From positions 62,001 to 126,000 of the forward strand of contig NZ_JADHDV010000007.1 in assembly GCF_016820515.1 (NCBI RefSeq): a stretch of 64,000 nucleotides of DNA, read 5' to 3'. Shown here in pieces: positions 1-64,000 of the stretch (position 1 is the stretch's first letter; every line of letters begins with the position of its first letter). Below the pieces are notes generated by a model. It was not told the origin of the DNA. It made no database searches and saw only the letters and a program-made list of their open reading frames with translations. The stretch is from Pseudoxanthomonas beigongshangi. Its GTDB lineage: Bacteria > Pseudomonadota > Gammaproteobacteria > Xanthomonadales > Xanthomonadaceae. A program made the position numbers and the translations under genes.

Positions 1-2556
1 GACGCGCCGCCACAGTCGCTGGCGGGATTGCTGGCCGGGCTGAAACCCACGCAGGCGGAAGGCCTGATCCGCGCGTTCAGCGCGTACTTCCAGGTGGTCA
101 ACATCGCCGAGCGCGTGCACCGCATCCGCCGCCGCCGCGATTACCAGCGCACCGACAGCAGCAAGCCGCAACCGGAAGGCCTGCAGGACGTGCTGCTGCG
201 ACTGAAGGCACAGGGCGTGGGCATCGACGAACTCGCGCAATGGCTGCCGCGCATCGACATCGAGCCGGTGTTCACCGCGCATCCCACCGAGGCGGTCCGG
301 CGCGCGCTGCTGGAGAAGGAACAACTGATGGTCGCCAGCCTGGTCAACGGGCTGGACGGCACCCGCACGCCTGGCGAACAGGCCACCGACACCGCGCGTT
401 TCCGGATGGCGCTGACCTCGGCCTGGCAGACCGCCGACTCCTCGCCGGTGCGTCCCGGCGTCGAGGACGAGCGCGAGCATGTCGGCTTCTACCTGCTCGA
501 AGTGCTGTACCGGGTGATGCCGGTGCTGTACGAAACACTGGAAAGCGCGATCACCCAGGTCTACGGCGAACATCCGGCGATCACCCGCCATCTGCCCCGG
601 TTGCTGCGCTTCGGCACCTGGGTCGGCGGCGACATGGACGGCAATCCGAATGTCGACGCCGGCACCGTCACCGCGACGCTCAACGCGCAGCGCGCGGTGA
701 TCCTGCGCCGCTACATCAAGGAACTGCGCCAGCTCACCACGCTGCTCAGCCAGTCGAGTTCGCTGGTCGGCGTGTCGGCCGAGGTGCTGGCGCGCGTGGA
801 CGAATACCGCGAACTGCTGCCGAAGGCCGCCGCGCAGTCGCGCCCGCGCCACGGCGACATGCCTTATCGCCTGCTCAACGATCTGATGCGGGCGCGGTTG
901 CAGGCGACGCTGGAAGATCTGCCGCAGGGTTACACGGGGCCCGATGAACTCGCCGCCGACGTGGATCTGATCCTGCGCAGCCTGGAAGACAACCGCGGCA
1001 TCCACGCCGGCTGGTTCGCGGTGCGCCGGCTGGCCTGGCGCATCCGCAGCTTCGGCTTCCACCTGGCGCGGCTGGATGTGCGCCAGGAATCCAGCGTGCA
1101 CGCGCGCGCGGTCGCGGCGGCGCTGGCGGATTCGGAATGGGAATCGCGCGACGCGGTCGAGCGCGGTGCGCTGCTGGCACCGTATGCCAGCGGCGAGCAG
1201 GTGCTGCCGGCTTCGGAGGACGAGGGCAATCCACGCCTGGACGCGGTGTTCGCCGCATTGGGCGACGCGCGCCGCCGGCATGGCACCGACGCGCTGGGCG
1301 CCTACATCATCAGCATGGCGCACAACCGCGCCGACGTGCTCACCGTGCTGGCGCTGGCGCGTCGTGGTGGACTGGTCGACGACGATGGCAACGTGCCGCT
1401 GGACATCGCGCCGCTGTTCGAAACCGTGGACGATCTGCGCCACGGCCCGGAGACCCTGCGCGACCTGATGGCCGATCCGGTGTACCGCGCGCACCTGGCC
1501 GCGCGCGGCAACGTGCAGATGGTGATGCTTGGCTATTCCGACAGCGGCAAGGACGGCGGCATCGCCGCCTCGCGCTGGGGATTGCAGCGCGGGCAGGTCG
1601 AATTGCTGCAGACCGCCAATGAACTCGGCATCAAGCTGACCTTCTTCCATGGCCGCGGCGGTTCGATCAGCCGCGGCGGCGGCAAGACCACCCGCGCGGT
1701 CGATGCGTCGCCGCGCGGCAGCGTCGATGGCCGCCTGCGGGTGACCGAGCAGGGCGAGGTCATCCATCGCAAGTACGGCATCCGCGCGCTGGCGCTGCGC
1801 TCGCTGGAACAATCGGTCGGCGCGGTGCTGGCCTCCTCGTTGCGCCCGCGTCCGCTGGAGCCGCGCGAGCCGGGCTGGCGGGACATCATGGACACCGTCG
1901 CAGGCCATAGCAGCGAGGTCTATCGCGGGTTCGTCGGCGCGCCGCGCTTCATGGACTATTTCCGCAGCGCCACGCCGATCGACGTGATCGAACGGATGAC
2001 GCTGGGTTCGCGGCCCTCGCGCCGGCTCGGCCAGGATGCGGCGCTGGGCAACCTGCGCGCGATTCCGTGGGTATTCGCCTGGAGCCAGGCGCGCGCGGTG
2101 ATTCCCGGCTGGTTCGGCGTCGGCAGCGGGCTGCAGGCGGCGGTGGATGCGCATGGCGAGGACGCGGTGCTGGAGATGGCGCGCGACTGGCCGTTCTTCC
2201 GCACCTTCCTCGACGACATCTCGATGGTGCTGGCCAAGGGCGATCTGAGCATCGCCGGTATGTTCTCGCGGATGGCCGGCGACCTGCACGAGGAGTTCTT
2301 CCCGCGCATCCAGCGCGAGCATGCGCTGACCCTGCACTGGGTCCTGAGCCTGACCGGCGACGAATGGCTGCTGCAGCACGATCAGCGGCTGGCGCTGTCG
2401 ATACGCCTGCGCAATCCCTACATCGACCCGATCAGCGTGTTGCAGGCGGATCTGCTGCGGCGCTGGCGCGAGACCGGGCGCGAGGACGACACCCTGTTGC
2501 GCGCGTTGGTGGCGAGCATCAACGGCGTGTCGCAGGGCGTGCAGAACACCGGTTGA
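1..2556 (+). CDS. ppc: Phosphoenolpyruvate carboxylase, 5'-truncated by the window edge
   Basis: Carboxylates PEP with bicarbonate to give oxaloacetate, the anaplerotic entry into the TCA cycle; cytosolic. The frame is open from base 1, so the true start lies upstream and the TTG at 28 is not the start. About 851 residues are present against roughly 900 for the family, so some 50-60 N-terminal residues are missing. Family motifs are in order: FTAHPTE with the catalytic His near base 280, [10 protein letters not shown] near 1530, [13 protein letters not shown] near 1645, VTEQGE near 1740, and the hallmark C-terminus QNTG just before the TGA. Nothing looks damaged. A PEP carboxykinase (pckG), acting in the opposite direction at the PEP-oxaloacetate node, lies at 54 kb in the same window. 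Confidence 0.97.
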
Positions 2557-2601
2557 GGCCCGCGGCGCCGGGATGGCGAATCCTCCCGGCGGACTCCGCC
2601 G

Positions 2602-3462
2602 TCAGGGCTGGCTGCCGCGCTTGGGCTTGTCCAGTTGCAGGTCCAGCCAGCGCAGCAGATCCGCGACCACGCGGCTGCGTTCGGGGTCGGCCTCGTTGTA
2701 GATCTCGTGGTACAGGCGCAGGTATTCGTGTGCCTGCAGCTTGCGCTGGGGCGCGGCGGCGGCGAAGGCGCGGGCGCCGGCCGGATCAACCAGATGGTCG
2801 TCGGCCGCGAACTGCAGCAGCGTGGGCGTTTTCAGGCTGGCGGCCCGCGCGACCACGCGGGGACCGCCGGTGAAGATGAAATGCGCCAGCCGCGCGCTGA
2901 TGCGCGAATGGTTGAGCGGATCCTCCAGATACTCGCGCTCGATATGGGGATCGTGCGAAAGCCGGCTCGCGGCCAGGCCCGTGCGCAGCGTCAGCCCCGG
3001 CCACCAGCCGGACAGCGTGCGTGCCAACGCCCGCTGCGCGCCGCCGGCATGGGTCGCCAGCGCGGGCGATGAGGCGATCAGGCCACGCGGCGCCAGGTCC
3101 ATCAGCAACACCGCGTACATGGCCACCAGCCCGCCCAGGCTGTGGCCGAACAGGAACGGCAGGTCGTCGGCCTCGGCGGCATAGGCATGGAACGCCGCCA
3201 TCGTGTCGCGTGGCAACCGCGCCAGTTCGTCCACGCCGCCCTGTGGGCCTTCCGAGCGGCCGTGTCCACGGTGATCGTAGGCGCGCACCGCGATGCCGGC
3301 CGCGTTCAATTCCTCCGCCAGCCGCGCGTAGCGGCCCGAATGCTCGCCCAGGCCATGCACCAGCAGCAGGCGCGCACGCGGCCGCGGCAACGGCCAGTCG
3401 CGCGGCTGCAGGCTCAGGCCATCGTCGGTGAGCAGGGCGGAGACAGGGTGAGCGGTCGGCAT
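2602..3462 (-). CDS. Alpha/beta hydrolase, monoacylglycerol lipase/lysophospholipase type
   Basis: A 286-residue serine hydrolase. Visible motifs are the oxyanion-side HGLGEHSGRY near residue 36, YDHRGHGRSEG near 62, the nucleophile elbow GHSLGG with Ser near 108, a candidate acid in AADDHLVDP near 230 and the catalytic His in LYHEIYNE near 258. The HGLGEHSGRY and GHGRSEG signatures are typical of monoacylglycerol lipases and PldB-like lysophospholipases. There is no signal peptide, so it is probably cytosolic. It lies 66 bp downstream of uup on the same strand and may be cotranscribed with it. The exact acyl-glycerol substrate cannot be read from sequence. Confidence 0.85.
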   Translation of the reverse strand: MPTAHPVSALLTDDGLSLQPRDWPLPRPRARLLLVHGLGEHSGRYARLAEELNAAGIAVRAYDHRGHGRSEGPQGGVDELARLPRDTMAAFHAYAAEADDLPFLFGHSLGGLVAMYAVLLMDLAPRGLIASSPALATHAGGAQRALARTLSGWWPGLTLRTGLAASRLSHDPHIEREYLEDPLNHSRISARLAHFIFTGGPRVVARAASLKTPTLLQFAADDHLVDPAGARAFAAAAPQRKLQAHEYLRLYHEIYNEADPERSRVVADLLRWLDLQLDKPKRGSQP

Positions 3463-3528
3463 GGCGCAACATCGCGCGCGCCCGCGCGGCGGTCAAGAGC
3501 CGTGGCGCGGGGAGGAAGACGCGGGGGA

Positions 3529-5394
3529 TCAGGCGTCCAGTTCGGCCCAGCGCTGGTAGGCCAGTTCCAGTTCCTGCTGGAGCGCGGCCAGTTGTTCGTT
3601 GGCGCGCTGGAGACTGGCAGGGTCCTGCTGGTAGTAGGCCGGCTCGTTCATCGCCGCGGTGCGGCCGGCGATGTCCGCCTCCAGCGCTTCGATGCGTGCA
3701 GGCAACTGTTCCAGCTCGCGCGCGTCCTTGTAGCTGAGCTTGCGCTTGGCCGATGCCGCGGGAGCAGCGGTCGTTGCCGGCGCGGCCGTCGCCGGCCGGT
3801 CGGGCACCACCACGACGGATTCCGGACGCTGCCGCAACCAGTCCGTGTAGCCGCCCACGTAGTCGCCGAGGCGGCCTTCGCCCTCCAGCACCAGGGTGCT
3901 GGTGACCACGTTGTCGAGGAAATCGCGATCGTGGCTGACCAGCAGCAGCGTGCCCTTGTAGTCGAGCAGCAGCTCTTCCAGCAGTTCCAGGGTTTCCACG
4001 TCCAGATCGTTGGTCGGTTCGTCCATCACCAGCAGGTTGGACGGCTGCGCGAACAGCTTGGCCAGCAGCAGCCGGTTGCGTTCGCCGCCGGACAGCCGGG
4101 TGATCGGCGCGCGCGCGCGTTCGGGCGAGAACAGGAAGTCCTGCAGGTAGCCGATGATGTGCTTGCGGCTACCGTTGATCTCGACGAAGTCGCGCCCCTC
4201 GGCGACGTTCTCCAGCGCACTGAGCGATTCGTCCAGCTGGCTGCGGTGCTGATCGAAGTAGGCGATCTGCAGGCCGGTACCCAGCTTGACCTCGCCCTGC
4301 TGCGGGACCAGTTCGCCGAGCAGGATCTTCAGCAGGGTCGACTTGCCGGCGCCGTTGGGACCGATGATGCCGACCCGGTCGCCGCGCATGATGGTGGTGG
4401 ACACGCGATCCAGCAGGACGCGGCCGTCATAGGCCTGGGTCACGTCGGTGGCCTCGATGACCTTGCGTCCGGAGGCCTGCGCGGCGGCGGCCTCCATCCT
4501 GACGTTGCCGGACAGATCGCGCCGCTGGGCGCGCTCGCGGCGCATCGCCTTGAGCGCGGTGACGCGGCCTTCGTTGCGGGTGCGGCGGGCCTTGATGCCC
4601 TGGCGGATCCAGACTTCCTCCTGCGCCAGCAGCTTGTCGAAGCGCGCGTTCTCCTGCGCCTCGGCGTGCAGGCGTTCCTCGCGCCGACGCAGATAGTTGT
4701 CGTAGTCGCCCGGCCAACTGGTCAGCTGGCCACGATCGATCTCGACGATGCGGGTGGCCAGCGCGCGCAGGAAGCTGCGATCGTGGGTGACGAACACCAG
4801 GCTGCCCTCGAACTGCCTGAGGAAGCCTTCCAGCCAGGCGATCGCCTCGATATCGAGGTGGTTGGTGGGTTCGTCCAGCAGCAGGATGTCCGGCTTGCGC
4901 ACCAGCGCCTGGGCCAGCAGCACGCGCCGCTTCATGCCGCCGGACAGCGCGGCGAAATCGGCGTCCTCCGGCAGTTCCAGCCGGGCCAGCACCTGCTGCA
5001 CGCGGCGATCCAGATCCCAGCCGTGGCGGGCCTCGATCTGCGCCTGCGCCTCGCCCATCGCGGCCATGTCGCCCTCGGCCACGGCATGGTGGTAGCGCGC
5101 CAGCAGCGCGCCCAGGTCGCCCAGGCCCTGGGCGACCACGTCGAACACGCTGCCGGCGGTGTCCTGCGGGACTTCCTGGGCCATGCGCGCGACCACCACG
5201 CCGCCCTGGATCCGGATTTCGCCGTCGTCGGGCCGGATTTCGCCGGCCATCAGCCGCATCAGGGTGGACTTGCCGGCGCCGTTGCGGCCAACGATGCAGA
5301 CGCGCTCACCGGCTTCGATGGACAGATCGACGTGTTCGAGAAGGAGCGGACCGCCGACGCTGAAGTCGACCCGCTGGAATTGCAGAAGGGACAT
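3529..5394 (-). CDS. uup: ABC-F family ATPase, Uup type
   Basis: A soluble tandem-ATPase ABC protein of 621 residues with no membrane domain. It has two Walker A motifs (GRNGAGKST near residue 37, GPNGAGKST near 345), two signature motifs (LSGGMKRR and LSGGERNR) and two Walker B motifs (LLLDEPTNHLD and LVMDEPTNDLD). The charged C-terminal segment beginning LSYKDARELEQLPARIEALE matches the coiled-coil C-terminal domain of Uup, which separates it from EttA and YheS. ABC-F proteins act on ribosomes or, for Uup, are linked to genome stability. The start ATG at 5394 lies just before the GTAG-REP cluster. Confidence 0.93.
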   Translation of the reverse strand: MSLLQFQRVDFSVGGPLLLEHVDLSIEAGERVCIVGRNGAGKSTLMRLMAGEIRPDDGEIRIQGGVVVARMAQEVPQDTAGSVFDVVAQGLGDLGALLARYHHAVAEGDMAAMGEAQAQIEARHGWDLDRRVQQVLARLELPEDADFAALSGGMKRRVLLAQALVRKPDILLLDEPTNHLDIEAIAWLEGFLRQFEGSLVFVTHDRSFLRALATRIVEIDRGQLTSWPGDYDNYLRRREERLHAEAQENARFDKLLAQEEVWIRQGIKARRTRNEGRVTALKAMRRERAQRRDLSGNVRMEAAAAQASGRKVIEATDVTQAYDGRVLLDRVSTTIMRGDRVGIIGPNGAGKSTLLKILLGELVPQQGEVKLGTGLQIAYFDQHRSQLDESLSALENVAEGRDFVEINGSRKHIIGYLQDFLFSPERARAPITRLSGGERNRLLLAKLFAQPSNLLVMDEPTNDLDVETLELLEELLLDYKGTLLLVSHDRDFLDNVVTSTLVLEGEGRLGDYVGGYTDWLRQRPESVVVVPDRPATAAPATTAAPAASAKRKLSYKDARELEQLPARIEALEADIAGRTAAMNEPAYYQQDPASLQRANEQLAALQQELELAYQRWAELDA

Positions 5395-5434
5395 GCCGCC
5401 ATTGTACCCGGCCGTACCCCTCCGCCGCCCGGCC

Positions 5435-5587
5435 GTAGAGCGGAGCTTGCTCCGCTACCCCGAGGCCACCCCCGTAGAGCGGAGCTCGCTCCGCTGCTCC
5501 AAGGCCACCCACGTAGAGCGGAGCTTGCTCCGCTGCTCTTGTGGCGAGAACCGAGAATCAAAAGCAGCGGAGCAAGCTCCGCTCTAC
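5435..5587. repeat. Cluster of four GTAG-type REP palindromes (SMAG-like)
   Basis: Four near-identical 22-bp palindromes lie between uup and the CdsA-like gene. Three face forward at 5435-5456, 5474-5495 and 5513-5534, and one is inverted at 5566-5587. Each begins GTAG followed by the hairpin AGCGGAGC / GCTCCGCT. The third and fourth face each other and could fold into one long hairpin. The terminal GTAG and inverted pairing are hallmarks of REP elements mobilised by RAYT (TnpA-REP) proteins; SMAG repeats of Stenotrophomonas look the same. No RAYT gene is in the window. The inverted copy overlaps the stop codon of the CdsA-like gene. Confidence 0.92.
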
Positions 5588-6567
5588 CCGAATCCGTAGC
5601 GGACCACGTGGAAGAAGATCGGCGCGGCGAACACCACCGAGTCCAGTCGGTCCAGCATGCCTCCGTGGCCCTCGATCATCTCGCCCCAGTCCTTGGCTCC
5701 CAGGCTGCGCTTGACCGCCGACAGCGCCAGGCCACCGAGGAAGCCGCACAGCACGATCAACAGCGACAGCAGCCCGGATTGCAGCGGGGTGAACGGGGTG
5801 ATCCACCACAGCGCCGCGCCCACCCCCGCGGCGGCCAGGCCCCCGCCAACCAGCCCTTCCACCGTCTTGGACGGACTGACCTGCGGCGCCAGCAGGTGCC
5901 GGCCGAACAACTTGCCGAACACGTACTGCAGCACGTCGCTCAGCTGCACCACCAGCAGCAGGTACAGCAGCAGCATCAGGTTCTGGCCCTCGTAGCCGGG
6001 GATGCGCAGCAGCAGCAGTGCCGGCGCGTGGCTGAGGCAGTACACCGCCAGCATCAGGCCCCACTGCACCTTGGCGCTGCGGGCGAGGAAATCCTCGGTG
6101 TCGCCGGACAGCGCCGACACTGCCGGCAGCAACAGGAAGCCGTACACCGGGATGCACACCACGAACAGCCCGTACCAGTCGATCCCGATCAGCCAGTACT
6201 GCAACGGGATGGCGACGTAGAAGCACAGGCACAGCGCCAGGTGATCGCCGCGCCGGGTCGGGGTCAGGCTGATGAACTCGCGCAGGGCGAGGAACGACAG
6301 CATGCCGAACAGGATCAGCGTCGCCACCTTGCCCAGCAGGAAGCAGGTGGCCAGCACCGCCGCCATCACCCACCACGCGCGGATGCGCGCGTTGAGGTTG
6401 TCGATCACCGGGCCGGGCTTGCGCAGGTGCAGCACCCAGCCGATCAGGCTGGCCAGCAGCAGCAACGCGCCGATCCCGCCCATCACACCCCAGAACGTCT
6501 GCGGCGCGCGGGCGATGGCGGCCTGCAGGAAACCGCCTACCGGCAGGTCGGAGGGAATCAGGTTCAT
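5584..6567 (-). CDS. Phosphatidate cytidylyltransferase-like membrane protein (CdsA family)
   Basis: A 327-residue polytopic membrane protein predicted to make CDP-diacylglycerol from CTP and phosphatidate. The C-terminus carries the CdsA signature, roughly S-x-V-K-R-x-x-G-x-K-D-x-G then GHGGMLDRLDS, with GHGG preceded by Glu rather than the usual Pro. I chose the ATG at 6567 because it overlaps the PlsC stop codon as ATGA; the longer frame to 6663 would run into PlsC. It is the last gene of a three-gene phospholipid operon. Its TAG stop is contributed by the GTAG end of a REP palindrome. It may be a second cdsA paralogue, since the housekeeping copy usually sits near uppS and dxr. Confidence 0.87.
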   Translation of the reverse strand: MNLIPSDLPVGGFLQAAIARAPQTFWGVMGGIGALLLLASLIGWVLHLRKPGPVIDNLNARIRAWWVMAAVLATCFLLGKVATLILFGMLSFLALREFISLTPTRRGDHLALCLCFYVAIPLQYWLIGIDWYGLFVVCIPVYGFLLLPAVSALSGDTEDFLARSAKVQWGLMLAVYCLSHAPALLLLRIPGYEGQNLMLLLYLLLVVQLSDVLQYVFGKLFGRHLLAPQVSPSKTVEGLVGGGLAAAGVGAALWWITPFTPLQSGLLSLLIVLCGFLGGLALSAVKRSLGAKDWGEMIEGHGGMLDRLDSVVFAAPIFFHVVRYGFG

Positions 6568-7157
6568 GCCAGCGCCACCACCGCCGCACGGGCGCGTTCC
6601 AGGAAAGCGTCTTTCTCCTCGTCCGGCCGCAGCGCGACCGGCGCGCCGAAACGCACCGTGCACACCAGCGGCACCGGCACCAGGCTGCCCTTGGGCAGGC
6701 AGCGGCGCGCGTTGTCCAGGTAGACCGCGATGAATTCCACCTGCGGATAGCGGCGGGCCAGGTGGAACAGTCCGGACTTGAACGCCTGCGGGTGAATGTC
6801 GTGGTTGCGGGTGCCTTCCGGGAACAGGATCAGCGAATCGCCGGCATCCAGCGCCTCGTACAATGGCTCCAGCAGATCCTGATCGGGCGTGCTGCGCTGG
6901 CGATCGATCAGCACCGCGTTGAAGCCGTGCCGGGCCAGCCAGCGCCTTGGTCCGTGGCCCCAGTAGTCACGCGCGGCCACCGGTCGCGTATGCGCACGCA
7001 GTGGCGGCGGCAACGCGGCCCACAGCGCCACCGTGTCGATATGGCTGGCGTGGTTGGCGAAATAGATCCGCTGGCGCGGCTCCGGCCGCGAGCCCTGCCA
7101 GCGCGGGTACGCGCCGAAGAACAGATGGGCCAGGCCAGCCAGCAGGCGGGACGCCAT
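6564..7157 (-). CDS. Lysophospholipid acyltransferase (PlsC/AGPAT family)
   Basis: A 197-residue acyltransferase. Motif I is FANHASHID near residue 34 (the catalytic NHxSxxD form) and motif III is LFPEGTRN near residue 113. The short hydrophobic N-terminus would hold it at the inner face of the membrane. The likely reaction is acylation of a lysophosphatidic acid-type substrate. It starts 1 bp after the CDP-alcohol phosphatidyltransferase stop and overlaps the CdsA-like start by 4 bp, so the three proteins are probably translationally coupled and supply a single pathway. A housekeeping plsC may exist elsewhere. Confidence 0.9.
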   Translation of the reverse strand: MASRLLAGLAHLFFGAYPRWQGSRPEPRQRIYFANHASHIDTVALWAALPPPLRAHTRPVAARDYWGHGPRRWLARHGFNAVLIDRQRSTPDQDLLEPLYEALDAGDSLILFPEGTRNHDIHPQAFKSGLFHLARRYPQVEFIAVYLDNARRCLPKGSLVPVPLVCTVRFGAPVALRPDEEKDAFLERARAAVVALA

Positions 7158-7158
7158 C

Positions 7159-7785
7159 TCAGGCGTTCCCGCGCAGCTGCACGGCGATCGCGCGGGTACG
7201 GGTGACGCAGGTCAGCAGCGAACCGATGGCGATGATCCACGCGGCCGCGGGCAGCACCCACGCCGTGCCGGTCGAATGACGTTCGGCGATGGCGAGCAGG
7301 CAGGCCACGGTGAGCACCGCCATGCGGTGCTGCTTGGCCATCGGTCCGCGGAAATCCTGGGCCAGGCCCAGGCTGCCGCCGGACACGCGCACGTAGGCGG
7401 TAAGGGCGGCCAGCAGCGCGCCCAGCCAGCCCAGCCAGGGCAGGCCGGCGGCGTAACCCAGGCCGACGATCAGCAGCGAATCGGCGATGCGATCCGGAAA
7501 CTCGTTGTACAGCGCGCCGGTCGGCGTCTGCTTGCCGCCTTCCATCGCGACCATGCCGTCCAGCAGGTTGCACAGCAGGCGCAACTGCACGCAGGCCGCG
7601 CACAGCAGCAGGCCGGCCGTGGAAGGCATCCATGCCAGCATCGCCGCGCCGACCGCCGCGAAAAAGATGCTGAGCACCGAGATCTGGTTGGGCGTGACCC
7701 GTGAGCGCGCCAGCGCCGCGCTCGATGCGCGCGCCCAGCCGCTGCCGCGCGCGGCAATCGGTCGTCGTTCGGATGATTTCCCCAT
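7159..7785 (-). CDS. CDP-alcohol phosphatidyltransferase family protein with variant motif
   Basis: A 208-residue membrane protein starting at the ATG at 7785 (MGKSSERR); the frame stays open further upstream only across the metK gene. The CDP-alcohol phosphotransferase motif is recognisable but altered. It reads N-L-L-D-G-M-V-A-M, then eight residues, G-A-L-Y-N-E-F-P-D-R-I-A-D, against the canonical D-x2-D-G-x2-A-R-x8-G-x3-D-x3-D. The first Asp is Asn, the Arg is Met, and either a short insertion precedes DRIAD or the third Asp is Asn. Hydrophobic helices surround the motif. It is first in the operon with plsC and the CdsA-like gene, which fits synthesis of a phospholipid from CDP-DAG. The alcohol acceptor is unknown. 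Confidence 0.82.
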   Translation of the reverse strand: MGKSSERRPIAARGSGWARASSAALARSRVTPNQISVLSIFFAAVGAAMLAWMPSTAGLLLCAACVQLRLLCNLLDGMVAMEGGKQTPTGALYNEFPDRIADSLLIVGLGYAAGLPWLGWLGALLAALTAYVRVSGGSLGLAQDFRGPMAKQHRMAVLTVACLLAIAERHSTGTAWVLPAAAWIIAIGSLLTCVTRTRAIAVQLRGNA

Positions 7786-7860
7786 GGCAGGGAGAATAGA
7801 CGAAATGCGGGGCACGGACCGGTCAGCGTCATCCTTCCACTCACGCGAGGCGCGGGACCG

Positions 7861-7888
7861 AAAAAGAAAAACCCCGCCGAAGCGGGGT
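7861..7888 (-). terminator. Rho-independent terminator of metK
   Basis: On the minus strand a perfect 7-bp stem ACCCCGC/GCGGGGT with a UUCG tetraloop (7871-7888) is followed by TTTTCTTTTT. It lies 29 bp beyond the metK stop and 75 bp before the next minus-strand gene. Confidence 0.9.
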
Positions 7889-7916
7889 CTTTCCGGAGGC
7901 GTTCGCGCGTGCCGGC

Positions 7917-9128
7917 TTACTTCAGGCCGGCGTCCTTGCGCAGGGCTTCGGCGCGATCGGTCTTTTCCCACGAGAACGCGGTGCCGGTCTGCTTCTTGCC
8001 GGCGCCGTCGAGGTAGCTGATCTCGTGCGGCTTGCGGCCGAAGTGGCCGTAGGACGCGGTGGCCTGGTACATCGGGTGGATCAGGTCCAGCATCTGGATG
8101 ATGCCGTACGGACGCAGATCGAAGTGCTTGCGGATCAGCTTCTCGATCTTGTCGTCGCTGATCTTGCCGGTGCCGAAGGTGGTCACCGAGATCGAGGTCG
8201 GCTCGGCCACGCCGATGGCGTAGGAGACCTGCACCTCGCAGCGATCGGCCAGGCCGGCGGCGACCACGTTCTTGGCGACGTAGCGCGCGGCGTAGGCGGC
8301 GGAGCGATCCACCTTGGACGGATCCTTGCCCGAGAACGCGCCGCCACCGTGGCGGGCCCAGCCGCCGTAGGTGTCGACGATGATCTTGCGGCCGGTCAGG
8401 CCGCAGTCGCCCACCGGGCCGCCGATGACGAACTTGCCGGTCGGGTTGATGTGGAACTTGGTGCCCTTGTGCAGCCACTTGGCCGGCAGCACCGGCTTGA
8501 GGATGTGCTCGCGCACGGCCTCGACCAGATCCTTCTGCTTGACGTCCGGATCATGCTGGGTGGACAGCACCACCGCGTCGATCGCCACGGCCTTGCCGTT
8601 TTCGTAGCGCAGGGTGACCTGGCTCTTGGCGTCCGGGCGCAGCCACGGCAGCGGCGAGTTCTTCTTCTTGCGGACCTTGGCCTGCTGCTCGACCAGGCGG
8701 TGCGACAGGTGGATCGCCGCCGGCATGTAGCTGTCGGTCTCGTTGGTGGCGTAGCCGAACATCAGGCCCTGGTCGCCCGCGCCCTGTTCTTCCGGCTTCT
8801 TGCGGTCGACGCCCTGGTTGATGTCCGGGGACTGCTTGCCGATCAGGTTGAGCACGCCGCAGGTGGCGCCGTCGAAGCCGACGTCGCTGCTGTCATAGCC
8901 GATGTCCAGGATCACCTTGCGGGTCAGCGCTTCCAGATCGATCCACGCCGAGGTGGTGATCTCGCCGGCCACGATGGCCACGCCGGTCTTGACCAGCGTT
9001 TCGCAAGCCACGCGAGCGCGCTTGTCCTGGGCCAGGATGGCGTCCAGCACGGCGTCGGAAATCTGGTCGGCGATCTTGTCCGGATGGCCTTCGGAGACCG
9101 ATTCGGACGTGAACAGGTAGTTGGACAT
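7917..9128 (-). CDS. metK: S-adenosylmethionine synthetase
   Basis: Makes S-adenosylmethionine from methionine and ATP in the cytosol. The protein is 403 residues, slightly longer than the usual 380-400. It starts [22 protein letters not shown] (ATP-binding His in EGHPDK) and contains [15 protein letters not shown] and [21 protein letters not shown], the standard MetK signatures. The start at 9128 is set by the family N-terminus; the open frame to 9275 is upstream leader. A terminator follows at 7861-7888. I see no SAM riboswitch pattern in the 215 bp separating it from the divergent acyltransferase gene. Confidence 0.97.
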
Positions 9129-9343
9129 CGGGCTTATATCCCTGTATTCGGATGAAAAGATGGGCGCGAATGATACACGCGCCGGGCGGTGCGTGCATTC
9201 TGCGCCGTTCAGGATGTTCCTTGCGTTAAGCCAGGGCCGTCCCGGGCTGTCATGCAACCGCCACGCCGCTGCCATCGGGCTGTCGCGCGGCGGGCGCAGG
9301 CTGCGCGGCGAAACCCGCCGACCCCGGCCGGATCCGAGCGACC

Positions 9344-11059
9344 ATGCGCCCGCTGGAACAGCAGATTGCCGAACGCTACCCCCACTGGTTCCGTGGCCGT
9401 CGCGCCGGCCTGACCCGGCCGCTGCTGCGTACCCTGGGCCGCTGGTCGCGGCTGGACCAGGCCTACGCCTTCCTGGCCGAGCACGCCCATCTGCGCGACT
9501 TCGCCTTCCTGCAGGCGGCCATCGACTTCCTCAACCTGCGCTACTCGGTCGATGCGGCCGAGCGCGCGCGGGTGCCGGCGACCGGGCGCCTGCTGATCGT
9601 CGCCAACCATCCCTCCGGCGCGCTGGACGCGATGGCCCTGCTGGACTTCGTCGGCGGCATCCGCCGCGACGTGAGGATCGTCGCCAACGACATGCTGACC
9701 AGCATCGACAACCTGTCCGGCCTGCTGCTGCCGGTGCGCATCCTGGGCGGCAATCCCCGCCCGGAGAGCATCCGCGCGGTCGAGCAGGCGCTGGAGGCGG
9801 AACAGTGCGTCATCGTGTTCCCGGCCGGCGAGGTCTCGCGGCTGGGACCGCGCGGCATCACCGACACCCGCTGGCGGCGCGGCTTCCTGCGGTTCGCCCG
9901 CAGCACCGGCACGCCGGTCCTGCCGATCCGGGTGCAGGCGCGCAATTCCGCGTTCTTCTACGGCGCCTCGGCGCTGTTCAAGCCAGCCGGCACCGCCCTG
10001 CTGGCGCGCGAGATGTTCAAGCGCAGCCAGCGCCGCATCGCCCTGCGAATCGGCACGCCGATGACCATCGCCGCCGACGAGGACAGCCAGACCGCCCTGC
10101 AACGGGTACGCCGCGCGCTGTACGCGCTGGGTCGCCGCGAGGCGCAGCGCAGCGAACCGGTCAGTCCGGAACCGCTGGTGCCGCCGGTGGAGCCGGCGCG
10201 TCTGGCCGTCGCGGTCGACGCGCTGGAAAGACTGGGCCGCACCACCGACGGCAAGCGCATCTGCGTGGGCCGGCTGGCCCCGGACTCGCCGGTGCTGCGC
10301 GAAATCGGCCGCCTGCGCGAGCTGACCTTCCGCGAAGTGGGCGAGGGCACCGGCAAGCGCCTGGACGTGGATCCCTACGACGCCTGGTACGAGCACATCG
10401 TGCTGTGGGACGAACAGGCGCGGAAGATCGCCGGCGCCTACCGCATCGCGCGCGGCGCGCCGGTGCTGGCCGAGCACGGCCTGAAGGGCCTGTATACCGC
10501 CTCGCTGTTCCGCTATGCCGACGATGCGCTGCCGCGCATCGCCGAGGGCATGGAACTGGGGCGCAGCTTCGTCGTCCCGGAATACTGGGGCAGCCGCAGC
10601 ATCGACTATCTGTGGCAGGGCATCGGCGCCTACCTGTGCCGGCACCCGCGGGTGCGCTACCTGTTCGGCGCGGTGTCGATGAGCGCGGCGCTGCCGCGCG
10701 ATGCGCGCGAGCAGATCGTTTCCTACTACGCCCGCTACTACGGCGTGGACAGTCGCGACGCGGTGTCGCGGCATCCGTTCCGCTATTCCGCCGTGCCACC
10801 GAGCTACGGCGGGATGGACGCCGATACCGCGTTCCGCGTGCTCAAGGCCAACCTGGACGCGCTCGGCGCCAGCGTGCCGATGCTGTACAAGCAATACACG
10901 GATCTGTGCGAACCCGGCGGCGCGCGCTTCCTCGCCTTCGGCGTGGATCCGGCCTTCTGCGATTCCATCGACGGCTTGATCGAAGTGGATCTGCATCGGA
11001 TCCGGCCAAAGAAGCGGGCGCGCTATCTGCAGCCGTCCGTCGAGGCGGTGCCGGCATGA
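9344..11059 (+). CDS. PlsC-GNAT acyltransferase fusion, OlsF-like (putative ornithine lipid synthase)
   Basis: A 571-residue two-domain acyltransferase. The N-terminal half (about residues 70-260) is a PlsC-type domain with [10 protein letters not shown] as the NHx4D motif and FPAGEVSR in place of FPEGTRS. The C-terminal half (about 300-540) is a GNAT/OlsB-type domain with a [15 protein letters not shown] segment followed by LWQGIGAYL. This order, OlsA-like then OlsB-like, matches the bifunctional OlsF proteins that N-acylate ornithine and then O-acylate lyso-ornithine lipid. COG3176 'hemolysin-like' annotation is a common alternative label. The stop overlaps the next start as ATGA. Function is inferred from architecture only. 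Confidence 0.75.
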
Positions 11060-11880
11060 GCCCGCAGGCCGTCGACGCGGGCATCCGGCGGGCGGTCTTC
11101 GTTTCCGATGTCCATCTGGGTTCCAAGCATTGCCACGCCGCCGAGTTCGCCGATTTCCTGGCGACCCTGCGCTGCCGCCGCCTGTATCTGGTTGGCGACA
11201 TCGTCGATTTGTGGTGGATGGCGCAACGCCGCGCCAACTGGGATGCCGCCCACAATCGGGTGATCGAACAATTGCATGCGCTGGCGCGCAACGGCACCGA
11301 GCTGATCTACGTGCCCGGCAACCACGACCGTCCGATCCGCCGTTTCTGCGGGCTGATGCTGCCGGCGATGCAGGTGCGCCGCCGCGCCATCCACGTGACC
11401 GCCGATGGCCGCCGTCTGCTGGTCACCCACGGCGACGACTACGACGGCATCACCCATTTCGGCGGGCTGCAGGAGAAGTTCGGCGACTGGCTGTACTACC
11501 GCATCCTCACCGGCAACCGCCTGACCAACCGCATCCGCCGCCGGCTGGGCCTGCGCTACTGGTCGCTGGCCGAATACCTCAAGCGCCAGAGCGACGCGGC
11601 CGAACGCTACATCGGCCGCTTCGTGCAGGCCGGCCTGGACGATGCGAGCCGGCGCGGACTCGACGGCATCCTGTGCGGCCATATCCACCGCGCCGCGCTG
11701 TTCCAGCGCGACGGCCTGCTGTACGCCAACGACGGCGACTGGGTGGAAAGCCTCACCGCGCTCAGCGAGGAAGCCGACGGTACCCTGCGTCTGCTGTCGC
11801 ATACCGGTCAGGTACTGAGCGAAGTCCCGCCGCGCCTGCGGCTGGTGGCGCTGGAGCGACCGGAAGCGAAGGCGGCTTGA
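11056..11880 (+). CDS. LpxH-like metallophosphoesterase (UDP-2,3-diacylglucosamine diphosphatase family)
   Basis: A 274-residue calcineurin-like phosphoesterase. Metal-ligand motifs are in order: SDVHLG near residue 17, GDIVDLWW near 45, PGNHDR near 81, THGDDYDG near 118 and CGHIHRA near 205. This is the layout of LpxH and COG2908 proteins, which hydrolyse UDP-2,3-diacylglucosamine in lipid A synthesis. Its ATG overlaps the acyltransferase stop, so the two are translationally coupled. True LpxH is usually near 240 residues, so this may be a paralogue acting on another lipid pyrophosphate or phosphate. Confidence 0.8.
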   Translation: MSPQAVDAGIRRAVFVSDVHLGSKHCHAAEFADFLATLRCRRLYLVGDIVDLWWMAQRRANWDAAHNRVIEQLHALARNGTELIYVPGNHDRPIRRFCGLMLPAMQVRRRAIHVTADGRRLLVTHGDDYDGITHFGGLQEKFGDWLYYRILTGNRLTNRIRRRLGLRYWSLAEYLKRQSDAAERYIGRFVQAGLDDASRRGLDGILCGHIHRAALFQRDGLLYANDGDWVESLTALSEEADGTLRLLSHTGQVLSEVPPRLRLVALERPEAKAA

Positions 11881-11903
11881 ACGCGGGGCGACTTGGCGCG
11901 AAA

Positions 11904-12030
11904 GCAAATCCCCCGTCGTCCGCTGCGCGGCCGCCCGCCCCCTTTTTCAAAGGGGGCATGGAAGGGGCGCCGCCTGTACTGATTGAGGAGTACCTCCCCC
12001 TTTGAAAAAGGGGGATTGAGGGGGATTTGC
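11904..12030. repeat. Intergenic inverted-repeat element with CCCCCTTTTTCAAAGGGGG core
   Basis: The outer arms GCAAATCCCCC (11904) and GGGGGATTTGC (12020) are inverted copies. Inside them are two palindromes built on CCCCCTTTTTCAAAGGGGG, one in each orientation (about 11938-11958 and 11996-12014). The whole of about 127 bp lies in the 196-bp gap between the phosphoesterase and the DUF457 gene. It has the look of a dispersed REP/MITE-like element. There is no coding capacity, and similar cores are not seen elsewhere in this window. Confidence 0.8.
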
Positions 12031-12076
12031 TGTTCGCCTCACCCGCCCCCAGTCAGCCAACTGCTAGCATCCCGGC

Positions 12077-13168
12077 ATGGATTCCCTCTCCCAGATCGTC
12101 CTTGGCGGGGCCGTTGCCGCCGCCATCGCCCCCGCCGGTCACCGTCGCGCCGCCTTGCTGGCCGGCGCCGCGCTGGGCACGCTGCCCGACCTCGACAGCC
12201 TGCCCATCCTGCTGTTCACCGACGATCCGGTGGCATTGATGACGATGCACCGCAGCTTCAGCCATTCGCTGTTCGTGCTGCCGTGGGTGGGCGGGTTGAT
12301 CTGGTGGCTGTGCAAGCGACGCAATGGCCGCGTCGCGCAGGCGCCGGCGCGCTGGTTCTGGGCGATCCAGCTGGCGCTGATCACCCATCCGCTGCTGGAC
12401 GCGTTCACCGTCTACGGCACCCAGTTGTGGTGGCCGCTGCAACCACATCCAACGATGTGGTCGAGCGTCTTCATCATCGATCCGCTGTACACGATCTGGC
12501 TGCTGATCGCCTGCCTGCTGGCGTGGTGGTGGCGCGACCGGATCGCCGCACGGCGTGCGTTGCTGGCCGGACTGGTGCTGAGCAGCGCCTACCTGGGCTG
12601 GTCGTTGCTGGCCAAGGCCCAGATCGATCGGGTCGCCGAACGCTCGCTGGCGGCGATGGGGCTGGGCGATGCGCCGTACTTCAGCGTGCCGATGCCGTTC
12701 AACACGCTGCTGTGGCGGGTGGTGGCGATGACGCCTTCCGGCTACGTGGAGGCGGAGTATTCGATTGCTTCGGATCGCGGCGCGATGGCATTCCGCGGAT
12801 ATCCGTCCAATGTGCAGGCGCTGGCCGAAGCCCGCGGGATTCCCGCCGTGCAACGCCTGCAATGGTTCAACCGCGGCTTCATGCGCGCGCGGGTACGGGA
12901 CGACGGCGTGCTGGTGCTGTCGGACCTGCGGATGGGACTGGAGCCGGACTACAACTTCAGTTTCGAGGTCGCGCGACGGCAGGGGGGCCGCTGGCAGCCG
13001 ATGCCGCCGGTGCAACAGCCCTGGCGGGCGCCGATATCCGGCTGGAGCGGGCTGCGGACGCTGCTGGCGGCGATGTGGCATCGCATCTGGCATGCCGATG
13101 CGCGCACCCTGCGCAGCGTCATCGTGGAGGAACCGCCGACGGAGACCACGGTCCCGGGAGCGCCGTGA
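12077..13168 (+). CDS. DUF457/YdjM-like membrane-bound metal-dependent hydrolase
   Basis: A 363-residue integral membrane protein. The N-terminal half has several hydrophobic helices interspersed with conserved metal-ligand-like residues: GTLPDLDSLP near residue 35, MHRSFSHS near 56, and THPLLDAFTVYGTQ near 100. These are characteristic of the DUF457/YdjM family (predicted metal-dependent hydrolases). The C-terminal half, with a soluble beta-rich stretch, is less conserved. Nothing in its neighbours clarifies the substrate. It is convergent with the methyltransferase gene that ends at 13195. Confidence 0.82.
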   Translation: MDSLSQIVLGGAVAAAIAPAGHRRAALLAGAALGTLPDLDSLPILLFTDDPVALMTMHRSFSHSLFVLPWVGGLIWWLCKRRNGRVAQAPARWFWAIQLALITHPLLDAFTVYGTQLWWPLQPHPTMWSSVFIIDPLYTIWLLIACLLAWWWRDRIAARRALLAGLVLSSAYLGWSLLAKAQIDRVAERSLAAMGLGDAPYFSVPMPFNTLLWRVVAMTPSGYVEAEYSIASDRGAMAFRGYPSNVQALAEARGIPAVQRLQWFNRGFMRARVRDDGVLVLSDLRMGLEPDYNFSFEVARRQGGRWQPMPPVQQPWRAPISGWSGLRTLLAAMWHRIWHADARTLRSVIVEEPPTETTVPGAP

Positions 13169-13194
13169 GTGAAGCGGTCCGGCGGTACGGATAG

Positions 13195-14019
13195 TCAGTA
13201 GACCGTGGCGCTGGCCTGCACGAACGCGTAGAAGAACACCGCGTTCGGATCGTTCTGCACATCGTTCATCTCGCGGCGCATGCCTTCGACGACGTCCGGG
13301 GTGACCCGGCCGGCTTCCAGCAACTGCTCGGACGCCGACAGCAGCAATTCCTCCCAGAACGCGATCATGGTCTTGCGCCGCGCCGGTTCGCGATTGTCGA
13401 AATGGAAGGTCTTGATCTCGGTCTGCACGTCGCGGAAACCGCCGGCCAGCAGCAGGTTGCCGAGCTTGGCGCCGACGAACGGATCCCCGCCGTTGTCGTA
13501 CTGGAAATCGTTGAACGCCATCCAGTAGCGCCAAACGTTGGGCGAGTAGGGATGCAGCAGGAACGAGGAGTTCATCACCTCGGTGACGTAGACCGGCGAG
13601 CCGGGCGCGAGCACGCGGCGCACCTCGTTGAGCACCCGCTGCGGCGAGGGCACGTGTTCCAGTACCCAGCACAGGAACGCGGCATCGAAGGTGCGCGGTT
13701 CGAACGGCAGGTTGGTGGCATCGGCCTGGTGCAGCTCGTAGCGTTCGCGGCACCAGGGCATCTGGGCCAGATTGCGGCGCGCGGCTTCCAACTGCAGCGA
13801 ATTCAGATCCACGCAGGTCACGTGGATGTCGGGGAACCGCCGCAGCAGGATTTCGGTCTGCGCGCCGACTCCGCTGCCGACTTCCAACACCCGCCGCACG
13901 CCGGTGTAGTCGATGCGGCTGAAGATGGTGGATTCGGCCAGCCGTGCCTGCTTCATCAGGCGGGCCTGCTCCACCGGCGAGAAACCGTGCAGATACGCGG
14001 GAGACGGGGATTCGCTCAT
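13195..14019 (-). CDS. Class I SAM-dependent methyltransferase
   Basis: A 274-residue Rossmann-fold methyltransferase. Motif I is RVLEVGSGVGAQTE near residue 43, the acidic residue ending beta-2 is in VTCVDLN near 70, and post-motif sequence AAFLCWVLEHVPSP lies near 113. Substrate is not evident; the fold resembles small-molecule (UbiE-like) methyltransferases. It starts 13 bp downstream of dusB on the same strand and is probably cotranscribed, occupying the place where fis is found in enterobacterial dusB operons. Confidence 0.85.
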   Translation of the reverse strand: MSESPSPAYLHGFSPVEQARLMKQARLAESTIFSRIDYTGVRRVLEVGSGVGAQTEILLRRFPDIHVTCVDLNSLQLEAARRNLAQMPWCRERYELHQADATNLPFEPRTFDAAFLCWVLEHVPSPQRVLNEVRRVLAPGSPVYVTEVMNSSFLLHPYSPNVWRYWMAFNDFQYDNGGDPFVGAKLGNLLLAGGFRDVQTEIKTFHFDNREPARRKTMIAFWEELLLSASEQLLEAGRVTPDVVEGMRREMNDVQNDPNAVFFYAFVQASATVY

Positions 14020-14032
14020 GGCACGGCTCCGG

Positions 14033-15031
14033 TCAGGCGGCGGCGGGCAGCTCCGGGACGACGCCCGCGATCAGGGCGTCGAAGTAATCGGTGGTCAGCG
14101 CGATCTGCGCTTCGGCAGTTTCGGCGCGGTTGACCACCGCGCGGAAGGCGGCGTTCTCGGGACGATCCTTTGCATACCAGCCCAGGTGCTTGCGGGCGAT
14201 GCGCACGCCCTGTGCCTCGCCGTAGAACCCATGCAGCGCATGCAGGTGGCCGAGCAGGACGTCACGGACTTCCGACAGCGCGGGTGCGGGCAGGAGGTCG
14301 CCGGTGTCCAGGAAATGCGCCACCTCGCGGAAGATCCACGGCCGGCCCTGGGCGGCGCGGCCAATCATCACCGCGTCGGCGCCGGTGGCCTTCAGCACGG
14401 CCGCGGCCTTGTGCGGCGAATCGACGTCGCCATTGGCGAACACGGGGATGCGCAGTTCGGCCTTGATCGCGGCGATGGTGGCGTACTCGGCCTGGCCGGT
14501 GTAGTGCTGATCGCGGGTGCGCCCATGCACCGCCAGCGCGGCGATGCCGCTGGCCTCGGCGATGCGCGCGATCACCGGCCCGTTGCGGTGGTCGCAATCC
14601 CATCCGGTGCGGATTTTCAGGGTCACCGGGACGTCGACCGCGCCGACCACGGCCTCCAGGATCCGCGCCACCAGCGATTCGTCGCGCATCAGCGCCGAGC
14701 CGGCCCAGGCGTTGCAGACCTTCTTGGCCGGGCAACCCATGTTGATATCGATGATCTGGGCGCCGTGATCGACGTTGTAGCGCGCGGCCTCGGCCAGCTG
14801 GCGCGGCTCGGTGCCGGCGATCTGGACGCTGATCGGCGCCGGCTCGCCGTCGTGGTCCATGCGCCGGCGCGATTTGTCGGTCTTCCAGAAGCGCGAGTCG
14901 CTGATGGTCATTTCCGACACGGCCAGTCCGGCGCCCAGCCGCTTGCACAGCTGGCGGAACGGCTTGTCGGTGACCCCGGCCATGGGAGCCAGGATCACCG
15001 GGGTATCGATGCGGTGCGGACCGATCTGCAT
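14033..15031 (-). CDS. dusB: tRNA-dihydrouridine synthase B
   Basis: Reduces specific uridines in tRNA to dihydrouridine using FMN and NADPH. The 332-residue protein opens APMAGVTDKPFRQL (FMN-binding strand), has NMGCPAKKVCNAWAGSALM with the catalytic Cys near residue 104, RTGWDC, AVHGRTRDQHYTG, and ANGDVDSP and MIGRAAQGRPWIF for FMN phosphate binding. These favour DusB over DusA or DusC. The ATG at 15031 gives the family N-terminus MQIGPHRIDTP. Downstream is a methyltransferase rather than fis. Confidence 0.95.
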   Translation of the reverse strand: MQIGPHRIDTPVILAPMAGVTDKPFRQLCKRLGAGLAVSEMTISDSRFWKTDKSRRRMDHDGEPAPISVQIAGTEPRQLAEAARYNVDHGAQIIDINMGCPAKKVCNAWAGSALMRDESLVARILEAVVGAVDVPVTLKIRTGWDCDHRNGPVIARIAEASGIAALAVHGRTRDQHYTGQAEYATIAAIKAELRIPVFANGDVDSPHKAAAVLKATGADAVMIGRAAQGRPWIFREVAHFLDTGDLLPAPALSEVRDVLLGHLHALHGFYGEAQGVRIARKHLGWYAKDRPENAAFRAVVNRAETAEAQIALTTDYFDALIAGVVPELPAAA

Positions 15032-15070
15032 GCGCGCATTGTAGTGCGGCGGACGCGCGGGAACGTGTAC

Positions 15071-15499
15071 CTACAGGCTGGGCCAGGCCTGCAGGGTGCC
15101 GGCAAGATAGAACCCGCCGAGTCCCAGGCAGGCGACCGAACTGACGATCCAGAAGCGGACACCGTTGTAGCCGGGCCGAAGCGCGGCGATGGCCACGCCG
15201 GCGATTCCGCGCAACAGCAGGACGGCGGTGATCGCGGGCAGGATGAAGCGGGTGGCCGGCAGGGTGGGAAGCATTCCCGCGCCGGCCAGCGCGTACAGCG
15301 TCCAGATCCCCAGTACGAGCGTGATCGCGCCGGTGATGACCGTCGGCCGCCATCGGCGCTCGCGTGACCAGCGGACCATCCGTTCGCCGGCCCCCAGGGC
15401 GTCGTACCAGGCGGGACCGAACGCGATGCAGCCGATATGCAGCAGCGCCGCGAGCGCCGTGCCCGCCGCGGCCAACAACAACGCCGTATTGCCTTCCAT
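15071..15499 (-). CDS. Small integral membrane protein, unknown function
   Basis: A 142-residue protein with about four hydrophobic segments (around residues 6-25, 50-70, 75-95 and 115-135). The start MEGNTALLL at 15499 is preferred over an upstream in-frame start at 15574 because the extra residues are polar and the membrane domain begins immediately after 15499. It lies 39 bp upstream of dusB on the same strand and could be cotranscribed. I do not recognise a specific family. Confidence 0.7.
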   Translation of the reverse strand: MEGNTALLLAAAGTALAALLHIGCIAFGPAWYDALGAGERMVRWSRERRWRPTVITGAITLVLGIWTLYALAGAGMLPTLPATRFILPAITAVLLLRGIAGVAIAALRPGYNGVRFWIVSSVACLGLGGFYLAGTLQAWPSL

Positions 15500-15708
15500 G
15501 CGAATCTCCGGAGTCGGGACCCGATCCTGGACGAGGCGCGGGAGGAGGGGCAATGCGACGGAAGGTCGCAGCATACGCCGCGAGCGCGGCGCGGACGGTC
15601 AGCGTGCCGGATCGGGCGCGCGCCGCGGAAGCGCGGCGATTGGCTGCCGAGGGAAACGAAGGAAAAGGGAGGCGCGGCCGGTGGTCGACCGGGCCGCGCG
15701 GAAGGTCA

Positions 15709-16044
15709 TCAGGCGGTCTCGTCGACCACCTCGGCATCCGGGGCGTTGCTCTTCACCGATGCGACGCCGTTGTCGCGGCTGGATGCGGATTCGTACATCT
15801 CGCTGGTGCCGATGACCTGGCTGTTGCCGGCTAGCAGATTGAAGAAGAACTTGTTGTTGCTGGACACCTTGTGCTCGTAGCGGGCGTCGTCGGTGCTGTT
15901 CTTCTTCACGGAGTCGATGCCGTTCTTGCAGCCGGCCTTGTCGGCGTAGCCCTGGCTGCTCAGGATGACCTGGCCGTTGCCGGCCTTCAGGTTGAACTGG
16001 AAATCGCCATTGCTGCGCTTGCCGATCACGAACTTGCCTGCCAT
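15709..16044 (-). CDS. YegP-family protein (two DUF1508 repeats)
   Basis: A 111-residue small soluble protein made of two tandem DUF1508 repeats. The first has GKRSNGDFQFNLKAGNGQVI then SSQGYADKAGCKNGIDSVKKN, the second NNKFFFNLLAGNSQVIGTSEMY then SSRDNGVASVKSN. This is the YegP architecture, whose biological role is not established. A possible terminator, a GCGCGGCC/GGCCGCGC stem at 15672-15699 followed by CTCCCTTTTCC on the minus strand, lies just downstream. The gene stands alone. Confidence 0.88.
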   Translation of the reverse strand: MAGKFVIGKRSNGDFQFNLKAGNGQVILSSQGYADKAGCKNGIDSVKKNSTDDARYEHKVSSNNKFFFNLLAGNSQVIGTSEMYESASSRDNGVASVKSNAPDAEVVDETA

Positions 16045-16092
16045 GAAGTCCTCCTTGGAAACGGGTGGCCTGGCGAGCTTAGCCGTGGCGTC

Positions 16093-17208
16093 TTAAGGAT
16101 CCGTGACGGTACGACGACGGCGCGCGCGCCAGAACAGGAAGCCGGTGACCAGGAAGAATGGCGGCAGCAGGCCGGACGCCGCCACCGCCCATTGCCACGG
16201 CCAGCCGCCGATGAAGCCGCCATGCAGCGGATACATGGCCTCGTCGATGCGTGCGCCCGCGCCCTGGCGGGTGGCGGTGTGGACCTGGACGACGCGGGCG
16301 GCGTAGGGGTCCAGCCAGATCTGGCTGCGCCCGTTCGGATGCCATTCGCCGATGGCCCGGTAGCGGATGGTGACCAGGGCGTCCTGGTCGTCCGGCGGGG
16401 AAATGCGCCGCAGTTCCCCGCCTTTCACTGCCGCCTGCGCGGCGCGCAGGATCGCGGCCCAGTCGACGTCGGCTTCGCGCGGCGCCATCGGCAGCGGCGG
16501 CACCACCTCGGGACCGTCGTCGAAACTCCAGCGCAGCGCGGGCCGGACCGCGTCGTGATAGACGATCGCCACGCCGGTCACCGTCGCCAGCAGCAGCAGC
16601 GGCAACAGCACCGCGCCGGTGCTGCGGTGCCAGCTCAGCCAGCGCCGGGTCGGCGGGCCGGTGTGCCAGCGCAGGCTGGCGGCCAGCGCGCCCTTGCGCG
16701 GCCACCACAGGTACAGGCCGGACAACAGCAGGAAGATCGCGATCAGCCCGCAGATGCCGAGCAGATCCTCGCCGGTTTCGCCATACAGCAGGTGGGTATG
16801 CAGTTCGCGCAGCCACAACACCGGATCGTTGTCGGCGTTGCGGATCAGCAGCAGTTCGCCGCTGGCCGGATCAAAATAACGGCGTTCGCCGTCCGGGAAA
16901 TACGCCTGCCAGACTGGCAGGCGCGCGGTGGGAATGTCCACCGAGCGCAGGCCGCGCGGCTGCCATTCGGCCAGCAGGCTTGCGAACGCCTTTGCCTGTG
17001 CATCCGTGCCCGGCAACGGCCGCCGGGTCCATTCCGGATGCTGGGCGAGCAGGATTTCCCGCTGGAAGGTCAGCACGGTGCCGCTGAGCGCGACCAGCGC
17101 GAACACCGTGCCGACAATCAGCCCCAGCCACAGGTGCAGCCACTTCAGCGCGCCGCGCACGCGATGGCGTGGCGGCGTGGAAGCGGATGTGGCCTGGCGG
17201 TGCGACAT
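16093..17208 (-). CDS. PepSY-associated TM-helix protein (putative siderophore-iron reductase)
   Basis: A 371-residue inner-membrane protein of the PepSY_TM family. The first helix, WLHLWLGLIVGTVFALVALS near residue 24, is followed by TVLTFQREIL, the conserved start of this family. Further helices lie near residues 135-155, 185-205 and 330-350, with periplasmic PepSY regions between. His residues in the first helix region and in WLSWHRSTG near 192 are typical. It lies 38 bp downstream of a TonB siderophore receptor with a Fur box, so the likely role is iron release or reduction from a siderophore, an inference from context. Confidence 0.85.
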   Translation of the reverse strand: MSHRQATSASTPPRHRVRGALKWLHLWLGLIVGTVFALVALSGTVLTFQREILLAQHPEWTRRPLPGTDAQAKAFASLLAEWQPRGLRSVDIPTARLPVWQAYFPDGERRYFDPASGELLLIRNADNDPVLWLRELHTHLLYGETGEDLLGICGLIAIFLLLSGLYLWWPRKGALAASLRWHTGPPTRRWLSWHRSTGAVLLPLLLLATVTGVAIVYHDAVRPALRWSFDDGPEVVPPLPMAPREADVDWAAILRAAQAAVKGGELRRISPPDDQDALVTIRYRAIGEWHPNGRSQIWLDPYAARVVQVHTATRQGAGARIDEAMYPLHGGFIGGWPWQWAVAASGLLPPFFLVTGFLFWRARRRRTVTDP

Positions 17209-17246
17209 GCGGGGCGTTGTGGCGGCAGCCGTTCAGGAGTGGCCGT

Positions 17247-19412
17247 TCAGAACCGGTGCGACCAGCTCAGCGACAGCACCCGTCCACGCCCGGCGACATA
17301 AGTGTCCTCGCGCGGCGTGCTCTGCGAGTAGTAGGTCACGTACTGCTCGTTGAACAGGTTCTCGATGCCGACGCTGAGCGTGCCGACCGGCAGACGGAAG
17401 CGACTGAGCAGATCCACGGTGGTGTAGCCGTTGAAGCGGGTGTTGGGATTGGTGACACCGCGGAAATCGAAGCTGCGATCCTGCGAGCGGCTGGCCTGCA
17501 GGCGCAGATCCGCCGACGGCGTCACCGGCACTTCCCAGAACGCGGTCCAGCGGTCGGGGCTGACGTTCACGCCCGGCAGGTCGCTGTCCACCCGGTTGTC
17601 GCGATCGCTGTCGTAGCGGCCTTCGCTGCGTGCGTACGCGACGCCGGCGCGCATGCCGTTCTCGGCCTGGTAGGCGACGCTGCCGTCGATGCCCTTGATC
17701 TCGGTGCGCTCGCGCGCGACCTTGTAGGTGCGGGTGGCGGTGTCGTAGTTCAGGCGCGCGCCGAGGTCCGAATCGGACCAGTACGCCGCCAGGTGCACCA
17801 GCCAGCGGCCGTTGTCGTAATCCAGGCCGATTTCCTGGTTGTCGGCGATGACCGGCTGCAGATCGACGAGGTTGGCGACACGCTGGTCGGGCGCGGTGAT
17901 GCCGCGCAGGACGCGGCCGATGTCGGCGACGGTGTAGCCCTCGGAGTACGAGGCGTAAAGCTTCAGCGTGTCGGTGACTTCCCAGACGATGCCGGCGTTG
18001 GGCATGGTCTCGCGGGTTTCCGGTTCGCCGCCCTCGACGAAGTAGCGGGTGCCGCGGACGCCCGGCGGGTTGGTGCGCTGATCCGGCACGGTCAGGTAGT
18101 CGTCCACCTTCAGCTTGCCGCGCTCGTGGCGCAGGCCGGCGGTGAGCATCAGCGATTCGGTCATCCACCATTCGGCCTGCACGAACGGCGACCACGATTC
18201 GTAGATGGTCTCCGGCACCCAGGCCATGCGCGCGCGCACCAGTTCCTGTTGGGTCTTGTCGCGGGCGATGTCCAGGCCCAGGGTCACGCGCAGGTTCTGG
18301 TCGAACAGGTTGCCGCGCGACCAGCTGAACTTGCCGCCCAGTTTCTCGGACAGGTTCTGCGACTGATCGAACCAGTGCGGGTCGCGGCCGTCGCCCCAGA
18401 AGTCTTCCCAGTCGGTGCTGCCGTAGCGGCCCTTGAAGTCCACCCAGTAAAGCTGCGCCTGCAGGTAGCCGCCGGCCAGGTCCTTGTCGGTGTAGTCCAC
18501 GCTCAGCGAGGTGGACAGGTTGCGGGTGCCCTCGCCGGGCTTGCTGCCACGCACCGAGGTCGCCAACTGGCCGGTGGCCGGGTTGCCGTTCACCGTCACA
18601 TAGTCGTTGTTGCCCACCAGCTCGTAGCGGTTGGCGCTGAGCTGCAGGCGACGGTTCTCGTCGATGTTCCAGCCGGCCTTGGCGAACAGGTTGTGGCTGC
18701 GCGCGTCCATCAGATCGCCCTGCACGTCGTTGACCGCGATCGCGCGGCCGTCGCCGTCGTAGTACAGCCCTTCGCTGGCGTAGGAGGCGCCGCCGACGAA
18801 ATCGAACGCGCCTTCGCGCATGCCGAACACGTAGGAGGCGCGGTAGCCGGTGCTGTCGCTCTCGTGCGGCAGCGCGGTGCTGGTGCCCACGGAAACATCG
18901 TGGAAGCGATCGCCGTCCTTGCGCGGCGCGCGCTTGGTGATGATGTTGATGATGCCGCCGGAAGCGCCCAGGCCCTGCATCGCGTTGGCGCCATGGATGA
19001 CTTCGATGCGTTCGATCATCGTCGGATCGATGGTGTGGCCGTCACGGCCGCCTTCGCGCAGCGGGGTGGACTGCGGCACGCCGTCCACCAGGTACAGCGG
19101 CTTGCGGCCGCGCAGGTTCTCGCCGGCGTTGGTCAGCTTCTGCCGCGAGGGCGTGAACGAGGGGATCAGGTTGGCCAGCACCTGTGACAGGTCCTGGGTC
19201 AGCGCCAGTTGCTGGTCGAGCTGGACCTTGTCGATCACGGTGATGGTGTTGGGCAGCGCGGCGGCGGAGTCGGGGATGCGGCTGGTGCTGGCCGAGACGC
19301 TGACACGGTCCAGTTCGACCGGCGCGTCGGTGGCGCCGGCCTGGGCGTGCGCAAGGGTGGGGAGGGCGGCCAGCAGGGCGGCCGCCAGCAAATGGGGACG
19401 ATGGGAATGCAT
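17247..19412 (-). CDS. TonB-dependent siderophore receptor
   Basis: A 721-residue outer-membrane receptor. Residues 1-24 form a signal peptide ending AHAQA. The plug follows (ALPNTITVIDKVQLDQQL, then a GGIINIITKRAP segment that ends plug domains), then a 22-strand-type barrel finishing LSLSWSHRF with the usual terminal Phe. The start MHSHRPHL at 19412 is fixed by the signal peptide; the open frame continues upstream without coding character. A Fur-like box sits 33 bp upstream. The plug is preceded by a VELDRVSVSAS TonB-box-like region. The ligand is unknown; a PepSY protein follows in the same operon. Confidence 0.92.
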   Translation of the reverse strand: MHSHRPHLLAAALLAALPTLAHAQAGATDAPVELDRVSVSASTSRIPDSAAALPNTITVIDKVQLDQQLALTQDLSQVLANLIPSFTPSRQKLTNAGENLRGRKPLYLVDGVPQSTPLREGGRDGHTIDPTMIERIEVIHGANAMQGLGASGGIINIITKRAPRKDGDRFHDVSVGTSTALPHESDSTGYRASYVFGMREGAFDFVGGASYASEGLYYDGDGRAIAVNDVQGDLMDARSHNLFAKAGWNIDENRRLQLSANRYELVGNNDYVTVNGNPATGQLATSVRGSKPGEGTRNLSTSLSVDYTDKDLAGGYLQAQLYWVDFKGRYGSTDWEDFWGDGRDPHWFDQSQNLSEKLGGKFSWSRGNLFDQNLRVTLGLDIARDKTQQELVRARMAWVPETIYESWSPFVQAEWWMTESLMLTAGLRHERGKLKVDDYLTVPDQRTNPPGVRGTRYFVEGGEPETRETMPNAGIVWEVTDTLKLYASYSEGYTVADIGRVLRGITAPDQRVANLVDLQPVIADNQEIGLDYDNGRWLVHLAAYWSDSDLGARLNYDTATRTYKVARERTEIKGIDGSVAYQAENGMRAGVAYARSEGRYDSDRDNRVDSDLPGVNVSPDRWTAFWEVPVTPSADLRLQASRSQDRSFDFRGVTNPNTRFNGYTTVDLLSRFRLPVGTLSVGIENLFNEQYVTYYSQSTPREDTYVAGRGRVLSLSWSHRF

Positions 19413-19444
19413 GGGATGGGGGGTGGAGTGAAATCGGCGGCATT

Positions 19445-19463
19445 GTAAATGAGAAACGTTATC
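19445..19463 (-). promoter_or_regulatory. Putative Fur box of the siderophore receptor operon
   Basis: The minus strand reads GATAACGTTTCTCATTTAC, matching about 13 of 19 positions of the consensus GATAATGATAATCATTATC. It lies 33 bp upstream of the receptor start codon, a usual place for Fur repression. Confidence 0.65.
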
Positions 19464-19612
19464 GGTACGAGCGCGGGCCGGCTTCCGGAATGGCGCGGCG
19501 TCCTGGCTTTTTAGGAGCTTTCCGATGGTCCCCAGGGCGGCCGGCATGGTCTTTTCCGGAGGCGCGCCGGGAGGGGAATCCCCGGCGCATCGCCCGGAGT
19601 CCTCGCCATCCC

Positions 19613-20431
19613 ATGAACAGCTGGAACATAGAACCGAACACGGTGTCCGATGGGGCCGGATCGCTTCCGCCGGCCGCCCCGAGGGCGCCCCAGAACCCTG
19701 CCTCGCCATTCGCCACCGCGCAGGAGCCCAGGCTCAACGAAACCGCGCTGACCGCGATGGCGGGGGCGCGCCAGGCCTTCTTCACCGGCCTGGGCAACGT
19801 CAGGCCGTATCCACTGCCGCCGCCCCGGCACCCTGTCTTCACCCGCGGTCCGATCTGGCCGGCGCTGCGCCAGGCCTGGCGGGTGATCCAGCGTCCCGAT
19901 ACCACGCTGATCTTCAGCGATGGGCTTTCCGATCCTTTCGACCCCTTCGACCCGGGCAATCCGTTGGACGCCGCCGGCGCGGGCACGACGACGCCCGGTC
20001 TGGGGATCGAGGTCTACGCCGAAGCGCGTGGCGCGCTGGCCGATCCGGGGACCTCCTGGTTGTTCGATCTGGTCCACCAGGTCAGCCAGAACGCGGTGGC
20101 CCACGGTCGTTTCCTGTCGCTGCTGCGCGAGCAGGGCGCCTTCAGCCTGCAGATGAGGGTGGCGGGCCTGCCCGATGCCTGGCGTTCCGCCAGCGGGTTG
20201 GTGACCGTCCTGGTTGGCGTGCGCGCGGCGACCGTGCCCGCCGCGTTCCCCTCGCCGCGCGGCCGGGTCAGGGCGGTCGCGCTGACCATGCTTCCCGCGG
20301 CCCGCCGGTTGGCCCTGGAGCAGGAGGAGGGTGGCTTCGTCGGTCAGTTGGCTGGTTTGGTCGAGCAACTGGGCGAGACCCCGGGCGGACACCTCAACGA
20401 TCCCGCGCCCGCCTTCGGGAGTCCCGCATGA
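19613..20431 (+). CDS. Hypothetical protein, possible suppressor-of-fused (SUFU)-like domain
   Basis: A 272-residue soluble protein read from the ATG at 19613; the frame is open further upstream. The first 50 residues are Pro/Ala rich. The middle region TTLIFSDGLSDPFDPFD near residue 100 followed by GLGIEVYAEARG and SWLFDLVHQVSQ resembles bacterial SUFU-like proteins, some of which are immunity proteins of polymorphic toxin systems. There is no signal peptide or membrane segment. The stop overlaps the next start (ATGA), tying it to a SUKH-like gene. No toxin gene is adjacent. Family assignment is tentative. Confidence 0.55.
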   Translation: MNSWNIEPNTVSDGAGSLPPAAPRAPQNPASPFATAQEPRLNETALTAMAGARQAFFTGLGNVRPYPLPPPRHPVFTRGPIWPALRQAWRVIQRPDTTLIFSDGLSDPFDPFDPGNPLDAAGAGTTTPGLGIEVYAEARGALADPGTSWLFDLVHQVSQNAVAHGRFLSLLREQGAFSLQMRVAGLPDAWRSASGLVTVLVGVRAATVPAAFPSPRGRVRAVALTMLPAARRLALEQEEGGFVGQLAGLVEQLGETPGGHLNDPAPAFGSPA

Positions 20432-21090
20432 AGCGCGGGAGCGGTTTCGCCGAGCGTGTCGCCGCGGCCTTTCCGATCGCCAATCCGCTACCGCCCCTGC
20501 TTTGGCAGGCGCTGGACTGGCTGGACGTGAATGGCTTTGTCGGCGGCGGAAGAAGCGGGCAGGTCGCGCGCCTGTATCCCGGCCAGGAACCGGGATCCTC
20601 GCGGGTGACGCTGAGGATACCCGCGAGGGACGACACCCGGGCCTGGACGCGCAGCGAGCATCCGCGGGTCAACGACCGCCTGGTGCTGTTCGTCGATACC
20701 GGCTTGGATGGTTCCCGCGCCGGCCTGTGGCTGGACGACCATGGCCACCAGCGGCTGGTCCATGTCGGCGCGCCCGAAGGGCCGGCGCTGCTGTGCGAAC
20801 TGGCCGACGATCCGGTGCACCTGCTGCGCCTGCTGGCCCTGGGCTATCCGGAACTGTCGGCGCCGGACTATTTCGCGATGGCGCCGGCCGAGGCCTATGC
20901 CATGGGCTATGGCCTGGCGGAAGACTATCTGGCGCCGCTGCGGTTCCGCGCCTACGTCGAACGCGATCTGGATCTGGACGTCCCGGCGACCGCATCGATC
21001 ATCGTCAGGCGGATCGCCAGCCTGCATGATCGCCAATCCGATGATCGCTTCTGGCGCTGGCTGGCCGAAACCCGGAATGGACAAGCGTGA
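20428..21090 (+). CDS. Hypothetical protein resembling SMI1/KNR4 (SUKH) family
   Basis: A 220-residue soluble protein whose ATG overlaps the preceding stop. The segment LFVDTGLDGSRAGLWLDD, then RLVHVGAPEG, then ADDPVHLLRLLALGYPEL (residues about 90-150) is the pattern of SMI1/KNR4 (SUKH) proteins, a large immunity-protein superfamily. The C-terminal 60 residues are charged and unassigned. With the SUFU-like partner it may form a small orphan immunity cassette. No secreted toxin, Rhs or VgrG gene is in the window, so this is inference from family resemblance. Confidence 0.55.
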   Translation: MKRGSGFAERVAAAFPIANPLPPLLWQALDWLDVNGFVGGGRSGQVARLYPGQEPGSSRVTLRIPARDDTRAWTRSEHPRVNDRLVLFVDTGLDGSRAGLWLDDHGHQRLVHVGAPEGPALLCELADDPVHLLRLLALGYPELSAPDYFAMAPAEAYAMGYGLAEDYLAPLRFRAYVERDLDLDVPATASIIVRRIASLHDRQSDDRFWRWLAETRNGQA

Positions 21091-21114
21091 CAGCCGTGGC
21101 CGCCGCCGTACGAA

Positions 21115-22080
21115 TCAGTCGCCGAAGCGCGCCTGCACGTCCGCCCGCGTGGGCATCGCCAATGCCGCGCCCGCGCGTTCGGTCGACAACGCGGCATAAC
21201 GGTTGGCGAAGCGCACGTGCTCGGCGAACGCCGCGTCCGGCGCATGCACCAGCGACGCGGCCAGCGCGCCGTTGAAGGCATCGCCCGCGCCGGTGGTGTC
21301 GATCGCGGTCACCGACTCGGCCGCGTGCCGATAGAACATCCTGGCATCGCCGCGTTGCTGCTCCTCGGCGTGCGAGACGAACACGCCGGTGGCGCCGAGG
21401 GTGATGACCACCGTCCCGCGCGGCAGCACTTCACGGCACAGCGCGTGCAGGCGCTGGCCGTCCAGCGCGGCCACATCCTCCGGCGCCACCCGTTCGCCGA
21501 CATGGCGGGCGAGCAGGGCGGCGAACTCGGTTTCGTTGGGTGTCAGCACGTCGGCCAGCGACAGCAGCTCGACGGTGGTCGCGGAGTTGGCCGGGGCGGG
21601 GTTGAGCAGCGTGGGCACCCCGTGTCCGCGCGCAGCGCGCAGGGCGGCCAGCACGCTGTCCAGCGGTGATTCCAGTTGCACCAGCAGCGCGCCGGCGCCG
21701 GTGATCGCGTCGCGTTGCGTCTCGACGAAATCGACCGACAGATCCGCGTTGGCGCCGGCGCCAATCACGATGGTGTTGCGCCCCATCGCATCGACGTAGA
21801 TGCCGGCGGTGCCGGTCGGTTCGGCCGATGCCTGCGCGATCAGCGTCACGCCGTTGTCCGCGGCCAGGCCGCGCGCCAGTTGCCCGCCGGCGTCATCGCC
21901 CAGCGCACAGACGAAACGCGTGTCCGCGCCGGCGCGCACCGAGGCGATGGCCTGGTTGAAGCCCTTGCCGCCAGGGCCGGTGTCGTAGCGGCCGGCGATG
22001 GTGGCGCCGGGCGCCGGCAGCTGATCGCAGCGCCAGACGTGATCGACATTGAAGGAACCGACGAGGGTGACGCTGGGCAT
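21115..22080 (-). CDS. rbsK: Ribokinase (PfkB family)
   Basis: Phosphorylates ribose with ATP to ribose-5-phosphate. The 321-residue protein has the N-terminal substrate signature GPGGKGFNQAIA near residue 36 and the PfkB catalytic signature DTTGAGDAFNGAL near 258, with Asp as catalytic base. Total length is close to the roughly 310 typical of RbsK. It lies 82 bp downstream of a concentrative nucleoside transporter, so the pair probably salvages the ribose of imported nucleosides. Another PfkB sugar kinase is possible but the family N-terminus favours ribokinase. Confidence 0.88.
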   Translation of the reverse strand: MPSVTLVGSFNVDHVWRCDQLPAPGATIAGRYDTGPGGKGFNQAIASVRAGADTRFVCALGDDAGGQLARGLAADNGVTLIAQASAEPTGTAGIYVDAMGRNTIVIGAGANADLSVDFVETQRDAITGAGALLVQLESPLDSVLAALRAARGHGVPTLLNPAPANSATTVELLSLADVLTPNETEFAALLARHVGERVAPEDVAALDGQRLHALCREVLPRGTVVITLGATGVFVSHAEEQQRGDARMFYRHAAESVTAIDTTGAGDAFNGALAASLVHAPDAAFAEHVRFANRYAALSTERAGAALAMPTRADVQARFGD

Positions 22081-22162
22081 GGAGGTGGTCAGCTTGTTCC
22101 GGGCGGGGCGGTTGCCCGCTGGAGCACATCGTCTCCGGCGGTGTGGTAGCGGAAGGCGGCGA

Positions 22163-23461
22163 TCAGCCGAAGTGGGTCAGCACGCCGGCAATCGTCGCGG
22201 TCATGAAGGTGGCGATGGAACCACCCAGCACCGCGCGCAGGCCGAAGCGCGCCAGGTCGGCGCGGCGCTCCGGCGCGAGGCCGCCGATGCCGCCGATCTG
22301 GATCGCGATCGAGCTGAAGTTGGCGAAGCCGCACAGCGCATAGGTCGCGATCAGACGGCCTTCGTCGCTCAGCATCATGCCCGGCACCTGGCCGTTCACG
22401 ACCTTGGCCAGTTCGGTGTAGGCGACGAATTCGTTGATCACGACCTTCTGGCCAATCAGCGAACCCACGGTGGTCGCGTCCGCCCACGGCGTACCGATCA
22501 CCCAGGCGATCGGCGCCAGCAGGTAACCCAGCAGGGTGGACAGGCTGGTCGGCTTGCCCAGCATCGCCTGCAGGCCGCTGATTTCGCCCAGCCAGGTCAG
22601 CGGGGCGTTGAGCAGCGCGATCAGGGCGATGAAGGCCAGCAGCATCGCGCCGATGTTCAGCGCCAGGCGCAGGCCGTCGCCGGCACCGGCCGCGGCCGCA
22701 TCGATGACGTTGCTGGTGGTCTTCTCCACTTCCATCTTCACCGTGCCGCGGGTCAGCGGCGTGCCGGTTTCCGGAATCAGCAGCTTGGCCACGACCAGGG
22801 TGGCGGGCGCGGCCATGATCGAGGCCGCCAGCAGGTGCTTGGCGTAGAACGCCTGCTGCACCGGATCGCTGCCGCCGAGCATGCCCACGTAGGCCGCCAG
22901 CACGCCGCCGGCGATGTGGGCCATGCCGCCGATCATCATGGTGATCAGTTCGGACTCGGTCATCCGCGGGATGTACGGGCGCACGGTCAGCGGCGCCTCG
23001 GTCTGGCCGATGAACACGCTGGCGCACACGCTGGTGGTTTCGGCGCCGGACACGTTCATCACCTTGGTGATGGCCCAGGCCATCGCCCGCACCACCGCCT
23101 GCATCACGCCCAGGTGATACAGCACGCCCATCAGCGCGGAGAAGAAGATGATGGTGGGCAGGACCTGGAAGGCGAAGATGAAGCCCACCTTGGAGGTGTC
23201 CATCAGGCCGCCGAAGATGAAGTTGGAGCCCTCGTTGACGAAGCTCAGCACCTTCACGAAGCCCTGGCCGAGCCAGTCGAACACGTCGCGGCCGCCGGGC
23301 ACCAGCAGGACGATGGCGGCGAAGCCAATCTGGAGCAGGATGCCGGTGACCACCAGCCGCCAGTCGACGGCGCGGCGATTGTTCGAGAACAGCCAGGCGA
23401 TACCGATCAGTACCACCAGGCCGAACAGGCCGAAGCCGATCCGCCCCAGAGCTTCCACCAT
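22163..23461 (-). CDS. Concentrative nucleoside transporter (CNT/NupC family)
   Basis: A 432-residue polytopic inner-membrane protein. The family signatures are GFIFAFQVLP near residue 115, the VSGAETTSVCASVFIGQTEAPL segment (positions 158-180) that lines the nucleoside site, and GGMAHIAGGVLAAYVGMLGG near 198, then CGFANFSSIAIQIGG near 385. CNT proteins import nucleosides with H+ or Na+. With ribokinase directly downstream, uptake and ribose salvage are likely coordinated. I see no obvious operator upstream in the 90 bp before the next gene. Confidence 0.93.
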   Translation of the reverse strand: MVEALGRIGFGLFGLVVLIGIAWLFSNNRRAVDWRLVVTGILLQIGFAAIVLLVPGGRDVFDWLGQGFVKVLSFVNEGSNFIFGGLMDTSKVGFIFAFQVLPTIIFFSALMGVLYHLGVMQAVVRAMAWAITKVMNVSGAETTSVCASVFIGQTEAPLTVRPYIPRMTESELITMMIGGMAHIAGGVLAAYVGMLGGSDPVQQAFYAKHLLAASIMAAPATLVVAKLLIPETGTPLTRGTVKMEVEKTTSNVIDAAAAGAGDGLRLALNIGAMLLAFIALIALLNAPLTWLGEISGLQAMLGKPTSLSTLLGYLLAPIAWVIGTPWADATTVGSLIGQKVVINEFVAYTELAKVVNGQVPGMMLSDEGRLIATYALCGFANFSSIAIQIGGIGGLAPERRADLARFGLRAVLGGSIATFMTATIAGVLTHFG

Positions 23462-23551
23462 GCAATCCCCCAGACCACTACGCGTCGTTCAAAGGCGGGC
23501 AGTCTAGCAGGCCGGGCGAGCCGGCCTGCCTGAATCGCGCTCCAGCGGGGC

Positions 23552-24127
23552 TCAGCCGACCCCGAAGCAGGCTACCCACGCGGCCAGGCCCAGGAACACC
23601 AGCGCCGCGACCGTGCGCGCCAGCTTCAGCGGCAGCCGGTCGGCGAACCGGTGGCCCAGCCACACCACCGGCAGGTTGGCCACCAGCATGCCCAGGGTGG
23701 TGCCGGCGATGACCTGCCACAGCGGGTCGTAGCGGGTGCCCAGCAGCACCGTCGCCACCTGGGTCTTGTCGCCGATTTCGGCCAGGAAGAACGCGACCGT
23801 GGTCGCCACGAAGGCGCCGTAGGCCGGCAGTTTCTCTTCGTCCTCGTCCAGCTTGTCCGGCTTGAGCGTCCACAGCGCGACCGCCAGGAAGCTCGCGGCC
23901 ACGCCCCAGCGCAGCACGTCCGGCGACAGCCAGCGGGTCAGTTCGGCTCCCAGCCAGGCGGAGATGGCGTGGTTGACCAGGGTGGCGGCGAGAATGCCCC
24001 AGGCGATCGGCCAGGGCTTGCGGTAGCGCGCGGCCAGCAACAGGGCGAGCAGTTGGGTCTTGTCGCCGATCTCGGCGAGCGCGACCGTGCCGGTGGAGAC
24101 CAGCAGGGCCTGGAACGACAGCAACAT
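23552..24127 (-). CDS. UPF0016/GDT1 family cation exporter (putative Mn2+ exporter)
   Basis: A 191-residue membrane protein with two repeats of the UPF0016 motif E-x-G-D-K-(S/T): ALAEIGDKTQLLALLLAARY near residue 14 and FLAEIGDKTQVATVLLGTRY near 118. Such proteins (GDT1, TMEM165, MneA) transport Mn2+ or Ca2+. The start MLLSFQALL at 24127 is chosen because longer frames run into the leader RNA. A yybP-ykoY-type riboswitch precedes it, supporting a role in Mn2+ export induced by high Mn2+. The protein has six predicted helices. Confidence 0.9.
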   Translation of the reverse strand: MLLSFQALLVSTGTVALAEIGDKTQLLALLLAARYRKPWPIAWGILAATLVNHAISAWLGAELTRWLSPDVLRWGVAASFLAVALWTLKPDKLDEDEEKLPAYGAFVATTVAFFLAEIGDKTQVATVLLGTRYDPLWQVIAGTTLGMLVANLPVVWLGHRFADRLPLKLARTVAALVFLGLAAWVACFGVG

Positions 24128-24199
24128 CAGGAACTCCGGAGCCGGGCTTCGCATGGACGCGAAGGCAAACGCACGCAGCCCGGCCCGGGTCGCGTCGCG

Positions 24200-24317
24200 C
24201 TTGCCTTCGGTCTTGCCCGACGAAGTCTTTGCTTCGTCCCCCGCACCATGGCGTGCCGCCAAGTGTGTTGATGCAGGGTATCCGCGCGTGGCGGACGGGC
24301 TACTCCCCGGAGGTAAG
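24200..24317 (-). promoter_or_regulatory. yybP-ykoY manganese riboswitch
   Basis: On the minus strand the leader contains GGGGAGTAGC (24308-24299), CATCAACACACTTGG (24273-24259) and GGGCAAGACC (24218-24209), the conserved core elements of the yybP-ykoY family. Closing stem P1 is formed by CTTACCTCCGG (24317-24307) and CCGAAGGCAAG (24210-24200), 9 of 11 pairs. It lies 73-190 nt upstream of the start of the UPF0016 exporter, a well-known genomic companion. These RNAs bind Mn2+ and switch on exporter expression. Confidence 0.9.
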
Positions 24318-24394
24318 TGCGCGCATTCTAGCGGAGGCCCGCGGTCGCGGGCGTAAACTGTTCTCATTTACCCGTCCGTGCGAGGTTGCCGTCC

Positions 24395-25366
24395 ATGCAG
24401 TACCGCCGCCTGGGAAGCTCCGGATTGCAGTTGTCGGCACTCTCCTTCGGCAGCTGGGTGACGTTCGGCGATCGCGTCGGGCGCGAAGCCGCGCGCGATC
24501 TGCTGGCCTGCGCGTGGGACCATGGCGTCAATTTCTTCGACAACGCCGAAAGCTATGCCCAGGGCGCGTCGGAAACGGTGATGGGCCAGGCGTTGCGCGA
24601 TCTGGGCCTGCCGCGCGATGGCTACTGCGTCTCCAGCAAGGTCTTCTTCGGTTCGGCCGAAACGCCCCGCCCGACCCAGCGCGGGCTCTCGCGCAAGCAC
24701 GTCACCGACGCCTGCCACGCGGCGTTGGCGCGTCTGCAGGTCGATTATCTGGATCTGTTCTTCTGCCATCGTCCCGATCCGGAAACGCCGATCGAGGAAA
24801 CGGTCTGGGCGATGGACGCGCTGGTCCGGCAGGGCAAGGTGCTGTATTGGGGCACCTCGGAGTGGCCGGCGACGCAGATCCGCGAGGCCGCCCGCGTCGC
24901 GCGCCAGCATCACCTGCACGGCCCGACCATGGAGCAGCCGCAGTACAACCTGCTGCGACGCCAGCGGGTCGAGCTCGAATACGCGCCGCTGTATGCCGAA
25001 CTCGGCCTCGGCACCACCACATGGTCGCCGCTGGGCTCCGGCCTGCTGACCGGCAAATACAACGACGGCATTCCGGACGATACCCGCCTGGGCCACGCCG
25101 GCAACGAGGAGTTGCAGCGGATGGTGATCGGCACCGCCGGTGACCGCAAGCTGGAGCGCGCGCGCCGCTTCACCGCGCTGGCGGCCGAACTCGGCGAAGC
25201 CCCGGCGCCATTGGCGATCGCGTGGTGCCTGCGCAATCCGCATGTGTCCACCGTCATCACCGGCGCCAGCAGGGTCGGGCAATTGCAACAGAATCTGACC
25301 GCCATCGATCTGGCGCAGCGTTACGACGAAACCGTCTGGGAACGACTGGGCGCCGCCGCCAGCTGA
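24395..25366 (+). CDS. Aldo/keto reductase (Kv-beta/YghZ-like)
   Basis: A 323-residue NADPH-dependent oxidoreductase starting MQYRRLGSSGLQLSALSFGSW at the ATG at 24395. Catalytic residues are visible: Asp and Tyr in FFDNAESYAQG near residue 50, Lys in CVSSKVFFG near 80 and His in LFFCHRPDP near 124. The nucleotide-phosphate region WSPLGSGLLTGKY near 210 and late VITGASRVGQLQQN are typical of Kv-beta-like reductases. Similar proteins reduce small aldehydes such as methylglyoxal. It is divergent from the manganese exporter; the substrate is not determinable. Confidence 0.9.
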   Translation: MQYRRLGSSGLQLSALSFGSWVTFGDRVGREAARDLLACAWDHGVNFFDNAESYAQGASETVMGQALRDLGLPRDGYCVSSKVFFGSAETPRPTQRGLSRKHVTDACHAALARLQVDYLDLFFCHRPDPETPIEETVWAMDALVRQGKVLYWGTSEWPATQIREAARVARQHHLHGPTMEQPQYNLLRRQRVELEYAPLYAELGLGTTTWSPLGSGLLTGKYNDGIPDDTRLGHAGNEELQRMVIGTAGDRKLERARRFTALAAELGEAPAPLAIAWCLRNPHVSTVITGASRVGQLQQNLTAIDLAQRYDETVWERLGAAAS

Positions 25367-25381
25367 CAAGACTTGGATCTG

Positions 25382-25672
25382 ACCCCCTCCCCCGTTCACG
25401 GGGGAGGGCCGGGGTGGGGGCAAGCCGAAGCCGATGATCTCGACGCTCCGATCAGCCACCGAAAGCCATTCACCCAAAACCACCACAACACATGACCAAT
25501 CCCGCCGCGTGACTCCAACGTTCACACGGCGCCATGTACCCCCTCCTCCGTTCACGGGGGAGGGCCGGGGTGGGCGCAAGCCGAAGCCGATGATCTCGAC
25601 GCTCCGTTCAGCCACCGAAAGCCATTCACACAAAACCACCACAACACATGACCAACGACACGGCGTGACTCC
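25382..25672. repeat. Tandem direct repeat, 135-bp unit at 156-bp spacing
   Basis: Two near-identical copies, 25382-25516 and 25538-25672, fill most of the 366-bp gap between the aldo/keto reductase and the ABC genes. Each begins with the palindromic CCCCGTTCACGGGGGAGGG-type core, continues GCAAGCCGAAGCCGATGAT and ends ACATGACCAA(T/C) to GTGACTCC. They differ at only a few positions outside a variable 21-bp spacer. Short ORFs here mirror the repeat and lack coding character. The palindromic C/G core resembles dispersed REP-like repeats. Confidence 0.9.
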
Positions 25673-25732
25673 CGGCAGGGGAGTCCGCGAGGTGCCGATG
25701 CCGATACTGCGGCCCTATCCGCAGGAGCGGCC

Positions 25733-26650
25733 ATGACCTACGCAATCCGGACCTTCGATCTGCAGCGCCGCTTTCCCGGCGGCTTCGGCGTGCAGTCGCT
25801 CAACCTGCATGTGCCGGCGGGCACCGTGTACGGCTTCCTGGGGCCGAACGGCGCCGGCAAGACGACCACGGTGCGCTTGTTGCTCGGCCTGCTGCATCCG
25901 GATCGCGGACGGGTGGAACTGTTCGGCCAGCCGCTCGCGCGCGATGACCGGCGGGTACTGTCGCGGGTGGGCGCGTTGGTGGAATCCCCTTCGCTGTATC
26001 CCCACCTCAGTGGTCGGCAGAACCTGGAAGTCACCCGCCGCCTGCTCGATCTGCCGCGCAAGCGCATCGACGAAGTACTGGATCTGACCGGATTGCGCGA
26101 CGCCGGCGATCGGCGCGTGCGCGAGTATTCGCTGGGCATGCGCCAGCGCCTAGCGCTGGCCCTCAGCCTGCTGCCTTCGCCCGGCCTGCTGATCCTCGAC
26201 GAACCCAGCAACGGCCTGGATCCCGCCGGCATCCTCGACATGCGCCGGCTGCTGCGGGAGTTGGCGCAGCAGGGCATTACCGTGTTCGTCTCCAGCCACC
26301 TGCTTGGCGAGATCGAGTTGATTGCCAGCCATGTCGGCGTGCTGCAGGCGGGGCAACTCCGTTTCGAAGGACGGCTGGAGGAACTGCGGTCACGCGCGCG
26401 CCCACGCCTGCAGATCCGCTGCGACGATCCCGCGCAGGCCGCCGAGACCCTGCGCCAGGCAGGCGAGCGGATCAGCGATCTCGATGCGGAAGGACTGAAG
26501 GTCCACCTGCATCTGCGCAGCGAACAGGACATCAATCGCCTGTTGGTCGGCCGCCGAATCGGTGTTTCCCATCTGGCGCGCGAGGCGGTGTCGCTGGAAT
26601 CGCTGTTCTTCACCCTCACCGGCGATCCCGCGCAGGAGCAGGCGGCATGA
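25733..26650 (+). CDS. ABC transporter ATP-binding protein (antibiotic/lantibiotic export type)
   Basis: A 305-residue single-domain ABC ATPase. Walker A is GPNGAGKTTTVRLLLG near residue 37, signature YSLGMRQRLALALSLL near 132, Walker B LLILDEPSNGLDPAG near 152, and H-loop VSSHLLGEIE near 187. The about 90-residue C-terminal extension is typical of CcmA/BcrA/DrrA-type exporters. A GGAG ribosome site (GCAGGAGCGGCC) precedes the ATG. Its stop overlaps the permease start (ATGA), so the two form one transporter. The substrate is unknown; bacitracin- or lantibiotic-immunity-type exporters are the closest pattern. Confidence 0.93.
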   Translation: MTYAIRTFDLQRRFPGGFGVQSLNLHVPAGTVYGFLGPNGAGKTTTVRLLLGLLHPDRGRVELFGQPLARDDRRVLSRVGALVESPSLYPHLSGRQNLEVTRRLLDLPRKRIDEVLDLTGLRDAGDRRVREYSLGMRQRLALALSLLPSPGLLILDEPSNGLDPAGILDMRRLLRELAQQGITVFVSSHLLGEIELIASHVGVLQAGQLRFEGRLEELRSRARPRLQIRCDDPAQAAETLRQAGERISDLDAEGLKVHLHLRSEQDINRLLVGRRIGVSHLAREAVSLESLFFTLTGDPAQEQAA

Positions 26651-27417
26651 GCGCGATCATTCCCGCAAGCCTGCGCGCGCTGTCCGCCGAATCGTTGAAA
26701 CTGAAGGGTACGTTGGCACTGCGCCTTTGCTTCATCGCGCCGGGGCTGGTGGTGGCGCTGTCGGTGCTGCAATTGCTGCTAAGCAAGGGCGGGCAACCGC
26801 TGGCGACGCCGCTGCTGGCGTGGGAGCGCTTCATCCAGGGCGTGATGCTGCTGTGGGCGTTCCTGATGTTGCCGCTGTACGTGACCCTGCAGTCGGCGTT
26901 GCTCGCCGGCCTCGAACACGGCGAACGCCAGTGGAAGCACCTGTTCGCGTTGCCGGTTCCACGCAGCGCCCACTACCTGGGCAAGCTGATCATCCTGATC
27001 GGAATGGTGGCGCTGGCGACGCTGGTGCTGGCCGCACTGATTCCGCTGGGGGGATGGCTGCTGGTGCAACTGCACAATCCGCTCGGCATCGGCGGCCCGG
27101 TGCCCTGGGCCTTCCTCGGTCTGCGCGCGGCGGTCATCCTGGCCGCGTCCGCCTGCATCATCGGCCTGCACCTGTGGATCGCCCTGCGCTGGACCAGCTT
27201 CACCGTGGCGGTCGCGACCGGCATGACCGCCACCGTGGCCGGATTCCTGATCGGCCAGTCGGCCCGCTTCGGACCGTGGTATCCGTGGACGCTGCCGATG
27301 CAGGTGTTCGCGGGGCAGGGCGAACTGATGGGACAGGTCGCCGTGACCGGCCTGCTGGGCGGCGTAGCCGCCGTGGCGCTGGGTCTGTGGGACTTCGTGC
27401 GTCGCGAATACCCCTGA
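26647..27417 (+). CDS. ABC-2 type permease partner
   Basis: A 256-residue membrane protein with about six hydrophobic helices (near residues 25-42, 58-80, 105-130, 150-172, 185-205 and 225-245). The segment ALLAGLEHGERQWKHLFALPVPR near residue 80, with a conserved E-x-x-x-x-x-W-K-x-L pattern, is typical of ABC-2 permeases of the lantibiotic-immunity/BcrB class. It is translationally coupled to the ATPase gene upstream. It ends 56 bp before the Fur-type promoter of the heme operon, with which it is not functionally linked by any visible evidence. Confidence 0.88.
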   Translation: MSAIIPASLRALSAESLKLKGTLALRLCFIAPGLVVALSVLQLLLSKGGQPLATPLLAWERFIQGVMLLWAFLMLPLYVTLQSALLAGLEHGERQWKHLFALPVPRSAHYLGKLIILIGMVALATLVLAALIPLGGWLLVQLHNPLGIGGPVPWAFLGLRAAVILAASACIIGLHLWIALRWTSFTVAVATGMTATVAGFLIGQSARFGPWYPWTLPMQVFAGQGELMGQVAVTGLLGGVAAVALGLWDFVRREYP

Positions 27418-27472
27418 ATTCCGGTCATTGACGGCAAGGGCGGAAACGCCAGCCGGGAATTGAAAAAAAGAT

Positions 27473-27501
27473 TTGACTAGCCAATGAGAATCATTATCAT
27501 T
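27473..27501 (+). promoter_or_regulatory. hemP promoter overlapped by a strong Fur box
   Basis: TTGACT (27473-27478) and TATCAT (27495-27500), spaced 16 bp, form a good sigma-70 promoter. The 19-mer GCCAATGAGAATCATTATC at 27480-27498 matches 16 of 19 positions of the Fur consensus and lies between and over these elements. Iron-bound Fur would block polymerase. The ATG of hemP is 31 bp downstream of the Fur box. Confidence 0.88.
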
Positions 27502-27529
27502 TGAGTGGCCCGACCCGGAGCCCACCACC

Positions 27530-27733
27530 ATGATCTCGAACGTCACCTCATTGCCGAACGTCGAACCCCTGTCGCTGCGCGACCGTCTGCCTGCCCGGCC
27601 GGCCGCCCTCGCCGAGGACGTACTGGACAGCCACGTGCTGCTCAAGGGCCAGCGCGAAGTGCTGATCCGCCACGGCGACAAGATCTATCGCCTGCGCCAC
27701 ACCAGCAACGACAAGCTGATCCTCACCAAGTAA
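27530..27733 (+). CDS. hemP: Hemin uptake protein HemP
   Basis: A 67-residue small protein of the HemP family, found at the head of heme-uptake loci. The C-terminal half is the conserved part: SHVLLKGQREVLIRHGDK followed by IYRLRHTSNDKLILTK, where the pattern G-x-x-x-x-I-x-H-x-x-x-x-Y-x-L-R-x-T-x-x-x-K-L-I-L-T-K is diagnostic. It is the first gene under the Fur promoter at 27473. In several bacteria HemP/HmuP is needed for transcription of the heme receptor gene, so it may act here as a regulator of the downstream receptor. Confidence 0.93.
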   Translation: MISNVTSLPNVEPLSLRDRLPARPAALAEDVLDSHVLLKGQREVLIRHGDKIYRLRHTSNDKLILTK

Positions 27734-27854
27734 CACCGCCGCCGCGGCCGCGCCCCAACGCTCTCTCTCCCCGGCGGGGCGCGCCGCCGCGGTGGTGACC
27801 TTCTCTCTCCGCCTGGGCGCCAGCCATCGGTTCGACCGGCCCGCCAGCCTTCCA

Positions 27855-27900
27855 GGTTTCCCGCCACCCACGGTGCGCACGCGTTGCGCGCCGGGAAACC
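27855..27900 (+). other. Strong stem-loop in the leader between hemP and the heme receptor
   Basis: GGTTTCCCG (27855-27863) and CGGGAAACC (27892-27900) form a perfect 9-bp stem. Inside it GCGCA (27875-27879) and TGCGC (27885-27889) form a second stem. It lies 22 bp before the receptor start and has no T-tract, so it is not a simple terminator. It could control stability or translation of the receptor message. The rest of the 189-bp hemP-receptor gap is GC-rich and contains no gene. Confidence 0.65.
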
Positions 27901-27922
27901 GATCAAGGACTGCCGTACCCCG

Positions 27923-30157
27923 ATGATTCGCCCAACCCTGCTTACCTCCGCATTGTGGCTGGCCTGCGCAAGCATGGCCCAGGCTGAGACGCCTGCCGAC
28001 GCCGCATCCGCCGGCACAGCGCCCACCCGCGAGTTCGAACGCGTCCAGGTCACCGCGACCCGCAGCGAACGCGAGATCGCCGACGTGCCCAACACCGTCA
28101 GCGTGATCGACCGCGAACAGATGGACGATCACCTGGTACGCGACATCAAGGATCTGGTGCGTTACGAGCCGGGTATCAGCGTTACCTCGAGTTTCGGCCG
28201 GTTCGGCATGGGCGGATTCCGCATCCGCGGGCTGGACGGCAACCGCGTGCGCATCCAGACCGACGGCATCGCCGTCGCCGATGCGTTCTCGATCGGCAGC
28301 TTCTCCAACGCCGGCCGCAACCTGGTCGACCTGGACACGATCAAGCAGGTCGAGATCGTGCGCGGGCCTTCGAGTTCCCTGTACGGATCCGACGCGCTTG
28401 GTGGCGTGGTGTCGTTCATCACCAAGGACCCCTCCGACTATATGGGGGACGGCAAGGACGCCTACTTCGGCTTGAAGCTCGGCTACGAGGGCGACTGGAA
28501 GGGACTGTTCGGCAGCGCCACCGCCGCCTTCGGCGGCGAGCGCTGGAGCGGCCTGGCCGTGGTCGGCCATCGCCAGGGCAAGGAAACCGAGAACATGGGA
28601 CGCGTCGGTGGCGAAGGCAGCGGTCGCACGCAACCCAATCCGCAGGAACGCGATGGCCGCAGCCTGCTGACCCGGCTGGTGTTCGCGCCGAACGAGCAGC
28701 AGCGCTTCCGCCTGACGGTGGAAGGCACCGAGGACAATGCCGATACCAACCTGCTCAATGCGCTGGGCTTCCAGTCGGCGACCCGTGCCACCAACACGGC
28801 GGTCACGGCCCGCGATCGCCAGACCCGCGCGCGCCTGTCGCTGGCGCATGAATGGGATGGACTCGATGCCGGCTTTGCCGACAGCATGGACTGGCAGATC
28901 TACCGTCAGGACAGTGAAACCACGCAGTACACCCACGAGGAGCGCATGCTGTCACCGCCGATCCTGCAGGACATCCGCGATCGCGTGTTCAATTTCGATC
29001 AGCGCACCTACGGTCTGCAGGCGAATTTCCGCAAGCATTTCGAAACCGGTGCCGCGCAGCACGATCTGAGCTACGGCGTGGACCTGGCCTGGACCCGCAC
29101 CCGCCAGAAGCGCGACGGCGTGCGCACCTTCCCGCTCACCGGCGTGACCACGCCGGTGATGGCCCCCGACAGCTTCCCCGTGCGCGACTTTCCCAACAGC
29201 GAAACCACGGTCGGCGCCTTGTACATGCAGGACGAAATCGCGATGGTCGATGGCCGCCTGCGGCTGATTCCCGGCCTGCGCGTGGACCACTACCGGCTCA
29301 AGCCGAAGATGGACAACATCTTCGCCGAGGACAATCCCGGCGTTCGCGCGGTCAGCCTCAACGAGACCAGTATTTCGCCCAAGTTCGGCCTGGTCTGGCA
29401 CTTCAACGATGAATGGTCACTGTTCGGCGGCTATGCGCGCGGCTTCCGTTCGCCGCCGTACAACGACGTCAACATCGGCTTCACCAACGTCCAGTTCGGC
29501 TATACCGCCATCGCCAACCCCAATCTCAAGCCGGAAACCAGTGACGGTCTGGAACTGGGCCTGCGCTTCTCCGGTGATGCCGTCTACGCCAGCCTGTCCG
29601 GTTACTACAACCAGTACGACGACTTCATCGAGTCCAGCCGCAACATCGGCTTCAATGCCGAAGGGCTGATGGTGTTCCAGTCGCAGAACATCGCCGAGGC
29701 CGAGATCTACGGCGCCGAGGTGAAAGCGGGCATCGACTTCGGCGCGCTGTCGCCGAGCTGGGACGGCTGGTCGATGCGTGGTTCGGCAGCGTGGTCGCGC
29801 GGCAAGGACAAGACCGACGACACCTGGCTCGACAGCGTGGATCCGCTGACCGCGGCGCTGGGGCTGGCCTACGACCAGGCGCAGTGGGGCGTGGAGCTGG
29901 CGGGCCGTTTCGTCGGCCACAAGACCCGGGCTTCCAACTCGAACATCTACCGGCCCGGTGGCTACGGCGTCCTGGATTTGTTCGCGCACTGGGAATTCGC
30001 ACCCGGCGCGAAATTCAACCTGGGCGTGTTCAATCTGGGTGACCGCCGCTACTTCGATGCGGGTGATCTGACGACGGTGGTGGTTCCGCGCGACATGCTG
30101 GACCGCTACACCGCGCCGGGGCGGACCCTGTCGGCCAGCGTTGCGGTGAGCTGGTAG
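27923..30157 (+). CDS. TonB-dependent heme/hemoglobin receptor
   Basis: A 744-residue outer-membrane receptor. The start MIRPTLLTS at 27923 gives a signal peptide (ALWLACASMAQA, cut near residue 22). The TonB-box region is FERVQVTATRSERE, the plug includes GVVSFITKDPSDY near residue 165, and the barrel has the heme-receptor signature FRSPPYNDVNIGF and NPNLKPETSDGLELGLR near residues 515-545. The C-terminus ends VAVSW with an aromatic terminal residue. The second gene of the Fur-controlled operon after hemP; the next gene begins 2 bp after its stop. Confidence 0.94.
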   Translation: MIRPTLLTSALWLACASMAQAETPADAASAGTAPTREFERVQVTATRSEREIADVPNTVSVIDREQMDDHLVRDIKDLVRYEPGISVTSSFGRFGMGGFRIRGLDGNRVRIQTDGIAVADAFSIGSFSNAGRNLVDLDTIKQVEIVRGPSSSLYGSDALGGVVSFITKDPSDYMGDGKDAYFGLKLGYEGDWKGLFGSATAAFGGERWSGLAVVGHRQGKETENMGRVGGEGSGRTQPNPQERDGRSLLTRLVFAPNEQQRFRLTVEGTEDNADTNLLNALGFQSATRATNTAVTARDRQTRARLSLAHEWDGLDAGFADSMDWQIYRQDSETTQYTHEERMLSPPILQDIRDRVFNFDQRTYGLQANFRKHFETGAAQHDLSYGVDLAWTRTRQKRDGVRTFPLTGVTTPVMAPDSFPVRDFPNSETTVGALYMQDEIAMVDGRLRLIPGLRVDHYRLKPKMDNIFAEDNPGVRAVSLNETSISPKFGLVWHFNDEWSLFGGYARGFRSPPYNDVNIGFTNVQFGYTAIANPNLKPETSDGLELGLRFSGDAVYASLSGYYNQYDDFIESSRNIGFNAEGLMVFQSQNIAEAEIYGAEVKAGIDFGALSPSWDGWSMRGSAAWSRGKDKTDDTWLDSVDPLTAALGLAYDQAQWGVELAGRFVGHKTRASNSNIYRPGGYGVLDLFAHWEFAPGAKFNLGVFNLGDRRYFDAGDLTTVVVPRDMLDRYTAPGRTLSASVAVSW

Positions 30158-30159
30158 CC

Positions 30160-30807
30160 ATGGTGGCGCGCGCGCTTCCGCCGGAAGTCCGGATGCCGGG
30201 CGATTGGCGGGAGGCCGCGCGCCTGCCGCACCCGCGTCAGCTCGCCGCGCTGGGCGCGGTGCTGTGCCTGTACCGCGCCGAACATGGCGGCGAGCTGGCC
30301 GGCTGGCAGCAGGCCGCCAGTGTTCGGGTCCGCGCCGGCCTGGACAGCGATTGCCTGCGCGAATCGCTGCAGTTCCTCGACGCCGGCGGCCGTTGCTGCT
30401 GGCGCCTGTTCCTGCTGCCCGACAGCGACTTCCTGGCCTGGGATCGCCTGTTGTCGCGTTGGCCGGAAGAGGCCGGCGCGGAATCCGCGGCCGGTGTCGG
30501 CGAGCGCTTGTGGCGCCGCCTGGCCGGCCGCCTGCGCGGCGAGCAGTGGCGAGCGGCAATCCTGCGCCTGCATGAACTGCCGGGCGAGGGCGGACGTCCG
30601 GTGCTGGCCGCCAGCCTGGCGCGGCTGTCCCCGCTCGGCGCCGCCACCGCGCGTGCGATTGCCCGCAACGAGGGCATCGATGACGAAACCCTGTCGGACG
30701 AGTGCTGCTGTCTCTCGTCCGCACCGTCGCGAATCCGCGACAAGCCACACGGTAGCTACCCGGATGCCGTGATTTCCTGGAAGCCAAACGAGAGAACCCA
30801 CGCATGA
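30160..30807 (+). CDS. Conserved-looking heme-operon protein of unknown function
   Basis: A 215-residue predicted cytosolic protein; I do not recognise the family. It has LGAVLCLYRAEHGGELAGWQ near residue 30, a Trp/Cys-rich GGRCCWRLFLLPDSDFLAWD near 72, Leu/Arg-rich helices in the middle, and a striking DECCCLSSAPS cluster near residue 183 before a polar tail. It starts 2 bp after the heme receptor and overlaps the DUF6607 start by 4 bp, so it is a true part of the operon. The context suggests intracellular heme handling; it lacks HutX/ChuX or HmuS motifs. The cysteines might bind heme or metal, an inference only. Confidence 0.7.
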   Translation: MVARALPPEVRMPGDWREAARLPHPRQLAALGAVLCLYRAEHGGELAGWQQAASVRVRAGLDSDCLRESLQFLDAGGRCCWRLFLLPDSDFLAWDRLLSRWPEEAGAESAAGVGERLWRRLAGRLRGEQWRAAILRLHELPGEGGRPVLAASLARLSPLGAATARAIARNEGIDDETLSDECCCLSSAPSRIRDKPHGSYPDAVISWKPNERTHA

Positions 30808-31754
30808 AATTCCTGCCTCTTATCCTCCTGCCGATGCTGCTGGCCGGTGCCGGCGATGCCGCCGCGCAGAATGCCGATCCCGCCCGTGACCGCCAGTCGA
30901 TCCTGGCCATGCAGGGCGAGTACACCGTCGATTTCGCCTTCGATGAAACCGTGTTGCTGCAGCCCGGCTACGAGCGCCAGGCGGCCATGCGCAGCGGTGG
31001 CGACGAGACCGTCATCGTGGTCGAGGACACCCCGCGCCGGATCGTCCTGCAGCACATCCTGGTGGATGCCAAGAGCGGCCATGTCACCAAGCACTGGCGG
31101 CAGGACTGGATCTATGAGGCCCCGCAGCGCTTCGAATTCAGTGCGGATCAGACCTGGACCCGCCAGGCCATTCCTGCCGAGGTCACCCGTGGCGCCTGGA
31201 CCCAGTGCGTCTACGAGGTCAGTGATGCGCCGCGCTATTGCGGCACCGGTCGCTGGGACTACCGCGAAGGCCATCCGACCTGGACCAGCGACCTGTCCTG
31301 GCGTCCGTTGCCGCGTCGCGAATACACCCGTCGCAGCGACTACAACGCGATGTCGGTGATCAATCGCCATACCCTGACCCCGGGTGGCTGGACCCATGAG
31401 CAGTTCAACACCAAGGTGCTGCGCAAGCCCGATGGCGGCGAAGTGCAGCTGGCGCGCGAGTTTGGCTTCAACGATTACATCAAGACCAAGGAAATCGACT
31501 TCAAGCCGGCGTACGAGTACTGGAAGGGCACGTCTGACTACTGGGCCCGCGTGCGCACGCGCTGGGTGCGCTTCCTCGAGCGTGATACCGGTGTCCACCT
31601 CAAGACCAAGATCGACGGCATGGCGATGATCATCCCGCTGTTCACCCAGGCTGGCGAAGCACAGGAAGGCAAGGCGGTAAGCGATGCGGAAATCGACAAG
31701 GTGTTCGCGGCGTGGGTGGAACCGGCGCCGGCTGGCAGCACCGTCGCCAGGTAA
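30804..31754 (+). CDS. DUF6607 family secreted protein of the heme operon
   Basis: A 316-residue protein with a signal peptide (MKFLPLILLPMLLAGAGDAAAQ, cleaved near residue 22). The mature part is rich in Trp and charged residues (KHWRQDWIYEAPQRFEF, ARVRTRWVRFLERD) and lacks membrane segments, so it is likely periplasmic or surface-located. I assign DUF6607 from recollection of the family and its heme-operon context; function is not established. The start overlaps the preceding stop (ATGA) and an MFS gene follows after 7 bp. A role in heme acquisition or iron release is inferred from the operon alone. Confidence 0.72.
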   Translation: MKFLPLILLPMLLAGAGDAAAQNADPARDRQSILAMQGEYTVDFAFDETVLLQPGYERQAAMRSGGDETVIVVEDTPRRIVLQHILVDAKSGHVTKHWRQDWIYEAPQRFEFSADQTWTRQAIPAEVTRGAWTQCVYEVSDAPRYCGTGRWDYREGHPTWTSDLSWRPLPRREYTRRSDYNAMSVINRHTLTPGGWTHEQFNTKVLRKPDGGEVQLAREFGFNDYIKTKEIDFKPAYEYWKGTSDYWARVRTRWVRFLERDTGVHLKTKIDGMAMIIPLFTQAGEAQEGKAVSDAEIDKVFAAWVEPAPAGSTVAR

Positions 31755-31761
31755 GTCTTCG

Positions 31762-32976
31762 ATGTCCGCGCCGTCGGCGCCGCCGCTGAAACTGCTGCCG
31801 CTGATCCTGGCCAACGCGGCGTGCATGATGGCGATGAACGCGTTCATCGCCCTGCTGGCACCGCTGGCGCGGACATTGGCGCTGAACGAATGGCAGGCAG
31901 GGGCGTCGGTGACCGTGGCTGGCGTGCTGTGGTTCCTGCTGGCGCGGCCATGGGGAAGGCTGAGCGATCGCTGGGGACGCAAGCGGGTGATTGCCACCGG
32001 CATCGCCGGTTTCGCGGCGGCCTATCTGGCGCTGGCGGCCGGGATCCATTGGGCCCTGCTGACGCTGCCGGGAACACTGGCGGGTTTCCTGCTGCTGCTG
32101 GCGGGGCGCGGCGCGATCGGCGCGTTCTACGCGGCGATACCCGCGGCGGCCAACGCGATGATCGCCGACCGCACGCCGGTCGAGCGGCGTGCGGCCGCGA
32201 TGGCGACGCTGGGCGCCTCCAGTGCCATCGGACTGGTGCTCGGCCCATCGCTGGCCGGCTGGCTGGTGGGCGGGGGACTGGTGGTGCCGCTGTATGCGAT
32301 GGCGGGGCTCGCGGTGGTCGCCCTGATCGTCGCGATATACGGACTACCCGGAGGCGACGCGCCGCTGGCGCCGCGTGACGCGACGCCGGTGCGGATGGGG
32401 GACCCGCGCCTGCGGATGCCGGTGGTCGTCGCGCTGGTGGCGATGGGCAGCGTCGCCATCGCCCAGATCTGCGTGGGGTTCTATGCGATGGATCGCTGGG
32501 GGTTGTCGCGCGAGCACGCCGGACGCGTGGCCGGCTATGCGCTGACGGCGGTCGGAGTGGCGCTGATTGCCGCGCAGGTCGGCGTGCGCCGCCTGCAATG
32601 GCCGCCGCATGTGTTGATCCGGCGTGGCGCGGTCGTGGCGATGCTGGGATTCCTGGTCGCGGGCTTCACCGCGGCGCCCTGGCAACTGATCGCCAGCTAC
32701 TTCGTGATGGCGCTGGGAATGGGGCTGGTATTCCCGGCATTCTCGGCGATGGCCGCCAACGCGGTGGCCGCGCACGAACAGGGAACCGTCGCCGGCACCG
32801 TATCCGCCGCGCAGGGCATCGGGATGGTGCTGGGACCGCTGGCGGGGACGCTGCTGTACGGCATCGCACCGGCGGTGCCGTTCGTGGTCGGCGCTTTGAT
32901 GTTGGCGTCGGTCGCCTTTTGGGTCGGCACGGCCCGCGAGCCCGCCGTTGCCCGGCCTGCCGACGAAGCGGCGTGA
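31762..32976 (+). CDS. MFS transporter of the heme operon
   Basis: A 404-residue polytopic membrane protein, twelve helices by hydrophobicity. The MFS motif A between helices 2 and 3 is GRLSDRWGRKRVIATG near residue 65, and motif C-like GASSAIGLVLGPSLAG lies near 153. The start at 31762 follows the DUF6607 stop by 7 bp. It is last in the five-gene Fur-controlled operon. Possible roles are export of a siderophore or heme intermediate, or iron-complex uptake through the inner membrane; the sequence alone does not decide. Confidence 0.85.
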   Translation: MSAPSAPPLKLLPLILANAACMMAMNAFIALLAPLARTLALNEWQAGASVTVAGVLWFLLARPWGRLSDRWGRKRVIATGIAGFAAAYLALAAGIHWALLTLPGTLAGFLLLLAGRGAIGAFYAAIPAAANAMIADRTPVERRAAAMATLGASSAIGLVLGPSLAGWLVGGGLVVPLYAMAGLAVVALIVAIYGLPGGDAPLAPRDATPVRMGDPRLRMPVVVALVAMGSVAIAQICVGFYAMDRWGLSREHAGRVAGYALTAVGVALIAAQVGVRRLQWPPHVLIRRGAVVAMLGFLVAGFTAAPWQLIASYFVMALGMGLVFPAFSAMAANAVAAHEQGTVAGTVSAAQGIGMVLGPLAGTLLYGIAPAVPFVVGALMLASVAFWVGTAREPAVARPADEAA

Positions 32977-32992
32977 GCCTGCCGCGGCGCTG

Positions 32993-33023
32993 AAAAAAAA
33001 ATGCCCCGGAGAGCTCCGGGGCA
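32993..33023 (-). terminator. Rho-independent terminator of the PDZ gene
   Basis: On the minus strand TGCCCCGGA/TCCGGGGCA forms a perfect 9-bp stem (33002-33023) with a 4-nt loop, followed by nine U residues (33001-32993). It terminates transcription from the PDZ gene ending at 33056 and may also end the MFS message on the plus strand. Confidence 0.9.
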
Positions 33024-33055
33024 GGGGATTCACACGAATGTTCTTGTCGGAATAC

Positions 33056-34420
33056 TCAGACCGGCACGCCCGGTGACGGGGGCGGCGGCGGCGCAGGCGG
33101 TGCCTTGGGCATCGCAGGCGCCCGCGGCGCCGTTGGTGGCGTGGGAGGCTGCGGAAAGGGCGCTCTGGCGTCGCCGCTGTATTCGTGGATCCGACCGTCG
33201 CGATCGACCATGACCACCTGCTGACGGCGGTTCGTGATCACGGCCGCAGGCGCGGGCGGTGCCGGCGGGGTGGGCACCGCAGCCGCGGCGGGGGGTGTTG
33301 GTGCAGCGGGAGGCACGGGTGAAGGGGGCGTCGGCGGCGCCGCCGGCGGAGCGGGCGGCGTGGGGGGAACGGGAATCCGCAGCGGCGTGGCGCGCGGAAT
33401 CCGGACCGAACTGGTCGCGGTCCGGCGATCGCGAAGGTATTCCACCTTGACGGCGCTGTCGGCCGGTTTTCCGCGCAGGGCTTCCATCACCTCGCGCGGC
33501 GTCGCCACGTCCCGGCCTTCGATGCGGCGGATCACGTCGCCCGCCTGCAGGCCTTCCAGTTCCGGTCCGGTCGACAACACCAGCACACCGCTATCGGTGC
33601 CGAAGTAGCGACCCAGTTGCGGATCCACCGACGACAGGTTCAGTCCGTTCCAGCGATAGGCTTCGGCCAGCCGCGGCATCAGGCAGTCCTTGCCGTCGGT
33701 GCAGTCGGTGAGTTCCCGCACCCGCATCAGTTCACGCTGGATATCCGGCGTGATCGCCAGCTCGGCCGGGTTGAAGTCGAAGGTGCCGAAGTCGAAGTTG
33801 TCGATGGTCGCGAAGCCCTCGTCTTCCGGTGACAGGACGATGCGTGTCCCGCGTTCGCCGGTGGAACCGTCGTCGGTGAAGACCAGCACCGGCCGGCCGG
33901 CCTGGGGTGTGACCTGCACGTCATGGGCACCGCCGTCGCGCTGGAACGAGATCTTCACCGGTACGTCCACCTTCAGGCTCGACAGCGCAGCGCGTGCGTT
34001 TTCCAGGCGCTGTTCCGGCGTGCCACCCGCGATCGCCTTGCCGTTGATCTTCAGCAGCTGATCGCCGGAGCGCAGGCCGACCCGCGCCGCGCCGCTGTCC
34101 GGGGTGACGCCGGTAACGCGGACGCCGGTCCTGGCGTCCGGCGCCAGCAGCACGCCCAGCATCGGCCGGCGCTCGATGCGCTGGCGCATCGCCGCCATCT
34201 CTTCGCTGCGCGAGAGTTCGGCCAGACGCCGCGCCGCACGTTGTAGATCCTCGCGCGCCGATTCCAGTTCCTTGCGCTGCGCTTCGCGCGCGGCGGCGGA
34301 TTGCACGTCGCCCGCCTGCGCCCGCGCGGTCCGGGCGCTGTCCTGGGCCTGGGTGGCGAAGGCCATGCCGATGGCGATGGCGAGCGCGGCGGCGCTCAGG
34401 TTTCGGATCTTGGATTTCAT
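33056..34420 (-). CDS. Exported PDZ-domain protein
   Basis: A 454-residue protein with a signal peptide (MKSKIRNLSAAALAIAIGM, cleaved after ATQA). A coiled-coil stretch (about residues 40-75) is followed by a PDZ domain (GVLLAPDARTGVRVTGVTPD near 85) and a second PDZ near 290 (GVLVLSTGPELEGLQAGDVI). The last 120 residues are Pro/Ala-rich and low-complexity. No serine-protease triad is seen, so it is not DegP itself. It starts at 34420 behind a GAGGTGAT ribosome site. It is the last gene of a sigma/anti-sigma-like/PDZ set and may act in envelope stress sensing. Confidence 0.82.
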   Translation of the reverse strand: MKSKIRNLSAAALAIAIGMAFATQAQDSARTARAQAGDVQSAAAREAQRKELESAREDLQRAARRLAELSRSEEMAAMRQRIERRPMLGVLLAPDARTGVRVTGVTPDSGAARVGLRSGDQLLKINGKAIAGGTPEQRLENARAALSSLKVDVPVKISFQRDGGAHDVQVTPQAGRPVLVFTDDGSTGERGTRIVLSPEDEGFATIDNFDFGTFDFNPAELAITPDIQRELMRVRELTDCTDGKDCLMPRLAEAYRWNGLNLSSVDPQLGRYFGTDSGVLVLSTGPELEGLQAGDVIRRIEGRDVATPREVMEALRGKPADSAVKVEYLRDRRTATSSVRIPRATPLRIPVPPTPPAPPAAPPTPPSPVPPAAPTPPAAAAVPTPPAPPAPAAVITNRRQQVVMVDRDGRIHEYSGDARAPFPQPPTPPTAPRAPAMPKAPPAPPPPPSPGVPV

Positions 34421-34448
34421 GATCACCTCGGGTTGTTCCTCGTGTTCC

Positions 34449-35306
34449 TCAATAGACCTGGGCGACCGTGCCATCGGCGCGGTACCCATTGGCCGCCATC
34501 CAGCGCTGGGTGCCTTCCACGCCCGTCAGCCGCTGCAGGACGGCGACCCGCTCGCGCCACAGGTCGACGCGGGTATCGGCGGACAGTTCGGGCTGCGACA
34601 GGGCGACGTCGATACCGGCCATGCGCTCGTTCAGGGCCGCGCTCAATGCCATGGCGGGGCCGCTGGCGACGCGGTCGTCGCGGATCTGCGAGAGCAGTGC
34701 TTCCAGGCGCGCGGATTCGGCGTACAGCGTTTCCAGTGTGGCGGGCGAACCACTCGTCGCCGTGTCCCCGGCCTCGGGCGCGGGCGCCCGATTGCCTGCG
34801 TTGGCCAGCGCGCTGTCGGCGGTTTGCCCGTCGCGTGTGCGCGCGTTGGAAGCGCGTCGGCGCTCGGTCGCTTTGGGCGATACCGAACCATGCTGCGGAT
34901 CTGTCGTCGCCAGCGTCATGTCGCGCGGGACAGTGTCCGCGAGCGGCGCGGGGGGCGGTGCATCCTCTCCGTTCGACGCGATGGCCGTCGTCGGAACGGG
35001 CGATGGCGCGGGAGAGACGACCGGCGTCGCGGGAGCTCCCGCCGGTGACGTGTCAGCGGGCGTGCGCGCAACCGTCGTCGCCGACGACGGGTCGGGCGAG
35101 GTGTCGCGCCACGGCACCGCCACCGCGAGCGCCAGGCAGGCGGCGGCCGCGGCCGGAATCCAGACACGCGCACGCGAACGGCGTGCCGGCAGGGCCGTGG
35201 CGACCCGGCTCCAGCCGCCGGCGGGCGGGGTCTCTAGCGGCAAGGCGGCGAAGGCCTGGCCCCAGTCCTCGGGAGTCGGGCTCCCCGGTTGGCGTGCGTC
35301 AGGCAT
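34449..35306 (-). CDS. Putative anti-sigma factor, single-pass membrane protein
   Basis: A 285-residue protein with a short N-terminal cytoplasmic part, one membrane segment near residues 48-66 (VWIPAAAAACLALAVAV), a long Pro/Ser/Thr linker, and a charged C-terminal helical region (TLETLYAESARLEALLSQI). It overlaps the sigma-factor stop by 8 bp, the usual arrangement for a cognate anti-sigma factor. No zinc-binding HxxxCxxC motif is visible and family recognition is weak; the assignment rests on order and topology. PDZ protein follows 28 bp downstream. Confidence 0.65.
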   Translation of the reverse strand: MPDARQPGSPTPEDWGQAFAALPLETPPAGGWSRVATALPARRSRARVWIPAAAAACLALAVAVPWRDTSPDPSSATTVARTPADTSPAGAPATPVVSPAPSPVPTTAIASNGEDAPPPAPLADTVPRDMTLATTDPQHGSVSPKATERRRASNARTRDGQTADSALANAGNRAPAPEAGDTATSGSPATLETLYAESARLEALLSQIRDDRVASGPAMALSAALNERMAGIDVALSQPELSADTRVDLWRERVAVLQRLTGVEGTQRWMAANGYRADGTVAQVY

Positions 35307-35865
35307 GGGCGGGTTCCTCGATCTGCAGCAGCGCCCGCAGGCGGCGGGTGCCGCGCGAGAGCTGCGATTTGGAAAAGCTGGGGGTGCGTTGCATCAGCCG
35401 GGCGATTTCCTCGTGCGTATAGCCTTCGGCGTGGTACAGCCACAGCACGCTGCGGGTCGCGGCCGGCAGCGCGCCGAGCGCCCGCTGCAGCAAGGCGGCA
35501 TCGGCGGCGGCGGGCGGCAGGCGGCCGCCATCTTCCGGCAAGTCCTCCTCGTCCATGGCGATCTCCATGTCGAAGCGGCGGTTGCGGCGCAGTTTCATCA
35601 GCGCCTCGTTGACCGCGATCTGGCGCAGCCAACCCCAGAACGGGCTGCCGCCGCGGAAGTCGTCAAGGTGGTGGAAGAGTTTCAGCATGGTGTCCTGCAA
35701 CACGTCGGAGGCTTCCTCTCGATCGCCACAGATGCGCAGCGCCAAGGTGAATACGGGCCGCTCGAACCAGCGGTACAACTGCTCGAAGGCGTCCTGCCGC
35801 CCCGCGCGGGCGCGGGCCAGGAGGGTGTCGGGCACGTCGATGGCAAAACTGGATACGGGTGGCAT
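35299..35865 (-). CDS. ECF-type RNA polymerase sigma factor
   Basis: A 188-residue sigma-70 family protein. Region 2 is seen in REEASDVLQDTMLKLFHHLDDF and PFWGWLRQIAVNEALMKLRR (residues about 50-95); region 4 in GALPAATRSVLWLYHAEGYTHEEIARLM with helix-turn-helix residues SFSKSQLSRGTRRLRALL near 165. Its length fits RpoE-like ECF sigma factors. It overlaps the anti-sigma-like gene by 8 bp, so the two are coupled. Its upstream region is shared with the divergent SPFH gene. Confidence 0.9.
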   Translation of the reverse strand: MPPVSSFAIDVPDTLLARARAGRQDAFEQLYRWFERPVFTLALRICGDREEASDVLQDTMLKLFHHLDDFRGGSPFWGWLRQIAVNEALMKLRRNRRFDMEIAMDEEDLPEDGGRLPPAAADAALLQRALGALPAATRSVLWLYHAEGYTHEEIARLMQRTPSFSKSQLSRGTRRLRALLQIEEPAHA

Positions 35866-35987
35866 GCATTCATCCAGATGCCGGGGGTGGCAAAAGGGTC
35901 GCAGCCGGAATCACATTTGCCAGATCCCGGACCGGCGGTACCCCGGGGCCGTCTATACTCCCCTATAACTAAGGACAGAAGGGGGTA

Positions 35988-36956
35988 ATGATGTTTTCTT
36001 CGGGTCTGACCACGTTCGTGGTCATCGCAATCGCCATCTTCATCGTCGTCACGTTCCTCAAGGGCGTGCGGGTGGTGCCGCAGGGGTACGAGTTCACCGT
36101 CGAGCACTTCGGCAAGTACACCCATACGATGTCCCCCGGGCTGCACTTCCTGATTCCCTACATGCAGGGCGTGGGACGCAAGGTCAACATGATGGAGCAG
36201 GTCTTCGAGGTGCCTTCCCAGGACGTGATCACCAAGGACAATGCCGTGGTGAAGGTGGACGGAGTGGTGTTCTTCCAGGTGCTGGATGCGGCCAAGGCGG
36301 CCTATGAAGTGGCCAATCTGGACCAGGCGATGATCGCGCTGGTGCAGACCAACATCCGTACCGTCATCGGTTCCATGGACCTGGACGAGTCGCTCAGCCA
36401 GCGCGAAACCATCAACGCCAAGCTGCTGGGCGTGGTCGATCACGCCACCAGCCCGTGGGGCGTGAAGGTCAACCGCATCGAGATCAAGGACATCCAGCCG
36501 CCGCGCGATCTGGTCGATTCGATGGCGCGGCAGATGAAGGCCGAACGCGACAAGCGCGCTTCGATCCTGGAAGCGGAAGGTTCGCGCCAGTCGGAGATCC
36601 TGCGCGCCGAGGGCGAGAAGCAGTCGGCGATCCTGGAGGCCGAGGGCAAGCGCGAGGCCGCCTACCGCGAAGCGGAGGCACGCGAGCGCCTGGCCGAGGC
36701 GGAAGCCAAGGCGACCTCGCTGGTGTCCGAGGCGATCGCCAAGGGCGACGTGCAGGCCATCAACTACTTCATCGCGCAAAAGTACGTGGAGGCCTTCAAG
36801 GAACTGGCGACGGCGCCCAACCAGAAATTCGTGTTGATGCCGATGGAGGCCAGCGGCGTGATCGGTTCCATCGCCGGCATCGCCGAACTGGCCAAGGACG
36901 CGTTGAGCCAGCAGCAGGCGTCGATCGCCTCACGGCCGCCGCGTATCGGAGGCTGA
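35988..36956 (+). CDS. SPFH/stomatin-like membrane protein (QmcA-like)
   Basis: A 322-residue protein with a single N-terminal membrane helix (residues 5-22) followed by a band-7/SPFH domain (GVRVVPQGYEFTVEHFGKY near 26, then MMEQVFEVPSQDVITKDN near 67) and a long Ala/Glu coiled coil (residues about 185-260). A TATACT -10-like element at 35954 and an AAGGGGG ribosome site precede the ATG pair at 35988/35991. The next gene starts 1 bp after its stop and encodes NfeD; SPFH-NfeD pairs are a conserved membrane-quality-control module. Confidence 0.93.
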   Translation: MMFSSGLTTFVVIAIAIFIVVTFLKGVRVVPQGYEFTVEHFGKYTHTMSPGLHFLIPYMQGVGRKVNMMEQVFEVPSQDVITKDNAVVKVDGVVFFQVLDAAKAAYEVANLDQAMIALVQTNIRTVIGSMDLDESLSQRETINAKLLGVVDHATSPWGVKVNRIEIKDIQPPRDLVDSMARQMKAERDKRASILEAEGSRQSEILRAEGEKQSAILEAEGKREAAYREAEARERLAEAEAKATSLVSEAIAKGDVQAINYFIAQKYVEAFKELATAPNQKFVLMPMEASGVIGSIAGIAELAKDALSQQQASIASRPPRIGG

Positions 36957-36957
36957 G

Positions 36958-37389
36958 ATGAGCCTCAAGTTCGCGATCTGGGCCGGCGCCGCGCTGCTGC
37001 TGTTCGCGGCCGAGACGATGGCGCCGGGAGCTTTCATGCTCTGGTTCGGTTTCGCCGCCACGGCGATGGCGGTGGTGGTCCTGCTGCTGCCGGAACTGGG
37101 CTGGCTGTGGCAGGCGATCCTGTTCTCGGTGTTCGCGGTCATCTCGGTCGGCATCTACCTGAAATGGTTCCGCGGGCGTGGCCGCCGCAGCGATCAGCCG
37201 CTGCTGAACCGGCGTGCCGAACAGCTGATCGGGCGCGTGCTGGAACTGGAGCAGGCCATCGCCGGCGGCCTGGGACGGGTCAAGGTGGACGATGCCTTCT
37301 GGTCGGTCAGCGGTCCGGACTTGCCGGTCGGCGCGCGCGTCCGCGTGATCGCCGTGGACGGCATGGTCCTGAAGGTGCAGGCGCACTGA
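36958..37389 (+). CDS. NfeD-family membrane protein
   Basis: A 143-residue protein with N-terminal hydrophobic helices (about residues 5-60) and a C-terminal OB-fold domain (about 80-140: [20 protein letters not shown], then [10 protein letters not shown]). This short NfeD type (NfeD1b/YbbK) accompanies SPFH proteins. It begins 1 bp after the SPFH gene stop and the pair is certainly cotranscribed. The intergenic 188 bp to gcvT includes a GC-rich hairpin and a GATAAT -10-like element at 37548. Confidence 0.92.
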
Positions 37390-37577
37390 CCCGTGCGCCA
37401 CCGGCCGGGCCGTGTGCCCGGCCGGCGCGCCGAATCTCGGCTATCCCCCCGTCCGGAAACCCATTCCCCGGATGTCTTCCCTCGCACCGTTTCAGGCCTT
37501 CGCCGCACCATGCGGCGGCGTCGGGGGCATGGGCGCTCCCCATCTGGGATAATGGCGTTCTTTGCCCGGGAGCGGCC

Positions 37578-38687
37578 ATGACCAAGAAGACCATCCTCAA
37601 CGACACCCATCGCGCGCTCGGCGCCAAGATGGTCGATTTCGGCGGCTGGGACATGCCGATCCACTACGGCTCCCAGATCGAGGAGCACCACCAGGTGCGT
37701 CGCGACGCCGGCATGTTCGACGTCAGCCACATGACCGTGATGGACCTGCATGGTCAGCGCACCCGTGAATTCCTCCGCCATCTGGTCGCCAACTCGGTCG
37801 ACAAGCTGAAGGTGCCGGGCAAGGCGCTCTATACCTGCATGCTGGATGCCAGCGGCGGGGTGATCGATGATCTCATCATCTATTTCATGGACGACGCGTT
37901 CTTTCGCCTGGTCGTCAACGCCGCCACCCGCGACAAGGACCTGGCGTGGATCCAGTCCCAGGCCGCCGCGTTCGACGTCGAAGTGAGGGAGCGTCCCGAG
38001 TTCGCGATGATCGCCGTGCAGGGCCCGACCGCCCGCGCGAAGGTCATCGGCCTGCTGCGAGAATCCGATCGCGCCGTCGCCGACAAGCTGTCGCGGTTTG
38101 CCGCGGTGCAGGCGCAGAGCACGGCCGGCGTGCCGCTGTTCGTCGCCCGCACCGGCTACACCGGTGAGGACGGTTACGAGATCGTCCTGCCGGAACAGGA
38201 CGCGGTCGGGTTCTGGAACGCGCTGCTGGAAGCGGGGGTGAAGCCTGCCGGCCTCGGCGCCCGCGACACCCTGCGCCTGGAAGCGGGCATGAACCTGTAT
38301 GGCCAGGACATGGATGAATCGGTCTCTCCCTACGAGGCCGCGCTGGCCTGGACCGTCGCCCTGGACGCGGGCCGCGACTTCATCGGCCGCCCGGTGCTGG
38401 AGCAGCAGAAGGCGGATGGCGCGCCGCGCCAGATGATCGGCCTGGTGATGGACGAGAAGGGCGTGCTGCGGCACGGCCAGAAGGTCCTGACCGCCAACGG
38501 CGATGGCGAGATCCTGTCGGGCACGTTCTCGCCCACCCTGGGCAAGGCCATCGCCTTCGCGCGCGTGCCGGCCGGCGAGCCCGGTGTGGTCCGCGTGGAC
38601 ATCCGCGGCAAGGAAGTGCCGGTGCGGGTGGTGAAGTTCCCGTTCGTCCGCGACGGCCAGGCCCAGCCCGGCGTGCTGGGCGAATGA
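37578..38687 (+). CDS. gcvT: Glycine cleavage system aminomethyltransferase (T protein)
   Basis: Transfers the aminomethyl carbon from lipoylated H protein to tetrahydrofolate, releasing ammonia. The 369-residue protein has the family start [39 protein letters not shown] near residue 49, the catalytic Asp in [14 protein letters not shown] and [20 protein letters not shown] region near residue 190, where this protein has [21 protein letters not shown] -10-like element lies just upstream. gcvH follows after a terminator-like hairpin. I see no glycine riboswitch upstream. Confidence 0.96.
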
Positions 38688-38694
38688 CACGAGG

Positions 38695-38722
38695 GTGGCC
38701 CGGCTTCGGCCGGGCCACTTTC
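38695..38722 (+). terminator. Intrinsic terminator-like hairpin after gcvT
   Basis: GTGGCCCGGC (38695-38704) pairs perfectly with GCCGGGCCAC (38709-38718) around a UUCG tetraloop, followed by TTTC. It sits 7 bp after the gcvT stop and 74 bp before gcvH, so gcvH may have its own promoter or be transcribed by read-through. Confidence 0.78.
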
Positions 38723-38792
38723 ATGCCCGGCATAAGCAGCTAAACTAGCGTCCTCTTTCCCGCCCACCCGTTACAAATCCGGAGTAGCCAAC

Positions 38793-39188
38793 ATGAGCGA
38801 GATTCCCGGCGATCTCAAATTCCTGAAGTCCCACGAGTGGGCCCGCGCTGAAGGCGATCGCCGCGTCACCGTCGGCATTTCCGATCACGCGCAGGGCCTG
38901 CTCGGCGACCTCGTCTATGTCGAACTGCCGAACGTCGGCGACCGCGTCGAGGCAGGCAACGCCAGCGCCGTGGTCGAGTCGGTGAAGGCGGCGTCCGACG
39001 TGTACAGCCCGGTCACCGGCAAGGTGATCGAGGTCAACGCGGCGCTGGCCGACAAGCCCGAAACCATCAACGAGGATGCCTATGGCGAAGGCTGGATCTT
39101 CGTGGTGGAAGCCGAGGAGCCGGAGCAGCTCAACGAGCTGCTGTCCCCCGACGACTACGCCGAGCTGCTGGAAGACGAGGACCACTGA
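38793..39188 (+). CDS. gcvH: Glycine cleavage system H protein
   Basis: The lipoyl-carrying protein that shuttles the aminomethyl group between P, T and L proteins. The 131-residue protein contains the lipoylation site in [14 protein letters not shown] with Lys near residue 65, and [15 protein letters not shown] and [19 protein letters not shown]. Length is typical (about 130). It follows gcvT on the same strand, and no gcvP is in the window. The start is preceded by CGGAGTAG and a terminator follows at 39214. Confidence 0.96.
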
Positions 39189-39213
39189 GTCCGGCATCTT
39201 CACCCAGCCTGGA

Positions 39214-39243
39214 CCGGCCGCCTCGCGCGGCCGGTTTTTTTTT
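39214..39243 (+). terminator. Rho-independent terminator of gcvH
   Basis: CCGGCCGC/GCGGCCGG forms an 8-bp stem with a 5-nt loop (39214-39234), followed by nine T residues (39235-39243). It begins 25 bp after the gcvH stop. Confidence 0.93.
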
Positions 39244-39820
39244 GCCTCCCCGTCCGGCAACGTCGTGACGGACGGGAGGCGCGATGCAGGTGAATCGGGA
39301 GCGCGGCGTCCGGAGCCGGGTGACGGAATTCCGTCGATGGTTTTCTTCCATGCCTCGCCGCGGGCGATCCGCTCGTCGACGCGAACGGTGCCGACGACGG
39401 TGCCGGACACGACCGGCGATGCCGCCAGACGGATGCCGGCATGCATCGTCGGCCATCGATCCGACGTCGTCGAAGTGTCGTCGGACGACCGCGAAGACGG
39501 TCGCGAAAGCGGATTTTTTTTGCGCAGATCCGCGCAATCGGGCTTGTGCGCCGCCCCAAACCGGACCGCCCAGCGGAAAAATTTTTAGGTGCCGTTTAGC
39601 CCTCCGACGGCAGCTCCGCGATGCTGTCGCGGGGAGCGCGAATCACGATCCGGATTCCGCATCAGGCAAATGCATGTCAAAAAAGCGCTCGTTTTTGCGC
39701 TTTTTTTTTCTTGCCGCTTCAGCGCCGACGTTGCTGGCGGGATCCGTTACCGCGATTTCCCATCCTCGTTCGCCGCCATCCCGGCGGGCAGGCGGCGGCG
39801 GCGGCCCCAAAAAAATTTCG
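39244..39820. other. Non-coding intergenic stretch, structured and gene-free
   Basis: About 580 bp without a convincing gene. Directly after the gcvH T-tract a large inverted repeat, GCCTCCCCGTCCG to CGGACGGGAGGC (39244-39280), could fold. Further on are CGACC/GGTCG (39486-39503) with a T8 run 11 bp later, and GCGGAT/ATCCGC (39509-39533). Homopolymer A and T runs are much denser than elsewhere. Open frames here show no coding bias, no credible ribosome sites and no recognisable protein family. Confidence 0.6.
39679..39709. terminator. Possible bidirectional terminator
   Basis: AAAAAAGCGC (39679-39688) and GCGCTTTTTT (39697-39706) form a stem around an 8-nt loop, with T9 on the plus strand and A6 on the other side, so it could act in either direction. 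The GC part is only 4 bp, so strength is uncertain. No annotated gene ends here. Confidence 0.55.
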
Positions 39821-39828
39821 CCGAGGTG

Positions 39829-39857
39829 TTGACACGTCCAAAAACCGTGATTAGGTT
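39829..39857 (+). promoter_or_regulatory. Strong sigma-70 promoter ahead of the histone-like gene
   Basis: A perfect TTGACA at 39829-39834 and TAGGTT at 39852-39857 with 17-bp spacing. Expected start near 39864, about 350 nt upstream of the histone-like gene ATG. It is a strong promoter by consensus. Confidence 0.7.
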
Positions 39858-39863
39858 TCGCGC

Positions 39864-40036
39864 AGCAGAGAGTGCTGCGGAAGCGAGTGAGTCGGATCAA
39901 TACGACAGCGCGAGTGACAACAAGGCCAATCGTCCCAGCCCAGGCAGCGGCGGACGCAGGGCTCGCTTCCCCCGAAAAAATGACCAGCACCATCCATTCC
40001 GCACCCGTGTCGCCCGGCGACCCGGGTGTTTTCGTA
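39864..40036 (+). ncRNA. Candidate small RNA or attenuated leader
   Basis: A transcript from the promoter at 39829 would meet a terminator at about 170 nt. CACCCG-T-GTCGC (40002-40013) pairs with GCGAC-C-CGGGTG (40017-40028), 11 bp with one mismatch, followed by TTTTCGTATTT. The region has no protein with a good start. Between 40044 and 40175 several further hairpins follow (GGGGACC/GGTCCC, GCGGG/CCCGC, CTGCC/GGCAG) before the histone-like gene. Either a stand-alone sRNA or a long attenuator leader is possible. It does not match 6S or tmRNA that I can recognise. Confidence 0.45.
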
Positions 40037-40215
40037 TTTGTAGGGGACCACGTCAGAAGGGTCCCGACAAAAGAATCCGGTTCAACGCGCCTGGCGCGTC
40101 GACGGTTGCCTGCGGGTCCGACTCCCGCGGCCAATTCCGCAACTGGGCCTGCCTTCGGGCAGAGGTGTCGTACCCCGATGTACCCAATCCAAGTTCACTG
40201 ACGAGGAGCCATCAC

Positions 40216-40665
40216 ATGGCAATGAAGAAAGCTGCTAAGAAGAAACCTGCCAAGAAGGCCGCCAAGAAGGCGACCAAGAAGGCAGCCGCCAAGAAGACCG
40301 TGAAGAAGGCCGCCAAGAAGGCTGCCAAGAAGGTCACCAAGAAGGCCGCCAAGAAGACCGTGAAGAAGGCTGCCAAGAAGGTTGCCAAGAAGCCGGCCAA
40401 GAAGGCTGCGAAGAAGGCAGCGAAGAAGACTGCGAAGAAGGCCACCAAGAAGGCTGCCAAGAAGGTCGCCCGCAAGCCTGCGAAGAAGGCTGCGAAGAAG
40501 GCCACCAAGAAGGCTGCCAAGAAGACCGTGAAGAAGGCCGCCAAGAAGGCTGCCAAGAAGCCGGCCAAGAAGGCTGCGAAGAAGGCCGCCAAGAAGCCTG
40601 CCCGCAAGTCCAAGAAGAAAGCGGCTCCGGTCGCGCTGCCGGCCACCCCGGCTCCGCTGATCTAA
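40216..40665 (+). CDS. Histone H1-like Lys/Ala-rich DNA-binding protein
   Basis: A 149-residue extremely basic protein, composed of repeats of the KKAAKK and KKPAKK type with Thr, Val and Pro spacers, ending in a neutral tail PVALPATPAPLI. It resembles eukaryotic histone H1 C-terminal tails and bacterial relatives such as AlgP/HctA-like proteins. It lacks a globular domain. The ATG at 40216 has GAGGAG 9-14 bp upstream. Its 5' leader is about 350 nt and structured, and a strong terminator follows. Likely binds DNA or RNA non-specifically; its biological role is uncertain. A signature of Xanthomonadaceae and some pseudomonads. Confidence 0.92.
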   Translation: MAMKKAAKKKPAKKAAKKATKKAAAKKTVKKAAKKAAKKVTKKAAKKTVKKAAKKVAKKPAKKAAKKAAKKTAKKATKKAAKKVARKPAKKAAKKATKKAAKKTVKKAAKKAAKKPAKKAAKKAAKKPARKSKKKAAPVALPATPAPLI

Positions 40666-40694
40666 GCCAAACCCCGATTAGCCGTATCCATCAG

Positions 40695-40733
40695 ACTCTC
40701 TCCCTGTGCCCAGCAGGGGGAGAGTTTTTTTTT
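40695..40733 (+). terminator. Rho-independent terminator of the histone-like gene
   Basis: ACTCTCTCCCTG (40695-40706) and CAGGGGGAGAGT (40714-40725) form a 12-bp stem with one G-U pair, followed by nine T residues. It lies 29 bp after the stop. Confidence 0.94.
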
Positions 40734-40774
40734 GCGCGGGATTAAGCTGGCGGCCGTCGAAGCGGAGGAATGAC

Positions 40775-41314
40775 ATGAAGTTGCTGAAATGGGCCCTGGG
40801 CATCCTGGTCGTGCTGGGCGTGGTGCTGGTGGCCGGAAGCCTGTTGCTGCCGGCGCGCACCCACGTCGAACGTTCCATCACCATCCAGCGGCCGCCGGCG
40901 GAAGTGTTCGCCACCCTCAATTCGTTCCGCCGCTTCAACGAGTGGTCGCCCTGGTTCGCCGCCGATCCGCAGGCCAAGTACACCTACGAAGGCCCCGCCG
41001 AAGGCGTGGGCGCCAGCATGCGCTGGTCCGGCAACCAGGCGGTCGGAACCGGCAGCCAGCGGATCACCGGCAGCCGCGCGCCGGAGCAGGTGATCGTCGC
41101 CCTGGATTTCGGCGGCCATCCCTCCGTCGCCACCTACACGCTGGTGGCCGAGGGCGGCAACGCGACCCGGCTGACCTGGGCCTTCGATACCGAACACGGC
41201 TACAACCCGATATCGCGCTGGTTCGGCCTGCTGTTCGATCGCATGATCGGCGCCGACTACGAGCGTGGCCTGGGCCAGCTCAAGACCGTGCTGGAGCAGG
41301 CGCCCGCGCGCTGA
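40775..41314 (+). CDS. SRPBCC-family (START-like) protein with N-terminal membrane anchor
   Basis: A 179-residue protein starting MKLLKWALGILVVLG at 40775, a membrane anchor or uncleaved signal (residues 5-25). The remaining residues form a polyketide-cyclase/SRPBCC fold: VERSITIQRPPAEVFATLNSF near residue 32 and FNEWSPWFAADPQAKY near 55, followed by RITGSRAPEQVIVALDFG. Such proteins bind hydrophobic ligands; the specific ligand is unknown. The ATG is preceded by GCGGAGGAATGAC. No operon partner is evident. Confidence 0.85.
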   Translation: MKLLKWALGILVVLGVVLVAGSLLLPARTHVERSITIQRPPAEVFATLNSFRRFNEWSPWFAADPQAKYTYEGPAEGVGASMRWSGNQAVGTGSQRITGSRAPEQVIVALDFGGHPSVATYTLVAEGGNATRLTWAFDTEHGYNPISRWFGLLFDRMIGADYERGLGQLKTVLEQAPAR

Positions 41315-41387
41315 TCGAATCCGCGGTCCAAAACCGGCGCGCCCCGCGGATAGCGGGGCGCGTGCGGAACATCGCGGGTAGTGGACG

Positions 41388-42764
41388 TCAACGCGGTGAG
41401 GCGGTTGCCTGGCTGGCGGCGGCGCCGCTCTTGTTGTCCGGCTGCGGCGAATCGGCCATCAGCAGATCGCTGGTATCCATCGGCGTGTCCAGCCACTGTT
41501 GCGGCGGCAGGCCCATCGCGCGGTCCAGGATCGTCGGCAGCAGGCCGGATGGTACCGAGCTGTCGCTGTTCCAGAGGATGGCGATGCCCAGGTCGCGCTC
41601 GGGCACCAGCGCGACCATGCCGCGATAACCCTGCACGGCGCCGGCGTGGAAGACCACCGGGTGGCTGGCGTAGTCGAACACGCGCCAGCCCAGTGCATAG
41701 CCGGCGGAATAGATGCGATCGCGGCGCCAGCCGGCCCGCATCTCGCCCGGCGTGGACACCAGCGAGGCATGCAGCGTGGCCAGCAGCGGCGCCGGCAGCA
41801 CGTCCTGGCGATGCCCGGTCTGCGCGACCAGCCACTGCGCCATGTCGCTGATGCTGGCGTTGACGCCGGCGGCCGGGGCCAGGCGGTAGTAGGTCGGCTT
41901 GGGCGTCAGGGCGACCCAGCCATTACGGCTGCGCACGTGCGGACGCGCCCAGCGCGCGCTGTTCTCGATGCCCTCCAGTCCCAGGCTGGCGTCGTTCATG
42001 CCCAGCGGCTTGAAGATGCGCTTGTCGACCGCCTGTTCGTAGAAACCGCCGGTGGCGGCGAACACCACGTCGCCGAACACGCTGAAGGCGACGTTCTGGT
42101 AGGCGTAGCACTGGCCGGGCACGCAGCTCATGGGCGCGTAGGCCAACTTCTGGGTCACCGCGTAATAGTCGGCATTGCCCTCGATGTCGCGATCGAAGGC
42201 GTTGTGGGCCTGCAGGCCGACCCGGTGGCTCAGCAGATCCGCCACGGTCACCTGGCGGGTCGCCATCGGATCACTGAGGCGGAAGTTGGGCACGTAATCG
42301 GCCACCCGGCTGTCCCAGCGCAGCGAGCCGTCGTTGACCAGCAAACCGGCGAGGGTGCCGGCGAACGCCTTGGAGAGTGACGCCAGCCGGAACACGGTGT
42401 GTCCGTCGATCGTCTGCGGCGCGCTGACGTCGGTGACGCCATAGCCCTTCGCCGTCAACACGCGGCCGTTGTGGACGATCGCCAGCGCCAGGCCGGGAAC
42501 GCGTTCGCCCAGGGTCAGCTGTTGCGCCATGGCTTCGAAACGGGCGACGTCGAAGCCAGGCGCGAGCGCGGGTGCGGTCGCGGCGGCAACCGTGGCGGCT
42601 TGAGCGGCGGGAACGGAAGTCGTGGCGGTCGGGGCCGGCGAGACGGTGCGGGCGGCGCCGACGGGCGGCGTCTGGGCCGTGGAAGCCAGCGTCAGAGGTA
42701 TCAGCAGTCCGAGCAGCCCAATACGGAACGGGCGCAACGGCCGCCGAGTTACCTTCTTCTTCAT
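41388..42764 (-). CDS. Exported serine hydrolase of the beta-lactamase class C/PBP4* family
   Basis: A 458-residue protein with an N-terminal signal segment (hydrophobic residues 13-28) and an Ala/Pro/Thr-rich linker before the enzyme domain. Active-site motifs are S-x-x-K in RLASLSKAF (near residue 150), Y-x-N in CYAYQNVAFS (near 222) and a late H-x-G in HAGAVQGYRG (near 372). These fit beta-lactamase-related peptidases and esterases (COG1680). Without the full class-C KTG box it need not be a true beta-lactamase. It is divergent from nothing obvious; a single gene. Confidence 0.85.
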   Translation of the reverse strand: MKKKVTRRPLRPFRIGLLGLLIPLTLASTAQTPPVGAARTVSPAPTATTSVPAAQAATVAAATAPALAPGFDVARFEAMAQQLTLGERVPGLALAIVHNGRVLTAKGYGVTDVSAPQTIDGHTVFRLASLSKAFAGTLAGLLVNDGSLRWDSRVADYVPNFRLSDPMATRQVTVADLLSHRVGLQAHNAFDRDIEGNADYYAVTQKLAYAPMSCVPGQCYAYQNVAFSVFGDVVFAATGGFYEQAVDKRIFKPLGMNDASLGLEGIENSARWARPHVRSRNGWVALTPKPTYYRLAPAAGVNASISDMAQWLVAQTGHRQDVLPAPLLATLHASLVSTPGEMRAGWRRDRIYSAGYALGWRVFDYASHPVVFHAGAVQGYRGMVALVPERDLGIAILWNSDSSVPSGLLPTILDRAMGLPPQQWLDTPMDTSDLLMADSPQPDNKSGAAASQATASPR

Positions 42765-42942
42765 GTACTGATCGCCTGCGCAACGGTTGCTGGACGCGAT
42801 AATAACGTTGCTGTTTCAGATTGCACAAATGGCGGCAACTTCCGCACGCATGTCGTTCATCTAGTTGAAGATCCGGGTGTCGTCCGTCGCATTTTCGGCG
42901 CGCCCTGTTCAGCTCCCTGAGCAGGCATTTTCAGCAGGTAAT

Positions 42943-44544
42943 TCAGTGCGCAACGCGAAGGGGATCATGGCCACGGATGAGGTCGGCAGCACGTTCGGCA
43001 ATCATCATCGTCGGCGCGTTGGTATTGCCGCCGATGAGGGTGGGCATCACCGAGGCATCGATTACCCGCAGTCCGTCGATGCCGTTCACGCGAAGCTGCG
43101 GATCCACCACCGCGTTGCCGTCGTTGCCCATCCGGCAGGTGCCGATCGGGTGATAGACCGTCTCGGCCTTGGCGCGCACGAATGCCGCCAGCCCGGCGTC
43201 GTCCAGATCGTCCCGGACCGGGAAGATCGGCGTGCCGCGATAGTCGTCGAACGCACGCTGGGCGAACAGCTCGCGCGACAGCCGCGCGCATTCGATCATC
43301 ATCTTCAGATCGAAGCCCTCGGGATCGCTCAGGTAGTTGGCTTCGATGCGGGCCGGGGTGCGCGCGTCCGCGTCCTCCAGGCGGATGCGGCCGCGACTGC
43401 GTGGACGGAGGAAGCAGGCATGCAGCGTATAGCCGTCACCGGCCAGGCGATGCCGCCCGTGGTCGTCGAGCATGGCCGGCACGAAGTGCAACTGGATATC
43501 GGCATGCGGGTCGGGGGCCAGCGACGAGCGAACGAATGCGCCGGCTTCGGCGATGTTGCTGGTGCCGGGGCCGCGATGCCCGCGCAGGAAATAGTCGAAG
43601 GCCGTCTTCAACTCGCTGGTACGGTCGTAGGTGACCGGCCGGGTCGAATGCCGCAGCGTGCAGATATCCAGGTGATCCTGCAGGTTCAGGCCGACCTGCG
43701 GCGCGTCCATCCGTACCGTGATGCCGTGCTGGCGCAGATGATCGGCCGGTCCGATCCCGGACAGCATCAGCAACTGCGGCGAATTGATCGCGCCTCCGGC
43801 CAGCAGCACTTCCCGCTCGGCGCGCACCCGGATCTCGCGGCCGCGGTGGGCATAGGCCACGCCGACCGCGCGGCCGTCCTCGATCAGGATGCGGCGGGCG
43901 AGGGTGCCGGTGCGGACTTCCAGATTCGAGCGGTGCCGCACCGGATGCAGGTAGGCCACGGCCGAGGAGCAGCGCGCGCCATCCTTCTGGGTGACCTGGT
44001 AGAAACCGAAACCCGATTGCGCCGGCCCGTTGAAATCGTCGTTGCGGGAGTAGCCGGCCTGTTGTCCGGCCTCGATGAAGGCGGAGGACAGTGGGTTGGT
44101 GTAGCGCAGGTCGGACACGTGCAGCGGACCGTCTGCGCCATGCAGCGCGTCGGCGCCGCGGCTGTTGCGCTCGGAGCGCTTGAAGTAGGGAAGCACGCCC
44201 TGCCAGTCCCAGCCCTCCGCGCCTGCCGCATCCCAGCGGTCGTAGTCCTCCGGCACGCCGCGGACGTAGCACATGGCGTTGATTGAACTGGAGCCGCCCA
44301 GTACCTTGCCGCGCGGCCACCACAGGCGCCGGCCGTCGAGTTGCGCTTCCGGCACGGTGTCGTAGTTCCAGTTCACGCCCTTCTGGCCGACCAGCCTGGC
44401 CAGTCCGGCCGGCATGTGGATGAAGGGATGCCAGTCGCGGGGGCCGGCTTCCAGCAGCAGCACGCGGCAGGCGGGATCTTCGGAGAGGCGGTTGGCAAGC
44501 ACGCAGCCGGCCGAACCGGCACCGATGATGATGTAGTCGTACAC
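42943..44544 (-). CDS. GMC-family FAD-dependent oxidoreductase (choline dehydrogenase-like)
   Basis: A 533-residue flavoprotein. The N-terminal Rossmann motif is DYIIIGAGSAGCVLANRL, the GMC signature 1 is GGSSSINAMCYVRG near residue 83, signature 2 GAINSPQLLMLSGIGP near 253, and the C-terminal catalytic YHPIGTCRMG near 468 carries a conserved His. It resembles BetA and alcohol dehydrogenases but is not paired with betaine genes or a BetB aldehyde dehydrogenase, so the substrate is likely another alcohol. It stands 178 bp upstream of the serine hydrolase start and is probably independent. Confidence 0.93.
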   Translation of the reverse strand: MYDYIIIGAGSAGCVLANRLSEDPACRVLLLEAGPRDWHPFIHMPAGLARLVGQKGVNWNYDTVPEAQLDGRRLWWPRGKVLGGSSSINAMCYVRGVPEDYDRWDAAGAEGWDWQGVLPYFKRSERNSRGADALHGADGPLHVSDLRYTNPLSSAFIEAGQQAGYSRNDDFNGPAQSGFGFYQVTQKDGARCSSAVAYLHPVRHRSNLEVRTGTLARRILIEDGRAVGVAYAHRGREIRVRAEREVLLAGGAINSPQLLMLSGIGPADHLRQHGITVRMDAPQVGLNLQDHLDICTLRHSTRPVTYDRTSELKTAFDYFLRGHRGPGTSNIAEAGAFVRSSLAPDPHADIQLHFVPAMLDDHGRHRLAGDGYTLHACFLRPRSRGRIRLEDADARTPARIEANYLSDPEGFDLKMMIECARLSRELFAQRAFDDYRGTPIFPVRDDLDDAGLAAFVRAKAETVYHPIGTCRMGNDGNAVVDPQLRVNGIDGLRVIDASVMPTLIGGNTNAPTMMIAERAADLIRGHDPLRVAH

Positions 44545-44758
44545 GTGGAAGCCTGCAACCGGGATGGATCGAAGCTATCGGGCGGGGATAGAGCAAATGC
44601 TCGGCGGGCCTCGACCAGATGCGCGCCTTCCGCAGCGACGGAACACAGCGGCGCCTGAAAACGCTGGCGATGTTGCAGTGCATCGGATACCTTGCGCGCG
44701 TGACGCCGGCCGCAGTGCCCGTCCTTCCCATCCCGGCGGCCAGGCGACGGCAATCCGC

Positions 44759-46126
44759 ATGAATTCTCCCGCTCACGAAGCCTCCCGTCCCACCGGCTTT
44801 CGCCAGGTGATTTCGCAGTTGGGCGTGGATTCCCCGGCCCTGTGGTGGTCGCTGCTTTATTTCTTCTGCCTGCTCAGCGGCTACTACGTCCTGCGCCCGG
44901 TACGCGACGCGATGGGCGCCTCGGGCGATGTCGCGGCGGTGTTTCCCGCCCGGTTGATCGGCTGGGCGGGGCAGCACGGCATCGACCTCAAGGACTTCAC
45001 CCTGCAGGTGCTGTTCACCGGCACCTTCGTCTGCATGGTGCTGCTGCAGCCCATCTATGGCGCGCTGGTGTCGCGATACCCGCGGCGGGTGTTCCTGCCG
45101 GTGGTGTACCTGGCTTTCATCGCCTGCCTGGGGTTCTTCTACTGGGCCTTCAACCGGGAACTGCCGGGACGCGGCGCGGCGTTCTTCATCTGGGTGGCCG
45201 TGTTCAACCTGTTCGCGGTCTCGGTGTTCTGGAGCTACATGGCCGACGTGTTCGACAACGAGGACGCCAAGAAGGTCTACGGCTATATCGGCGCCGGCGG
45301 CACCACCGGCGCGCTGGTGGGCCCGACGATCACCAGCCTGCTGGTCGAACGCATCGGCGTGGGCAACCTGCTGCTGGTCTCGGCGCTGTTCCTGGCGGTA
45401 TGCCTGCTGTGCATCCTGCGCCTGCGGCCGTGGGCGGTGCGCCGCGAGCAGCGCAACCGCGAGGCCAGCGGCGAGGATGCGATGGGCGGTTCGGTGCTGG
45501 CCGGCCTGCGGCTGGTCTGGCGGGATCCGCTGCTGCGTTCGCTGGCGATGCTGATGTTCTTCGGGGTCGGCGTCGGCACCCTGCTGTACAACGAGCAGGC
45601 GGCGATCGCGCGGCAACTGGCGCAGGACGCTTCGCGGACCGCGTATTACGCCAACCTGGATCTGGGCGTGAACCTGCTGACCATCCTCGTGCAGGTATTC
45701 CTGACCCGTTGGCTGCTGCGCCGGTTCGGCATCGCGCCGCTGCTGCTGATACCGGCCACCGCCATCCTGCTGGGCTACGCGCTGCTGGCGGCCGCGCCGC
45801 TGCCGGCGCTGATCTGGGTGGTCCAGGTGGCGACCCGCGCGGGTGAGTTCTCGCTGGCCAAGCCAGCCCGCGAAACCCTCTACACCCGGGTCGATCGCGA
45901 ATCGCGCTACAAGGCCAAGGCGGTCATCGATACCGTGGTCTACCGCGGCGGCGATCTCAGCTTCGTCTGGTTGCACAAGGCGCTGTCCGCGCTGGGGTCC
46001 AGCGTGGTGTTCCTGGTCGGTATCGGCGTGGCCGCCGGCATGACCCTGGGCGCATGGCGCGTGATCCAGGCGCAGCGCCGGTTGCCGGAACCGGCGCCGG
46101 TCGCCGCCGAGGGCAAGGCGGCCTGA
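44759..46126 (+). CDS. MFS-type NTP/NDP exchange transporter-like protein
   Basis: A 455-residue protein with about twelve hydrophobic helices. The early segment LSGYYVLRPVRDAMGASGDV near residue 38 is characteristic of proteins annotated as NTP/NDP (ATP/ADP) exchange transporters in free-living bacteria, related to the Tlc family of obligate intracellular bacteria. KKVYGYIGAGGTTGALVGP near 178 and GEFSLAKPARETLYTRVDRE near 362 are further conserved blocks. The ATG at 44759 overlaps the start of the predicted soluble N-terminus. Substrate is unproven in this group; nucleotide, polyol or other export is possible. Confidence 0.78.
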   Translation: MNSPAHEASRPTGFRQVISQLGVDSPALWWSLLYFFCLLSGYYVLRPVRDAMGASGDVAAVFPARLIGWAGQHGIDLKDFTLQVLFTGTFVCMVLLQPIYGALVSRYPRRVFLPVVYLAFIACLGFFYWAFNRELPGRGAAFFIWVAVFNLFAVSVFWSYMADVFDNEDAKKVYGYIGAGGTTGALVGPTITSLLVERIGVGNLLLVSALFLAVCLLCILRLRPWAVRREQRNREASGEDAMGGSVLAGLRLVWRDPLLRSLAMLMFFGVGVGTLLYNEQAAIARQLAQDASRTAYYANLDLGVNLLTILVQVFLTRWLLRRFGIAPLLLIPATAILLGYALLAAAPLPALIWVVQVATRAGEFSLAKPARETLYTRVDRESRYKAKAVIDTVVYRGGDLSFVWLHKALSALGSSVVFLVGIGVAAGMTLGAWRVIQAQRRLPEPAPVAAEGKAA

Positions 46127-46306
46127 GGTGGGGACAACGGTGGACGGACCGGCAAGACCGTCCAGCCAACGCCTGGAGACCGGGCACGACGCCGCCCTCG
46201 CGTTCGCGCCGATGTCCCGGCTTCAACAGGAACCGCCTGAACATGCGCGCGACGCGCGCGGGCTCATTTGGCTATCCTGTCGAGGCCGCCGCGCTGGACG
46301 AGAGAC

Positions 46307-46654
46307 ATGCTGATTGCCGTATCGCTGAGCTTCCTGGTCGCCCTGCTGCACCTGTACTTCATGGTGCTGGAGATGTTCCTGTGGACGCGCCCGATAGGCC
46401 TGAAGACTTTCCGCAATACACCGGAGAAAGCGGCGATCACGCGGGTGCTGGCGGCCAACCAGGGTCTCTACAACGGCTTCCTCGCCGCCGGCCTGCTGTG
46501 GGGACTGCTCAGCCAGCAATGGAACGTGGTGGTGTTCTTCCTCGTCTGCGTGGTCGTGGCCGCGCTGTACGGCGCCTACAGCGTGAGCCGGCGGATATTC
46601 TTCGTGCAGGGCATCCCCGCCGTCGCCGCGCTTGCCGCCATCTTCTTCGGCTGA
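46307..46654 (+). CDS. DUF1304 family membrane protein
   Basis: A 115-residue protein with four hydrophobic helices (near residues 3-22, 50-70, 75-90 and 98-114). The segment LHLYFMVLEMFLWTRPIGLK with a conserved E-M-x-x-W and FRNTPEKAA and ANQGLYNGFLAAGL are diagnostic of DUF1304. The ATG at 46307 is preferred; the frame is open 13 codons upstream. Function unknown. A GTAG REP pair lies immediately downstream. Confidence 0.9.
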   Translation: MLIAVSLSFLVALLHLYFMVLEMFLWTRPIGLKTFRNTPEKAAITRVLAANQGLYNGFLAAGLLWGLLSQQWNVVVFFLVCVVVAALYGAYSVSRRIFFVQGIPAVAALAAIFFG

Positions 46655-46668
46655 ACCGGCTTTTCCTT

Positions 46669-46742
46669 GCAGGAGCGACGTCAGTCGCGACCGAGTGCCG
46701 TCCGGGATGACGATTTCCGGTCGCGACTGACGTCGCTCCTAC
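46669..46742. repeat. Inverted pair of GTAG-type REP palindromes (second family)
   Basis: GCAGGAGCGACGTCAGTCGCGAC-type unit at 46669-46691 and its inverted copy at 46720-46742 differ at one base (GTAG in the second, GCAG in the first) and enclose 28 bp. Each unit contains the palindrome GTCGCGAC-flanking GACGTCAGTCG. The pair could form a long hairpin and act as a convergent transcription barrier between the DUF1304 gene and the opposite-strand operon. GTAG-flanked repeats like this are REP family members distinct from the one at 5435. The TAG of the second unit is the stop codon of the next gene. Confidence 0.9.
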
Positions 46743-47131
46743 AGAAAAGACAGGCCCAGCGGCAGCGCGAACAACAGCGCTCCCAGCACGAACAGTGCGG
46801 TCAGCAGATGCAGCAGCCAATGATGGCGCCGCAGGAACACGAACTGTTCGATCGTCCGCCCGATCCAGAACAACGCCATGAAGGCCAGTACCGCGCGTCC
46901 CAGTCCGCTGTCCTGCAGTTCGCCGGTGAAGGCGAAACAGGCCGCGCCGATGCCGAGGAACAGGTAGATCAGGCGGAGGTTGAGGATCTGGGTGATCGCG
47001 CGGGTGGCGAATCCGACCCGGGCCAGTTCGTCCTTCCAGCGGAACAGCTTCCAGAAACCCAAGTGGAACAGGGCGAAGCCCAGGCTGTGGACGCCTGCCA
47101 GCCGGACCAGCCAGTCGCCCGCGGCTTCCAT
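46739..47131 (-). CDS. Small integral membrane protein of unknown function
   Basis: A 130-residue protein with four predicted helices (near residues 12-28, 50-68, 78-98 and 105-125) and a conserved-looking F-x-L-G-F-W-K-L-F segment. Family not recognised. It is last in the fadE operon, 4 bp downstream of the DUF4442 thioesterase. Its stop codon TAG is supplied by the GTAG end of the REP at 46720-46742. Confidence 0.7.
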   Translation of the reverse strand: MEAAGDWLVRLAGVHSLGFALFHLGFWKLFRWKDELARVGFATRAITQILNLRLIYLFLGIGAACFAFTGELQDSGLGRAVLAFMALFWIGRTIEQFVFLRRHHWLLHLLTALFVLGALLFALPLGLSFL

Positions 47132-47135
47132 CAGG

Positions 47136-47618
47136 TCAGACGCCGGGGCTTGCCGGCCGCGGCGACACCCACATCGCGATGCGTGCGCGGAATACCGCCT
47201 CGCCCTGCGGATTGCTCACCACGACATCCATCGGCAACTCGTAGCCCTCTTCCGCGGCGTGCGGCGGGAAGGCGGGAGTGGCGACCGCGCGCATCGTGCC
47301 GACCGCCTTCTTCAGGTATTCCACGGTCATGCCGCGCGGAATCCAGCGCATCGAGGCCGGGATGCTCACATCGGTGGTCAGGCCGCCGACGAATTCGGCC
47401 AGGTTGCACAGGGCGATGGCGTGCACGGTGCCCAGATGGTTGGTGACGCCGCGCCGGTGGGAAATGGTCGCCTCGCCGCGGTTCGGTTCGAGCCGGGTGA
47501 TGCGCGGGCGGATGCTGGCGAAGTAGGGCGCCTTGAAACAGACCAGGCGCGAGAACAGCCAATGGCCGAATGGCCGCGCCGAGAGTCTGCGGTACATCGA
47601 CAGGACGGATGCGCTCAT
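47136..47618 (-). CDS. DUF4442 hotdog-fold thioesterase
   Basis: A 160-residue hotdog-fold protein. NHLGTVHAIALCNLAEFVGG near residue 60 is the thioesterase-like helix with a conserved Asn/His, and WIPRGMTVEYLKKAVGTMRAV follows. DUF4442 proteins are predicted acyl-CoA thioesterases. I prefer MSASVLSMYR at 47618 to the in-frame ATG at 47633 because GGAGACCCC precedes it. It follows fadE by 54 bp and ends 4 bp before a membrane gene. Confidence 0.85.
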   Translation of the reverse strand: MSASVLSMYRRLSARPFGHWLFSRLVCFKAPYFASIRPRITRLEPNRGEATISHRRGVTNHLGTVHAIALCNLAEFVGGLTTDVSIPASMRWIPRGMTVEYLKKAVGTMRAVATPAFPPHAAEEGYELPMDVVVSNPQGEAVFRARIAMWVSPRPASPGV

Positions 47619-47672
47619 GGGGTCTCCATGCAAGGACGGCGAGCCGAAGCTCGCCGTCGCGGGTGTTGCGGG

Positions 47673-50150
47673 TCAGGCCGCGGCGCGTGACTTGTCGCCG
47701 GGCTGGTGTCGATCGTAGTAGCTGGCCGCGCGCAGCTCGTGCGCATCGAAATCGTCGACGGTGATGGTATCCAGCGTCATCGTGCGCAGTTCTTCCAACT
47801 GCTTGCGCTCTTCCGCGGTGATCCAGCCTTCGCGCACGCCCTCGTCCAGCTGGCTGGCGAAGTCCAGCGCCTCGATGCCCTTGGTCTTCAGCGCCTTCAG
47901 GAACTTGCGCTCCACCGGCTCGGCCAGCACGGCCTTGGCCAGATAGCTGTTGATGCGGCCGGCCGGATTGTTCTCGCACGGGGTGGTGAAAACGCCCTTG
48001 GCCAGGCGATCGCGTGCTTCGTTGGGCGTCATCAGCAGGGCGGCGGCACGGTGGCCCAGGCGATCGCCCGGTGCGTGCGCGCGGCGGCCCCACGGGAAGA
48101 TCAGCGCCCACATCAGCCAGCCGACCGGACGGATCGGGAAGTTGCGCAGCGCCGCCGACAGCGACAGTTCGATCTGGTGCACGCTGTCGTGGAAGGCCCA
48201 GGCCAGCAGGGTCCGATCCGCCGCCGGCGCGCCTTCGTCGTGGTAGCGCTTGAGCATCGCGCTGGTCATGTACAGGTGGCTCAGCACGTCGCCCAGGCGG
48301 CCGGACAGCGATTCCTTGAACTTCAGCTTGCCGCCCAGCGTCAGCATCGAGATGTCGGCCATCAGCGCGAGGTTGGCGGAGTAGCGATCCATCTTGCGGA
48401 AGAAGCGGCGGGTGTACTCGTCGCCCGGAGCCGCGCCGATGCGCGAAGCGGTCAGGCCGAACCAGAACGAACGCACCGCGTTGGAAATCGCATAGCCGAT
48501 ATGGCCGAATAGGTTGCGATCGAACTCGTTGGTGCCGGCGACGGTATCCGGATTCTGCGCCGCCTTCATTTCCTTCAGCACCCACGGATGGCACAGGATC
48601 GCGCCCTGGCCGAAGATCAGCAGGCTGCGGGTCATGATGTTGGCGCCTTCCACCGTGATCGCGATCGGCGAGGCCTGCCAGGCGCGGCCGACGAAGTTGC
48701 GCGGCCCCAGGATGATGCCCTTGCCGCCGACCACGTCCATCACGTCCTTGACCACGTCGCGGCTCATGTTGGTGCAGTGGTACTTGGCGATCGCCGACGG
48801 CACCGCCGGCTTCTCGCCACGGTCCACGGCCGCCGCGGTCGCCTGCGACAACGCGCTGATCGCGTAGGCCTTGCCGGCGATGCGGGCGAGCGCTTCCTCG
48901 ACGCCTTCGAAACGACCGACCGACAGGCCGAACTGCTTGCGGATGCGCGCATAGGCGCCGGTGACGACCGCGCCCATCTTGGCACCGCCGCTGGCGGTGG
49001 AGGGCAGGGTGATCGAGCGGCCGATCGACAGGCACTCGCTGAGCATGCGCCAGCCTTCGCCGATGCCCTTCTCCTCGCCGATGATCTGCGACAGCGGCAG
49101 GAACACTTCATGCCCGCGCACCGGGCCGTTCTGGAACGGCGAGTTCAGCGGGAAGTGGCGGCGGCCGACTTCCACGCCCGGGGTTTCGCGCGGCATCAGC
49201 GCCAGGGTGATGCCCAGATCGCGCTTGTCGCCCAGCAGGCCGTCCGGGTCGTACATGCGGAAGGCCAGGCCGATGATGCTGGCGATCGGCGCCAGGGTGA
49301 TGTAGCGCTTGTCGAAAGTCAGCTTGATGCCGACCACCTTGGCGCCGTCCCAGTCGCCCTCGCAGACGATGCCGTAGTCCGGAATGGAGGTCGCGTCGGA
49401 ACCGGCGAACGGACCGGTCAAGCCAAAGCACGGCACCTCGCGGCCGTCGGCCAGGCGCGGCAGGTAGTAGTCCTTCTGCTGCTCGGTGCCGTAATGCATC
49501 AGCAGTTCGCCCGGGCCCAGCGAGTTGGGCACGCCGACGGTGGAGCTGACCACGCTGGAGACCGAAGCCAGCTTCTGGATCACCTTGTGGTGGGCCAGCG
49601 CCGAGAAGCCCAAGCCACCGTAGGACTTGGGAATGATCATGCCGAAGAACTTGTTCTTCTTGATGAACTCCCACATTTCCGGCGGCAAATCGGCGTGGAC
49701 GTGGGTGATTTCCCAGTCGTTGGTCATCCGGCAAAGATCTTCCACCGGACCGTCCAGGAAGGCCTGCTCCTCGGCCGTCAGTTCGGGCTTCGGCTGGGAC
49801 AGGAGCTGGTTCCAGTCCGGATCGCCGGAGAACAGTTCACCCTCGAAGCCGACCGAGCCGGATTCCAGCGCGATGCGCTCGGTCTGCGACAGCGGCGGCA
49901 GGATCTTGCGGTAGAAGGTCAGCAGCGGTGCGGTGATCAACGGCTTGCGGATGGCCGGAATCAGCAGCGGGACGGCGATGAGGGCCACGATGACGGCGGC
50001 GATGATCGTGGCGGTCGGATTAGCGCCGAGCAGCCAGCAGGCTACCAGCAGGGTCGCGGTGATCGCCGCCCAATAGGCCAGCCGCAGGCGGTGATAGGCC
50101 GCGAACGCGCCCGCCAACAGGAAGGCGAGGAAGGGGGCTAGGATGCTCAT
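47673..50150 (-). CDS. fadE: Acyl-CoA dehydrogenase FadE (YafH type)
   Basis: Oxidises acyl-CoA to trans-2-enoyl-CoA in the first step of beta-oxidation. The 825-residue protein matches the long FadE type: N-terminal hydrophobic helices (residues 1-65), then FGMIIPKSYGGLGFSALAHHKVIQ, CFGLTGPFAGSDATSIPDYG, ITLPSTASGGAKMGA, SPIAITVEGANIMTRSLLIFGQG and a C-terminal DUF1974-type domain. The ATG at 50150 overlaps the hydrolase stop as ATGA. It is the second gene of a four-gene operon and sits opposite a TetR regulator, so fatty-acid-responsive control is likely. Confidence 0.96.
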   Translation of the reverse strand: MSILAPFLAFLLAGAFAAYHRLRLAYWAAITATLLVACWLLGANPTATIIAAVIVALIAVPLLIPAIRKPLITAPLLTFYRKILPPLSQTERIALESGSVGFEGELFSGDPDWNQLLSQPKPELTAEEQAFLDGPVEDLCRMTNDWEITHVHADLPPEMWEFIKKNKFFGMIIPKSYGGLGFSALAHHKVIQKLASVSSVVSSTVGVPNSLGPGELLMHYGTEQQKDYYLPRLADGREVPCFGLTGPFAGSDATSIPDYGIVCEGDWDGAKVVGIKLTFDKRYITLAPIASIIGLAFRMYDPDGLLGDKRDLGITLALMPRETPGVEVGRRHFPLNSPFQNGPVRGHEVFLPLSQIIGEEKGIGEGWRMLSECLSIGRSITLPSTASGGAKMGAVVTGAYARIRKQFGLSVGRFEGVEEALARIAGKAYAISALSQATAAAVDRGEKPAVPSAIAKYHCTNMSRDVVKDVMDVVGGKGIILGPRNFVGRAWQASPIAITVEGANIMTRSLLIFGQGAILCHPWVLKEMKAAQNPDTVAGTNEFDRNLFGHIGYAISNAVRSFWFGLTASRIGAAPGDEYTRRFFRKMDRYSANLALMADISMLTLGGKLKFKESLSGRLGDVLSHLYMTSAMLKRYHDEGAPAADRTLLAWAFHDSVHQIELSLSAALRNFPIRPVGWLMWALIFPWGRRAHAPGDRLGHRAAALLMTPNEARDRLAKGVFTTPCENNPAGRINSYLAKAVLAEPVERKFLKALKTKGIEALDFASQLDEGVREGWITAEERKQLEELRTMTLDTITVDDFDAHELRAASYYDRHQPGDKSRAAA

Positions 50151-51118
50151 GGACTTGCTCCGGTTGCGGATCCGCTTTCGGCGGACGATTCGGTGGGGGC
50201 TGGCGCGAAGGACGCCTGCGGCGACCGCAGTTCGGCCAGGTACTCGAGTACGGCGGCGGTGAAGGTGTCGTTGTCGTCGCCGGCCACCATGTGGGTGGCG
50301 TCCGGCAGATGGACGTGCCGCGCGTGGGGAACCAGCGCGCGGAACTCCTCGACGGTCCTTGCGGAGACCAGGTCGCTGCGTCCGCCGCTGATCAGAAGGA
50401 TCGGACAGCGGATGCGGCTGGCGGCCTCGGCAAGGGCATCCTGGTGCTGCTCGCTGTCGCGGGCCAGTTCGTCGATCAGGCGCGGGTCCCAATGCCAATG
50501 CCAGCGGCCGTTTGCGTCCGGACGCAGCAACGCGCGCAGTTCATCCGGCGATTTGCGGTTGCGGCGGTGCGGCAGGTAGGCGGCGATGATGTCGCTGGCC
50601 TGTTCCGGGGACTCGAAACCGTCGGGAAACGCGGTCATGAAACCGAGGATGCGCTCCAGGCCCGCCGATTCCCAGCGCGGGGTGATGTCGACCAGCACCA
50701 TTGCCCGCAGCAGGCCAGGCCAGCGCGATTCGGCGATCAGGCCGAACAGCCCGCCCATCGATGCACCGACGAGGATGGGCGCCTGGGCCTGTTCGCCGGC
50801 GACGATGATCAGATCATCGGCGAACTGCTCGCCGGCGTAAGGCAATTCGGCCGGATTCCGTTGCGAGTCACCGTGCCCGCGGGCGTCATAGGCAAGGCCG
50901 GCATAGCCCTTCGCGGCGAGGACCTGCGCGGTCCGCGCCCAGGCATGGCGGGTCTGGCCAAAGCCATGCGAATAGATCAATGCGGGTTCCGCCTGCAGCG
51001 GGGCGGGTGAAGCGAACCGGCTGGCAGCGAGCCGCAGATCGCCGGCTCCGGTCAGCCCCAGCGCTTCGCCGACACCGGTTGCGGAGAGGGACATGGCAGG
51101 AGAGGAGGCATTGACCAT
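50147..51118 (-). CDS. Alpha/beta hydrolase coupled to fadE
   Basis: A 323-residue hydrolase. HGFGQTRHAW near residue 50 gives the oxyanion region, VGASMGG near residue 117 the nucleophile elbow (Ser replaces the usual GHSxGG Ser context as GASMG), ISGGRSDLV near 245 the acid and DATHMVAGD near 275 the base His. The stop overlaps the fadE start, so it is the first gene of the operon. It may release fatty acids or hydrolyse an ester or CoA thioester ahead of beta-oxidation. Start could also be at 51094 (MSLSATGV). Confidence 0.85.
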   Translation of the reverse strand: MVNASSPAMSLSATGVGEALGLTGAGDLRLAASRFASPAPLQAEPALIYSHGFGQTRHAWARTAQVLAAKGYAGLAYDARGHGDSQRNPAELPYAGEQFADDLIIVAGEQAQAPILVGASMGGLFGLIAESRWPGLLRAMVLVDITPRWESAGLERILGFMTAFPDGFESPEQASDIIAAYLPHRRNRKSPDELRALLRPDANGRWHWHWDPRLIDELARDSEQHQDALAEAASRIRCPILLISGGRSDLVSARTVEEFRALVPHARHVHLPDATHMVAGDDNDTFTAAVLEYLAELRSPQASFAPAPTESSAESGSATGASP

Positions 51119-51181
51119 ACGGGCTAGTATGGGCTTGCCGGTTTAGAGCAGTCAATCGGTCGGCGGGATTCTTCGCCATCG

Positions 51182-51244
51182 CAAGCGTTTGATTTGGCGA
51201 AAGTTTTGTTGCATCGCAGCAAACGTACTCCAACAAACTTCGCC
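51182..51244. promoter_or_regulatory. Candidate operator between the TetR gene and the fatty-acid operon
   Basis: The 144-bp divergent gap contains GGCGAAAGTTTTGTTG (51196-51211) and its imperfect inverse CAACAAACTTCGCC (51231-51244). Also present are CAAGCGTTTG (51182-51191) and GCAAACGTAC, resembling the CAAAC-GTTTG half-sites bound by PsrA-type TetR regulators of fatty-acid genes. The likely ligand of the local TetR is a fatty acid or acyl-CoA, an inference from site and neighbours. Confidence 0.55.
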
Positions 51245-51262
51245 GTATGGTTAAATGGGGTC

Positions 51263-51862
51263 ATGACGACTCCAAGCCCCGACCCAGCTCCCGCCGCATC
51301 TCCGCGGAATGCCCGTCTCAGTGCCGACGACTGGGCGCAGGCCGCGCTCGATCTCATCGCCGAACAGGGTGTCTCCGCGGTGGCGGTCGAACCCCTGGCG
51401 CGTCGTCTCGGCGTGACCAAGGGCAGCTTTTACTGGCACTTTCCTTCCCGCGACGCCTTGTTGCAGGCGGCGCTGGAGCGCTGGGAAGCGGTGGAGCAGG
51501 AAAGCGTGTTCGGCAACCTGGAGAAAGTGCCGGATCCGCGCGAGCGCCTGCGCGCGCTGTTCCAACTGGTCGGACACGAGGTCAAACCGCACATCATCTA
51601 CAGCGAGTTGCTGAAGGCGCTGGATCATCCGGCGGTCCAGCCGGTGATCGATCGTGTGTCGCAGCGTCGACTCGAATACCTGATGGCGTCGTTCCGTCAG
51701 GCGGGGCTGGCGCGCCAGGACGCGATCCATCGTGCCCGCCTGACCTATGCCGCGTATGTAGGCTTCCTGCAGCTGTCACTGCAACTGCAGCAGCCACGCA
51801 TGACCCACGACGAGTTCGAAGCCTATCTGGAACACGTCATCTCCACCCTCATTCCCACCTGA
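51263..51862 (+). CDS. TetR-family transcriptional regulator
   Basis: A 199-residue regulator starting MTTPSPDPAP at 51263. The N-terminal HTH reads LSADDWAQAALDLIAEQGVSA then VEPLARRLGVTKGSFYWHF (residues about 16-60), diagnostic of TetR. The C-terminal ligand domain is divergent. It faces the hydrolase-fadE operon across a 144-bp gap with a candidate operator, so it probably represses that operon and itself until a fatty-acyl ligand is present. It could be a FadR/PsrA-type regulator. Confidence 0.92.
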   Translation: MTTPSPDPAPAASPRNARLSADDWAQAALDLIAEQGVSAVAVEPLARRLGVTKGSFYWHFPSRDALLQAALERWEAVEQESVFGNLEKVPDPRERLRALFQLVGHEVKPHIIYSELLKALDHPAVQPVIDRVSQRRLEYLMASFRQAGLARQDAIHRARLTYAAYVGFLQLSLQLQQPRMTHDEFEAYLEHVISTLIPT

Positions 51863-51932
51863 GCGCAGGCGTACCTCGCTCGCGGAAAGCAGGGCGGCGA
51901 GCATGAGCGGGCACAAAGCCGCCTCGCGGGAA

Positions 51933-52745
51933 TCATGCGGGACCGGGTGCGCTCATCAATCGGCCATTGCGCCATTCCCGCACGTGCTCGGTGTATCCCG
52001 CGCTGTCCAGATAGCGGAAGATCGAGCGTACGGTGACCACGGGATAGTCGCCTGACAGGCGGGTGGCGACCGGATGGTCGGTGAAGTCGACGTTGGCGGT
52101 GAACAATCCGCCCAGCACGCGCTTGGTGTACGGAACATGGATGGTATCCGGGATGAAACCATCGCCGCGCGCGAAGGCGTACGCCGTGGCGCGGTCGTAT
52201 GCCGGCTTGTCGGCGATCGCGCTGGCCATCATTTCGACCAGCCAGGCGGTCGAGTTCTGATAGTTGCGGCCGCCGGGACGCGCGATCAGGTTGTAACGCG
52301 GATGGTGCAGGCTGTGGCGCGGCAACTGTTGCAGTCGCCCGGCCAGCCGCTGCGCGAAATCCGGCTTGAACCAGACGATGCGCAGATCCTGGTTGACCAG
52401 ATCGTCGGAGAAGAAATTCACCAGCCCCTGCGCGTACAGTCCCGAACGATCGCTGCCGCAGTCGTTGAGCAGGTGCACCACCGTCCAGTGTCCCCGGGGA
52501 TGATCGCGGACGACAAAGCCGGCATGGCTGTAGACCAGACCCTGCTTGGACAGATCCGTACCCACCCGCGCAATCAGTGCCACCGGCGCATCCCTCTGAT
52601 CCAGCGCGGCGGCGGCCAGCAGCGCGGTCTCCGCCGCCGAGGCGACCTTGGCCGGCGACAGTTGTTGCTCCCGGCAATCGTTGCCGGCGTGGGCCGCCAG
52701 CGGCAGGCACAACAGCCACGCGCAGCGCATCAACAGGCGGTTCAT
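51933..52745 (-). CDS. DUF2145 family exported protein
   Basis: A 270-residue protein with a signal peptide (MNRLLMRCAWLLCLPLAAHAG, cleaved near residue 20). The mature protein has VYSHAGFVVRDHPRGHWTVVHLLNDCG near residue 70, which includes conserved His, Asp and Cys residues, and PRYNLIARPGGRNYQNSTAWLVE near 150. These fit DUF2145. Cys and His residues in this arrangement suggest an NlpC/P60-like (papain-fold) peptidase, but I cannot prove it. Located 4 bp downstream of another exported protein gene. Confidence 0.82.
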   Translation of the reverse strand: MNRLLMRCAWLLCLPLAAHAGNDCREQQLSPAKVASAAETALLAAAALDQRDAPVALIARVGTDLSKQGLVYSHAGFVVRDHPRGHWTVVHLLNDCGSDRSGLYAQGLVNFFSDDLVNQDLRIVWFKPDFAQRLAGRLQQLPRHSLHHPRYNLIARPGGRNYQNSTAWLVEMMASAIADKPAYDRATAYAFARGDGFIPDTIHVPYTKRVLGGLFTANVDFTDHPVATRLSGDYPVVTVRSIFRYLDSAGYTEHVREWRNGRLMSAPGPA

Positions 52746-52749
52746 CGGC

Positions 52750-53190
52750 TCAACTCCCGTAGCGATGGCTGTGGATGTGCGGACGGACGCTGTCGTTGGC
52801 GATGAAGCACAGCGTCTCGCCGGCAGCGCTCAGCAGCCAGCCGGTGGCAATGGCGGTCACGCTGATCGCGGTTCCCACCGCGATGCCCAGCCGGCGAACC
52901 GCTTCCACCGACAGGTAGACCACGAACGAGGCGCCGGCGGCGGTGGCCGACACGGTCACCGCCACACTGCCGCCCACGACGGCGACCCCCGACACCACGG
53001 CCGACGCGCCATGCGCCAACGCGTGCACGACGGCCACGGGCACTTCGACGGAAGCGGCGAGGCTGGCCTGCGAGTGCCGGCTGGCGCCATCGGACTGGAC
53101 GGCGGCCAGGGCGGGAACGGCATCGGCGAACAGTGCGGTCGCCAGCAGCAGGGCACGGAAGTACGGGACGGGGGATTTGGACAGGGTCAT
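52750..53190 (-). CDS. Exported protein of unknown function, Ala/Val-rich
   Basis: A 146-residue protein with an N-terminal signal (ALLLATALFADAVPALAAV, cleaved near residue 30). The mature part is Ala/Val/Ser/Gly rich with low sequence complexity (VVSGVAVVGGSVAVTVSATA) and a final SVRPHIHSHRYGS tail. Family not recognised. It ends 4 bp before the DUF2145 gene on the same strand, so the two are probably one operon. The start at 53190 follows a GGAGAC-type ribosome site. Confidence 0.75.
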   Translation of the reverse strand: MTLSKSPVPYFRALLLATALFADAVPALAAVQSDGASRHSQASLAASVEVPVAVVHALAHGASAVVSGVAVVGGSVAVTVSATAAGASFVVYLSVEAVRRLGIAVGTAISVTAIATGWLLSAAGETLCFIANDSVRPHIHSHRYGS

Positions 53191-53298
53191 CGGCAGGTCT
53201 CCTTGCGCAGCGCAAGGTGGGCGCAGACGCCGTCCGGATTCAACTAACTTTGACGAGGTAAGCTTCCGGAGGACGAAAGGTATAGGAATCCGCTACCC

Positions 53299-54042
53299 AT
53301 GGCCGTATCCCTCGAACTGGTCGACGCGCTCAAGCGCTGCCTGCGCGGGCAGGGCATGACCTACCGCGATCTGGCGGCGCAGATGAAGATGAGCGAGGCG
53401 GCGATCAAGCGCATGTTCTCCCGTCGCGCCATGAGCCTGCAGCGGCTGGAGCAGATCTGCGAGGTCCTGGATGTTGGCCTGGCCGAGCTCAGCGCCGAGG
53501 CGTCGCGCGGGCGCAAGCCGATGGTCCAGTTGGAGGCGGCGCAGGAACAGGCGCTGGTGAAGGAGCCCGCGCTGCTGATGGCGCTGTTCCTGACCCTCAA
53601 TCGATGGCGGCAGGAAGATGTGCTGGAACACTTCGGCTTCACCTCCGCCCAGTGGACCGGCCTGCTGGTGAAACTGGATCGCCTCGGCATCATCGAGCTG
53701 ATGCCCGGCAACCGCACGCGCACCCTGACCGCGCGCAACTTCCGGTGGCGCGCCGATGGGCCGATGGAACGCTATTTCCGCCACACCCTGCTGACGGATT
53801 ACTTCGCCGATGCCTTCGACGGCGAGCAGGATGCGTTGCTGCTGCTCAGCGGCAGCCTCAGCATCGAAGGCATCAAGCAATTGCGGCAAAGGCTGGAGGA
53901 AGTGGCGCGCGAGTTCGATGCCCTGTTGGCGCGGGATGCGACCCTGCCGGCGTCCGAGCGCATCGGGGTGAGCCTGGTGCTGGCGCAGAAGCCCTGGCTG
54001 CTCCAGCTCTTCAACCCCTACCGGCGATCGCGCACCGGCTGA
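53299..54042 (+). CDS. XRE-family HTH transcriptional regulator
   Basis: A 247-residue regulator. The N-terminal HTH comprises LKRCLRGQGMTYRDLAAQMKMSEAAIKRMFSRRAM (residues 9-44), a Cro/C1-type domain with LQRLEQICEVLDVGLAEL following. The C-terminal region (about 80-247) is helix-rich and of unknown ligand specificity; FGFTSAQWTGLLVKLDRLGI then MPGNRTRTLTARNF suggests a second regulatory domain. It is divergent from the DUF2145 pair and 214 bp upstream of pckG, so it might control either. Confidence 0.88.
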   Translation: MAVSLELVDALKRCLRGQGMTYRDLAAQMKMSEAAIKRMFSRRAMSLQRLEQICEVLDVGLAELSAEASRGRKPMVQLEAAQEQALVKEPALLMALFLTLNRWRQEDVLEHFGFTSAQWTGLLVKLDRLGIIELMPGNRTRTLTARNFRWRADGPMERYFRHTLLTDYFADAFDGEQDALLLLSGSLSIEGIKQLRQRLEEVAREFDALLARDATLPASERIGVSLVLAQKPWLLQLFNPYRRSRTG

Positions 54043-54220
54043 GCCCGCCCCCGGAACTCCTGGCCTGCCGCGAGGGGGAGCCTGCCGGCGCCGCGTCTAC
54101 ATATGTATGTGGACCGCTGCCTCTGACGCCGATTCCGGGAGGCCCGGGCGTGCCCTCCGGGACAAGTCCTGACCTTCCTGAATCCGATTCGGCGTTCTCC
54201 TCGTCATCGGGACCGGACAT

Positions 54221-54242
54221 TGGTATCATTTTGGTCTCATTT
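54221..54242 (+). promoter_or_regulatory. Tandem 11-mer direct repeat upstream of pckG
   Basis: TGGTATCATTT (54221-54231) is followed immediately by TGGTCTCATTT (54232-54242), 10 of 11 identical, ending 14 bp before the pckG ATG. Such tandem 11-mers might form a binding site on one DNA face; the regulator is unknown. The rest of the 214-bp gap holds GC-rich inverted repeats but no gene. Confidence 0.4.
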
Positions 54243-54256
54243 TTCGAGGGCACGGC

Positions 54257-56044
54257 ATGAACGCAGCGGTCGACGTTTTCAAATCGCAGGACTCCCAGGG
54301 GTGCAGGCTGGATGCGCTGAACGCCTGGGTCGCGGAAGTCGCCGCGCTGACCCAGCCCGACCACATCCATTGGTGCGATGGCAGCGATGCCGAAAACGCC
54401 GCGCTCATCGCCCGCATGCAGGCCGACGGCACCCTGCTGCCGCTCAACCGCGAAACCGATCCGCACAGCTGGCTGCACCGTTCCAGCCCCAGCGACGTGG
54501 CGCGGGTCGAGCATCTGACTTTCGTCTGCACCCCGGAGCGCGACGACGCCGGCCCGAACAACCACTGGATGGCGCCGGCCGAGGCACACGCCAAGATGGA
54601 CGCGCTGTTCGCCGGCTGCATGCGCGGTCGCACCCTGTACGTGGTGCCGTATTGCATGGGCCCGATCGATTCACCGCTGGCGCGTTGCGGTGTGGAAATC
54701 ACCGACTCGCCCTACGTGGTCGCCAACATGCGCATCATGACCCGCATGGGCGCGGCGGCACTGGCGCGGATCGAACGCGAGGGCAGCTTCGTCAAGGGCC
54801 TGCACTCGATCGGCGAACTGGATCCGGAGCGCCGCTTCATCATGCATTTCCCGGAAGAGTTGACCATCAAGAGCTACGGCTCCGGCTACGGCGGCAACGC
54901 GCTGCTCGGCAAGAAGTGCCACGCGCTGCGCATCGCCTCGCACCAGGCACGCCAGGAAGGCTGGCTGGCCGAGCACATGCTGATCGTCGGCATCGAGAAC
55001 CCGCAGGGCCAGACCCACTATGTCGCCGCCGCGTTCCCTTCCGCCTGCGGCAAGACCAACCTGGCCATGCTGATTCCGCCGGAGGGCTACCGCCAGGCCG
55101 GCTGGAAGGTGTGGACCGTCGGCGACGACATCTGCTGGATGCGTCCGGGCGCCGATGGCCGGCTGTACGCCATCAATCCGGAAGCCGGCTTCTTCGGCGT
55201 CGCTCCGGGCACCTCGGACAGTTCCAACCCTAACGCGCTGGCCACCATCAGTCACCACACCATCTTCACCAACGTCGCGGTGACCGACGAGCAGGAACCG
55301 TGGTGGGAAGGCCTGGACGGACGCACGCCGGCGCTGGACTGGCAGGGACGCCCGTACGATCCCGCCAACGGCCCGGCCGCGCATCCGAACTCGCGCTTCA
55401 CCGTGTCCGCCCGCCAGTGCCCCAGCTACTCGCCGCGCGCCGAAGATCCGCAGGGCGTCCCGATTTCGGCGATCGTGTTCGGTGGCCGCCGGGCATCGCT
55501 GGTTCCGCTGGTGTTCGAAGCCCGCGACTGGCCCCATGGCGTCCTGGTCGGCGCCGCGATGGGGTCGGAAACCACCGCCGCCGCCACCGGCGCGGTTGGC
55601 GTGATGCGTCGCGACCCGATGGCGATGAAACCGTTCTGCGGCTACAACTTCGCCGACTACTTCGCCCATTGGCTGTCGTTCGACCAGCCCGGCGCGAAGC
55701 TGCCCAAGATTTTCCACGTCAACTGGTTCCGCAAGGGCGACGACGGCAAATTCCTATGGCCGGGTTTCGGCGAGAACCTGCGCGTGCTGGAGTGGATGAT
55801 CAAGCGGGTGGAAGGGCAGGCGGACGCTGTGGAAACGCCGATCGGCCATCTCCCGCGGCCCGCTGACCTCAATCTCGAAGGCGTGGCGCTTTCGCAGGAA
55901 GCCGAGGCCAAGCTGTTCGGCTTCGACCGGGACGGCTGGCGGTCCGAGGTGGAAAGTATCGGGGCCTATCTGGAGGAGTTCGGTGGGAGGATGCCGGGGG
56001 CGTTGAAGGGTGAGCAGGAGCGCATTGCCAGCCAGTTGGGTTAA
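54257..56044 (+). CDS. pckG: Phosphoenolpyruvate carboxykinase (GTP)
   Basis: Converts oxaloacetate and GTP to PEP and CO2, the gluconeogenic step, in the cytosol. The 595-residue protein fits the GTP-dependent family in length. The GTP-binding P-loop is AFPSACGKTNLAMLIPP near residue 262, with the reactive Cys typical of GTP-PEPCK in the P-loop; KKCHALRIASHQARQEGW near 215, WTVGDDICWMRPG near 287 and FGGRRASLVPL near 405 are family blocks. A terminator follows at 56065. It is the gluconeogenic counterpart of ppc at the window start. Confidence 0.97.
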   Translation: MNAAVDVFKSQDSQGCRLDALNAWVAEVAALTQPDHIHWCDGSDAENAALIARMQADGTLLPLNRETDPHSWLHRSSPSDVARVEHLTFVCTPERDDAGPNNHWMAPAEAHAKMDALFAGCMRGRTLYVVPYCMGPIDSPLARCGVEITDSPYVVANMRIMTRMGAAALARIEREGSFVKGLHSIGELDPERRFIMHFPEELTIKSYGSGYGGNALLGKKCHALRIASHQARQEGWLAEHMLIVGIENPQGQTHYVAAAFPSACGKTNLAMLIPPEGYRQAGWKVWTVGDDICWMRPGADGRLYAINPEAGFFGVAPGTSDSSNPNALATISHHTIFTNVAVTDEQEPWWEGLDGRTPALDWQGRPYDPANGPAAHPNSRFTVSARQCPSYSPRAEDPQGVPISAIVFGGRRASLVPLVFEARDWPHGVLVGAAMGSETTAAATGAVGVMRRDPMAMKPFCGYNFADYFAHWLSFDQPGAKLPKIFHVNWFRKGDDGKFLWPGFGENLRVLEWMIKRVEGQADAVETPIGHLPRPADLNLEGVALSQEAEAKLFGFDRDGWRSEVESIGAYLEEFGGRMPGALKGEQERIASQLG

Positions 56045-56064
56045 ATCTGACCTTCGTCCAACGG

Positions 56065-56096
56065 AAACGGCTGCTTCTGCAGCCGTTTTCTGTTTC
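56065..56096 (+). terminator. Rho-independent terminator of pckG
   Basis: AAACGGCTGC (56065-56074) and GCAGCCGTTT (56079-56088) form a perfect 10-bp stem with a UUCU loop, followed by TCTGTTTCT. It begins 21 bp after the stop codon. Confidence 0.9.
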
Positions 56097-56204
56097 TGGT
56101 GGCGCTGAATGCGGGATGCCACAAACGTATTTTTACTTACAGTTCATCAAAATGAATAGGGCAAGTGTTTGATTTATAAGGGCGCATAACTCTTTCTTAA
56201 TAAA

Positions 56205-56308
56205 GAAATTTGCGTTACTCTTGGGTTCACAGGCTATGTGAGGCCTGTCACTTCGGATTCCGGCGCCGCGTTGGCACCGGCCGTTTACAACTCAAGAGAG
56301 AGAGACAA
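56205..56308 (+). promoter_or_regulatory. 5' leader of the first Oar-like receptor, with conserved hairpin
   Basis: The region upstream of the receptor ATG aligns with the region upstream of the second receptor (61139-61246). A GTTA(C/T)TCT(T/C)G(G/A)GTT block precedes a hairpin ACAGGC/GCCTGT at 56229-56248, then CTTCGGA, and a GA-rich CAAGAGAGAGAGACAA ribosome-binding tract ends at the ATG. AT-rich DNA at 56120-56205 probably holds the promoter. Confidence 0.55.
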
Positions 56309-59300
56309 ATGGGTTCCAGTTACTTGTCGAAAGGCATCAAGCGCACGGCCCTGAGCCTGGCCCTGGGTGCCTGCTTCGTGGGTGGGGTACAGGCGCAGTC
56401 GAACTCGGCCGGTGCCATCACCGGTCGCGCCGTCGACGGCGACACCATCACCATCGTCAGCCCGGACACCGGATTCACCCGCACCATCAACGTCAGCGGC
56501 GACGGCAGCTATCGTTTCTCCGCGCTGCCGACCGGTAAGTACACGATCACCCGCAAGGCTGCGGACGGCGCTTCGTCCAGCCGCGATATCACCGTGACGG
56601 TGGGTACGGCCGCGAATGTGGATTTCGCCCGTGCGGCCGCCGCTTCGGGTGGTGCCACCACGTTGGATGCAGTGCAGGTCGTCGGCACCAATGCCATCAA
56701 CCCGATCGACGTGTCCTCCGTGGAATCCACCACGGTGCTGACCGCTGAACAGATTGCCAAGATTCCGGTTGCCCGCAACATCACTGGCGTCGCGCTGCTG
56801 GCTCCCGGCACCATCAAGGGTGATGCCGCGTTCGGAAACCTGGCGTCGTTCGGCGGATCTTCGGTGTCGGAGAACCAGTATTACGTCAACGGCTTCAACA
56901 TCACCAATACCTTCAAGAACCTCAATTTCGCGCAGATCCCCTTTGAGGCGATCGCCGAGCAGCAGGTCAAGACCGGCGGCTACGGTGCCGAATTCGGTCG
57001 TTCCACCGGTGGTGTGATCAACCTGATCACCAAGCGTGGTTCGAACGAGTTCCACGCCGGCGGCAACATCTTCTGGGAACCGGAATCGCTGCGCGAGAGC
57101 ACGCCGAACCTGTACTACCGCAATGGTCGACTGGTTTCGGATAATTCCAAGGATCTGGGCTGGGCCGCGACCGCTTCGGTCTGGGCCAGCGGCGCGCTGG
57201 TGAAGGACAAGCTGTTCGCCTATGCGCTGCTGCAGTATGGCCGCACCGACGAAGCCGCCTATCCGAATGTGCTGAGCGGCGGCAAGAACACCCAGGAAGA
57301 GCAGAAGTCGCCGTCCTGGCTGGTCAAGCTGGACTGGAACATCACCGATGACCACCTGCTGGCGCTGACTGCGTTCTCGGACAAGCGCAAGACCAACACC
57401 GCGTATTACTACACGACCTTCGAAGGTGATTCGGTCAAGCCGAATCGTGGTACCTATCTGGGCACGCTGCATGAAGAAGATGGCGGCGAGAACTATGCGC
57501 TGAAGTACACCGGCTACCTGAGTGAAAATTTCACCTTGACGGCGCTCGCGGGCCACGGTGAATTCTCGCGTTCGAACCACGCCATCCAGGCCGACGGCAG
57601 CCGCATCTCCTATGACGGCAATCTCAACAGCGTGGTGGGCGGTTGCCCGATCGTGCGTGACAACCGTCCCAGCGCCCGCAAGGATGCCACCGGCATCTAC
57701 TCCGGTTGCGACTTTGCGACCTCCCTGAACCGCTCCGATGCCAAGGACACTCGCGACCAGTTCCGCATCGACGCCGAATGGTTGCTGGGCGATCACGTGG
57801 TCAAGTTCGGTTACGACCTGGACGACTTCGAGACGGTGGATGGCACTGCGTATTCGGGCAACTACTACTACCAGTACAACAACAACCCGAACACCGGAAA
57901 CGATTTCGTTCGCCGCATCAACATCCGCCAAGGTTCGACGGTGAAGGTCGAGCAGCGTGCGTTCTATGTGGAAGATACCTGGAACGTCACCGACAATTTC
58001 CTGGTCTACGGTGGCTTGCGCTGGGACAGCTTCGAGAACAAGAACGGACTGGGCCAGAGCTACGTCAAGATCGACAATCAGTTCGCTCCCCGCCTTGGCT
58101 TCTCGTGGGACGTGAATGGTGATTCGTCCTTCAAGATCTTCGGTAATGCCGGTCGTTTCGCTCTGCCACTGACCGCGAACGTTGCCGTCCGTGGGGCGAG
58201 CGCGTCGATCTACGAGATGCAGGACTTCATCTACACGGGTGTCGATCCGGTTACGGGCGTGCCCATCAACATGACGCCGGGTGGCGGCCCGTTGGTGGAA
58301 CCCTATTATGCGAATGGCGAAACCGGTCAGAACAAGAACCCGGCCTCCATCGCGTCGACCAACCTGAAGCCGATGTATCAGGATGAATTCATCCTCGGCT
58401 TCCAGGCCCAGATCACCGAGCACCTGTCCGCCGGTGTTCGCGGTGTCTACCGTGAGCTCAAGCGTGCGATCGACGATACCTGCGACATCCGTCCGATCGA
58501 GGATTGGGCTGAAGCGAACGGGTATACGGACGTGGCCGTCGGCAATCCGTCGTTCCCGTACTGCCGCCTGTACAACCCCGGCAGCGATGGCATCTGGAAC
58601 ATCGACGTTGATGGCGACGGCACCACCGAGCGCGTCTCCATCGCCGCGAACGCGTTGGGCCCGGAAGCCAAGCGTACCTACTCCGCACTGGAGTTCTTCT
58701 GGGAAGGCGCGTGGGACAAGTTCTTCCTGCAGGGTTCCTACACCTACGGCAAGAGCAAGGGCAACACCGAAGGCGGCGTGAAGTCCGACATCGGCCAGGG
58801 TGATACCGGCACCACGCAGGACTTCGACTATCCGGAGCTGATGCTGGGTTCTTTCGGTTACCTGCCGAACGACCGTCGCCACACCCTGAAGATGTTCGGC
58901 AACTGGGACATCACGGATGAGTGGTCCGTGGGTGGCAACCTGCTGGTCCAGTCGGGACGTCCGATCAACTGTTTCGGTGTCTACGGCGACGACCCGGTCG
59001 GCTACCGCGCGGCGTACTTCTCCTGCGATCCGATTGGCCAGCATGGCGGTACCACCGTCGTGGACCGCGGCACCGCCGGACGCACCTCGTGGACGACGAC
59101 CTTCGACCTCAATGTCGCCTATCGTCCGGCATTCGCCGACGGCAAGCTTGCCTTCAAGGTCGACGTGTTCAACGTGTTCAACGCGGACAAGGCCATCGCG
59201 GTCAACGAGGAAGGCGAGAACGACGCGGGTGACCCGATCGTGCAGACCGAAACCTACAAGACCCCGCTGTCCTGGCAGACCCCGCGCTCGGTCCGCTTCA

Positions 59301-59320
59301 TGGTGCAGTACGACTTCTAA
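56309..59320 (+). CDS. Oar-like TonB-dependent receptor (carboxypeptidase-regulatory-like N-domain)
   Basis: A 1003-residue outer-membrane receptor. MGSSYLSKGIKRTALS starts the signal peptide (GACFVGGVQAQ, cleaved near residue 29). A carboxypeptidase regulatory-like beta-sandwich follows (AGAITGRAVDGDTITIVS near 32), then the plug (TTVLTAEQIAKIPVARN near 145, GGVINLITKRGSNEFHAGG near 233) and a long barrel ending PRSVRFMVQYDF. Extracellular-loop candidate DVDGDGTTE near residue 770 resembles a Ca2+-binding DxDxDG loop. The start at 56309 is fixed by the signal peptide and shared leader. The paralogue at 61247 is similar throughout. Substrate likely a polymer or peptide, unproven. Confidence 0.94.
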   Translation: MGSSYLSKGIKRTALSLALGACFVGGVQAQSNSAGAITGRAVDGDTITIVSPDTGFTRTINVSGDGSYRFSALPTGKYTITRKAADGASSSRDITVTVGTAANVDFARAAAASGGATTLDAVQVVGTNAINPIDVSSVESTTVLTAEQIAKIPVARNITGVALLAPGTIKGDAAFGNLASFGGSSVSENQYYVNGFNITNTFKNLNFAQIPFEAIAEQQVKTGGYGAEFGRSTGGVINLITKRGSNEFHAGGNIFWEPESLRESTPNLYYRNGRLVSDNSKDLGWAATASVWASGALVKDKLFAYALLQYGRTDEAAYPNVLSGGKNTQEEQKSPSWLVKLDWNITDDHLLALTAFSDKRKTNTAYYYTTFEGDSVKPNRGTYLGTLHEEDGGENYALKYTGYLSENFTLTALAGHGEFSRSNHAIQADGSRISYDGNLNSVVGGCPIVRDNRPSARKDATGIYSGCDFATSLNRSDAKDTRDQFRIDAEWLLGDHVVKFGYDLDDFETVDGTAYSGNYYYQYNNNPNTGNDFVRRINIRQGSTVKVEQRAFYVEDTWNVTDNFLVYGGLRWDSFENKNGLGQSYVKIDNQFAPRLGFSWDVNGDSSFKIFGNAGRFALPLTANVAVRGASASIYEMQDFIYTGVDPVTGVPINMTPGGGPLVEPYYANGETGQNKNPASIASTNLKPMYQDEFILGFQAQITEHLSAGVRGVYRELKRAIDDTCDIRPIEDWAEANGYTDVAVGNPSFPYCRLYNPGSDGIWNIDVDGDGTTERVSIAANALGPEAKRTYSALEFFWEGAWDKFFLQGSYTYGKSKGNTEGGVKSDIGQGDTGTTQDFDYPELMLGSFGYLPNDRRHTLKMFGNWDITDEWSVGGNLLVQSGRPINCFGVYGDDPVGYRAAYFSCDPIGQHGGTTVVDRGTAGRTSWTTTFDLNVAYRPAFADGKLAFKVDVFNVFNADKAIAVNEEGENDAGDPIVQTETYKTPLSWQTPRSVRFMVQYDF

Positions 59321-59347
59321 GCAATATCGGGAAGTCAGCGTGAAAGA

Positions 59348-59379
59348 GACGGCCGCCCTTGGGCGGCCGTCTTGTTTTT
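59348..59379 (+). terminator. Rho-independent terminator of the first Oar-like receptor
   Basis: GACGGCCGCCC (59348-59358) pairs with GGGCGGCCGTC (59361-59371), an 11-bp GC-rich stem, followed by TTGTTTTTG. It lies 28 bp after the receptor stop, so the sulfotransferase gene needs its own promoter or read-through. Confidence 0.88.
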
Positions 59380-59415
59380 GCACTATCCTTTTTGCTTTGC
59401 CCCTCGGAGCCCAGT

Positions 59416-60996
59416 GTGCAAAATCCCGACATCGGTGCCTACGTCCAGCGTGGCCGCCAGGCAATGATGGAACGTCGTTTCGACGATGCACGCGAGATCT
59501 ACCAGCAGATTCTCGCGCTGGATCCCGCGCAACCGCGTGCTTGGCTGGCGTTGTCCGCGTTGGCCCAGAGCCAAGGCGATTTCCGTGAATCGGTGCGCGC
59601 GGTCCGTTCTGCCGTACCTGCCTGGAAGCGAAGCGGAAGCCAGCAGTTCATCACCGAACTGAGCATGCGGTTGCTCGTGCTGGGAGAGTACAAGGAAGCG
59701 AGGGATCTCATTTCATCGGCCGACTGGTCCGATCCGATTGTCCTGCGCTACAGCATGGGCCTCGTGCAGTATCTTGGTCTGGCCGAGGCACACCAGGAAG
59801 CGTTGGATCTGGCGGACTACGCAATTTCCAAGGCGGGGAACCCGCCGGCGGCGCTCCTGCTGGCTCGCGCAAACGCACTGAGGTATCTGGGACGTATGCA
59901 AGAGGCAACGGAAGCCTATGAGCGCTGCATCGCGCTGGATCCCTTGAATGCGGAAGCGCACTGGACGCTCGCGCACCATGCCGTCGACAACACGCCGGGA
60001 GGACGGCTACCCCGGATAAGGAAGGCGATATCGCATACTCAGCCATCATCCGAAGATGCCATCTATCTTCACTACGCGTTGTTCAAGGAATTGGATGATG
60101 CGGGTAATGTCGAGGACGCCTGGCGGGCATTGCGAACGGGATCCACCATGAAGCGGGCAAGGCTACGGTATGAGGACGCAGCCTGGGCAACCAGCTTCGA
60201 AAAGCTCCGGCAGGTCTGCGACAAGGGATTCCTTCATGGGACACAAGCGCCGCAGGAAAATGGGCATTTCCAACACACGCCTATCTTCATCGTAGGCTTG
60301 CCGCGCAGCGGAACTACTTTGCTCGAGCGGATGCTTGGCAATCATCCCGGTGTCGTGTCCGCCGGTGAGCTGAATGATTTCCCATCGCAGTTGGCGTGGG
60401 AAATCAATGCCTTCATCGGCGAACTGCCTGGACCGGAAGCGCTGAACGCCTACCGCGATTTGAACTATGCGTCGCTGGGGAGCGGCTATCTGCGACGAAC
60501 GGGTTGGCGCGTGCGGGACGCGGATTTTCTGGTTGACAAGCTGCCTAACAACTTCATCAATGCAGGCTTCATCCACAAGGCGCTGCCCAATGCCAAGATC
60601 ATCTGTCTCCGGCGCGGTGTGGCGGACAGCTGTTTCTCGACATTCAAGCACCTCTTTTCGGGAACCGCATATCCCTTCAGTTACGACATTGCAGAGATGA
60701 TCGCGCATTATCGGCGTTTCGATCAGCTGGCGAATCATTGGCAGGAAGTCATGCCGAGTGCGTTTCTCTGCGTGGACTACGAGCGCTTGGTCAACGACAC
60801 GGATGACGCTCTTCGCCAAGTGTCTGATTTCTGCGGCCTTCAAGACCATGCAGGCCTCGCCGCAGTGGAAAGGAATACCTCGCCTTCGGCGACTGCGAGC
60901 ACTTCCCAGGTTCGCGACCAGGTGCATACCCGCAACATCGGCAGCTGGTTGCGTTATCAGGAGCACTTGGGCGAGTTGATGGACGCCGTCTCGTGA
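59416..60996 (+). CDS. TPR-containing sulfotransferase family protein
   Basis: A 526-residue protein, start assigned to GTG at 59416 (VQNPDIGAYVQRG) with CGGAG 8-12 bp upstream; the reading frame opens further upstream with no coding character. Residues about 1-230 are TPR-like repeats (GRQAMMERRFDDAREIYQQI, ALLLARANALRYLGRMQEAT). The C-terminal sulfotransferase domain begins IFIVGLPRSGTTLLERML near residue 292, the 5'-phosphosulfate-binding loop of PAPS-dependent enzymes, and includes AKIICLRRGVADSCFSTFKH, typical of the 3'-phosphate-binding region. It lies between two receptor paralogues. The sulfate acceptor is unknown. Confidence 0.87.
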   Translation: MQNPDIGAYVQRGRQAMMERRFDDAREIYQQILALDPAQPRAWLALSALAQSQGDFRESVRAVRSAVPAWKRSGSQQFITELSMRLLVLGEYKEARDLISSADWSDPIVLRYSMGLVQYLGLAEAHQEALDLADYAISKAGNPPAALLLARANALRYLGRMQEATEAYERCIALDPLNAEAHWTLAHHAVDNTPGGRLPRIRKAISHTQPSSEDAIYLHYALFKELDDAGNVEDAWRALRTGSTMKRARLRYEDAAWATSFEKLRQVCDKGFLHGTQAPQENGHFQHTPIFIVGLPRSGTTLLERMLGNHPGVVSAGELNDFPSQLAWEINAFIGELPGPEALNAYRDLNYASLGSGYLRRTGWRVRDADFLVDKLPNNFINAGFIHKALPNAKIICLRRGVADSCFSTFKHLFSGTAYPFSYDIAEMIAHYRRFDQLANHWQEVMPSAFLCVDYERLVNDTDDALRQVSDFCGLQDHAGLAAVERNTSPSATASTSQVRDQVHTRNIGSWLRYQEHLGELMDAVS

Positions 60997-61138
60997 TGGA
61001 CCGCGCTGATCGTAGGGTGTCCGGTGGACTAGGCGGCCGCGGTCTTTCGCCGCGTAGTCATTACGGCTTTGTTGCTAACTATTTGAAAAATATTGGTTTG
61101 TTGTCGTAAAAGTGTAATTTCTGTTCTGCTCCCAAGCG

Positions 61139-61246
61139 TGAAAGTTACGTTATTCTCGAGTTACCAGGCGTTTATGTTCGGCGTCTGACATTCGGACCGG
61201 ATCACTTTGTTTCGGTCTTTTTTTGACTTGAGAGAGAGAGCACACG
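61139..61246 (+). promoter_or_regulatory. 5' leader of the second Oar-like receptor, with conserved hairpin
   Basis: Aligns with the leader of the first receptor. GTTATTCTCGAGTT (61151-61164) is followed by a hairpin CAGGCG/CGTCTG (61165-61187, one G-U pair), then ATTCGGA and a GA-rich ACTTGAGAGAGAGAGCAC tract before the ATG at 61247. The 250-bp intergenic region upstream also holds a GC-rich stem (CGCGG/CCGCG near 61044) but no gene. Confidence 0.55.
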
Positions 61247-64000
61247 ATGACTACCCAGAAGGGACGGAACTTCCTGTCCGTCGGTATCAAGCGGACGGCA
61301 CTCAGCCTTGCGCTGGGCGCTTGCTTCGTAGGGGCCGTACAAGCGCAAAGCGCGGTCGGTTCCATCTTCGGTGACACCAAGGCGGGGTCGACCGTTACCA
61401 TCCAGAGCGGCCAGACGGGTGTGACGCGCACCATCACGTCCGACGCGACGGGCCGGTTTACCTTCGGCCAGCTCCCGCCAGGTTCGTACAAAGTGACCTC
61501 TGACGGCGTGACCCGCGACGTGGTCGTCAAGGTCGGCACCGGTTCCCCGGTCAGCTTCGCTGCGGCTGCTTCGGGGTCGGCGACGACGCTGGACACCGTG
61601 CTCGTGACGGGCAGCGGCGCAATCAACCCTATTGACGTGTCGTCGGTGGAATCCACCACCGTTTTCACGGCTGAACAGATCAATGCACTGCCGGTCGCGC
61701 AGAACATCACGGCAGTCGCCTTGCTTGCCCCTGGCACCGTCAAAGGCGACAGCGGTATTGGCAACGGAAACCTGGCTTCGTTCGGTGGTTCGTCGGTGGC
61801 CGAGAACGGCTACTACATCAACGGTTTCGACGTCACCAACATCCGTAACTTCATTTCTTATGCGGACCTGCCGTTCCAGGCGATCGCACAGCAGCAGGTG
61901 AAAACGGGCGGCTATGGCGCCGAATACGGCCGCTCGCTGGGTGGCGTGATCAACCTGGTCACCAAGCGCGGCAGCAACGAGTGGCATTACGGCGGCGGCG
62001 TGTTCTATCAGCCTAGCTGGGGGCGTGACTCCGGCAAGGACGTGATTACCCGCAGTCAGAGCGCGCTGGAGAATGGCGATATCTATTCTGCGTATCGTAG
62101 CGACAACGAATACGAAAGCCTCAACTACAATGCGTATGCGAGCGGTCCATTGATCAAGGATCGGCTGTTCTTTTTCGCGTTGGTGGAAGGCCGTGGTGAC
62201 CAGGACGATGTGTATGGCACCGAAACGTCATACCGCGACCGCAACAACAGCCCGACCGGAATGCTGAAGCTAGATTGGTACATCACCGACGACCACCTGC
62301 TCGAATTCACCGGCATCTACAACAAGACCAAGACCAAGCGCACCACCTATAGCTATTCCTCCGGCAAGTACGTCGGCGTCCACCAGGACAAGAATTCCGA
62401 TCTGGAATTTGAGAATGGCGGCAAGGTCGGCATCCTGAAGTACACCGGTTATCTCACCGACAACTTCACCCTGTCGGCTCAGGCGGGCTACCTGAAGAGC
62501 ACCGACAACTATCAGACCCCCGAAGGTCTGCCGGGCTCCGAGTGCGTTCGCGCGTTCGACAGCCGCGTTTCCGCCGGTACCACGACCTACATCGGTTGCT
62601 GGAATCAGGACCAGACCTTCATCCGCGACGCGGATTTCGGCCCGGACGAAGACGAGCGCAAGGCGTACCGCCTGGACGCGGAATGGCAGCTGGGTGATCA
62701 CCGCCTGCGCTTCGGTTATGACACCGAAACCTTCACGTCGTCGCATGCTGGCCAGACCTACACCGGCGGCGCCTACTGGCGTCACTTCCGTACCGGCGCC
62801 GCTGAAACGCGCCAGGTGAATGGCGTGGCCATCGGTCCGAACACCAACTATGCGCGTCGCTGGGACAGTCGCACCACTTCCGCCGCATATGACGTCGAAA
62901 ACGTCGCTTACTACGTGGAAGACAGCTGGCAGGTCACCGACAACTTCATGGCCTACTTGGGCCTGCGTTCCGAGCAATTCGAGAACAAGAACGCAGCTGG
63001 TGTGGCCTTCGTGAAGTCCGATCACGAAATCGCTCCTCGCCTGGGCTTTGCCTGGGACGTGAACGGTGATTCGACCTTCAAGGTGTTCGGCAATGCGGGT
63101 CGCTACTACATCCCGGTCGCAGCCAACACCAACATCCGCGCATCCGGTGGCGAGGTGATCATCGAGGATTACTTCATTTCCACTGGCGTCGACCTGGCAA
63201 CCGGCCTGCCGGTCGGTCTGGGCGCCCAGATCGGCCCCACCAACGTCAACGGCACGCTGGATCCGCCGAACCCGGCCTCGATCGCCACGACCAACCTGAA
63301 GCCGATGTACCAGGACGAATTCATCCTGGGCGGTCAGATTGCCCTGAACGATTCCTGGACCGTGGGCCTGCGCGCCATCATGCGCGAAGTGAAGAGCGGC
63401 ATGGACGACTACTGCTCGCACCAGCCGTTCCTGTCGTGGGCCGAGGACAACAACAAGCCGGACATCGATCTGGATTCCATCCCGGGTTGCTTCATCATGA
63501 ATCCGGGTAGCGACGTTAGCCTGGCGTTCGATTCGGACGGCGATGGCGTGGTGGAAGTCAACAACATTTCCTCCAGCTACTTCGGTCTGCCAAAGTACCG
63601 CCGCAAGTACAGCGCGATGGAGTTCTTCTGGGAAGGCAGTGGCGGCGACAAGTGGTATGTCCAGGGCTCGTACACCTACGCCAAGAGCAAAGGCAACGTG
63701 GAAGGTTATGTCAACTCCACGCTCGAGCAGGACGACGCCGGCCTGACCCAAGACTTCGACCACAAGCTGTTCGAGGATGGTTCGTTCGGCTACCTGCCCA
63801 ACGACCGCCGCCATACCGTCAAGATGTTCGGTACCTACCGCATCACCGATGAGTGGCGCATCGGCGGCAACCTGTTGATCCAGTCGGGTCGTCCGGTCAA
63901 CTGCCAGGGCTTCATTCCGTTGGATGACCCGAGCGTGGGCATCGATGCCGGCAACCTGGCGCTGTACAGCGGATCGAGCTTCTACTGCCTGAAGCCCGAT
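61247..64000 (+). CDS. Second Oar-like TonB-dependent receptor, truncated at the window end
   Basis: The frame from ATG 61247 runs through base 64000 (918 codons) without a stop; the protein continues past the window. It is paralogous to the receptor at 56309. Signal peptide SVGIKRTALSLALGACFVGAV ends before QAQSAVGS. A regulatory-like beta-sandwich (AGSTVTIQSGQTGVTRTITS), plug (STTVFTAEQINALPVAQN near 141, GGVINLVTKRGSNEWHYGG near 231), and barrel blocks such as LPNDRRHTVKMFG are all shared. It also has a DSDGDGVVE loop matching the first receptor. About 80-100 C-terminal residues are missing. Probable ligands overlap with those of its partner. Confidence 0.93.
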   Translation, partial: MTTQKGRNFLSVGIKRTALSLALGACFVGAVQAQSAVGSIFGDTKAGSTVTIQSGQTGVTRTITSDATGRFTFGQLPPGSYKVTSDGVTRDVVVKVGTGSPVSFAAAASGSATTLDTVLVTGSGAINPIDVSSVESTTVFTAEQINALPVAQNITAVALLAPGTVKGDSGIGNGNLASFGGSSVAENGYYINGFDVTNIRNFISYADLPFQAIAQQQVKTGGYGAEYGRSLGGVINLVTKRGSNEWHYGGGVFYQPSWGRDSGKDVITRSQSALENGDIYSAYRSDNEYESLNYNAYASGPLIKDRLFFFALVEGRGDQDDVYGTETSYRDRNNSPTGMLKLDWYITDDHLLEFTGIYNKTKTKRTTYSYSSGKYVGVHQDKNSDLEFENGGKVGILKYTGYLTDNFTLSAQAGYLKSTDNYQTPEGLPGSECVRAFDSRVSAGTTTYIGCWNQDQTFIRDADFGPDEDERKAYRLDAEWQLGDHRLRFGYDTETFTSSHAGQTYTGGAYWRHFRTGAAETRQVNGVAIGPNTNYARRWDSRTTSAAYDVENVAYYVEDSWQVTDNFMAYLGLRSEQFENKNAAGVAFVKSDHEIAPRLGFAWDVNGDSTFKVFGNAGRYYIPVAANTNIRASGGEVIIEDYFISTGVDLATGLPVGLGAQIGPTNVNGTLDPPNPASIATTNLKPMYQDEFILGGQIALNDSWTVGLRAIMREVKSGMDDYCSHQPFLSWAEDNNKPDIDLDSIPGCFIMNPGSDVSLAFDSDGDGVVEVNNISSSYFGLPKYRRKYSAMEFFWEGSGGDKWYVQGSYTYAKSKGNVEGYVNSTLEQDDAGLTQDFDHKLFEDGSFGYLPNDRRHTVKMFGTYRITDEWRIGGNLLIQSGRPVNCQGFIPLDDPSVGIDAGNLALYSGSSFYCLKPD

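Follow-up and report, generated by a model that had tools for sequence, protein, structure and literature searches.

The window analysed here is a 64,000-nt stretch of the Pseudoxanthomonas beigongshangi genome, and the segment of interest lies on its forward (+) strand downstream of gcvH. Gene order runs from gcvH (38793-39188, GCV_H) across 640 bp to a promoter, a leader, a 149-aa open reading frame (ORF) and a further ORF at 40774-41314. The 149-aa ORF (40216-40665, +, ATG at 40216; MAMKKAAKKKPAKK...PAPLI) is Lys/Ala-rich and histone-like; neither it nor the ORF at 40774-41314 (179 aa translated) matched a family in Pfam or NCBIfam at E 0.001. Before the ATG, TGACGAGGAG (40199-40208, +) is a conserved stop-plus-Shine-Dalgarno motif serving the histone-like gene, with an anti-Shine-Dalgarno duplex averaging -8.19 kcal/mol in 77 leaders. 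Just 3' of the ORF, a strong terminator-like hairpin of 15 pairs followed by a T-run (40693-40727) suggests a one-gene transcript. On the upstream side, gcvH has a terminator (39211-39237), and the ~580 bp from there to the promoter (39240-39820) hold a terminator-like hairpin, AAAAAAGCGC...GCGCTTTTTT, at 39679-39706 and have no assigned gene. Region-wide, eight terminator-like sites were called compared with 3.6 ± 2.2 expected. The leader itself is present in a single copy in its own genome.

The promoter proposed in a sequence-only reading of this segment, TTGACA/TAGGTT, was found in place: a -35 box at 39829-39834, a 17-nt spacer and a -10 box at 39852-39857. Both belong to a block of the form TTGACA-N5-AAAAA-N-CGTGATTAGGTTTCGC (39829-39861, +) that is near-invariant among relatives, and from which transcription is predicted to start at ~39863-39865. 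A simple promoter scanner called zero promoter-like sites for it because TAGGTT shares only three of six bases with TATAAT. Searched as a 33-bp pattern with up to three mismatches, the block occurred in 191 of 247 family genomes (38 of 54 genera), once per genome and with no hit for the reversed-pattern control among the matches listed; a looser form also occurred once in the genome of origin. The 80 of 117 titles listed for the pattern name Xanthomonas, Stenotrophomonas, Luteimonas, Lysobacter, Pseudoxanthomonas, Vulcaniibacterium, Thermomonas and unclassified relatives.

Independently of the pattern, 69 of 70 loci (L041-L110, some genomes represented twice) fetched with R1, a covariance model built on the second conserved block of the leader (the 3' leader element), carried the promoter block with at most four substitutions, the exception (L086) being a false R1 match. 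Loci L111-L227 were fetched via the exact promoter pattern and are informative on downstream sequence, not on promoter conservation. Across 83 diverse leaders, TTGACA was invariant or nearly so, as nearly was AAAAA-N-CGTGATTAGGTTTCGC, and the bases right after TTGACA were variable; these figures are biased upward because the loci were partly chosen by pattern. An AT-rich, UP-element-like block, AAAAAAATTT, lies upstream of the -35 box (39809-39818, +). In the same 83 leaders the AT fraction was 0.69-0.98 at -20 to -12 relative to TTGACA and mostly 0.1-0.4 in the remainder of the 45 nt upstream. That conservation extends past the two hexamers into the spacer may point to a regulator binding there or to polymerase contacts of an unusual kind.

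The leader is widespread in the family and accompanies the histone-like gene. A BLAST search with 39829-40215 matched 37 of 38 congeneric Pseudoxanthomonas genomes, some in part only, and the 37 aligned leaders shared a promoter with hardly any change, a conserved 5' domain, the terminator hairpin and a conserved block before the ribosome site (a repeat alignment took 27 of the 37). At E values up to 0.01, R1 matched 154 of 247 family genomes (36 of 54 genera) and rarely gave more than one match in a genome, a total that contains at least one false match (L086, inside another gene). When 40 R1 matches were fetched, 39 had a Lys-rich ORF, its product beginning MA[T/M/V/A]KK, 29-128 nt further downstream. 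Phages and viral contigs gave no match. An order-level R1 search of 299 genomes returned four weak matches outside the family (E 6e-4 to 7e-4), which we treated as chance.

Of 226 loci with the promoter, not all of them from distinct genomes, 210 had a called histone-like ORF at 309-488 nt downstream of it. For the remaining 16, it was visible by inspection in four (L140, L149, L166 and L221) and the other 12 loci end too early to judge, so the ORF lies downstream in all 214 loci of sufficient length. One of the loci (L133; JAHREJ010000001.1, promoter at 5403-5435) is labelled Bacillus subtilis SK7B5; since its contig carries a Xanthomonadaceae-type leader and histone-like gene, that assembly is probably mislabelled or contaminated. 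Before counting, loci with at least 230 nt after the promoter were kept (219 of 226, 148 unique), and near-identical rows were removed by thresholds set for each analysis.

The first ~170 nt of the predicted RNA form a 5' domain that folds better than expected, at -67.1 compared with -58.0 kcal/mol for shuffled sequences (z -2.5; 1 of 200 shuffles as good), and the folding energy of the whole leader is near that of shuffles (z -0.93). The earlier description of these ~170 nt as a region without protein went too far, since they are covered by an open frame (GTG 39872 or 39887 to TGA 40199-40201). By folding, a 5' hairpin, CGCAGCA-GAGAG-UGCUGCG (39861-39879, +), represented in other genera by a GCAG/CUGC stem with a loop able to pair downstream, is followed by an RNA domain (39879-39970, +) closed by a helix of GGAAGCGAG (39879-39887) with CUCGCUUCC (39962-39970). 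In a sequence-only alignment of 58 of 74 leaders, an inner helix UCCGCC/GGUGGA was 92.5% paired and the closing GGAAGCG/CGYYUCC 71%; the P. beigongshangi sequence pairs this inner helix in a shifted register (CGUCC/GGACG). Over the whole structure of the domain, this alignment gave 63 double-change cells compared with 40.3 ± 5.9 in shuffles, a count that is not decisive because slid partners also reach 63, and a phylogeny-aware covariation scan found no significant pair in the domain (best E 0.6). Covariation support is weaker here than for the 3' element.

A long-range pairing may join the two ends of this domain. Among 496 window pairs scanned in 48 of 77 leaders, the best was that of the 5' hairpin loop, GACGUUGC, with GCAACGUC just before the terminator (z -5.0). 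With larger windows this pseudoknot-like pairing reached z -3.95 (p 5e-5, 99 leaders), and z -4.1 in the 70 leaders numbered L071 or higher; eight of the 148 unique leaders, in which no domain end was recognised, were left out of the test. Compensating examples include GACGAUGC/GCAUCGUC, CGCUGC/GCAGCG and CCUUGC/GCAAGG. Support comes from outside the genus only, the 26 Pseudoxanthomonas leaders giving p 0.76.

The 5' domain ends at a predicted intrinsic terminator (40001-40039, +), again where it had been placed from the letters alone: a hairpin at 40001-40029 with a stem of 7+5 bp and one internal mismatch, followed by the U-rich tail UUUUCGUAUUU. Hairpins with an energy of at most -15 kcal/mol and U's after them were found in 99 of 141 unique leaders compared with 16 of 141 shuffled ones, and at a cut-off of -8 kcal/mol a terminator was called in 113 compared with 53, leaving 28 of 141 unique leaders without a call. 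Some of these 28 (L080, L096 and L097) retain a hairpin without a U-tract, with promoter and leader still present. The position of the hairpin is tightly fixed: of the 114 best hairpins, 106 have their end between +165 and +200, with quartiles at +174 and +178. Measured from the start of TTTCGC, hairpins of -12 kcal/mol or better that end between +160 and +235 (n = 108) have a median end of +176 (5th-95th percentile +171 to +197), and the predicted RNA is therefore ~170 nt long. The stem sequences vary among genera. Swapping terminator arms between leaders weakened the pairing (cognate -21.7, swapped -15.4 ± 0.39 kcal/mol), a comparison that serves as a positive control only and is circular because the hairpins were selected by fold.

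Beyond the terminator, the 3' leader element (40073-40151, +) comprises two hairpins, H1 (40077-40105) and H2 (40108-40131), and a conserved ACTGGGC (40142-40148). Of 100 leaders, 98 had an R1 match where one was expected; L198 and L200 were missed, and L028 had an extra weak match. These 100 come from 107 loci and include L071-L110, which were R1 matches already. In the resulting fitted alignment (99 rows, the stray L028 match among them), 93.7% of cells were paired and 13 of 17 pairs had changed on both sides. Double-change cells numbered 90 compared with 16.9 ± 3.6 in shuffles; partners slid by one column gave 63 such cells but with only 37.9% of cells paired, and the covariation score was 0.263 compared with 0.079 or less for slid partners. 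As an alignment fitted by R1 leans towards the structure, we tested the arms again in 57 diverse sequences cut as fixed slices, where H1 (z -6.3) and H2 (z -11.0) again stood out and three control pairings did not (p 0.62-0.91).

Compensatory change in the 3' element thus supports a structured cis-regulatory RNA, and the earlier statement that the leader continues structured past the terminator is borne out by covariation among relatives, not by folding energy alone: 40037-40230 has an unremarkable energy (z -0.53), which 58 of 200 shuffles equalled or bettered. Within Pseudoxanthomonas alone covariation of the element is weak, and a phylogeny-aware scan of the MAFFT-aligned core found nothing significant (best E 5.2); like the scan of the 5' domain, it was perhaps limited by its sequence-only alignment. 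In Xanthomonas- and Stenotrophomonas-type leaders (L076, L095) the element begins only a few bases past the hairpin, which leaves little room for a separate promoter. A tRNA or tmRNA reading of the T-arm-like GGGUCCGACUCCC in the element was rejected, as a tRNA/tmRNA search found none and the loops differ in other genera. Across the family, conservation held for the promoter, the hairpin at its fixed distance and the structure downstream; a lack of conserved structure was what the sequence-only reading had said would refute it.

Taken together, the interpretation that we favour, and consider somewhat more probable than all others combined, is that the segment belongs to a cis-acting leader of the histone-like gene, with partial termination within it and a second element near the ribosome site. 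Computational comparison established that the leader is conserved and linked to the gene, that a terminator-like hairpin lies at a fixed place and that the 3' element covaries; we infer from this that the leader is transcribed, that termination is partial and that one or other element regulates. On this account, the segment would be the front half of a ~350-nt structured mRNA leader, conserved across the Xanthomonadaceae/Lysobacteraceae, for a histone-like protein of DNA-binding type. A strong, near-invariant promoter would start the RNA, whose first ~170 nt would form the conserved domain ending at the intrinsic terminator. Some polymerases would stop there, freeing a ~170-nt RNA, and others would continue into the histone mRNA, where the second element (the two hairpins plus ACTGGGC), lying just 5' of the ribosome-binding site, would probably determine how well the mRNA is translated or how stable it is.

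By its sequence, the leader has an intrinsic terminator between promoter and first gene, as an attenuator does. The second attenuator feature, an antiterminator, was not found: pairing of the 5' domain with the two terminator arms was no better for cognate than for non-cognate partners in 65 diverse leaders (p 0.37 and 0.52), in a duplex test that is blind to pairings made of invariant bases. Pairing of the 5' domain with the ribosome site or the core was likewise unsupported (p 0.32 and 0.51). Of ten pairing tests, the nominally significant ones were the terminator's own arms and the terminator 5' arm with the core (p 0.0065), the latter probably due to overlapping windows in short leaders. 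The readthrough control that had been thought plausible from the sequence is supported by no antiterminator pairing, and 28 of the 141 unique leaders give no terminator call at -8 kcal/mol. The best account is a leader that would resemble an attenuator in its working, lacks a detectable antiterminator and fits no RNA family tested.

The segment had originally been described as a small RNA or an attenuator, and it is the attenuator or leader half of that description that survives. A free-standing small RNA gene, in which a trans-acting ~170-nt RNA is the product and the histone-like gene relies for its expression on incidental readthrough or another promoter, is in our estimate doubtful. Such a gene would be a compact unit delimited by a conserved promoter and a terminator-like hairpin, as is seen here, and the C/U-rich conserved 3' end of the 5' domain (CUUCC/CUCC) could act as a seed. 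It would not be expected to be followed by the histone-like gene in all 214 sufficiently long loci, and no separate existence of the unit was found; this linkage wherever sequence sufficed is why we prefer the attenuator or leader reading. The single copy in the genome of origin, the second conserved element 3' of the hairpin and the loss of the U-tract with promoter and leader kept (L080, L096 and L097) also argue against it.

The open frame that spoils the label 'without protein' raises another possibility. A candidate leader frame runs from GTG 39887 (with an in-frame GTG at 39872) to TGA 40199-40201 (39887-40201, +), crosses both the terminator and the 3' element and stops at the histone-gene ribosome site. 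Ribosomes starting at the conserved GTG might cross the terminator, block formation of its hairpin and end at the histone ribosome site, a reading that we judge unlikely; by analogy with pyrBI, translation would then govern readthrough and be coupled to histone translation, which we hold to be similarly improbable. Stop codons are depleted as it predicts: between the 5' domain and the core, 83 diverse leaders have 5 stops in 3195 codons compared with 33/3241 and 22/3222 in the other frames, and 60 shuffles gave 46.0 ± 6.8 in the same frame and region. Depletion persisted when the set was cut to 26 leaders with less than 75% gapped identity to one another (2/1183 compared with 26/2335 in the other frames, p 0.001). 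The frame ends within 60 nt of the ATG in 74 of 83 leaders (in 28 of these at the ribosome-site TGA), spans 60 of 64 called terminators and keeps a single phase of GTG-to-core spacing in 49 of 75 leaders.

Other measures speak against translation. With core and tail counted, stops in the leader show no clear frame difference (50/5546, 60/5602 and 39/5565), and at stricter identity cut-offs the numbers are too few (1, 6 and 5 stops in 13 leaders; 0, 3 and 0 in five). Substitutions in the 5' domain are spread evenly over codon positions (13363/13013/13351), the core has no third-position excess, substitutions between nearest pairs are also even (376/409/380), and GC content by codon position is flat between the 5' domain and the core, compared with 0.73/0.36/0.86 in gcvH. 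No Shine-Dalgarno sequence was found upstream of the GTG (-2.1 compared with -2.5 elsewhere in the leader). Insertions and deletions of 1-2 nt occur often, and where lengths differ the difference is a multiple of three in 11 of 22 and 12 of 24 cases; GTG is replaced by GCG in 6 of 83 leaders; and by chance alone one third of cases would have an open frame in phase with the conserved TGA. The product of the frame matched no Pfam family and gave a single sub-threshold NCBIfam match (E 0.12). Four Pseudoxanthomonas leaders (L031, L033, L034 and L036) have GCG for GTG and a lost or shifted frame, and keep promoter, hairpin and 3' element. A family-wide RNA device in which passing ribosomes, not a peptide or an antiterminator, decide transcription of the histone-like gene is something we would not expect to be borne out; if true, ribosome-decided readthrough would amount to translation-sensed control of chromatin compaction in a bacterium.

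Less probable again is a passive long 5' untranslated region, in which a strong promoter feeds a stable leader that makes the mRNA longer-lived, the hairpins are protective and termination is not regulated. The UP-like AT-rich block with its consensus -35 box, the genera that keep the hairpin without a U-tract (L080, L096 and L097) and the missing antiterminator would all suit it. Against it stand hairpins with U-runs whose spacing hardly varies (quartiles +174 to +178) although their sequence does, and their excess at -15 kcal/mol over shuffles (99 compared with 16 of 141). A chance origin of the leader pattern is unlikely.

We compared the leader with catalogued RNAs and with the literature. 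Rfam 15 gave nothing at gathering thresholds in the 64,000-nt window and nothing in its leader at E values up to 5, so that no match to a described aptamer family, as would mark a riboswitch, was obtained in that search. In 17 relatives searched at E values up to 0.5, the sole overlap with a leader was a sub-threshold, opposite-strand PK-BYV match (E 0.28, L098) at chance level. Downstream of the histone-like gene, one locus (L108, 1995-2156) matched group-II-D1D4-3 at 35.6 bits (cut-off 32; E 0.00088). Small RNAs named for the Xanthomonas group in the available part of PMC12189769 are sX13, asX1 and sRNA-Xcc1; these and sX11 (Rfam) come from the same bacterial family as the leader, and no Rfam sX or sRNA-Xcc1 covariance model matched it. 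The sole sX11-like match in the window, at 21.8 bits (cut-off 70), fell on the gcvH terminator. The available parts of PMC7694677, PMC12189769 and PMC3039613 do not mention the leader, and open-licence full-text literature yielded nothing on it or on control of the histone-like gene; a transcript here may nevertheless have been reported before.

The cis-acting leader that we favour thus looks like an uncatalogued switch setting the amount of a histone-like protein. That a single leader recurs from genus to genus, its promoter hardly changed over 33 bp, implies that histone-like output is tightly constrained. The leader makes bacterial chromatin control open to experiment and is a candidate for a new RNA family.

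Other known systems invite comparison. Leaders of the pyrBI/pyrE type work by coupled transcription-translation attenuation and share with this one a promoter, a leader, an internal intrinsic terminator and an open frame that runs across it and ends near the gene; unlike them, the frame here comes without codon-level evidence of translation or a Shine-Dalgarno sequence, a second covarying RNA element follows downstream and the target is a histone-like gene. Riboswitch and ribosomal-protein leaders have in common with it a conserved domain with an intrinsic terminator behind it and RNA structure at the ribosome site, as well as, in several genera, a pseudoknot-like pairing just before the terminator, but the present leader matched no Rfam family, showed no antiterminator pairing and has a pseudoknot unsupported in its own genus. 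In Chlamydia, the small RNA IhtA represses translation of hctA, which encodes the histone-like HctA/Hc1, through base pairing (PMC4355289, PMC3469542, as far as their available text goes). From that description, both cases would place a bacterial histone-like protein under RNA-level control, which for the leader is the probable reading; whereas IhtA is a separate small RNA, the RNA here is the gene's own leader.
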